This document shows positions 1 through 36,535 of a stretch of DNA of 36,535 nucleotides, one piece after another; position 1 is the stretch's first letter, and the number at the start of each line of letters is the position of its first letter. This DNA is from an uncultured Synechococcus sp. (GTDB taxonomy: Bacteria > Cyanobacteriota > Cyanobacteriia > PCC-6307 > Cyanobiaceae). The stretch is from contig CAJWXK010000004.1 in assembly GCA_913048995.1 (NCBI GenBank), positions 1-36,535 of the forward strand. The letters are read 5' to 3'. Made by a program: the position numbers and the translations under genes. The notes under the pieces are model-generated. The model ran no database searches, was not told the DNA's origin, and saw only the letters and a list, made by a program, of their open reading frames with translations.

Positions 1-112
1 CCGGAGCCACCCGCAACAGCAGGAACACCAGTGTGGCGATCAGCCACAGCATCACTGGTGCCAGCAGCAGGCGGCTGCCGATGTAGCGGGTCAGGACCTG
101 ACGCCGACTCAT
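1..112 (-). CDS. ABC transporter permease, DppB/OppB type (N-terminal fragment)
   Basis: Only the first 37 codons are present; the gene runs off the left edge. The peptide begins MSRRQVLTRYIGSRLLLAP and continues as one hydrophobic segment. This is the usual start of the inner-membrane permease of peptide/nickel (family 5) ABC importers: a short basic cytoplasmic tail, then the first membrane helix. Its ATG overlaps the stop of the upstream binding-protein gene by four bases (ATGA), so the two are probably translationally coupled parts of one importer. The substrate cannot be read from this fragment. The family call rests mainly on the neighbouring binding protein. Confidence 0.7.
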   Translation of the reverse strand, partial: MSRRQVLTRYIGSRLLLAPVMLWLIATLVFLLLRVAP

Positions 113-1704
113 GGCTGTTCCTGGCGCTGCAGCGCACCAAACAGCAGTCGCCCGGAGCCGTCAAATTGCGGCGCGGAGACGCTGTTGAGTGCCCAGGCCC
201 GTGGCCTTACGAGCCATAGGGGCAGATAGGGGGAGCCATGGGCGGCTTCACGTTGCACCTGATCGAGTAGGGCCAGACGCTCTTCGCCGCGGACCTCATT
301 GCTCTTCAGCAGGGTCTGCTGTAGCCCTGGTGCGGTCCAGAAGCTGCCGCTGGCGACACTGTCACCTTCCAGACAGCGGTTGCCTTGACTGCGGCGGCAC
401 TCCAGCAATGGGGTCAGGTAGTTGTCGGCATCGGGGTAGTCCCCCATCCAATCCAGCAGGATCAGCTGGAAGGCGCCATCGCCCAGCTGTCGGTAGGCGG
501 TGGTGGATTCCATTCCCTTGAGATCCAGCACCAGGCAGTCCCCGAGGCGGCTGCGCAGCAGCTCCTGCCAGCTCAGAGCGAGCAGTCGGTCGGTGGGCAC
601 GTTGGAGCGGTAAGTGAGCTGCAGCTGGAGCACATTGCCCTGGCAGTAACCCTCCTCGCCAAGCAGTTGGCGCGAGCGCGACAGGTCAGCCTTGGGCCAT
701 GCGGCTAGCGCGCCGGGAATCCCTGGTGGTACCAGCCCCCGCAGCGGTGGCCTCAGGCCATCGCTGATCCGTTTGGTGAGCAGCTCGCGATCGAGGCTGT
801 ACGCGAGGGCACGGCGAAGCTTGAGGCGATCAAGCGGTGGCCGGTCACTCAGCAGAGTCACATAGCCGATCTCCAGGGCTGGGCCAGCTCCTTCTCGCAG
901 CTTTCCGGCATTGGCGCGGCGGTGCAGGGCGGTCTGTTGCTCCGGCTCCAAGCTGGTGGAGAGCAGGACATCGACGCTTCCACCTCGGATGGCGCCATAC
1001 AGGCTGGTGGAGGTGCTCATGCCCACCAGGGCGATGCCGCGGTTTTGGGGCGGCTTGCCCCAGTAGTCCTCAAAGGGCTCAAGGCGCTGCAGTTGAGGGC
1101 TGTGAAAACTCAGCTTGTACGGGCCGGTGCCAACAAAGCCACCGGCGCGAAAACCATCGGCGTACTCCGCGTAGGCGGTTGGAGAGACTGGCGTCAGGCT
1201 GGCGAAGCTCAGCAGCGCCTCCAGCGGACTGAAGGGCTGCCGCAGCTCCAGTTCAAGGCGGTGGGCATCCAGCACCTTGACCGCCTTGATGCGGTTGCCC
1301 ACCACGTAGCTGAGCTTGCCGATGCTCAGGAATCGCTTCAGGCTGAAGGCCATGGCTTCAGCATCAAAGGGGGTGCCGTCGTGAAAACGCACACCCCGCC
1401 GCAGTGGGATGACCGCCCGCAGGCCATCGCGACTCAGCTGCGGCGGACCACTGGCCAACTTCGGTTCAATTCGGCCATCGGCATCGATGGCATAGAGCGG
1501 ATCGCCCAGGGCGCTGATGAGCTGCAGGGCAATAACCGTGGTGGCCTGGGCGGGATCAACGGTCTGGATTGAGCCATAGGCCGCTACCACCAACGGGCCA
1601 TCGACTGGACGACGGCTCTGGCGGCAGGAGGTCAGCGCCACCAGGCCCACGACGACCAGCAAGGTGGCCAGCAAACTCCTGTGCCATCTGCTGCTGCCGT
1701 GCAC
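109..1704 (-). CDS. Peptide/nickel-type ABC transporter substrate-binding lipoprotein (SBP family 5)
   Basis: A 531-residue exported solute-binding protein of the DppA/OppA/NikA class, delivering a ligand to the permease encoded just downstream. It starts at GTG with a basic N-terminus, a hydrophobic stretch at residues 11-24 and a lipobox LTSC whose Cys is residue 27, so it should be a lipid-anchored protein. The mature part has family features such as the segment VRFHDGTPFDAEAMAFSLKR (about residues 105-124). Full length agrees with the family (500-550 residues). No residues identify the ligand; oligopeptide is the default guess. It lies 29 bp after a 62-residue gene and overlaps the permease by four bases. 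Confidence 0.9.
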   Translation of the reverse strand: MHGSSRWHRSLLATLLVVVGLVALTSCRQSRRPVDGPLVVAAYGSIQTVDPAQATTVIALQLISALGDPLYAIDADGRIEPKLASGPPQLSRDGLRAVIPLRRGVRFHDGTPFDAEAMAFSLKRFLSIGKLSYVVGNRIKAVKVLDAHRLELELRQPFSPLEALLSFASLTPVSPTAYAEYADGFRAGGFVGTGPYKLSFHSPQLQRLEPFEDYWGKPPQNRGIALVGMSTSTSLYGAIRGGSVDVLLSTSLEPEQQTALHRRANAGKLREGAGPALEIGYVTLLSDRPPLDRLKLRRALAYSLDRELLTKRISDGLRPPLRGLVPPGIPGALAAWPKADLSRSRQLLGEEGYCQGNVLQLQLTYRSNVPTDRLLALSWQELLRSRLGDCLVLDLKGMESTTAYRQLGDGAFQLILLDWMGDYPDADNYLTPLLECRRSQGNRCLEGDSVASGSFWTAPGLQQTLLKSNEVRGEERLALLDQVQREAAHGSPYLPLWLVRPRAWALNSVSAPQFDGSGRLLFGALQRQEQP

Positions 1705-1733
1705 CCCGCTGCCGTCTGCTGTTGCTGATGAAC

Positions 1734-1922
1734 CTATGCGGCCGGCTGCGGTTGCCCGCTGAAGACAATGTTGCCGAGGGATACCTCAAACACCGGTGAG
1801 CCTTGGGCTTGCAGTGGCCAGCTGCGAACCCAGCAACGATCGTGCCGATCATCGATGGCGATCACCTGGTAGGTGCCGTCATCACTGCTGAGGTGAACAC
1901 AATCGCCCTGATGCAAACGCAT
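1734..1922 (-). CDS. Small conserved-looking protein of unknown function (62 aa)
   Basis: A 62-residue acidic protein starting at ATG, without signal peptide or membrane segment. The alternation of hydrophobic residues and turns (GDCVHLSS, YQVIAIDD, CWVRSWPL, FEVSLGNIVF) suggests a small all-beta barrel. I do not recognise a named family. It lies between homoserine dehydrogenase (133 bp upstream) and the binding-protein gene (29 bp downstream), all on the same strand. Coding is supported by the absence of a better overlapping frame and by protein-like composition. Function unknown; picocyanobacteria carry many short proteins of this kind. Confidence 0.65.
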   Translation of the reverse strand: MRLHQGDCVHLSSDDGTYQVIAIDDRHDRCWVRSWPLQAQGSPVFEVSLGNIVFSGQPQPAA

Positions 1923-2055
1923 GCTGGAGCTGCTGTTGGATGCATGGTTCCGCAGGCTGGGGGAAAGGCAATGTTCAGAGTGAACGACCTGGCCCTTTGT
2001 CAGCGAACCACCCCATCAACTTAGACCTTCAAGTTTTCTTTCGGTGGGTGGCCGC
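1923..2055 (-). other. Intergenic region after hom with possible nested hairpin
   Basis: This 133-bp gap follows the hom stop on the minus strand. Just after the stop the transcript would contain CCACCC, then AACTT-(8 nt)-AAGTT, then GGGTGG, which can pair as an outer and an inner stem. There is no T-run after it, so it is not a standard intrinsic terminator. It could be a 3' structure of the hom mRNA or chance. Confidence 0.25.
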
Positions 2056-3363
2056 TTAGAGGGTTCGCATGCAGCAGGTGACGGCTTCCACCTCCGGGTG
2101 CTTCAAGATGGCTGTCAGGGCACGTCGGAAGCCGGTCTCTTCCACGGCGTGGGTGATCACCACGATCTCGGCACCGGCACCTTCGGTTTCAAACTGCACG
2201 ATCGACTGCAGGCTGACGTTTTCGGCCCCGAAGCAGCCGCCGATGTGACCGATGACGCCAGGCCGGTCCGTGCTCTGGAAGCGCACGTAGTTGCGGTGGC
2301 AGGTGCTGCCGGCATCCACCAAGCGGCACTTGCGCCAGCTGCTGGCCGCCAGCAGTGGGTCCTGGCCAGCGGCCGGGCCGCTGGCGACCTGGTTGATGGC
2401 TGCGATGTTGAGGATGTCGGCCACCACAGCACTGGCGGTGGGCCCCGCGCCAGCCCCGGGTCCGTAGAACATCACCCGTCCGACGGGGTCGCCTTCCACC
2501 AGGATGGCGTTATTCACCCCATTCACTCCGGCCAGCGGGTGGTCCTTGGCGAGCAGGGTGGGGTGCACCCTCACATCGAGCACCTCGGTGCCATCGCTAT
2601 CGCTGCCGTGGCGCTCGGCCACCGCCAGCAGCTTGACCACAAAGCCCAGCTCGCGGGCGTAGTCGATGTCGCGGGTGTCGAGCTGATCGATGCCCTCTGT
2701 GGGGATTGCCTCCCTGGGCACGAGGCCGCCGTAGGCCAGGCCAGTCAGGATCGCGATCTTGTCGGCGGCATCACCACCCTCCACATCGGCGGCAGGGTCC
2801 GCTTCTGCATAGCCGAGGGCCTGGGCATCAGCCAGCACGCTGGCGTAGCTGGCCCCCTCCTCCGCCATGCGCGTGAGGATGTAGTTGGTGGTGCCATTGA
2901 TGATGCCGCTCACCCGTTCGATGCGGTTCCCGCCGAGGGACTGCTTGAGCGGTTCAAGGATCGGGATGCCGCCACCGACGGCCGCTTCCATCAGCACATA
3001 GACCCCCTTGGCAGCGGCTGCAGCGGCGATTTCAGCGCCGTGGCGGGCAATCACGGCTTTGTTGGCTGTGACCACGGCTTTGCCGGCCTCGATCGCCGCC
3101 AGGATCAGGCTGCGGGCAGGCTCCAGCCCACCCATCACCTCCACCACCAGATCCACCGCCGGGTTGGTGACCACCGCTGAAGGGTCCGTGGTCAACAGTT
3201 CTGCGGCGAGCTCCACCGGCCTCGCTCGCTCCAGGTTGCGCACAGCCACCTGGCGCAACTCAAGCTCCTTGACCAGAGGATGACGGCCATCAGGCGTCTG
3301 CAGGATCTGCGCGACTCCGGCACCCACCGTTCCGAGGCCCAACAGACCGATTCCAATGGCCAT
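2056..3363 (-). CDS. hom: Homoserine dehydrogenase
   Basis: A 435-residue monofunctional NAD(P)H-dependent homoserine dehydrogenase, reducing aspartate semialdehyde to homoserine for threonine, methionine and isoleucine synthesis in the cytosol. The N-terminal Rossmann motif GLLGLGTVGAG occupies residues 7-17. The catalytic domain follows with VVTANKAVIARHG and GIINGTTNYILTRM, both signature segments. A C-terminal ACT domain (about residues 350-430, starting RFQSTDRPGVIGHIGG) is the usual threonine-feedback domain. Length matches the cyanobacterial enzyme and the start ATG sits directly before the nucleotide-binding strand. It lies 32 bp downstream of sufE on the same strand and is probably cotranscribed with it. 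Confidence 0.96.
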   Translation of the reverse strand: MAIGIGLLGLGTVGAGVAQILQTPDGRHPLVKELELRQVAVRNLERARPVELAAELLTTDPSAVVTNPAVDLVVEVMGGLEPARSLILAAIEAGKAVVTANKAVIARHGAEIAAAAAAKGVYVLMEAAVGGGIPILEPLKQSLGGNRIERVSGIINGTTNYILTRMAEEGASYASVLADAQALGYAEADPAADVEGGDAADKIAILTGLAYGGLVPREAIPTEGIDQLDTRDIDYARELGFVVKLLAVAERHGSDSDGTEVLDVRVHPTLLAKDHPLAGVNGVNNAILVEGDPVGRVMFYGPGAGAGPTASAVVADILNIAAINQVASGPAAGQDPLLAASSWRKCRLVDAGSTCHRNYVRFQSTDRPGVIGHIGGCFGAENVSLQSIVQFETEGAGAEIVVITHAVEETGFRRALTAILKHPEVEAVTCCMRTL

Positions 3364-3395
3364 CAGGCCTGTGCAACAGACCCTGATCCTAGAAA

Positions 3396-3818
3396 TCAGC
3401 CGGATGAGGCCAATGCAGAAGCTTGAGCCTGCATATGACGCAGGATGTTGAGGAAGCCATTGGCCCTTGATGGGGTCAGGCTCGCCTGCAGGCCGGTTTC
3501 GGCAATAAAGCTCGGATCGACTGCTACGACTTGTTCTGGGCTCAGTCCATTGAGGCCTTGGATGAGCAAAGCCAGCAGTCCTTTGGTGATCTGAGCATCG
3601 GAATCGCCCTGCCAGTGCAGCTCACCGTTCTCCAAGGTGGGCGCAACGAACACTTGCGAAACGCAGCCACGCACCCGGTTGGCATCGCAATTGAGATCTG
3701 CTGGTGCCGCTGGCAGTTTTTTGGCCAGCCAGAGCACGTACTCGTAGCGGCGTTTGGGGTCGTTACTGCCTTTGAGCTTGGCGACGATGCTGTCAAGGGC
3801 GGCGCTGCCGCTGGCCAT
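3396..3818 (-). CDS. sufE: SufE-family cysteine desulfuration protein
   Basis: A 140-residue sulfur-acceptor protein that takes persulfide sulfur from SufS and passes it to the SufBCD Fe-S scaffold in the cytosol. The acceptor cysteine is C52 in the family motif RVRGCVSQV; other SufE features are the early segment RRYEYVLWLAKKLP and the C-terminal helix SRANGFLNILRHMQ. Length is normal for SufE. The gene overlaps the end of the upstream exported-protein gene by 26 bp and is followed after 32 bp by hom. The rest of the suf operon is not in the window. Confidence 0.93.
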   Translation of the reverse strand: MASGSAALDSIVAKLKGSNDPKRRYEYVLWLAKKLPAAPADLNCDANRVRGCVSQVFVAPTLENGELHWQGDSDAQITKGLLALLIQGLNGLSPEQVVAVDPSFIAETGLQASLTPSRANGFLNILRHMQAQASALASSG

Positions 3819-4245
3819 GGCTGATGCTGCCGGTCAATGCCAGTGTGGCGCCCAGCATCCCGCTGATGGCGAGCCATACCTGCTGCAAGCCGCGGCTGCT
3901 GATTTCCATCTCCTCATCAAGACCCAAATAGTCGCGGTGTCCGATGCCGCCATCAATCACCACATCCCAGGCCTGGGAGTCCAGTTCGGGCAAGGTGGCG
4001 CTGAAATGGCCCTCTGCATCGGTTGCCCCCAGTGGAATGCTTTGGCTGCCGTCATGGGATTCCAGGCGGACTTCAGCCTCCACCAGCGGTTCACCGCTGG
4101 AGAAGTTGCTGTTCAGCTCAAGCAGCCCGCCGCTGATGAGGCCGCTGTAGCGGGTTTCCACGGCATGGCTGTGGGCCGGTAGGGGGAGGATCAGCACAGC
4201 TGCTGCGGTGAGCAAGCGCACTGATGAAACCTTCAAGTGATTCAT
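3793..4245 (-). CDS. Exported protein with Ig/transthyretin-like domain and C-terminal membrane segment, function unknown
   Basis: About 150 residues from the ATG giving MNHLKVSSVRLLTAAAVLIL, a signal peptide with cleavage likely near PAHSHA. An upstream start at 4269 would place a longer basic tail before the signal and is less likely. The mature part has a beta-sandwich look (VEAEVRLESHDG, ATDAEGHFSATLPE, WDVVIDGG), as in carboxypeptidase-regulatory or DUF4198-like domains. One hydrophobic helix near the C-terminus (VWLAISGMLGATLALTG) follows. Such proteins sometimes accompany metal transporters, but no transporter is adjacent here. It overlaps sufE by 26 bp. Function not assigned. Confidence 0.7.
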   Translation of the reverse strand: MNHLKVSSVRLLTAAAVLILPLPAHSHAVETRYSGLISGGLLELNSNFSSGEPLVEAEVRLESHDGSQSIPLGATDAEGHFSATLPELDSQAWDVVIDGGIGHRDYLGLDEEMEISSRGLQQVWLAISGMLGATLALTGSISHGQRQRRP

Positions 4246-4313
4246 GGCGCGGCTCTTCACTGGCCGCACGGTAAGGACTGTCTGCTCTGCAGGCCAGGTC
4301 CCGAATCCCAGTT

Positions 4314-4469
4314 TCAGTTGTTGCTCTGGCAGCTGCGGCCGGCCTGCACCATGCCAACCATCGATCCGATCATCAGCTCAAGCGCCTGGGCCGGACGCTG
4401 GGCGGATGCAGCAGGCTTGCTCTGAATCGGACGGGGCTGGGAGGAAGGGGTGGGCACCTGAGCGGTCAT
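4314..4469 (-). CDS. Possible small protein (51 aa), unknown
   Basis: The frame begins at an ATG giving MTAQVPTPSSQPRPIQSKPA, then a short amphipathic/hydrophobic stretch (ALELMIGSMVGMVQAG) and a polar Cys-containing tail. It fills the space between the cyclo-ligase gene (58 bp upstream) and the exported-protein gene (68 bp downstream), which would otherwise be a 282-bp gap. The frame stays open upstream to 4592, but that extension overlaps the cyclo-ligase gene. No family recognised; it could also be non-coding leader sequence of the next gene. Confidence 0.4.
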   Translation of the reverse strand: MTAQVPTPSSQPRPIQSKPAASAQRPAQALELMIGSMVGMVQAGRSCQSNN

Positions 4470-4527
4470 CTCAACGGCAGCATCCTTGCAAAGAAAAATC
4501 AGTGGCTGGGGGGCTCGATAACCTTGC

Positions 4528-5082
4528 TTAACACTGGAGTTGCTTCCCCCGCTCCGTAATCCAGCCATCAAACGGCACATCCCAGGGTTCAACGACCAGC
4601 TCGGCGCAGCTGCAGCAATGCGGCATCACCATCAAGGCCGGCACAGCACGCCACTCGGGTTGGGCCCTGAAGCGGTCGTACCAGCCGCCGCCGCTGCCTA
4701 AGCGAATCCCGCTGCTGGAGCCGGCCAGGGCTGGCACCAGCAGCAGAGCCAGCTGCGCAGGCTCAAGCGGCGCTCCTGTGGGTGCGGGAATGCCGCAGGC
4801 ATCCTCTGCCAGGTCATCACCGGGCTGCCAGGCGGCATAAACCAGGCCTCCCGCTTCCGCTCGCGGCAGGGCCAGTCCGCCGGGCCATCGCGGTGGAGGG
4901 TCGATCAACCGGGCCTCCGCCCCAAGAGGCCAGAACAGCCCCAGTCGCCCTGGTCGTTGCAGTTCGGTTAGGGCCTGATGCACCGCTGCGGTGAGCGCAT
5001 CTGCCCTCTGAACCATCGCCAGTTGGCGTTGCTGACGCCAGTGACGTCGCTGCTCAGTTTTGGCCTCTGCGCTGGCGTTCAT
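4528..5082 (-). CDS. 5-formyltetrahydrofolate cyclo-ligase
   Basis: A 184-residue enzyme that converts 5-formyl-THF to 5,10-methenyl-THF with ATP hydrolysis, recycling a storage/inhibitory folate. The N-terminal helix with [11 protein letters not shown] carries the basic nucleotide-binding residues. The C-terminal signature [12 protein letters not shown] and the closing PFDGWITE segment are typical of the family (5-FTHF_cyc-lig). Length is at the short end of normal. Its ATG overlaps the ruvC stop by four bases (ATGA), so it is probably coupled to ruvC. The folate link with folD, elsewhere in this window, is functional rather than operonic. Confidence 0.93.
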
Positions 5083-5555
5083 CGCTGGTACCAGGCCGTT
5101 AGCCCAACCGCGAGGGCATCGGCAGCGTCGTCGGGCTTGGGACGCTCACTGAGCTGCAGCTCTCGCATCACGGCATCCTGCACATCGCCCTTTTCGGCAT
5201 GGCCTGAGCCCGCTAGGGCCAGCTTGATCTGCATTGGTGGGTATTCCACCGTCGGGATGCGAAAGCGGGCCAGGGTCATCATCAGCACCCCGCGGGCTTG
5301 CACCACAGCAATGGTGTTGGAGGAGCGGTAGAAGAAAAACTTCTCCACCGCCGCTTGTTGGGGGCGGTGCAGCCTCAGCAGCTGGCGCAGATCACGGGCG
5401 ATCTCGACCAGCCGCTCACCTTCCGGACGGCCTGCGCCAGTGCTGATGATGCCGCAATCCACCATCACAGGTGGATCACGCCGTCTTTCAGGGTTGACAT
5501 CGATCACGCCGTAGCCCACGCGGGCCAGACCTGGATCGATGCCCAGGATGCGCAT
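5079..5555 (-). CDS. ruvC: Holliday junction resolvase RuvC
   Basis: A 158-residue crossover-junction endonuclease that cuts four-way junctions made by RuvAB branch migration. The start chosen is the ATG giving [19 protein letters not shown]: the first catalytic Asp is in IDPG, the second acidic residue in the segment [10 protein letters not shown], and the last pair in KPDDAADAL near the C-terminus. The open frame continues about 80 codons upstream, but that part lies inside chlI and is not RuvC-like. The gene starts 4 bp after the chlI stop and overlaps the cyclo-ligase start by four bases. Confidence 0.96.
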
Positions 5556-5559
5556 GGGT

Positions 5560-6651
5560 TCAGGCTGCCAGCGCCAGCTGGAAAGCGTCGCGGTCCTCGG
5601 GGTTGAGCCCGAACACTTGGCAGAAGACTTTGACCACGCGGTCACCGGAATCCACCGCCTCCAGCGGGTCCTTACGCAGGCGATGACGCAGGCAGCAGGC
5701 CACCACCCGGGCCACGTCCTCGTCATTGACCTCGCTGCGCCCCTCAAAAGCAGCCAAGGCGCGAGCCGCCCGGTTGGTGACGATGTCACCCCGCAGACCA
5801 TCGACTTCCAGCTGGCCGCAGACCTCTGAAATTTTTAGGCGCAAGTCAGGATCCATCACGACTGAGCCCAGTCGCTCCTGGGCAGCCACCACCTGCTGCT
5901 GCAATGTCTCTTGGGGCTCTGTGAACTGTCCGAGGAAACGCTCAGGGTCGCTGTCGAAGTCGCTGCGCTGCTCCACCACCTGCACCCGCTGCTCGGGGTC
6001 GCGCACGGTGCGCACCTCGACGCTCATGCCGAAGCGGTCGAGCAGCTGGGGCCGCAGCTCACCCTCCTCTGGGTTGCCTGAGCCGATCAGCACAAAACGG
6101 GCCGGGTGGCGCACGCTGACGCCTTCCCGCTCCACGGTGTTCCAGCCCGATGCAGCCGAGTCGAGCAGCACGTCCACCAGGTGGTCGTCGAGCAGGTTCA
6201 CCTCATCGACGTAGAGCAGGCCGCGATTGGCTTTAGCCAAGAGGCCTGGTTCAAAGGCCCGCACGCCCTCGCTGAGAGCCTTCTCGATGTCGATCGTGCC
6301 GCAGAGCCGGTCTTCTGTAGCGCCCAGCGGCAGATCCACCATCGGCACCTGGCAACTTCCCTGCTGCAGGGCTTCGCCCTGGCTGACCCGCTGGCGCACC
6401 TCTGCGCTCTGCAGGTCGGGGTCGCTGGGAGAGCTGTTGTAAGGATCGCCTTCCACCACCGGGATCTCCGGCAGCAGATCAGCAAGGGCACGGATCGTTG
6501 TGGATTTGCCGGTGCCCCGATCTCCCATGATCATCACGCCGCCGATGCGCGGGTCGATCACGTTCAGCAACAGGGCCAGCTTCATCTCCGCCTGGCCGAC
6601 GATGGCGGTGAAGGGAAACACCCGGCTTTTCAGAGCCTCAGACACTGGCAA
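5560..6651 (-). CDS. chlI: Magnesium chelatase subunit I (AAA+ ATPase)
   Basis: A 363-residue AAA+ subunit of the ChlIDH complex that inserts Mg into protoporphyrin IX, the committed step to chlorophyll. Seen: [10 protein letters not shown] at the N-terminus, Walker [10 protein letters not shown] (about residues 43-51), the Walker B-like segment [16 protein letters not shown], the sensor-like segment [20 protein letters not shown], and the C-terminal helical lid. No ATG precedes the conserved start; TTG at 6651 or GTG at 6645 must be used. It follows the DUF3370 gene by 31 bp and precedes ruvC by 4 bp, so the three may form one transcript. Length matches cyanobacterial ChlI. Confidence 0.97.
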
Positions 6652-6682
6652 CAGGCAAGGGGTCGCAGACGGAGTGCCGTCT

Positions 6683-8017
6683 TCAGGATTCGGATTGTTT
6701 CACAGGCACCACGGTGAGCACTTGTACAGGGGTGATGTCGGCCGGAACAATTAGGCGCACTCGGGCCATGCGCTGCTCACCTGGGTCGAGTGTGATCGTG
6801 CCCAGACTCTGGCCTGGATCCCCCTTGCGCAGCACCAGGTGCAGGTAGCGCCGACCGGGACTTTCGTCGCTGCCGCGCACCTCCACGGTGCCGCGAAAGA
6901 AAATCGGCCCCTTGGCTGGTCTGATGAACTTGAGGCCGCCTTGATGGCGATCGGCTTTCAGCGGTGACTCAAGCCGCAGGTCATAGCTGCAAGGCCGGTT
7001 CGTGCTGTTCTTGAGGGGCAGCTTGAGGTCGTATTCGACCCCGTAGTTGCCGTGAGCCTCCCAGGAGGTTCCTGGATAGAAGGCCTGCAGCTGGGCGCTC
7101 TGCACCTGGGCGGTGCCGAGGCTGCCGCGCTGCAGGCTGGCAATCGGCCAAGAGATGGGCTGATTGCCGAGTTTCAGCGTTGGGCTGCCTGGATCACTGA
7201 GCTGGCCACTCCAGCGGCTGCCGATCTGCACGCCGCTGACGCGTGAGTAGATGATCGAGCCCGGTGCCCCTTTGGGGCTGGCGCGGTGCTCCTTGGAGCT
7301 GAGGCCACCATCGAGCAGGCCGAGTAGGGCTGAGGCGTCTGGAGCGTTGTCGCTGATCAGCCCCACCGTCGCCAGGGAGACCGGTCCATCGCTTAACAGG
7401 CGTAAGTGCAGCGTGCGCCCGTTGAGCAGGGGGTCAAGCCCTTTGACAGGTAAAGGCAGGGTCAGGAGTACCCGGGTGGCCCCAGGCCCCAGGGTGATCT
7501 GCTCGGGCAGCTCCGCTGGCCGCGGTGCACCAGCAATCAGATCGCCGGCAGTGCGGCTGCCGGGGCCGGCGTAGACGCTCAGCCCGTCGTGCTCCATGCG
7601 CGGCGGCATCGGCAGGAACGGTGCTCCAGGCTGGGAGAGGTAGGTCGCCCCGCTGGGCACCCGCACTGTGACCTCCTGATCGCTGCGGTTGCCAAGGATC
7701 ACCCCCAGCCAGAGGGTGCTCTCGGTGGCTCCTTTGGCGCCGGCATAGACGTGGTGGCTGAAGAGATCAAAGGCCCCCTGCAGCGGCACGTTGAGATGAG
7801 CCGATGGCACCTCGCGGCCGCTGCCATCAAAGGTGGAGAGCAAGATGCCGTCTTCAGTGACCACCTCCGGGTTGTTGTCATTGACCATCAGCCGCTGATC
7901 CAGGCCGCCAGGCAGTGGCCGCACCTCTCCGCTGCGCAGCTCCTGGCTGCTCACGGGTAGGGATGGCATGCCCAGCAGGGTGGCGCCCAGGAGGGCTGGC
8001 AGGAGCAGGGGTCGCAT
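6683..8017 (-). CDS. Exported DUF3370 protein
   Basis: About 444 residues with a signal peptide (MRPLLLPALLGATLLGMPSL, cleavage near VSSQ). It matches my memory of cyanobacterial DUF3370 proteins: an early segment LPGGLDQRLMVNDNNPEVVT, then SHHVYAGAKG and a long beta-rich periplasmic part, ending in a pattern YLHLVLRKGDPGQ. Function is not known; a cell-envelope role is likely from export. Start: ATG at 8017 shares one base with the stop of the beta-lactamase-like gene (TGATG); a GTG at 8020 is also possible. This coupling suggests the two exported proteins act together. Confidence 0.85.
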   Translation of the reverse strand: MRPLLLPALLGATLLGMPSLPVSSQELRSGEVRPLPGGLDQRLMVNDNNPEVVTEDGILLSTFDGSGREVPSAHLNVPLQGAFDLFSHHVYAGAKGATESTLWLGVILGNRSDQEVTVRVPSGATYLSQPGAPFLPMPPRMEHDGLSVYAGPGSRTAGDLIAGAPRPAELPEQITLGPGATRVLLTLPLPVKGLDPLLNGRTLHLRLLSDGPVSLATVGLISDNAPDASALLGLLDGGLSSKEHRASPKGAPGSIIYSRVSGVQIGSRWSGQLSDPGSPTLKLGNQPISWPIASLQRGSLGTAQVQSAQLQAFYPGTSWEAHGNYGVEYDLKLPLKNSTNRPCSYDLRLESPLKADRHQGGLKFIRPAKGPIFFRGTVEVRGSDESPGRRYLHLVLRKGDPGQSLGTITLDPGEQRMARVRLIVPADITPVQVLTVVPVKQSES

Positions 8018-9078
8018 CACTTGAAGGCAGCGGCAGTGGCGCCACTGAGGGCACGAATCATGTTGGTGCTGCGGGGGCTGTTGAAGGGCCCCGTCACCAT
8101 GTAGGAGGCCACAGCGCGTCGCCCGTCGGGTAGTTCGATCAGGGCCGAATCCACGTAGGCGATGCCGATGTCTCCGGTTTTGTTGTAGGCGCGAACGCCG
8201 CGACGGAGTAGGGCAGCGTTGACATCACCGCCACCGCCCCTAAGGCCTTGCAACCAGCCGCGGGGGATCAGGGTGTCGGTGCGGGAGGTGCCGAGGGTTT
8301 GGCGGAACAGGTCGCGACTGCGGGGCGAGAGCACTTCAGCTGTCTCCACGAGGGCGATGCTGCGGGCCTGATCGCGGGCGGTGGTGGTGTTGGTGCCCTC
8401 GAGATCTGGCAACCAGTTGTTGATCACGGTGCCCTCTAGGCCCAGTTCTTGAAAACGGGCATTGAGAGCGGTCTTGCCACCTAGGCGCTGGATCAGCAGG
8501 TTGGTGGCGGTGTTGTCACTCACCCGGATCATCTCGGTGGCCACCTCCAAGACGGTGAATTGGCTGCCTAGGGGCTGCCCACCCATCCAGCCCGAACCGC
8601 CACCAACAACGGTCTTGTTGAGGCTCAGCAGTTCATCGAGTTTGAGCTTGCCGGCATCGAGTGCCTCGAGGGTGACCAGCAGGATTGGAGTCTTGATCGA
8701 GCTGGCTGCCGGCAGCACCAGATCGGGATTGAACTGGGCATAGTTGCCGTTATCAAGCACCAGGGCAAAGGCCCCCACCTTCAAGTCCTTCTGTGTGCCC
8801 GCGAGCTGGGCCAGCTTGGTGCTGAGAGCCTTGTTCTCGTTGCGCGGCTCAAAGCGGCCGAGCTCCTCGCTGCTGGTGTCCTGGAGCGGGGGCAGCAGCG
8901 CGGGCCTCTCAGGCGTGCCAGCCCCCAAGCGAGGGGCCATGAACTTCAAGGCCGTTCCCGTCAGGACCGCAAGGCCGGCGCCAAGGATGAGGAGCCGCAC
9001 CAGCAGCAGGAGCGGCTGGGTCCAGCCAGCATCCAGCTGGCGCTTGCTGATTCGGCTTTGGGGGGGGCGCAGACTCAC
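8017..9078 (-). CDS. Class A beta-lactamase-like serine hydrolase, membrane-anchored or exported
   Basis: A 353-residue protein of the beta-lactamase2/penicillin-binding fold. A hydrophobic segment at residues 22-43 would export or anchor it. The three catalytic motifs are present: SSIK with the nucleophile Ser126 and Lys129, SDN at residues 187-189, and KTGD near the C-terminus. An ExxN element (EGTN) lies where the omega-loop Glu of class A enzymes would be. Cyanobacterial members of this class are mostly of unknown substrate; some act on beta-lactams, others may be peptidoglycan-related. It starts at GTG 24 bp after the RNA methyltransferase gene and is coupled to the DUF3370 gene. Confidence 0.88.
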   Translation of the reverse strand: MSLRPPQSRISKRQLDAGWTQPLLLLVRLLILGAGLAVLTGTALKFMAPRLGAGTPERPALLPPLQDTSSEELGRFEPRNENKALSTKLAQLAGTQKDLKVGAFALVLDNGNYAQFNPDLVLPAASSIKTPILLVTLEALDAGKLKLDELLSLNKTVVGGGSGWMGGQPLGSQFTVLEVATEMIRVSDNTATNLLIQRLGGKTALNARFQELGLEGTVINNWLPDLEGTNTTTARDQARSIALVETAEVLSPRSRDLFRQTLGTSRTDTLIPRGWLQGLRGGGGDVNAALLRRGVRAYNKTGDIGIAYVDSALIELPDGRRAVASYMVTGPFNSPRSTNMIRALSGATAAAFK

Positions 9079-9102
9079 GGCCTGGGGCGGAGAGGATTCA
9101 AA

Positions 9103-9840
9103 TTACCGGCCCTCTTCTGGCTTGCCATGGCGGCTGGCCCAGCGCAGTTGACGCACCATCCCCCGCATCAGCGCAACCTCCGCTTCCTGGGGTTCGGCCC
9201 GCAGGAGCAGCTGACGGAGTTTGCCCATGCGGGCGGCAGCGGTATGGGGATACAGAAATCCGACCTCCAGCAGCAGGGCCTCAGCATCTTTGAGCGTGGC
9301 CTCCAAATCTCCTTGAGCTGGTAAAGGCTCTGCCTCGAGCGCTGCTGGCAGGCTTTCCAACTGTTGAAGCCCAGCCAGGCAGACCGCCACAGCATGGGAG
9401 AGGTTCATCGAGCTGTAGCTCTCCGCTGTTGGAATTCGCAGCAGCCGACCGGCCAACTGGAGCTCGCTGTTGTGCAGCCCATGGTCTTCGCGCCCGAACA
9501 CCATGGCCACCCGCTTGGGACCAGGAACCTCTTGCATCAGCCATTGCAGGGCCGGCCCAGGAGTCAGGTGGTCCCGCTCTCGGGCTTCCATGCGGCCCGA
9601 GCAGGCCACCACCCGGCGGCAGTCAGCTACTGCGCTCTCCAGGGTTGGGTGCTGGGTGCACTGATCAAGCCGTTCACTGGCATGGACGGCCATCAGCCTT
9701 GCTTGGTCGCCGGTGGCATCGCAGCGCGGTGCCACCAAGCGCAGAGGCCCTGTGGCGAAGTTGGCGCACAGCCTGGCCACGCTGCCGATATTGAGCGGGC
9801 CGCTGGGTTCGACCAGCACCACCACCAGCTCAGGGTTCAC
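9103..9840 (-). CDS. SpoU/TrmH-family RNA methyltransferase (TrmJ-like)
   Basis: A 245-residue SAM-dependent RNA 2'-O-methyltransferase of the SPOUT class. The three family motifs are seen: SGPLNIGSVARLCANF, the segment VAMVFGREDHGLHNSEL, and SYSSMNLSHAVAVCLAGL, which form the knotted SAM site. The arrangement and C-terminal helical extension resemble TrmJ (tRNA Nm32), but the target RNA cannot be fixed from sequence. Start: GTG at 9840 (VNPELVVVLV) overlaps the cytM stop by four bases (GTGA); the frame stays open upstream only within cytM. Probably coupled to cytM. Confidence 0.9.
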   Translation of the reverse strand: MNPELVVVLVEPSGPLNIGSVARLCANFATGPLRLVAPRCDATGDQARLMAVHASERLDQCTQHPTLESAVADCRRVVACSGRMEARERDHLTPGPALQWLMQEVPGPKRVAMVFGREDHGLHNSELQLAGRLLRIPTAESYSSMNLSHAVAVCLAGLQQLESLPAALEAEPLPAQGDLEATLKDAEALLLEVGFLYPHTAAARMGKLRQLLLRAEPQEAEVALMRGMVRQLRWASRHGKPEEGR

Positions 9841-10220
9841 GTCAGCTCGTGCAGGTAGGCCAGCAGGTCGGCCATGGACTGTGGATCGGGTTGAAAGCTC
9901 GGCATCGGAGGGGTTTTGCCGCTGATGACTTGCTGGATCAGGGCAGGATCGTGCTTCCGCTGGCTGACGCCATGCAGGTTGGGGCCAACAACGCCTTGGG
10001 CCGCGATGCCATGACACCCGGCGCAGTTGATCAAGAACAGCTTGCTGCCATGGTCCTGATCACCACGCAACGCAAGGCTGCTGCGCACATAGGGATCACG
10101 CTGGCTGGCGCCCGCGACCAGGGTGATCAGCACGATGCCGGCGGCGAGGGCAAGGGCCACCAAGGCAGTAATCAACCCGTGTCTGCGGGGTGATTCTTCA
10201 ATGGCCTCGCTGCGCGTCAA
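9837..10220 (-). CDS. cytM: Cytochrome cM
   Basis: A 127-residue class I c-type cytochrome. One N-terminal membrane helix (about residues 15-37) is followed by a single haem domain with CAGCH at 66-70 and the axial Met in PPMPSF (Met106). Size, anchor and motifs fit cyanobacterial CytM, a low-abundance thylakoid/plasma-membrane cytochrome implicated in electron-flow control under stress and heterotrophy. No ATG is available; TTG at 10220 is the longest start and another TTG lies just before the helix. It is transcribed divergently from petG across an 85-bp gap and coupled to the RNA methyltransferase. Confidence 0.92.
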   Translation of the reverse strand: MTRSEAIEESPRRHGLITALVALALAAGIVLITLVAGASQRDPYVRSSLALRGDQDHGSKLFLINCAGCHGIAAQGVVGPNLHGVSQRKHDPALIQQVISGKTPPMPSFQPDPQSMADLLAYLHELT

Positions 10221-10305
10221 AGCGTGTCACTGGGAGTGAATGCAACCCAGGTTGGCGCGTCGCCCCCTAGATTGCGACGAAATTAGATCCAAACGGACCG
10301 GCCCG

Positions 10306-10419
10306 ATGATCGAACCCCTGCTCTGCGGCATCGTTCTAGGCCTGATTCCCGTCACTCTTCTGGGCCTGTTTGTCGCCGCTTGGAACCAATATCGCCGCGG
10401 CAGTGCGCTCGGCGGCTGA
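10306..10419 (+). CDS. petG: Cytochrome b6f complex subunit 5 (PetG)
   Basis: A 37-residue single-helix protein, [20 protein letters not shown] followed by [17 protein letters not shown]. This matches PetG, a small subunit required for assembly and stability of the b6f complex in the thylakoid. The N-terminal [17 protein letters not shown] and the closing QYRRG segment are highly conserved in the family. The start is fixed by the conserved MIEP. A TAGATT element lies about 33 bp upstream. The gene is divergent from cytM, and its last 84 bases lie antisense to the 3' end of rsmD. Confidence 0.96.
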
Positions 10420-10962
10420 TTCCTCCAATTGCCAGCGCAACAGCATCGTGCGCCCGTAGCGCTTGAAACGAACCTCCTTCCAACCTTTTGGAGGAACTGG
10501 TCGCTGGTTGGCCGAGCATTCCAGCAGTAATGATCCGTTGGGATTGAGCCATTTCTGGTCTCGAATCCGTTCTGCGATCGGGCCATGCAGTCCTGCCTGA
10601 TAAGGCGGGTCGGCGTAAATCAGGTCAAATGGTGTGCTGTCGCTCTGCAGCAGCAATTTCTCGATGGCAATGCTGCTGAGCTGCCATCGAGAACTAAAGC
10701 GCTCTCCTAGGTCTTGCAGATTGCGCCGAGCCACTGCAGCGATCCGTCGATCCCGCTCCACGGCATGCACCCAGCTGGCTCCATGCAGCAGGGCTTCACA
10801 AGCCATGGCACCGCTGCCGCTGCAGAGATCAAGCCAGCGGCAGTCAGGTAATTCACTAGCGAGCATATTCATCACCGCCAGACGCACCATGGCCGTCGTG
10901 GGCCTGGCAATCAGTCCCTCAGGGCTGTGCAGCTTCCTGCCGCTGCTGAGCCGCAGCACCAT
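10336..10962 (-). CDS. rsmD: 16S rRNA guanine-N2-methyltransferase RsmD
   Basis: A 208-residue SAM-dependent methyltransferase modifying G966 (E. coli numbering) of 16S rRNA. Features: the N-terminal motif [22 protein letters not shown]-binding [16 protein letters not shown], acidic VHAVERDRR, and the catalytic DPPY motif in [14 protein letters not shown]. The conserved fold ends near [11 protein letters not shown]; the last ~28 residues are low in similarity and are encoded antisense to petG. The stop TAG is complementary to a CTA Leu codon of petG. It follows hisH by 3 bp, so it is the last gene of the trxA-LOG-hisH-rsmD cluster. Confidence 0.93.
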
Positions 10963-10965
10963 GCT

Positions 10966-11577
10966 TCAGTCCAGGCTGCTCAGCCAGCGCTGCAGCAAGT
11001 CGAGACCGCAGCGCCCTGATTTTTCAGGATGGAACTGGGTGGCTTGCAGCTGACCGCGGCCAACAGCGGCCACCACATCAGCGCGGCCATAGGGGGCCGT
11101 GGCTGTGATGCAGTTGGCATCGGTGGGCACGGCAGCGAAGGAGTGCACGAAATACATCCAACTCGCTGGTTCATTCGTGCTGATGAGAGGGCTCCTGCTG
11201 CCCGGTCGCAGTGGTGCCCAGCCCATGTGAGGGCAACGTTCCTTGTCCTGAGGTGGCAGAGGCTCAACACGACCCTGCAGCAGCCCCAATCCCTGGCGCG
11301 AGCCCTCGGCGCTGGAGTCAAAGAGAAGCTGCAGCCCTAGGCAGATGCCTAGCAAAGGCCTCTCGGCCTTGGTCCAGGTTTTTAAGGCAGCGCTCCAGCC
11401 CAAGCTGTCGAGTCGCTCCATGGCTGGATCAAAAGCCCCCACACCTGGAAGCAGTAGGGCTGTGATGTCTGGCTCCATGGCCGCGCTGCTCAGCCGGCGG
11501 CAGGGTGCTCCAAGCAATTGGAGGGCTTTCTCCACCGAGTGGAGATTGCCCATGCCGTAATCGATAACGCCGATCAC
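10966..11577 (-). CDS. hisH: Imidazole glycerol phosphate synthase glutaminase subunit HisH
   Basis: A 203-residue class I glutamine amidotransferase that supplies ammonia to HisF in histidine synthesis (IGP and AICAR formation). It begins MIGVIDYGMGNLHSVEKAL; the nucleophile Cys is in LLGICLGLQLLF; the His-Glu of the triad are in TQFHPEKSG. Length is standard. The start is GTG at 11577, overlapping the LOG-protein stop by four bases (GTGA). No hisF is in the window, so the two subunits are encoded apart here. Confidence 0.96.
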   Translation of the reverse strand: MIGVIDYGMGNLHSVEKALQLLGAPCRRLSSAAMEPDITALLLPGVGAFDPAMERLDSLGWSAALKTWTKAERPLLGICLGLQLLFDSSAEGSRQGLGLLQGRVEPLPPQDKERCPHMGWAPLRPGSRSPLISTNEPASWMYFVHSFAAVPTDANCITATAPYGRADVVAAVGRGQLQATQFHPEKSGRCGLDLLQRWLSSLD

Positions 11578-12635
11578 GCCGCTTGCCCGAGGCGGTGGCC
11601 TGGGGGCTCCAGCGCTGTCTCCGGTGAGAGGGAGAGATTGTTGAGGTGGGCGATCAAGGCATAGAGCCTGCCCACTTTGGTCTGGTCAAACCAGAGCTCA
11701 AGACAGTCGCGGCAAGCGCCAGCCTCGTCCTGGCAACGGCGGCTGCTGATCTGTCCGCCAAGTAAGAGGTCCGAGAAGTGTTCGTTGATGAGCGCCAACT
11801 CTTGCTCCGGCAACTCGCAATGCAGCAGCAGTTGAAGCTGATCACCTCGAAAGCGGCTGGCGTGGAAGACCCGGTAAAAGTGACGAATTTGCTCGAGCGC
11901 CTCAGTCGCAGTGGCGGCTGTGGTGTAGAGGCCCACATCCTCAGCAGAGATCAGGCCGCGATCGAGCAGAGCGCGGTTGACATAGTCATTCCAGCGTTGC
12001 CAGTAATCGTCGCCCTCAGGGCAGAGCAGCACGATCGGTACCGGAGGGTTCTTTGAGGTCTGAATCAAGGTCAGACCTTCAAACAGTTCATCGAGCGTGC
12101 CAAAGCCGCCGGGCATCACCACCACCGCGTCGGTCTCTCGCAGGAAGAACAGCTTGCGGGTGTGGAAATAACGAAAGGTGAGGAGCTTGTTGTCGCCTTC
12201 GATATAGGGATTAGCCGACTGCTCAAAGGGGAGCTGGACATTGAGACCAAACGAATGGCCAACGCCGGCGCCACGATTGGCTGCCTCCATTACGCCTGGG
12301 CCAGCGCCTGTCATGACTTCAAAGCCGCAGCGGACGGCTTGTTCAGCCACCTCAACAGTCAGGTTGTAGAGGGGGTCGTCCTCAGGGGTGCGGGCTGAGC
12401 CGAACACCGCCACTTTTCGGGTCTGGCGGTGCGGATGGAAAACGCGAAAGGCCTCGGCCATGTCGCCGAGGGTGCCCGCAATGACTTCCCAGTCAGCGGC
12501 ATCGGCCTGGGACTGGCTGATGGCATGGAGGTGGGTGAGGACCTCGCTGGCGAATGTGCCGTGGGCATGATCGTCAAGCTCCTGGGCCAGGGCCCCAAGC
12601 TTTTGTTGAATCGCCTCAGGAACCGAACCTGTCAC
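11574..12635 (-). CDS. LOG-family (TIGR00730-like) nucleotide hydrolase
   Basis: A 353-residue Rossmann-fold protein of the LOG/lysine-decarboxylase-like family. The signature PGGFGTLDE lies in VVVMPGGFGTLDELFEGLTL, preceded by GAGPGVMEAANRGAG, the phosphate-binding motif. The family hydrolyses nucleoside 5'-monophosphates at the N-glycosidic bond (PpnN-type) or activates cytokinins (LOG). This is longer than the ~190-residue LOG proteins because of N- and C-terminal helical extensions, as in cyanobacterial homologues. The old label lysine decarboxylase is not supported. The start is GTG, directly abutting the trxA stop. Confidence 0.9.
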   Translation of the reverse strand: MTGSVPEAIQQKLGALAQELDDHAHGTFASEVLTHLHAISQSQADAADWEVIAGTLGDMAEAFRVFHPHRQTRKVAVFGSARTPEDDPLYNLTVEVAEQAVRCGFEVMTGAGPGVMEAANRGAGVGHSFGLNVQLPFEQSANPYIEGDNKLLTFRYFHTRKLFFLRETDAVVVMPGGFGTLDELFEGLTLIQTSKNPPVPIVLLCPEGDDYWQRWNDYVNRALLDRGLISAEDVGLYTTAATATEALEQIRHFYRVFHASRFRGDQLQLLLHCELPEQELALINEHFSDLLLGGQISSRRCQDEAGACRDCLELWFDQTKVGRLYALIAHLNNLSLSPETALEPPGHRLGQAA

Positions 12636-12959
12636 TCAGAGGTACTTGGAAATGGTGCCAGCCAGGGTGGTCTTGGGCACAGCACCGACAACGGTGTCGA
12701 CTTTCTGGCCACCTTTGAACACCATCAAGGTGGGGATGCTGCGAATGCCGTACTGACTGGCGACGTTGGGGTTTTCATCGGTGTTCAGCTTGACCACCTT
12801 GATGCGTCCTTCGAACTCCTTGGCGATCTCATCAACGATCGGAGCGACCATGCGGCAGGGACCACACCAGGGGGCCCAGAAATCCACCAGCACAGGAACG
12901 TCGCTTTGAAGCACGTCCTGATCGAAGGAGGCATCCGTGACGGCAGCGGCGCTCGACAT
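12636..12959 (-). CDS. trxA: Thioredoxin
   Basis: A 107-residue m-type thioredoxin. It has the active site WCGPC at residues 31-35 (within [13 protein letters not shown]), the buried acidic/Lys pair region [10 protein letters not shown] and the cis-Pro in [10 protein letters not shown]. It reduces disulfides in photosynthetic and biosynthetic enzymes, using electrons from ferredoxin- or NADPH-thioredoxin reductase. The ATG at 12959 was chosen over a frame open to 13088, because the upstream part is Arg/Ser/His-rich and unlike thioredoxin. A TAGATT box lies about 30 bp upstream. Downstream, the LOG gene starts with no gap. Confidence 0.96.
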
Positions 12960-13030
12960 CAGCGTTGAGAGAGTGACGCGGAATCTAGCAATGGTGAGCG
13001 TGGGGCACTGGCCCGTGCTGCCGATGTGTA

Positions 13031-13055
13031 AGACGAAAGCCCGGGCGCGCCGGGC
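13031..13055 (-). terminator. Possible intrinsic terminator after guaB3
   Basis: On the minus strand, GCCCGG-CGCGC-CCGGGC forms a 6-bp perfect GC stem with a 5-nt loop, followed by CTTTCGTCTT, a weak T-rich tail. It lies about 95 bp past the guaB3 stop and about 70 bp before trxA, where a transcript end is expected. The tail is poor for a standard terminator, so this is a candidate only. Confidence 0.4.
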
Positions 13056-13149
13056 GGGGTGGTGTGAGGAGTGTGAGGCCGAAGCCACACAGGCCCAGGC
13101 TAACGCCCGCGACCATTCAGACCCAAGGTGAGACGAGTTTATTCGTTTT

Positions 13150-14313
13150 TCACTTGCCCATGCCTAATTGCTGGGCTTTCTGGTACACCTTGCCTTCGGT
13201 CAGCAGGGACGGCGCAACCACCACTTCCACTTCCTGCATTTCACGCAGTGTGCGCGCCCCCAGTGTGCCCATCGAGGTGCGAATGCAGCCCAGCAGGTTT
13301 TGGGTGCCATCGTCGAGGCTGGCAGGACCGCGCAGGATCTTCTCCAACGGCCCTGTGGTGCCCACCTGAATGCGGGTTCCTCTCGGCAGTACTGGGCTCG
13401 GGGTGGCCATGCCCCAGTGGAAGCCGCGTCCTGGGGCTTCAGCGGAGCGGGCGATGGGCGAGCCGATCATCACCGCATCGGCGCCGCAGGCCAGGCACTT
13501 GCAGATGTCTCCACCAGTGACGATGCCGCCGTCGGCGATCACCGGCACGTACTGACCGGTGGCTTTGAAGTGGTCTTCTCGGGCCGCGGCGCAGTCCGCC
13601 ACCGCTGTGGCCTGGGGAATGCCGATCCCCAGCACGCCGCGTGAGGTGCAGGCGGCACCGGGTCCAATGCCCACCATCACAGCGGCGGCGCCGGCTTGCA
13701 TCAGCTGCAGTGCGACGTCATAGGTGACGCAGTTGCCGATCACGACCGGCACGCCCATCTCACGGCAGAGGGTCTCCAGATTCAGGGTCTGCTGCCCTTC
13801 CGGGCCGATGTGTTCGGTGCTCACCACGGTGGCTTGCACAAAGAACAGATCCGCACCGGCCTCAGCGATGGCCGCACCGAAGCGCAGGGCTGCGGCCGGT
13901 GTGGCGCTGACGGCTGCAATTCCTCCCTTTTCTTTGATCTCGGCAATGCGGCGCCGGATCAGGTCCTCACGCACTGGCTGGCTGTAGAGCTCCTGCATCA
14001 GGGGCACAAACTCTTCTTTGCCCACCGAGGCGATGCGATCAAGGGCAGGGTTGGGGTCCTCGTATCGGCACTGAACCCCTTCCAGGTTCAGTACCCCCAT
14101 GGCTCCTTGCTTAGCCAGCTCAATGCACATGCCCACATCGACAACGCCGTCCATGGCGCTGGCGATGATCGGGATTTCGCGGCTGATCCCACCGATGGAC
14201 CAGCTGCTATCGGTTACGGCAGGATCAACGGTCCGTCCACCGGGCACCAGGGCGATCTCATCAATGCCGTAGGCCCGACGAACCGTGCGGGAGCGCCCCA
14301 GCTGAATGTCCAC
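13150..14313 (-). CDS. guaB3: GuaB3-type IMP dehydrogenase family protein
   Basis: A 387-residue (beta/alpha)8 barrel of the IMPDH/GMPR superfamily lacking the CBS domains of canonical GuaB. It has the active-site Cys loop [12 protein letters not shown], phosphate-binding segments [13 protein letters not shown] and [10 protein letters not shown], and a flap region with GTTGPLEKI. This domain order is the GuaB3 class of actinobacteria and cyanobacteria, expected to oxidise IMP to XMP in guanine nucleotide synthesis. GTG at 14313 ([20 protein letters not shown]) was preferred to TTG at 14319 because GATGAG lies 6 bases upstream. A 190-bp gap separates it from trxA. Confidence 0.93.
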
Positions 14314-14380
14314 CGACAACTCATCGCGTACAGAAGAAGAAAACTAACAATCAGCCTTCCCTTCTCAAGGTGTTCTGGAC

Positions 14381-14995
14381 TCAGCCCTTACCAGTGATGT
14401 CCTTCCAGGTGCTGGTGACGGTGTCGATCATCTTCTTGCGCTCATCACTGCGCACCAGGCGCTGGCTGGCGAACAGGCTCAGCCAGATCAGTCCCACCAG
14501 TTGCAGCAGCCGCGGCAGCATGGGGATGTGATCCAGGGTCCCCAGAACAGCACCCAGCAACTGCAGCGAAAAGATCACAACCAGTGCCAGGCCAACAAGC
14601 TTGAGCGGTTGCTTGCTCTGCTCCCAGATCTTGCCGAGATCAATACCGCCTAGCTGTTCATTGAGCTTGGCAAGCAGCAACTGAAATTCGCCGCCTTCGC
14701 CGTTGCTGGCGTCAGGGTCGGCGGGCACGTTGACGGTGCTGGAGATGGCACTTGGCTTAGGCGCTTCCGTTTTGGCTGGAGCTGGTTCGGGAGATGGAGC
14801 AGCAGGAGCTGGTTCTGGAGCTTTGGCTTCTACAGGCTCCGGCTCTGGAGCTGCGGCAACAGGCTCAGCAGCAGGGGCCTCGATATCCACGGCAGGCTCC
14901 TCAGCTGCTGGGGTCGCAGGCGTTGCATCCGATGTTTCAGGGCTGGGCGTCTCTTCAGGCTGCGGTGAGGCGGCGGGACCCGGGGTGACTTCCAT
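14381..14995 (-). CDS. CAAD-domain membrane protein with Pro/Ala/Glu-rich N-terminus
   Basis: About 204 residues. The first ~95 residues are almost entirely Pro, Ala, Glu, Thr and Ser (low-complexity, likely disordered). They are followed by a CAAD domain: a short amphipathic part, two hydrophobic helices (LKLVGLALVVIFSLQLLGAV and LLQLVGLIWLSLFASQ) and the ending RKKMIDTVTSTWKDITG. CAAD domains anchor some aminoacyl-tRNA synthetases to thylakoids in cyanobacteria and occur alone in CURT1-like thylakoid proteins. With no synthetase domain this is the stand-alone type, probably thylakoid-located. ATG at 14995 was chosen; a TTG at 15019 is the only longer start. Confidence 0.88.
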   Translation of the reverse strand: MEVTPGPAASPQPEETPSPETSDATPATPAAEEPAVDIEAPAAEPVAAAPEPEPVEAKAPEPAPAAPSPEPAPAKTEAPKPSAISSTVNVPADPDASNGEGGEFQLLLAKLNEQLGGIDLGKIWEQSKQPLKLVGLALVVIFSLQLLGAVLGTLDHIPMLPRLLQLVGLIWLSLFASQRLVRSDERKKMIDTVTSTWKDITGKG

Positions 14996-15042
14996 CGCAG
15001 GGCATGAGATCAGCGGCAAGATTTTATCTCCGACTGCTGGAT

Positions 15043-16197
15043 TTAGCCTTCAAGAGGGTGAAGCCTGCCCTGTTGGCTTAACGGGGTGATCTGTGCGGGT
15101 AACGGGAAGCGCCCATCCCGAAGGTGTTCCGCTAACAGTTCGGTGAGGCTGTCGCCAAGGCTGAGGCTGCAGGCTGGTGCAGCGGGGATCTGCTGGCCAT
15201 CGACCTGGATTCGGCCAGCGAGAAGTTCCCGATAGCTCACCGTCCCAAAGCCTGGACGAATGCGGCGTGGAATGGAGAAATCCAGTACTGGTGCTTCCAG
15301 AGAGCTGTCGGGCACCGCTGCCTGCGCCGCCTGTCGCTCTCCAAGCAGCAGTACTGGTGCTGCGATGGCCACCAGGAGTGCAGCGCCATGACCTTCAAAC
15401 CAACACGGGCGAATCCAATGGCGTTGAAGGCATGCCAGCTCGACGCTGAGCGCCACTGCTGCCCCCGGGGCGCGGGCATGGCCTGAGGGTTGTCGTCGGG
15501 TTTGGGGTTGATGGCCGCTGCCTGGACCGAGCACACGGCCGATAGCACCGGCGACCAGCACTGCGGAACCGGCTCCGAGCTGATGCAGCCCGGGCATGGT
15601 CATGCCGATGCTGCGAGCGCCGCTGCCGTTGAACAGGGCATTGCCAAAGGGCCCCAGCAGCCCGCCGAAGGGACTGGCCAGCAGCCCCTCGCTGCTGCTC
15701 ACGGCCACCACTCCGTTTTCACTGATTCCGCGGGCGAGCAGCAGCCGCGCCTGGTTGAGTCGCTCCAGTTGGATGGTGGTCTGGAGCTCACGGCGGGGAT
15801 GAAGGGTTGTGCCTTCCCCTTGCAGCTCCAGCGGCACTTCTTCCCCGGCTAGCAGTGCATCGAGAACCTGTGCGCCACCGAGCCGGCGTTCACCGCTGGC
15901 TCGGCCGCCAAGGGGCAGGCAGAGCTCGCCTGCCCCGAAACCGCCGCTGGTGCTGACTCCGCCAAGACGGGCCTGCCGCAGCCTCAGAGGTGGGTCGCTT
16001 GGCCCCAGGCTGAGCCACAGCTGCCCCTGGTCGGTAAACGAGCAGCTGCCGGCCGCGACCACATCAGTGTCGGCATAGGCCTGCTCAAGCCCACTGGCTT
16101 CGACGCGGCTGCGGAACGCTAGGGCGGTGCAGACCCGAAGGTCCCCTTGCTCCTGGCGCTGCAACAGCTCCGCGCAGCTTCGCGGTGCGAAAACCAT
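15043..16197 (-). CDS. DUF39 protein (homocysteine biosynthesis family)
   Basis: A 384-residue protein that I match to DUF39/HcyBio. In that family members act with a ferredoxin-like partner to form homocysteine from aspartate semialdehyde and sulfide in some archaea and bacteria. Support: LFNGSGARSIGMTMPGLHQL and LVAGAIGRVLGPGSGHQP, glycine-rich segments typical of the family, and a late DFSIPRR element. A Cys occurs in VVAAGSCSF near residue 52, where the family has its conserved Cys. Whether the cyanobacterial members make homocysteine is not established to my knowledge. It is divergent from gyrA over 62 bp. Confidence 0.75.
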   Translation of the reverse strand: MVFAPRSCAELLQRQEQGDLRVCTALAFRSRVEASGLEQAYADTDVVAAGSCSFTDQGQLWLSLGPSDPPLRLRQARLGGVSTSGGFGAGELCLPLGGRASGERRLGGAQVLDALLAGEEVPLELQGEGTTLHPRRELQTTIQLERLNQARLLLARGISENGVVAVSSSEGLLASPFGGLLGPFGNALFNGSGARSIGMTMPGLHQLGAGSAVLVAGAIGRVLGPGSGHQPQTRRQPSGHARAPGAAVALSVELACLQRHWIRPCWFEGHGAALLVAIAAPVLLLGERQAAQAAVPDSSLEAPVLDFSIPRRIRPGFGTVSYRELLAGRIQVDGQQIPAAPACSLSLGDSLTELLAEHLRDGRFPLPAQITPLSQQGRLHPLEG

Positions 16198-16259
16198 GCG
16201 AGGTCCCCGGACATCAGTAATGTTGGGTTCTCAAGTGGCTTAGCGCAGCAGGCAGCGGC

Positions 16260-18914
16260 ATGGCGGATCCCACCGGACCCACAAACTCCGGCGGAGCCAC
16301 CGAACGGATTATCCAAACGGACTTACGCAACGAGATGTCGCGCTCCTACATGGAGTACGCGATGAGCGTGATCGTGGGCAGGGCATTGCCAGATGCCCGC
16401 GATGGACTCAAGCCGGTGCACCGGCGCATTCTCTACGCGATGTATGAGCTGGGGCTCACCGCAGAGCGCCCGTACCGCAAATGCGCGCGCGTTGTGGGTG
16501 AGGTGCTTGGCAAATATCACCCCCATGGCGACACCGCGGTTTACGACGCCTTGGTGCGCATGGCCCAGGACTTCTCGATGCGGGCCCCGCTGATTGATGG
16601 CCATGGCAATTTCGGCTCGGTCGATAACGATCCCCCGGCCGCCATGCGATACACCGAATCGCGGTTGCAGTCGCTAACGACAGACAGCTTGCTTGAGGAC
16701 ATCGAAAGCGAGACCGTCGACTTTATCGACAACTTCGATGGTTCCCAGCAAGAACCCACCGTGCTTCCGGCGCGGGTGCCTCAGCTGCTGCTGAACGGTT
16801 CCGCCGGTATTGCCGTGGGCATGGCGACCAATATTCCCCCCCACAACCTCGGCGAGCTGATTGATGGCGTGTTGGCCTTAATCGCCAACCCCGAGGTCGA
16901 TGATCGTGAGCTGCGCAAGATCATTCCTGGTCCTGACTTCCCAACCGGTGGTCAGATTCTCGGTCGCAAGGGCATCCGTGAGACCTATGAAGGTGGCCGC
17001 GGCTCAATCACCATGCGAGGTGTTGCCTCGATTGAAACGATCGAGGTCAAAGGTCGGCCCGACCGTGATGCGGTGATCATCACGGAATTGCCTTATCAGA
17101 CCAATAAGGCCTCTTTGATTGAGCGCATTGCTGAGCTTGTCAATGACAAAAAGCTCGAAGGTATCGCCGACATCCGTGACGAGAGCGATCGCGATGGCAT
17201 GCGCGTTGTCATCGAACTGCGGCGCGACGCCTACCCCCAGGTGGTGCTCAATAACCTTTTCAAACTCACTCCGCTGCAGAACAACTTCAGTGCCTACATG
17301 CTGGCGCTGGTTAAAGGTGAGCCGGTGCTTCTCAACCTCAGGCGCATGCTTGAGGTGTTCCTCGATTTCCGTATCGAGACGATCGAGCGGCGGACTCGTT
17401 TCCTGCTGCGCAAAGCCGAAGAGCGCGATCACATCTTGCAGGGCCTATTGGTGGCTCTCAATGATCTCGACGCCATCATCCAATTGATCCGCAACGCTGC
17501 TGATGCGGCAACGGCCAGAAAAGAGCTGATGGAGGGTCATGGACTCACGGAGATCCAGGCTGATGCCATCTTGCAGATGCAGTTGCGCCGTCTTACGGCG
17601 TTGGAGGCCGACAAGATCCGCCTGGAGCACGAGGATCTACTAGCCAAAATCACTGATTACAAAGACATCCTGGCGCATCGTGAGCGGGTGCTCGCCATCA
17701 TCGAAGACGAGCTACGCCAGCTCAAGGAACGCCACGACACCCCCCGACGTACTGAAATCCTTGATCTCGAGGGTGGCTTGGATGACATCGACCTGATCGC
17801 TAATGAGCGTTCGGTCGTGTTGCTGACCGAGAACGGCTACCTCAAGCGGATGCCGGTGAGTGAGTTTGAGTCCACCAGCCGAGGCACTCGCGGTAAGGCA
17901 GGCACGCGCAGCCAGGGCGAGGAGGCCGTGCGCCTTTTCATCAGCTGCAACGACCACGACTCCCTGCTTTTGTTCTCGGATCGCGGCGTTGTCTACTCCG
18001 TACCGGCCTATCGGGTGCCGATCGCCAGCCGCGCAGCCAAAGGCACCCCTGTTGTTCAGCTGTTGCCCATCCCGCGTGAGGAGCAGATCACTTCGCTGCT
18101 GGCCGTCAGTGCCTTTGAAGACGATGTGCAGTTGGTGATGCTCACAAGCGGTGGGTTCATCAAGCGCACGCCGCTTTCAGCCTTCTCCAACATCCGCGCC
18201 AACGGCCTGATCGCCATCAGCCTTGAGGAGGCGGATGCCTTGCGCTGGGTGCGATTGGCCCGTCCGGGAGACAGCGCCCTCATCGGCTCGCTGAAGGGCA
18301 TGACGATCCACTTCCGCATCAATGATCAGGAACTGCGTCCTCTCGGCCGTACGGCTCGCGGTGTGCGCGCGATGGCACTGCGCGATGGCGACAGCCTCGT
18401 GAGCATGGATGTCTTGCCCGCCGAGCTGGCTGATCGGGTCGCGGCCGCCGGAGAAGACAGCTCTGATGAGGCTGATGAAGCCGCCAGCAGCGAAGGCCCC
18501 TGGGTGTTGGTGGCCACCGCCAGTGGCCTTGGTAAGCGGGTCCCTGTGGATCAGTTCCGGCTGCAAAAGCGTGCGGGGATGGGGCTGCGGGGGATCAAGT
18601 TCCGTAGTGATAGTGATTCCCTGGTCGGACTGCGGGTGATGGGAGCCGATGAGGAGTTGTTGCTTGTCAGTGAGCGCGGGGTCATCGTGCGCCTGCAGTC
18701 CGCAGCGATCCCTCAACAATCCCGCGCTGCCACCGGCGTCCGGTTGCAACGCATCGACAAGGGTGATCGCCTCACTGAGGTGGTGCTAGTACCCCCTGCT
18801 GCTGAAGAGGACGACGCTTCCGTTCCTGCGGACGGAGCTGCTGAAGCCACCGCTGATTCAGAAGCCGCCGCTAATGCCACCCCTGCAGCCCAGAGCGACG
18901 ACGCCGAGGCGTGA
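16260..18914 (+). CDS. gyrA: DNA gyrase subunit A
   Basis: An 884-residue type IIA topoisomerase subunit that breaks and rejoins DNA during negative supercoiling with GyrB. The N-terminal winged-helix/tower has [20 protein letters not shown], the quinolone-region helix [17 protein letters not shown] and the catalytic Tyr131 in AMRYTESRL. Six beta-pinwheel repeats follow, with a GyrA-box-like segment [13 protein letters not shown]. The acidic/Ala-rich tail (about the last 40 residues) is variable. Thr occupies the position of E. coli Ser83, a common natural variant. The start ATG precedes the conserved region by about 20 residues. Its stop overlaps the crtL start by four bases. Confidence 0.97.
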
Positions 18915-20170
18915 GTGGTCCAGCTGGCTTGGATGCCTTGGTGCTAGGTGGCGGCCCTGCCGCACTGTGCATTACTGCTGAGCTAGGGGCTCAGGGCCTC
19001 GATGTGGCCTTGATGAGCCTGCGTGATCCCCGAGCCCCTTGGCAGAACACCTTTGGGATCTGGGGCGAGGAGGTGGATCAATTGGGACTTCAGCATCTGT
19101 TGGGGCACCGCTGGAGCAACACCGTCAGTTGGTTCGGCTCCGGGTGCCTCGGAGATGAGGGCCGGCTTGGCCACGGCCGCGACTACGGCCTGTTCGATAA
19201 AGCGGCCTTGCAACAGCATTGGCTGGATGCGATCGCTCGTGATGGTGTCTTGTGTATCGAGTCTCAGGCCAAGTCACTCAGCCATGACTCCAATGGCAGC
19301 ACCATCACAACCAGTGATGGTGCTGCTCATCATGCCCGGATTGTGATTGATGCCACCGGTCATGAGCCGGTGTTCCTTCAGCGTCCCAACGATGGACTGG
19401 TTGCTGGGCAGGCGGCCTACGGGGTGGTCGGCCGTTTCAGCCAAGCGCCGGTGGAACCGGGCCAGTTCGTGCTGATGGATTACCGCTGTGATCACCTCAG
19501 CGAGCAGCAGCGCCAGGGGCCACCAACGTTCCTTTACGCCATGGATCTCGGTGGTGGGCGCTTTTTTGTCGAGGAGACCTCATTGGCCCTCGCACCGGCG
19601 TTGTCCTACGGCGAACTGGAGCGAAGGCTGCATCAACGCCTGAACCATCGCGGTATCGCGATTGAGGCGGTGGAGCATGTCGAGTACTGCCTGTTTCCGA
19701 TGAACCCGGCTCTGCCTGATCTCAGCCAACAGCTGCTGGGCTTTGGAGGTTCGGCTTCGATGGTGCACCCCGCCAGCGGTTACATGGTGGGCAGCCTGCT
19801 GCGGCGTGGTCCTGGCCTGGCTGCCGCGTTGGCTGAGGCCATCAATGATGGTCAGCGAGGGAGGGATCTGGCGCAGGCCGGCTGGGGGAATCTTTGGCCT
19901 GCGGAGCTGCGCCGTCGCCACGGGCTTTACCGCTTTGGTCTCGAGAAGCTGATGCGTTTTGACGAAGCTCAGCTGCGGGCTTTCTTCGCAGCATTCTTCT
20001 CCCTGCCCAACGAGCGTTGGTTCGGCTTTTTGGCCAACACGTTGCCGACACCAACGTTGCTCCAGACGATGTTGCAGCTCTTCGGCGGTGCATCCAATCC
20101 CGTGCGCTGGGGGCTGATGCAACCCAAAGGACGCGAGCTCAGTTTGATGGGGAAGATGTTGCAGTGGTGA
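18911..20170 (+). CDS. crtL: Lycopene cyclase, CrtL type
   Basis: A 419-residue FAD/NAD(P)-dependent flavoprotein that cyclises lycopene to beta-carotene at the thylakoid. The N-terminal dinucleotide motif [18 protein letters not shown], the segment [15 protein letters not shown], the FLEET-like FFVEETSLA and [18 protein letters not shown] are all lycopene-cyclase signatures. Length and pattern fit the CrtL-b (beta) enzyme of marine picocyanobacteria; beta versus epsilon specificity is not proved by sequence. It starts at GTG inside the gyrA stop (GTGA), so it is probably coupled to gyrA. Its last 32 bases overlap the end of the arsS-like gene on the other strand. Confidence 0.95.
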
Positions 20171-21146
20171 CCGTGGCGCCGCCGCAACTGCTGCCCTGTC
20201 CAGCGGTGCATCCAAAGCAGTGGTTAGCGGTCATGATGCCTCGCCCTTGGAGGTCCTCTGCCCTGACGCTGCTGAGCTCAAGCTCCAAGGGCAGCTCCAG
20301 CATCTGATTGAAATCGCAGTCGAACAGCTTTCCGCTGGAACTCACCGAAAGCGTGTTCCGGCACATCAATCCCATGACGCTGCAGGGGTTGTAGGCCGCT
20401 TTCAACGTCTTGAGGTAAGGACCGATTCGTCCTTGTTGGTCTAGGTCCTCCAGGAAGCGGGCGATCGGCATGTTGTTAAGACCGATCAGGTCGTTAAAGA
20501 CCACACCGTGCTCGGCCAGCACTGAACGCCAGCGGGCGGTGTCGCACGGCGTCAACTGCTGCAGCGTCTCTCCATCGGGATTGCTCATCAAGTTGAGCTG
20601 CAGGCCTGTGCCCTCGTGGCCATAGCCGAGGGCATTGAGACGGCGCAGGGCTTGCATCGAGGCGTCCCAGGTGCCGGTTCCTCGTTGCCGGTCGGTTTCG
20701 AGAACCTCGGGCCCGGGCAGGCTGGCAACAATTTCCACGCTTTGCTCGGCAAGGAAGTCAGCTAGATCAGCGAGAGCCGGCAGTAGCAGCACGGTCAGGT
20801 TGCAGCGATCGATCACGCGGCAGCCCAGTTGCCGCGCACGCAAGACCAGTTGGCGGAAGCTCTGGTGAAGTTCCGGGGCACCGCCGGTGAGGTCCACCAC
20901 CTGGGGCTGCAGTCGCTCCATGGCCTCCAGGCACTGCTCAACCACCTCCCCTCCCATCTGGGTGTGGCCCTGGTCTGGCCCTGCGGCCACATGGCAGTGG
21001 CTACAACGCATGTTGCATAGCCGCCCCAAATTGATTTGCAGCACATCGAGCTGGTCCTTGCGCTCAAGACGAGTGCTGAATCGCTCGCTCTGGGGCAGGG
21101 CTTGATTCAGCCGCTGCCGTTGTTCGGTGGCGTTTAGCTGCGCCAA
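20139..21146 (-). CDS. arsS: Radical SAM protein, arsenosugar biosynthesis ArsS-like (DUF3641)
   Basis: A 335-residue radical SAM enzyme. The 4Fe-4S/SAM site is C44, C48 and C51 in GRLCNMRCSHCHVAAGP. The C-terminal part (NPCSVMGLMCRNTLSVSSSG and HCFGCTAGQGSSCGGAT) carries the extra cysteines typical of the ArsS/DUF3641 family and likely binds more clusters. ArsS acts after ArsM in making oxo-arsenosugars from methylated arsenic; other substrates are possible. No ArsM is in the window. It probably starts at TTG within the GH57 gene (13-bp overlap) and its tail lies antisense to the crtL end. Confidence 0.85.
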   Translation of the reverse strand: MAQLNATEQRQRLNQALPQSERFSTRLERKDQLDVLQINLGRLCNMRCSHCHVAAGPDQGHTQMGGEVVEQCLEAMERLQPQVVDLTGGAPELHQSFRQLVLRARQLGCRVIDRCNLTVLLLPALADLADFLAEQSVEIVASLPGPEVLETDRQRGTGTWDASMQALRRLNALGYGHEGTGLQLNLMSNPDGETLQQLTPCDTARWRSVLAEHGVVFNDLIGLNNMPIARFLEDLDQQGRIGPYLKTLKAAYNPCSVMGLMCRNTLSVSSSGKLFDCDFNQMLELPLELELSSVRAEDLQGRGIMTANHCFGCTAGQGSSCGGATVTTATSSPSN

Positions 21147-22693
21147 TTGTTTGGGTCAATCGTGGGGAAGAGTGCATCTTCTGCTTCCACGGCACTGAGC
21201 CATCGCTGATCCACCTGGCCCCCCGGTTTGAGGCCGTCGAGAAGGCGCCAGAAGCGCTCGAGGTGGCGGCGGATGCGCTCGCGGGCCAGTTCGGTGGTCG
21301 TGCCGGCTCGCAAGATGAAGCTCCAGTCCGAGGACTGGGCCAGGAGCAGTTCGCGGGCTGCTTGCTGCAGCATCCGCTGCTGCTGCTGACTTTGGCGCTG
21401 CGGAGCTTGCACGGCCTGCACCATCGCAAGGCACGCTTTGTGCCATTCGGGAACCACCCAGGCGTTGCTGGAACTGAGCCAGTAGGAGTGATAGCCGCCT
21501 TGGCCCCAGCTGGAGGGGGAGGGACGGCAGACCTGGAGCTGGGGCTGGTTGCTGAGGTGATCGCGCAATGTGCTGAAGTTCAGTCCTGCCGTCTGACCTT
21601 GGATAAAAACCTGTTCAAGGAACTGGGGACCTTCAAACCACCAGTGCCCGAAGAGTTCCGCATCAAACGGAGCGACCACCAGGGGGGGACGATCCATCAC
21701 TCCGTCGAGCTCCTCAAGTTGCCGCAGCCGCTCATTCACATAGCTGTGGGCATGTTCTTGGGCCTTGCGCGTCGCTGCTGCCGGTTGGTAGGGAAGCTTG
21801 CCGTTCAGGGGGCAGTCACCACCACTGACGCGGCGCAATTTCAGCCCAAGCGGGCGACTGCTGAGAATGCCGGCGGCCTGGAGCTCCTCCTCCGGCACTT
21901 CCCAGCCGATGTCGCGGTGGAATTCACGGTAGGCAGCATCCCCTGGGTAACCGTCACTGGCCGACCAAACCGGCAGGGTGGCTTCGCTATCACGGCCAAA
22001 GAAGGCCACTGAGGCCGAGGAGCAGATCGGCGCGTAGACCCCATATCTCGGGCGCGGCAAACCGTGGAGCAGGCCATGGGCATCAAGCACGGCGTAGCGC
22101 AGACCGGCTTTTGCCAGTTCGGCATCCAGACCCTCGTAGAAGGCGCATTCCGGCAGCCAGATGCCGCGAGGTCTCACCCCCAGCAAACGTTCGTGCTCGC
22201 GTACCGCTGTGCGCAGTTGGCCTTGCACAGCCTGGGGGGGGTCACGCAGCAGCGGCAGATAGCCATGGGTGGCGCTGCAGGTGATCAGATCGAGCACCCC
22301 GAGCTGCAGGAGTTCCTTGAATCCCCGCAGGACTTGGCCCTGATGCCGACGGAAACCCTCGAGCTGGCGCTGGAAATGGGCGTGGAGCTCAGCCGCGGCG
22401 TCTTGCTCATCCGGGGCGCAGCGCTCCAGGAGCTGGCAGCGCTGTTCAATCCACGGTTCAAAGCGCTCCTGCAACACAGGGTCGCTGAGCAGCGACAGCA
22501 GGGTGGGCGACAGGCTCATGGTGAGCCGTGGTCTGGCCCCCTGCCTGAGGCAGTTGTTGAGCGACTCCAGTAGGGGCAGATAGCTCTCACTGAGGGCCTG
22601 GAAGTACCAGTCCTCCTCCAGTGAGCCGGGGTTGCGGCTGCGGACGTAGGGCAGATGGCCGTGGAGCACGAGTGCCAGAGCGCCGGCGACCAT
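21134..22693 (-). CDS. GH57-family glycoside hydrolase, putative 1,4-alpha-glucan branching enzyme
   Basis: About 519 residues from ATG at 22693 (MVAGALALVLHGHLPYVRSR). GH57 signs: the N-terminal HGHLPYVR (metal/substrate end of the barrel), the catalytic Glu in GIWLPECAFYEG, the catalytic Asp in PFDAELFGHWWFEGP, and a C-terminal DUF1957-type helical domain. This architecture is that of GH57 branching enzymes (Thermus/Thermococcus type), which transfer alpha-1,4 chains to alpha-1,6 positions in glycogen. Many cyanobacterial homologues are untested and may have only hydrolytic activity. Divergent from leuA by 97 bp; overlaps the arsS-like gene by 13 bp. Confidence 0.88.
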   Translation of the reverse strand: MVAGALALVLHGHLPYVRSRNPGSLEEDWYFQALSESYLPLLESLNNCLRQGARPRLTMSLSPTLLSLLSDPVLQERFEPWIEQRCQLLERCAPDEQDAAAELHAHFQRQLEGFRRHQGQVLRGFKELLQLGVLDLITCSATHGYLPLLRDPPQAVQGQLRTAVREHERLLGVRPRGIWLPECAFYEGLDAELAKAGLRYAVLDAHGLLHGLPRPRYGVYAPICSSASVAFFGRDSEATLPVWSASDGYPGDAAYREFHRDIGWEVPEEELQAAGILSSRPLGLKLRRVSGGDCPLNGKLPYQPAAATRKAQEHAHSYVNERLRQLEELDGVMDRPPLVVAPFDAELFGHWWFEGPQFLEQVFIQGQTAGLNFSTLRDHLSNQPQLQVCRPSPSSWGQGGYHSYWLSSSNAWVVPEWHKACLAMVQAVQAPQRQSQQQQRMLQQAARELLLAQSSDWSFILRAGTTTELARERIRRHLERFWRLLDGLKPGGQVDQRWLSAVEAEDALFPTIDPNNWRS

Positions 22694-22730
22694 GAATCCC
22701 TTTCGATCGCGGCACTTTACGGCCAGCAAC

Positions 22731-22757
22731 TTGCGCTTGGGTGGGAAGGATTAGAAT
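22731..22757 (+). promoter_or_regulatory. Possible sigma70-type promoter of leuA
   Basis: A TTGCGC element and a TAGAAT element are separated by 15 bp, with TAGAAT about 33 bp before the leuA ATG. AAGGGG directly precedes the ATG as a Shine-Dalgarno-like sequence. Spacing is shorter than the 17-bp ideal, and the -35 match is partial. Confidence 0.35.
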
Positions 22758-22790
22758 GGGTTTAACTCATAGTCAGTCCGCATAAGGGGT

Positions 22791-24428
22791 ATGGCGCGCG
22801 ACCCGGGTCGGGTTTTGATCTTCGACACCACCCTCAGAGACGGGGAACAATCGCCCGGAGCCAGCCTCAACCTGGACGAAAAGCTGGCCATCGCCCAGCA
22901 GCTCTCCCGTCTGGGTGTCGACATCATTGAGGCTGGATTTCCCTTTGCCAGCCCAGGCGATTTCGAAGCCGTGCAGCGCATCGCTGCCTCGGTTGGCACA
23001 TCGGATGGTCCAGTGATCTGCGGCCTGGCGCGCGCCACCAAAGGCGATATCAAGGCCTGCGCTGAGGCCGTGGCTCCGGCCGCCCATCGCAGGATTCACA
23101 CCTTTTTGGCCACCAGTGACATCCACCTGGAGCACAAGTTGCGCAAGAGCCGCGCAGAGGTGCTTCAGATCGTGCCGGAGATGGTGGCCTATGCCCGCTC
23201 CCTGGTGGAGGACGTCGAGTTTTCCTGCGAGGACGCCGGTCGCAGCGATCCAGAGTTCATGCATCAGGTGATCGAGGCAGCCATTGCTGCAGGCGCCACC
23301 ACCATCAACATCCCTGACACTGTTGGTTACACCACCCCTGGGGAGTTCGGTGCCTTGATCGCTGACATCAATAGCGAGGTGCCCAACATCGATCAGGCGG
23401 TGATTTCAGTCCATGGTCACAACGACCTGGGTCTGGCGGTGGCAAATTTCCTCGAGGCAGTTAAAAGCGGTGCTCGCCAGTTGGAGTGCACCATCAATGG
23501 CATTGGCGAGCGGGCCGGCAACGCCTCGCTCGAGGAGTTGGTCATGGCGCTGCATGTGCGCCGCAGCTATTTCAATCCCTTCCTGGGCCGCGGGGAGGGG
23601 AGCAGCGAGCCCCTCACCGCCATCCGAACCGAGGAGATCTACAAATCCTCGCGCCTGGTCTCAAACCTCACCGGCATGGCAGTGCAGCCGAACAAGGCGA
23701 TCGTCGGTGCGAACGCCTTTGCTCACGAGTCTGGGATTCACCAGGACGGGGTGCTCAAGAATCGCCTCACCTACGAAATCATCGATGCCCGCACGATTGG
23801 GCTGACCGATAACCGCATCAGCTTGGGCAAGCTCAGCGGCCGGAGCGCCGTGCGCGCACGCTTAGAAGAGCTTGGTTATCAGCTTGAGGGGGACGACCTC
23901 AATGATGCCTTTGCGCGCTTCAAGGAGTTGGCTGATCGCAAGCGGGAGATCACAGACCGTGATCTAGAGGCCATCGTCAGAGACCACACTCAGCAGCTGG
24001 AAGCCCACTATCAGCTGGTCGGTGTGCAGGTGAGCTGCGGTAGCGAGCTGCGTCCTACGGCCACCGTCACCTTGCGCACCACGGCTGGGGAGGAGTGTTC
24101 CCAGGCCGCCATTGGCACCGGTCCTGTCGATGCGGTCTGCCAGGCCCTCAATCGTCTGGTGATGGTGCCGAATGAGTTGGTGGAGTTCAGCGTCAAATCG
24201 GTCACAGAGGGCATCGATGCCATGGGGGAGGTGACGATCCGTCTGCGACAGGACGGCCGCCTCTACTCCGGTCATGCCGCCGATACCGATGTGGTGGTGG
24301 CAGCGGCCCAAGCGTTCGTGAATGCGCTGAACCGTCTAGTTAGCGGTCAGCAACGGCGGCCGCTGCACCCCCAGCAGACGCCACTGCCGGCAACCAGCCC
24401 CGAACCAGTGGAAGCACCGGCCCTGTGA
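22791..24428 (+). CDS. leuA: 2-isopropylmalate synthase
   Basis: A 545-residue enzyme condensing acetyl-CoA with 2-ketoisovalerate, the first step of leucine synthesis. The HMGL-like TIM barrel has [16 protein letters not shown] (about residues 11-26), the metal-binding [12 protein letters not shown] and the signature [19 protein letters not shown] regulatory C-terminal LeuA dimer domain follows (about residues 390-515), ending in a Pro-rich tail. Length is normal for the LeuA type 1 form, which is feedback-inhibited by leucine. It begins at ATG 97 bp from the divergent GH57 gene, and its stop overlaps the downstream permease start by four bases. Confidence 0.97.
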
Positions 24429-25261
24429 ATCCCCGCCGATTGCCCCTGTGGTCGCTGCTGATCCAGCTGCTGCTGTTGCTGGTCGTGGCGTTGGTGGTGC
24501 TGATTCCGTTGTTGTGGCTGTTGAGCACCTCGCTCAAGGGTCCTGCAGAAGACATCTTTGTGTCACCGCCCAGCTTGCTCCCCTCCCAGCCGAGCCTGCA
24601 GGCCTACGGCACGTTGTTCAGCCAAAGCCCCATGGGCCGGTATCTGCTCAACAGCACAGTGGTGAGCGCCTTTGCGGTGATGGCCAACCTGCTGTTTTGC
24701 TCGTTGGCTGCTTTCCCCCTGGCTCGTATGCGCTTCCGCGGCCGCGGCATCGTGCTGGCCGTGGTGGTGGCCACGATCCTGATTCCCTTTCAGGTGGTGA
24801 TGATCCCCCTCTATTTGCTGATGGTGCAGCTGGGGCTGCGCAACTCCCTGATTGCCCTCATCTTGCCTAATGCCGCCACGGCCTTTGGCATCTATCTCTT
24901 GCGTCAGAGCTTTTTGGGGGTGCCCAAGGAGTTGGAGGAAGCTGCGCGTATGGATGGCTGCAGTGCGCTGGGGGAGTGGTGGAACGTGTTGATCCCAGCA
25001 GCGAGGGCTGATCTGATCACCCTGGCGATGTTTGTGTTCATCGGCACCTGGAGCGATTTCCTCTGGCCCCTGGTCATTCTCGATGACCCCCAGCTCTACA
25101 CCTTGCCCATTGGACTGCAGCAGCTCTCGAGTTCCTTTTCGCTCGACTGGCGACTGGTTGCTGCTGGAGCGATGGTGTCCATCCTCCCAGTGCTGGCCTT
25201 GTTTGTTTTCCTGCAGCGCTACATCCTGCCCAGCGCCAGTGGCGATGCTGTGAAGGGCTGA
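24425..25261 (+). CDS. Carbohydrate ABC transporter permease (MalG/GgtD type)
   Basis: A 278-residue integral membrane protein with about six predicted helices and the EAA loop [20 protein letters not shown] that docks the ATPase. The sequence pattern (FFxS-type N-terminus, [25 protein letters not shown]) is that of CUT1 sugar permeases such as MalG, UgpE and the compatible-solute permease GgtD. In marine picocyanobacteria the likely cargo is glucosylglycerol, sucrose or trehalose, but this is inference. The binding protein, second permease and ATPase are not adjacent, so the partners must lie elsewhere. It starts at GTG inside the leuA stop (GTGA) and its stop abuts the convergent HD-protein gene. 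Confidence 0.9.
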
Positions 25262-27346
25262 TCAGGCGCTGAATGCTTTTCTCGCTGGAATCGGGTACGG
25301 AATGCGGCGGTGACGCATGCGCTTCCAAACCTGGACAAATCCGCGCACCAAGAGCTCAATCTCCGCAGGTCCAAGGCCACTGTCATCAAGCTGACCGTCA
25401 TGGCGGCGGGCGTGGATGATGCGGCGCACGCTGTCGCAGGCCTGTTCTTCACTTGTCTCAGGTGGCATCGAGCGCAGAGCCGCCTCGCAGCCGTCAGCCA
25501 ACATCAGTACCGCGCTCTCCTTCGATCGGGGTCGAGGTCCTCGGTAGCGGAAGGGCCGGTCGCTGGCATTGGGGTTTTGTTCCCGAGCCCTGTGCAGGAA
25601 ATACCCCATACGCAGTGTGCCCTGGTGTTCGGGGATGAAATCAGCGACCGGAGTGGGCAGACCGTAGCGACGAGCCATCTTGAGGCCCTCGTCGACGTGT
25701 GCTTGCAGGATTTCCGCGCTGCGCCAGGGATCATCGAGGTGGTCGTGGGGGTTGTCGCCGCTCTGGTTCTCGATGAACCACTGCGGTGCATGCAGCTTGC
25801 CCACATCGTGATACAGCGCGCCGGTACGAACGAGGTCAACATCACCGCCGATGGCACGGACCCCTTCCTCGGCCAGGCCGCAGATCATCAAAGTGTGTTC
25901 AAACGTGCCCGGTGCCTCCGATGAGAGTCGCCGCAGTAGCGGGCGCTGCAGATCACAGAGCTCCAGCAGACGCGAGCGGGTGATCATCCCGAAAATCTTT
26001 TCCACCATCGGCGACAGCAGCAGGCCGAGCAGCAGCAGACCCCCCATCAGCACGCCCTCACTCAGCAGCTCGCCTCCAACGGCTCCACCCATGATTTGAA
26101 TCAGGGCCGCCTCGACGAGAAGTGCAGCCACGGTGAGGAGCACGGCGCTCTGCAGGGTCTCGGCGCGCGAGCGCTGGCGGCCTGCAAGCAATACACCGAC
26201 CACAGCGACACCGGCAGCCACCAGAAGCCTTGCCGTGCCGATGTTGTTGAGCGGGATTGGCCACAGCAGGGTGGCGAGAGCCAGCCAGCTCAGGCCGCAG
26301 GCCGAACCCAGGCCTTCAGCGAGCAGCAGGCTTGGGGGAACCAGCACCGCCAGGGCACTGACTGAGACGCCAAACCAGAGCTTGCAGCCCTGCACTGCCG
26401 CCAGAGTGCCCAGCAACAGCAGCGCCTGCGGCACGTTGAGATCGTTCTTCCAGCGCCGGCAGATCATCAGCATCAGCGCTGAGCCAATGCTGGCCTCGAT
26501 CCAGCGCACTAGAAACAAGCCGGTTGCCGGGCTGCGGCTGATTAGTCCAAAACTATCGAGAACGTCATAGGCCCGTTGGCTGATGACCTCTCCTTTGACG
26601 GTGATGACCTCTCCAGCCTGAACGGGGATCTTGGGCACACCGTTCTGCTGAATCAGGTCGTTGAGCAACAGCTGGGTTAGGCCGTTGTCGGTCCGCAGGT
26701 TGGTGCTGCCTTGAAGCGAGCGTGTGATCAATTTGGCCCCAAGCTTGCGCCCTGGCTCAGGAATGTCATCGAGCTGCAGCCAGGCGGCTTCCTGTAACTG
26801 ACCTTCCGCCAGGGTGCTGACGACCCCCTGGGCCAGCATGCGGTTCTGGGCCTGCTCGACGGAGTCCGGCCACTGCTGCTCACCCTGTTCGGTGAGGGTG
26901 TTGATGAAGGCTTCTTCCTCAGGGGTCAGGCTGATGGGCCGTAGGCGTGCCCCACCAGCGTCGCTACTGGTGATCAGTTCATTCAGCAGCCGTTTGAGGC
27001 GTTGCTGCAGCTGACGGGTGGCCTCCTTATCAGTGATCTGCACCTGGATGCGAGGGCCGAGCTGGGAGCGGCGCTGAGCAAGGGCCTCGGTATCCACCAC
27101 CGAAGCGTCCTGGGGTGCGCGGATTTCAAACGGTGCAGGAATACCCGGCCGCAGCGAGGGCTGAACCAGCCAGGGCCAGGCCGAGATCACGCCAACCCCG
27201 AAGCAGGCGAGTAGGACCAGCAGGCCGTCCCGGGCGTTCCAGCGCACGCTCAAGCGTCGGGGTTGCTCATGGCGCAGCCAGTGGCGCCAGCGCCGCTGTA
27301 GCCGCCGCCTGATGTTCCGTTGCCAGCGGTGGAAGACGGAAAGCAA
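25262..27346 (-). CDS. 7TM-HD family membrane phosphohydrolase (PgpH/YqfF-like)
   Basis: About 694 residues. A basic N-terminus, one helix ([20 protein letters not shown]), an extracytoplasmic 7TMR-HDED domain (about 200 residues), seven membrane helices and a C-terminal HD domain with [16 protein letters not shown] and the segment [19 protein letters not shown]. In Listeria and others PgpH hydrolyses cyclic di-AMP; cyanobacteria use this nucleotide for osmotic and night-time control, so a c-di-AMP phosphodiesterase is the best guess. The start is uncertain: GTG at 27418 would overlap folD, while TTG at 27346 leaves a 43-bp divergent gap and is preferred. Confidence 0.9.
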
Positions 27347-27389
27347 GCGCAGGTCTGAGGTCAGACTGACGCTAGCTCCCGAATCCTTG

Positions 27390-28268
27390 ATGCCTGCCCA
27401 GCGTCTCGATGGCCGCACCCTTGCCGCTCGGCTTGAGGGTCTGCTGGCCCAGGCGATCCGCGATGGCCTGCCCCTGGCTGGCAGACCCCCAGGTTTGGCG
27501 GTGCTCCGGGTGGGGGATGATCCGGCCAGTGGTGTCTACGTAGCGAATAAGGAAAAGGCCTGCTCCAGAGTTGGATTGGCCAGCCATGGAGCCCATCTCA
27601 GCGGGGACACTCCGCAGCAGGAGCTGGAGACCGCCTTGCAGCGACTCAATGACAACTCTGCTGTCGACGGCATCCTGGTGCAGCTGCCGGTGCCAGATGG
27701 CATCGATGACCAGGCCCTGTTGCAAGTGCTTGATCCAGACAAGGATGCTGACGGTCTTCATCCGCTGAACCTGGGGCGGTTGGTGCGCTCCGAACCAGGC
27801 CCGCGAAGTTGTACGCCAGCCGGCGTTATGGCTCTGCTTCGGGAAGCGCAGGTGGATCTCAGCGGTTCCCGCGCTGTGGTGATTGGCCGCAGCACCCTGG
27901 TGGGGCAGCCGATGGCGCTGATGCTGCAAAAAGCTGATGCCACCGTCACCGTGGCCCACTCCCGCACCCGTGATCTGGCTGCTTTGACGCGGCAAGCAGA
28001 TGTGTTGGTGGTAGCGGCGGGTCGGCCCGGACTGATCGGTGCCGAGCACGTCAGTCCCGGTGCTGTGGTCGTCGATGTCGGCATTCATCGCAAGCCCGAG
28101 GGAGGTCTCTGTGGTGATGTGCGATCGGCCGAGGTGTCGGAGATTGCTGCAGCGCTGACCCCTGTACCAGGAGGGGTCGGCCCCATGACGGTGACGATGC
28201 TGCTGGTGAACGCCGTTCGGGCCTGGACGCGCCGCTACGGGTTGCCGGATCCCTGCCCTGGACTCTGA
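27390..28268 (+). CDS. folD: Methylenetetrahydrofolate dehydrogenase/cyclohydrolase FolD
   Basis: A 292-residue bifunctional enzyme interconverting 5,10-methylene-, methenyl- and 10-formyl-THF. Catalytic Tyr50 and Lys54 are in [16 protein letters not shown]. The family segments [39 protein letters not shown] and [15 protein letters not shown] (cofactor binding) are all intact, as is the C-terminal [16 protein letters not shown] signature. ATG at 27390 was chosen; the frame extends upstream to 27312 but has no family similarity there. Divergent from the HD-protein gene and followed after 50 bp by an 82-residue ORF. Confidence 0.97.
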
Positions 28269-28318
28269 CTGGCGGCCTGGCCCCTTAGGGAGTTAAGGTT
28301 TTCTTTAGCTTCCGTCCT

Positions 28319-28567
28319 GTGGGTTTCTTCGTGGCCTTCACGCTGCCGACACCCGATGGTTTGCCCTCCCAGGAGCAGCTGCGGGCCATGAGCGGCCTTG
28401 ATCTGCTCCACACCCTTGAGTCTTGTCACGGGGAGTTGGCCTGGTCTCGGCCTGAAGTCAATGAATTTGCTGCCACCACCTTGGTGGTGGAGTTGCCCCA
28501 GGCGCTGCTCGCGTTGTTGCAACAGGTGATCGGCCGGCCGCCGTTGGGAGAGAATCCCCCCACCTGA
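28319..28567 (+). CDS. Small protein of unknown function (82 aa)
   Basis: The frame starts at GTG (a second GTG lies four codons later) and encodes a soluble, weakly acidic protein, beginning [20 protein letters not shown]. The middle helix [20 protein letters not shown] and a later [17 protein letters not shown] suggest a small helical domain. No family recognised. It sits between folD and crtE on the same strand, with a 7-bp gap to crtE, which argues for a real gene cotranscribed with crtE. Confidence 0.6.
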
Positions 28568-28574
28568 GGCGTTG

Positions 28575-29486
28575 ATGCCTGCCATGACAGCTGTGGTCGC
28601 GAGCGGCTTCGACTTCTCTGAATATCTTGAGGCTGGTCGCCGCAAGGTGGAGGAAGCCCTCGATGGGTCCCTGGGACCGGAGCGCCCCGAATCGTTGAGG
28701 GAGGCCATGCGTTACTCCCTGTTAGCTGGTGGCAAGCGGTTGCGCCCCATTCTTTGTCTTGCCAGCTGCGAGCTCGCTGGTGGGGATGTCGCTCTAGCGA
28801 TGCCCACGGCAACGGCGCTGGAGATGATCCACACCATGTCCCTCATCCATGACGATCTGCCGGCCATGGATGACGATGACCTGCGCCGGGGTAGGCCCAC
28901 CAATCACAAGGTTTTTGGCGAAGCCACCGCGATCCTGGCCGGTGATGCCCTGCTCACTCGGGCCTTTGAGATGGTGGCCCTACGCAGCCCAGGGGTACCT
29001 GCCGAGCGGTTGCTCAAGGTGATTGGTGAGCTCTCTTTGGCGGCTGGTGCTCCTGGTTTGGTGGGCGGTCAAATCGTTGATCTCGCCAGCGAGGGAGTGG
29101 AGGTGGACCTCGACACCCTCGAATACATCCATTTGCATAAGACTGGCGCCCTGCTGCAGGCGTCGGTGCTCACCGGTGCACTGATCGCAGGCGCCGATGA
29201 GGAACTGATCGAAGCGTTGCGTACCTATTCCCGCGCCATCGGGCTCGCCTTCCAGATCATTGATGACATCCTTGATGTCACCGCCAGCAGTGAAGTGCTT
29301 GGCAAAACCGCGGGGAAGGATCTCACCGCCGATAAGACCACCTACCCCAAGCTGCTTGGACTGGAGGAATCCAAGGCCCGTGCTGACGTCCTCGTGAAGC
29401 AGGCCTGCGAGGTGCTCAGTCCCTGGGCTGAGAAGGCTCAGCCGCTGCTGGCCCTGGCCAGCTACATCACCTCTCGCGATCGATGA
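28575..29486 (+). CDS. crtE: Geranylgeranyl diphosphate synthase
   Basis: A 303-residue all-helical trans-prenyltransferase that builds GGPP from IPP and DMAPP/FPP for carotenoids, chlorophyll phytyl chains and quinones. The first Asp-rich motif is [14 protein letters not shown] (about residues 93-106) and the second is DDILD in [14 protein letters not shown]. The chain-length region [14 protein letters not shown] lacks bulky aromatics just before the first motif, as in GGPP synthases. Starts possible are ATG 28575 (used) and ATG 28584. It is coupled to the downstream PAP2 gene by an ATGA overlap, and functionally linked to crtL at 18.9 kb. Confidence 0.96.
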
Positions 29487-29971
29487 GCCATCTTCTGTTG
29501 ACGTTCTTCAACAACGGTGTTCTCGCCTGGGGCCTGGCGGCCTGTGGCCTGGCTCAGCTCTCCAAGCTGTTCATCGAGCTTCTGGTGCATCGCCGTTGGC
29601 GTCCTGCAGTGCTGATTGAGACAGGCGGGATGCCTTCTTCTCATTCGGCTCTGGTGAGTGGCACGGCTGCGGCCATCGGTTTTGAGCAGGGCCTTGACTC
29701 CTCCCTTTTTGCTTTGGCATCCACAATTGCCTTTGTGGTGATGTACGACGCCAGCGGCGTGCGTCGCGCTGCCGGACGCACCGCTGAACGGGTCAACACC
29801 CTGCCCGGGGCTGAAGCTCTGCCTCCGCTTAAGACCACCCTGGGCCATAGTCGCGTTGAGGTTTTGGTGGGCAGCTTGATGGGACCTTTGATTGCCCTGT
29901 GCGGGGAGGCCTGGGTGGGTACCCCCGTGATGCTGGCCCAACACCTCGGCTGGATCAGCGGGGTGGGCTGA
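29483..29971 (+). CDS. Divergent PAP2-family membrane protein (DUF212)
   Basis: A 162-residue protein with about four hydrophobic segments and the divergent-PAP2 phosphatase-like core [13 protein letters not shown] (about residues 48-60), plus [19 protein letters not shown] and [14 protein letters not shown]. The family is widespread in cyanobacteria and plants; acid-phosphatase-like activity on lipid or prenyl diphosphates is possible but unproven. Its ATG overlaps the crtE stop by four bases. That makes a prenyl-diphosphate role tempting, but this is inference from position only. Confidence 0.9.
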
Positions 29972-29972
29972 G

Positions 29973-31403
29973 CTGACTGAATCTGCGAACCCGCAACTGA
30001 CGACAGCCCAGTCAGAAGCCCTCGACGCTTTCCAGGCCTGGCTGGGCGGGGATGGTCAAGGCTGTCCCTTTGTGCTCAGTGGCTTTGCTGGCACGGGCAA
30101 AACCTTCCTCTCAGCCCGTTTTCTGCAGCTCGCTGATGCCGCTGGACTGTGTTGGACCGTTGCTGCCCCGACGCATAAGGCTGTCGGTGTGCTGCGCAGC
30201 CAGCTGGAGTCCCAGGGGCTTCGCCCTACTTGGTATCCCTCCACGATTCACCGTTTGCTGCGCCTCAAGCTGAGCCGCCAGGAGGATCAGGAGCACTGCG
30301 ATCCCACCGAGCAGACCGCTACGGCCCTGGAGCACCTCGGTTTGGTTCTGGTGGATGAGTCATCAATGGTCGACAGTCGCCTGTTGGAGATCACCCTGCA
30401 GTGCGCACATCACTACGGCACACGATTGGTCTTTGTGGGTGATCCAGCTCAGCTGCCGCCAGTCAGCGAGCCCACCAGCCCGGTGTTCGAGATGAAGCGG
30501 GCTGTGGCGATGCATCTTTCGGAAGTCGTGCGTCATGGCGGCCCGGTGCTGCGGCTGGCCACAGGGCTGCGCGAGGGCCAGCTGCCCAGCACCCAGCCGC
30601 CGCTGCTGCCTGCGGTGGATGACGAGAGTGGTCGTGTTGCAGTGGTGAGCCGCGAGGAGTGGATCGCCGAAGCTCAGCAGGCCCTGCGCCTCAGCAGCGA
30701 ACGTTTGGATCCTGATCAGGCGCGGATGCTCTGTTTCACGAACCGGACCCTTGATCGGCTTGTTCCCATTGCCCGCCGTGCCCTCCACGGCGAGATGGCA
30801 GATCAACTGCCGGTGCTGCCCGGTGAAGTGCTGATCACGCGCGCAGCGGTCATGGCCCCCGCCTGTCAGGAGGGGCTGGCCAATGGAGAAGATGCCGATC
30901 TGGTGCTGGGCTCAAATCGCGAGCTGTTAGTCCGTGATGTAGCTCCTGACCGGTGTGATTTGGCGGATCTGGGATTAGCGGAGGCACCGGTGATCGAAAC
31001 CCTCAAGGTGGAGGTGGAGGCCGGTGAGACCCAGCTGCAGCTGCGTCTTGCACCGGTGGCTGGCAGTGATGGACGCTCCCGTCTCGATGCTGCCCTGGCG
31101 GATCTGCGCAGTCGCGCCAAGGTTGCCCAGGGCAGTGAGCGGCGCATGCTCTGGCGCCAGTTCTTTCTGCTGCGCGATTCCTTCGCCAAGGTCGGACCCG
31201 CCGCGGTGCTGACGGTGCACCGCAGTCAGGGCAGCAGTTTTACGGATGTGTTTGTCGCTCCTGATGTGCATTGGCCTCAGGAGGAAGCAATCCGGCGGCA
31301 ACTCGTTTATGTGGCTGTCAGCCGGGCTCGTCGCCGAGTTTGGTTGGTGGGCCGAGATGGTGGGGCTTCGAGCCGCCAGAGCTGGCTGCAACAGCTCAGT
31401 TGA
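29973..31403 (+). CDS. ATP-dependent RecD-like/UvrD-family helicase, unusual start
   Basis: A superfamily 1 DNA helicase of about 476 residues if it starts near 29973. Seen: Walker A SGFAGTGKTFLSARF, motif Ia VAAPTHKAVGVL, Walker B LVLVDESSMVD, motif III FVGDPAQLPPV and C-terminal UvrD_C_2 motifs LTVHRSQGSSF and YVAVSRARRRVWLV. The family-like segment TTAQSEALDAFQAWL precedes Walker A, but the only ATG/GTG/TTG in frame is GTG at 30072, directly before Walker A, which would remove it. A CTG at 29973, two bases after the PAP2 stop, is the likeliest alternative. The 3' end overlaps the opposite gene by 8 bp. Confidence 0.88.
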   Translation: MTESANPQLTTAQSEALDAFQAWLGGDGQGCPFVLSGFAGTGKTFLSARFLQLADAAGLCWTVAAPTHKAVGVLRSQLESQGLRPTWYPSTIHRLLRLKLSRQEDQEHCDPTEQTATALEHLGLVLVDESSMVDSRLLEITLQCAHHYGTRLVFVGDPAQLPPVSEPTSPVFEMKRAVAMHLSEVVRHGGPVLRLATGLREGQLPSTQPPLLPAVDDESGRVAVVSREEWIAEAQQALRLSSERLDPDQARMLCFTNRTLDRLVPIARRALHGEMADQLPVLPGEVLITRAAVMAPACQEGLANGEDADLVLGSNRELLVRDVAPDRCDLADLGLAEAPVIETLKVEVEAGETQLQLRLAPVAGSDGRSRLDAALADLRSRAKVAQGSERRMLWRQFFLLRDSFAKVGPAAVLTVHRSQGSSFTDVFVAPDVHWPQEEAIRRQLVYVAVSRARRRVWLVGRDGGASSRQSWLQQLS

Positions 31404-32097
31404 TCGCTGTGAAGCCGTCCAGGCCGCTCCAGCCCGACCAGCCCAGATACAGGGCCAGTGCCAGGCTGAGCAGACCCAGAATCAGGCTGCTGTGCGCTTC
31501 GATGAAGCTCTTGCCAGCCTGCAGCCATGGCTGAACCAGCTGGCGATTGATCAGCAACAGCACGATCGGCAGCAGCAACAGGCTGCTGCTGATCAAGCTG
31601 AAGTAAGCAATCAGGCCTATTTCGGTGAGTTGTTGGTGGTGTCCCCCCTGCACCAACGAGGCCCCTTTGGCCAGCAGAAAGAGGTTGTCGGGGCTGAGCA
31701 ACAACGTTGCTGGGGCCACCAACATCATTAGGGCCAGGGGCAGCTGGCTCACCTTGGCCAGCTTGGTGATCCAGCTGTTTTGCAGGTCTTCATAGCCCTT
31801 GGGCTTGGGGTCGAGCTCTCGGATGCCAAGGGCCAGCAACGCCCCGGCCGCAAAAAGGTCAAGTCCCACCTGGTGGATGCCGCCTTTTTCCATGGAGAGG
31901 GTCAAGCTTTTGCCCACGGTCACGAGCAGCGCGATGGCTGCTGTGTTGGTGAGGAACCAGGCCGTGCTGAACAGGCTTGATTTCAACAATGGTGCTGTGC
32001 CAAGCAGCAGCAGCAGCACCAGGGCGATGTCGAGTGGGCTCAGGGCCACCGCTAAACCGCATGCGGTCAGCTCGGTGAGCGTGCGCGTCAGCGGCAT
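31396..32097 (-). CDS. GAP-family (LysE-like) membrane protein
   Basis: A 233-residue integral membrane protein with about six helices, starting MPLTRTLTELTACGLAVALS. The N-terminal ALSPLDIALVLLLLLG (a Pro-containing first helix ending in a small-residue cluster), the central PLALMMLVAPATLLLSPDNL and the C-terminal ILGLLSLALALYLGWSGWSG resemble the GAP/Sap family of LysE-superfamily transporters. Substrate unknown. It overlaps the upstream histidine phosphatase gene by 10 bp and the convergent helicase gene by 8 bp. It is the last gene of the zwf-opcA-cobB-acyP-phosphatase series. Confidence 0.72.
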   Translation of the reverse strand: MPLTRTLTELTACGLAVALSPLDIALVLLLLLGTAPLLKSSLFSTAWFLTNTAAIALLVTVGKSLTLSMEKGGIHQVGLDLFAAGALLALGIRELDPKPKGYEDLQNSWITKLAKVSQLPLALMMLVAPATLLLSPDNLFLLAKGASLVQGGHHQQLTEIGLIAYFSLISSSLLLLPIVLLLINRQLVQPWLQAGKSFIEAHSSLILGLLSLALALYLGWSGWSGLDGFTAIN

Positions 32098-32666
32098 GGT
32101 GCGTTCCAGCGTTTCAAGGCCCGATTTTCGCGCTCAAAACCCAGCACGCTGGTCGTTGCTGTCCCCAAAATTAGATGCTTGCCCCCGACGGCTCCGAGTC
32201 CGATCCAGGTCCCAGCCAAGCTGCGCAGGATATGGCCGTGGGCGAATAGGGCAACATCACCATCGACGGCCATCACCTGATCGATCACGGCCTTGCAGCG
32301 GCGAGTGACCGCGGCAGCGTCCTCTCCCTGCGGGCAACCATGGCTCCACAGCGACCATTCAGGAAGCGTTTGACGGATCTCTGCTGTGGTGATGCCTTCA
32401 TAAGTGCCGTAGTCCCATTCCTTGAGGCCTTCCAGGACCTCGGCTTGACCTGCCAGGCCGGCGAGCTCACAGGTTCGGCGTGCCCGTTGGAGGGGGCTGG
32501 TCCAGACCTGGGCGAACCGCTCTGCGGCTAGCAATGGTTCCAGGGCTTTGGCCTCCTCCTCCCCCTCAGGAAGCAGGGGGATGTCGCTGCTGCCAGTGTG
32601 GCGGCCGTTTTGGCTCCATTCAGTGGCGCCATGGCGCAGCAGCCAGATCGATTGGTTGGAGGTCAT
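32088..32666 (-). CDS. Histidine phosphatase family protein (phosphoglycerate-mutase-like)
   Basis: A 192-residue cytosolic phosphatase with the RHG nucleophile motif at residues 11-13 (LLRHGATEWSQNGRHTG), the segment VWTSPLQRARRTCEL, the acid/base region KEWDYGTYEGITT and the second catalytic His in LFAHGHILRSLAG. This is the branch-1 histidine phosphatase fold; substrates range from sugar phosphates to cobalamin precursors (CobC). The nearby CobB gene makes an alpha-ribazole phosphatase role possible, but nothing in the sequence is specific. ATG start; 32 bp after the acylphosphatase gene. Confidence 0.93.
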   Translation of the reverse strand: MTSNQSIWLLRHGATEWSQNGRHTGSSDIPLLPEGEEEAKALEPLLAAERFAQVWTSPLQRARRTCELAGLAGQAEVLEGLKEWDYGTYEGITTAEIRQTLPEWSLWSHGCPQGEDAAAVTRRCKAVIDQVMAVDGDVALFAHGHILRSLAGTWIGLGAVGGKHLILGTATTSVLGFERENRALKRWNAPCR

Positions 32667-32698
32667 GACCCAGCGTGCTGAGAGCTTGCAGCTGAACG

Positions 32699-33049
32699 CT
32701 ATGGAGCCTGGTTTGATCTGGGGTTAAAGGCGCCGTCACCACCCCGCAGATCAGGCCTGACCTCAAACCAGTCAGCACCGGTGGGCGGGATGCGGCTGGC
32801 AAGAACTGAGGCGACCCGCGCCTCTGAAGGACCGCTTTCGCACCAGACGCGCAGGGCGATCAGCTGTTGCTCAGTGCCTTCCGCCTGCACCTCAACGCAG
32901 CCATCGCTGCAATTGCGCACCCAGCCTGAGAGGCCTAGTTCACTGGCCCGACGGTTGCAGGCGGCCCGGTAACCGACGCCTTGAACGTGACCTCGGATCA
33001 GATAGCGCCAGCGCTCGCGGCTACTCAAGCCGAGATCTGTGGAGCGCAT
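32699..33049 (-). CDS. Acylphosphatase
   Basis: A 116-residue small alpha/beta enzyme that hydrolyses acyl-phosphates. The catalytic Arg28 lies in GHVQGVGYRAAC and the catalytic Asn46 in GLSGWVRNCSDG, followed by VEVQAEGTEQQL, the standard pattern. ATG at 33049 gives MRSTDLGLSSRERWRYLIRG; the frame is open further upstream to 33181, but that part lies inside cobB. It follows cobB by 14 bp. Length is slightly above the ~90-residue norm because of short N- and C-terminal tails. Confidence 0.93.
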   Translation of the reverse strand: MRSTDLGLSSRERWRYLIRGHVQGVGYRAACNRRASELGLSGWVRNCSDGCVEVQAEGTEQQLIALRVWCESGPSEARVASVLASRIPPTGADWFEVRPDLRGGDGAFNPRSNQAP

Positions 33050-33063
33050 CCTGTCGCCGCGGC

Positions 33064-34455
33064 TCAGATTGAGGTCGTTGAAGCCGCCGTTGCGGCGGCG
33101 TGCCCAAACCGCTGGGCTATCGAAGGGCATCCACCCCACTGGAGGTGAAGCCAGCTTGCGTGGATTGCGGCGTTGGACCATCCCTCCACCCTAGACCTCA
33201 CCCCCCATCCCTCCAGGTGCCAGAGGGGCTCGGCCAAGGTACGGTCCGCTTCCTCAACCAGTTCCAGCTGCCAGCGGTGGAATTCATGGCCTCGCAACTT
33301 CTCTCCTTGGCGAACGACGAGCCCATCGCTGCGGGTCGTGGCCGTGCGGTAGCCCAGGCTTAACGCCCCTTTTCTGGCATTGAGCGGCAACAGAGCCGCC
33401 ATGGCATGGGACTGTCCGTCGCGGTCCACCAGGTTCCGCCCCAACAAGAGCAGACCACCACATTCGGCATAGATCGGTCGCCTGGCCTGTCCATGGGCTG
33501 CCAAGGATCCCAGGCTGCGACGGCAGCGGCTGAGTTCAGCGGCATGGAGCTCGGGGTAGCCCCCTGGCAGCACCACCGCTGCGGTGTTCTCAGGCAGTGG
33601 CTCATCTCTCAGTGGTGCCCACCACTGCACCTGGCAGCCAAGGCGTTGGAGGGATTCAGGCAGTTCTGGGTAGCAGAAATGGAAGGCCTGATCGCGCGCG
33701 ATGGCCACCACCGGCTCTTGTGGCGGGATGAGTGGGCGAAGCTCTTCGAGTGGATTGACCGCGTTTTGCCCTGCGCTGTTGCCTGAGTGCAGCAGTGGCA
33801 TCAGTTGCTCGAGCTCCAGCCACTGCGGTGCCAGGTCAGCTAGCTGCTCAAGACGTTCATTCCAGTCCGGTAGCTCCTGGGGAGGGATTAAACCCAGATG
33901 CCGGCTCGGCAGCTCCAGGGCCGGATGGCGTGGCAGTACCCCCAGCAGTGGCATGCCGATGCCCTCCAGGCTCTCGCGCAGCAGCTGTTGGTGCCGATCG
34001 GTGGAGACGCCATTGAGTACCACGCCGGCTAGCTGGAGCTCGCTGTCATGGTCGCGAAAACCTCGCACCAGAGCAGCCAGGGAGCCGGCCTGGCGGCTGG
34101 CTTCCACAACCAGCAGCACGGGTAATTGCAGGGTCTTGGCTACAGCAGCGCTGCTGCCCTTTGAACTGGGTCCGAGCCCGTCAAAAAGACCCATCACCCC
34201 TTCCACCAGGGCAAGCGGTTGCTGTCGGCTCCACCAGTGGTAGCTGCGCTGCACCCACTGCTCATCGCAGAGCAGTAGATCAAGGTTGCGGCATGGGCGT
34301 CCACTGGCACGGCCCAGAAGCTGGGGGTCCAGGTAGTCCGGACCGACCTTGAAGCTCTGAAGACCCTGACCGCGCTTGCGAGCCACCGCCGCCAAGAGCA
34401 GGGATACCAGGGTCTTGCCGCTGCCGCTGCACGGGGCTGCGATCAGAAGGGTCAA
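33064..34455 (-). CDS. cobB: Cobyrinate a,c-diamide synthase (CobB/CbiA)
   Basis: A 463-residue enzyme amidating cobyrinate at positions a and c in cobalamin (here probably pseudocobalamin) synthesis, using glutamine and ATP. The N-terminal dethiobiotin-synthetase-like ATPase has the P-loop APCSGSGKT at residues 7-15 and the segment FKVGPDYLDP. The C-terminal GATase has VVLPGGYPELHAAEL and the nucleophile Cys in YAECGGLLLLG. No ATG is near; TTG at 34455, 13 bp after opcA, is directly before the conserved strand. The zwf-opcA-cobB order is, as I recall, common in marine picocyanobacteria. Confidence 0.95.
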   Translation of the reverse strand: MTLLIAAPCSGSGKTLVSLLLAAVARKRGQGLQSFKVGPDYLDPQLLGRASGRPCRNLDLLLCDEQWVQRSYHWWSRQQPLALVEGVMGLFDGLGPSSKGSSAAVAKTLQLPVLLVVEASRQAGSLAALVRGFRDHDSELQLAGVVLNGVSTDRHQQLLRESLEGIGMPLLGVLPRHPALELPSRHLGLIPPQELPDWNERLEQLADLAPQWLELEQLMPLLHSGNSAGQNAVNPLEELRPLIPPQEPVVAIARDQAFHFCYPELPESLQRLGCQVQWWAPLRDEPLPENTAAVVLPGGYPELHAAELSRCRRSLGSLAAHGQARRPIYAECGGLLLLGRNLVDRDGQSHAMAALLPLNARKGALSLGYRTATTRSDGLVVRQGEKLRGHEFHRWQLELVEEADRTLAEPLWHLEGWGVRSRVEGWSNAAIHASWLHLQWGGCPSIAQRFGHAAATAASTTSI

Positions 34456-34468
34456 TTCAGCCGACTCG

Positions 34469-35755
34469 TCAGCGAGGCAGCAGTCTGGATGCCAGGGGGA
34501 CGCAAGCGGCCAGCAACGGATTGGTGCTGTCGTGGCCGCCGCGCAGGGTGCGGGACACTTCGCGTTGCACGCTCTCGATTGTGGAGATCACCACCTCCTC
34601 CACCAGCTCCAGCTGGGCCATACCGCCGGCCTCCAGCCGCATGCAGCCGCCAGTCTCGCCGCAGAGAATGACGCAGAGGGGGGGGCGATGCTCTGGCTTG
34701 CAGACCATGCGCAGGCCTACCAGCGAGCCGGGGTGGGTGCTTGGTTCGCCTACGGGCACAGGCATCTGGCGGAACTGGACCAACTCGCCGTCACTGCGGC
34801 GGAAGCTGGCTGTGATGCCGTCACCTTCGGCACGGCCGGTCTCTTCCAGGCTCCAGCCCAGCCGATTGGCAATCCAGGCGGCCATTAACAGACCTTGCAC
34901 CGGCTGGTGGCCCTGGACGTCGATATCGAGCTGCACCACATGGGCAAGGGCATCCCGCCTATCGGGTTGGTCGAAGACCATCGCTAGGTTCTCTCGCCAG
35001 CTCAGGAGGCGGTACCAGTTCAGATCACTGATGGCTTGGCCGCTGGCAGCGCGCTGGCAGAGCACATCCAGAGCCCGAGCTGGTGAGCCCACGGCGGTAT
35101 CCACAATCAGACGACGGGGAGCCTGGCTGAGGCCCTCGAAGAGCTGGGGAGCCTCATCGAGGGCCCCGTTCCACCACACCCAGCAGGGAAGTTCGGGGGG
35201 AATGAGCGGATTCACCATCGAGAGCGCCTGTTCCAAGGCACCCATCCCGCCGCGCATCACGACCACGTCACCGCAGACAGCCGTAAACGGGCCCTCCTCG
35301 GGGAGAGGGCAGTAGGCAGCTACAAGAGTCTCCAGGCTTTTTTGACCCTCGAGCGTCGGGGCAAGGGTGATCAATCGGCGGGGCTGGTGTCGGCTGATGG
35401 CTGAATCCACATGCTGGCCGCGCAGGTCATCGGCCTTCGATTCGCCAGGGAGCTGCCCAAGTTGCCAAGCCAGTTCTGGATCTAATGGTGAGGTGGAAGG
35501 GGGCAAACCACAGGCGGGTGTGGCCTGACGCGCGGCCTGCAGCAGTTCGGGACGCTCCAGACCTGTAATTGGTCCATCGAGGCGTCCGAGTCGCACGAGG
35601 TGTTGCTCGATCCAGGAGGGCTGCCAGACCACCAAAGAGAAGGTGGATGCCCCATTGGCTTGGTCCTGATCCCCGCTCCAGAGCCGTCCGAGATAGTCGG
35701 AGACATCTTGGGGGGGCAGTTCGAGCGGGGCCTGAAGAGTGAGCTGCGGAGCCAT
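34469..35755 (-). CDS. opcA: Glucose-6-phosphate dehydrogenase assembly protein OpcA
   Basis: A 428-residue cytosolic protein that activates and oligomerises glucose-6-phosphate dehydrogenase (Zwf), allowing oxidative pentose phosphate flux in darkness. The identity comes from family segments LTLQAPLELPPQDVSDYLG, RLITLAPTLEGQKSLETLVA, DTAVGSPARALDVLC and the position directly after zwf. In cyanobacteria OpcA couples Zwf to thioredoxin redox state. ATG at 35755 is used. It follows the zwf stop by 49 bp and is followed by cobB after 13 bp. Length is typical. Confidence 0.95.
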   Translation of the reverse strand: MAPQLTLQAPLELPPQDVSDYLGRLWSGDQDQANGASTFSLVVWQPSWIEQHLVRLGRLDGPITGLERPELLQAARQATPACGLPPSTSPLDPELAWQLGQLPGESKADDLRGQHVDSAISRHQPRRLITLAPTLEGQKSLETLVAAYCPLPEEGPFTAVCGDVVVMRGGMGALEQALSMVNPLIPPELPCWVWWNGALDEAPQLFEGLSQAPRRLIVDTAVGSPARALDVLCQRAASGQAISDLNWYRLLSWRENLAMVFDQPDRRDALAHVVQLDIDVQGHQPVQGLLMAAWIANRLGWSLEETGRAEGDGITASFRRSDGELVQFRQMPVPVGEPSTHPGSLVGLRMVCKPEHRPPLCVILCGETGGCMRLEAGGMAQLELVEEVVISTIESVQREVSRTLRGGHDSTNPLLAACVPLASRLLPR

Positions 35756-35804
35756 GGGTCAACGATGGCGGAGGGAAGGAGAACGGGGCGAGGACAGGGG
35801 GTGA

Positions 35805-35855
35805 TCAGGGGCGGCGCCAGAGCAGGCCATCACGGGCCATGAGCTCGTCGCAGGC
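35805..35855 (-). CDS. zwf: C-terminal fragment of glucose-6-phosphate dehydrogenase (Zwf), cut at a junction
   Basis: The last 16 codons before the TGA at 35807-35805 read ACDELMARDGLLWRRP. The pattern (A)DELMARDG-x-x-WRRP resembles the C-terminus of cyanobacterial Zwf (E. coli ends with a related MITRDGRSW). Zwf is the enzyme expected immediately upstream of opcA. Upstream of about 35855 the same frame no longer resembles Zwf: the expected preceding GTWGP-like segment is missing and the base composition changes. The gene is therefore truncated in this assembly. Confidence 0.6.
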   Translation of the reverse strand, partial: ACDELMARDGLLWRRP

Positions 35856-36535
35856 CTGTCTGAGCGTCGCGTCGTCTCGGATCGCGAGCATCTGCTCGTG
35901 TGCCTGCGCGATTCGAGCGGATTCGAGAGTGGAATGCGGGTTGATCGCGCGGGGCCATCGGTGCGCGCGCCTGCCCCTGCGCGATGCAGCGCTCGACGAC
36001 CTCGTCGATCCTGCCCAAGCCCGCCAGCTGCTGCAAGCGCGCGAATTGCACTTCCATCCGTCGCGCGCGCTCTTTCGCGTTCTGCACCCGCGCCACGGTG
36101 ATCCGCCGATTTACTTCGCCCTTGAGCTCGCCCTCCGCCTCGACGTCGAGGTCGAGCGCCAGCGCATTGGTCTTGCCGGAGGGGACGACCGCCAGCCGCG
36201 GCATGTCCGCGCCATAGAGGTCGCGCGCGCAGGTCAGCACGTTGTCGTCGCGGTCGGTGCCCAGCGTCGCCCGCAGCGAGCGCGGGTCGGTCTTGCGCGC
36301 CACCAGCGGGTCGTCCGGGCCGACCGCTGATGCCCAGCGGTCCTGCGCGCCCACCCCGCGAACCGCTAGCGCCAGCGACGGCGTCAGCGGGCGCACCCAC
36401 TCGTCGCCGCTCAGCGTGACGGTGAGGTTGGCGCCCTCTGACCGGACCGAGCCCTCGTCGGGCCGCGCGAAGGTGGCGCGCAGCCCGCCGAACTCGTCGG
36501 CGGCGCGGACGACGCGGTAGGCCGGGGGGTCGCAC
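35853..36535 (-). CDS. Foreign-looking GC-rich coding region, unidentified, frame broken, open at the edge
   Basis: From the right edge, one minus-strand frame reads as protein (DPPAYRVVRAADEFGGLRAT onward) with GC-rich third positions to about 35965. A protein-like continuation (INPHSTLESARIAQAHEQML then AIRDDATLRQ) lies in another frame. The shift falls in the GCGCGCGC tract at 35962-35970. About 225 residues are visible in total, with no start codon seen. One part, LAVVPSGKTNALALDLDVE, loosely recalls diacylglycerol-kinase-like proteins, but the usual GGDGT motif is absent. I do not assign a family. Dense CGCG/GCGC and alphaproteobacterium-like codon use differ sharply from all other genes here, so it is probably not from the same chromosome position. 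Confidence 0.55.

Follow-up and report, generated by a model that had tools for sequence, protein, structure and literature searches.

The window, a stretch of 36,535 bp that makes up the whole of contig C4, almost certainly has a chimeric right end, in which cyanobacterial DNA has been artificially joined to ∼680 bp from another organism, probably a eukaryote. C4 belongs to a draft assembly of 1.81 Mb in 142 contigs (82% complete, 2.2% contamination) and, as the window is a complete contig of this draft genome, the join is located at the end of a contig. The features of the region are as follows.

34469 to 35755, minus strand: opcA, intact, predicting a glucose-6-phosphate dehydrogenase assembly protein of 428 aa (Pfam OpcA_G6PD_assem, 2e-24; OpcA_G6PD_C, 4.3e-23).
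35801 to 35849, minus strand: 3′-end of zwf, the last ∼14 codons (DELMARDGLLWRRP) and the stop codon, identified by aligning the window with five congeners that have the whole gene.
35841 to 35855, no strand: join between cyanobacterial and foreign DNA, from the end of BLASTN similarity (35840-35855) and a Markov change point (35865).
35856 to 36535, no strand: foreign GC-rich segment of ∼680 bp reaching the contig end, from its composition; it lacks similarity to the cyanobacterial DNA examined.
35968 to 36534, minus strand: coding fragment of foreign origin, a frame without stops over 189 codons that runs off the contig end, from codon GC and similarity to NME7, TXNDC6 and NME5.
About 36226 to 36381, minus strand: nucleoside diphosphate kinase (NDK)-like piece, from comparison with PDB sequences, followed by a long helix predicted by a structure model.

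The right end was compared with five sequenced congeners, of which G001 is the closest. BLASTN similarity to these genomes is unbroken through opcA (84-99% identity) and ends at 35840-35855, and the change point of an order-2 Markov analysis, with the foreign model trained on the tail itself, is at 35865. The end of homology and the shift in composition fall at the same place, an abrupt boundary that separates DNA of two origins. In the tail (35936 to 36535), the GC content is 0.738 versus 0.630±0.024 in 600-bp windows of the contig (maximum 0.692), the observed/expected CpG ratio is 1.34 versus 0.81±0.12 (maximum 1.19), and CGCG occurs 35 times per kb versus 5.2±3.1 (maximum 18.3). This composition is well outside chance for C4, and the abrupt switch from zwf to alien CGCG-rich DNA described in an earlier note is borne out.

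The gene order in G001 is petH (4949-6133), zwf (6224-7759) and opcA, where the frame at 4949-6133, named from its sequence, is presumably petH, encoding ferredoxin-NADP reductase. The zwf gene of G001 is a complete frame of 511 codons ending ADGLMARDGLLWRRP, and in all five congeners zwf is intact beside opcA with petH upstream, the predicted proteins having the C-terminus ADGLMARDGLLWRRP or SDSLLARDGLLWRRP. G001 and the window are 92% identical over 34400-35849. In the window, the zwf remnant adjoins opcA on its upstream side, on the minus strand, and alignment to the congeners agrees with the earlier reading of these last codons as zwf and of the rest of the gene as missing. No frame upstream of the last 14 codons resembles Zwf, and a frameshift in zwf was rejected for this reason. 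Where G001 zwf ends ADGLMARDGLLWRRP, the window reads QACDELMARDGLLWRRP, so that the join lies no more than a few codons before LMARDG; the exact base is uncertain because those few codons could come from either side.

The join falls where the assembly has a gap. Base 1 of contig C6 corresponds to G001 position 4872 and base 35849 of C4 to position 7715, so that these two bases flank ∼2.84 kb, and the 2842 bp between them, with petH and almost the whole of zwf, are missing. As the zwf/petH gap faces the end of C6, the tail would be attached at an assembly gap and would not replace zwf. C6 (L036 1-6000), the neighbour of C4 across the petH-zwf gap, stops ∼77 bp short of the petH frame and could be used for scaffolding to C4. 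A full-length zwf had been proposed as something to look for elsewhere in the assembly, and the C-terminal domain of glucose-6-phosphate dehydrogenase (PF02781) was found nowhere in it; the same was true of the NAD_binding_1 domain (PF00175) of ferredoxin-NADP reductase, and most control genomes match each of these models. The left end of C4 is normal, with 92% identity to G001 and the expected gene order. For 14 readable contigs other than C6, the opening ∼3 kb showed no composition like that of the foreign tail, and general contamination of the assembly is therefore not indicated. Contig C142 (2543 bp) consists of N throughout.

A real insertion or horizontal transfer into the chromosome of the cyanobacterium, with destruction of zwf and also of petH, would fit the continuity of the assembled contig across the join and the failure to find either gene elsewhere in the assembly, but it is highly improbable. 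It would also have cost the cell petH, which is needed for photosynthesis, while all five congeners are intact and the join is at a contig end that lies opposite another contig end. Moreover, the foreign gene piece is internal, with neither end present, and nothing recognisable as an integrase, insertion sequence or repeat was seen at the join. The earlier note had considered true recombination implausible on account of zwf, and the absence of petH as well makes such a replacement still less plausible. A misjoined contig, one of the sources of error that it named as most likely, is by a wide margin the best explanation, supported by the five intact congeners, by the gap facing the end of C6 and by the lack of a counterpart to the tail in any of these genomes.

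Under this explanation of a misjoined contig, C4 would be a true cyanobacterial contig that was broken within the 3′-end of zwf, and ∼680 bp from another organism in the sample would have been attached to the broken end, either by the assembler or in a chimeric library molecule. The attached piece would come from inside the coding region of a gene that is GC-rich, probably eukaryotic, and encodes an NDK domain like those of NME group II (ciliary/flagellar); in the cyanobacterium it would have no function.

The GC contents of the foreign frame at the three codon positions (0.77/0.51/0.93, versus 0.72/0.49/0.72 for opcA) are a strong coding signature, and NDK domains are the sole relatives of this frame that could be recognised. 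The coding signal fades between ∼35967 and the join, which could be due to a one-base slip near 35955 or to the end of an exon. In the interval 35850-35960, the NDK-like frame weakens near 35960 and a second minus-strand frame (INPHSTLESARIAQAHEQMLAIRDDATLRQA) has the look of a protein; the two could be linked by the slip of one base in a GGGG run near 35955.

In comparisons of the predicted product with PDB sequences, NME7/FAP67, TXNDC6 and NME5 rank first. Thirteen of the 14 matches at E≤0.01 are eukaryotic proteins of the NME7/NME5/TXNDC6 type, so that the fragment resembles group II NDK domains more than it does canonical Ndk, and the remaining match is Ndk from Aquifex (3zto, 0.0015). The best single-domain match is to TXNDC6 (27.9 bits, i-E 2e-5) over a domain of ∼50 residues, and the value of 4.5e-8 for NME7 is a whole-sequence value that sums two domains matching the same stretch of the query. 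Only part of one NDK domain is recognisable, with a Pfam NDK score below the cut-off, and the alignment shows the motif GPDDPLVARKTDPRSLRATLGTDRDDN. Where NAVH has its catalytic His, Thr is found here (NVLT), and the domain, judged by this substitution, is probably inactive. The frame extends ∼90 residues beyond the NDK motif, and this stretch has no relative in the PDB. The helix predicted here comes from a low-confidence single-sequence structure model (pLDDT 41.5) that was too poor for a fold search. A Pfam match of the tail to DAGK_cat was below the cut-off and was rejected as chance, and searches of the tail against NCBIfam and Rfam gave no match.

The tail was not found elsewhere in the same assembly or in genomes of the genus. 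No relative was detected among prokaryote genomes in an 84,980-species collection, using a scan that reaches close relatives only, and no convincing one was seen in viral contigs, plasmids or phages. Among 386 cyanobacterial genomes, two marginal matches of ∼19 bits were obtained besides the window itself, neither of them convincing. In one published study (PMC2978717), no group II NME gene was detected in organisms other than eukaryotes. Taken with the NME-type matches, the lack of a close relative in prokaryotes, viruses, plasmids and phages makes a GC-rich flagellated eukaryote the likeliest source, and on these comparisons the tail seems likely to derive from a microbial eukaryote of this kind in the same sample.

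The main alternative, a chimeric contig end with foreign DNA from a GC-rich bacterium, appears rather unlikely. High GC and CpG are also found in many bacteria, the coding frame has no stop and no demonstrable intron, and the weak similarity of the Aquifex Ndk leaves room for a bacterial source. However, the PDB matches are otherwise all eukaryotic, the catalytic His has been lost, the ∼90 residues after the motif are unlike a single-domain bacterial Ndk, and the scan of the 84,980-species collection, which reaches close relatives only, detected none. A proteobacterial source, for which the earlier note proposed a search, has no support, and the NME group II-like domain points to a source that is probably eukaryotic. 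Least probable of all the readings, and barely credible, is that some cyanobacterium of this lineage really has lost petH and zwf, perhaps as a symbiont dependent on a host, and bears a fragment of a eukaryotic-type flagellar NDK-like gene where they should be.

The foreign tail is almost certainly an ordinary assembly error that involves no biology, and not a real feature of the genome. For data quality, the contig should be trimmed from ∼35840-35850 to 36535, and this genome should not be taken to lack zwf or petH or to have acquired a foreign gene. False claims of horizontal transfer or gene loss can arise from short foreign stubs of this kind at the ends of contigs.

The foreign frame and the group II proteins of cilia and flagella, NME7/FAP67 and NME5/TXNDC6, have the motif GPxDPxxARxxxPxSLRAxxGTD in common and share 34-42% identity over ∼40-60 residues. 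The foreign frame differs in having Thr for the catalytic His and an unmatched sequence after the motif, and in being only a fragment. Chimeric contigs arising from metagenome misassembly have been described in the GUNC paper (PMC8201837), and C4 resembles these in combining fragments from two sources in one contig, with the foreign part at the contig end by a gap. It differs from them in its foreign part, which is very short, is probably of eukaryotic origin and would therefore hardly be detected by marker-based contamination checks.
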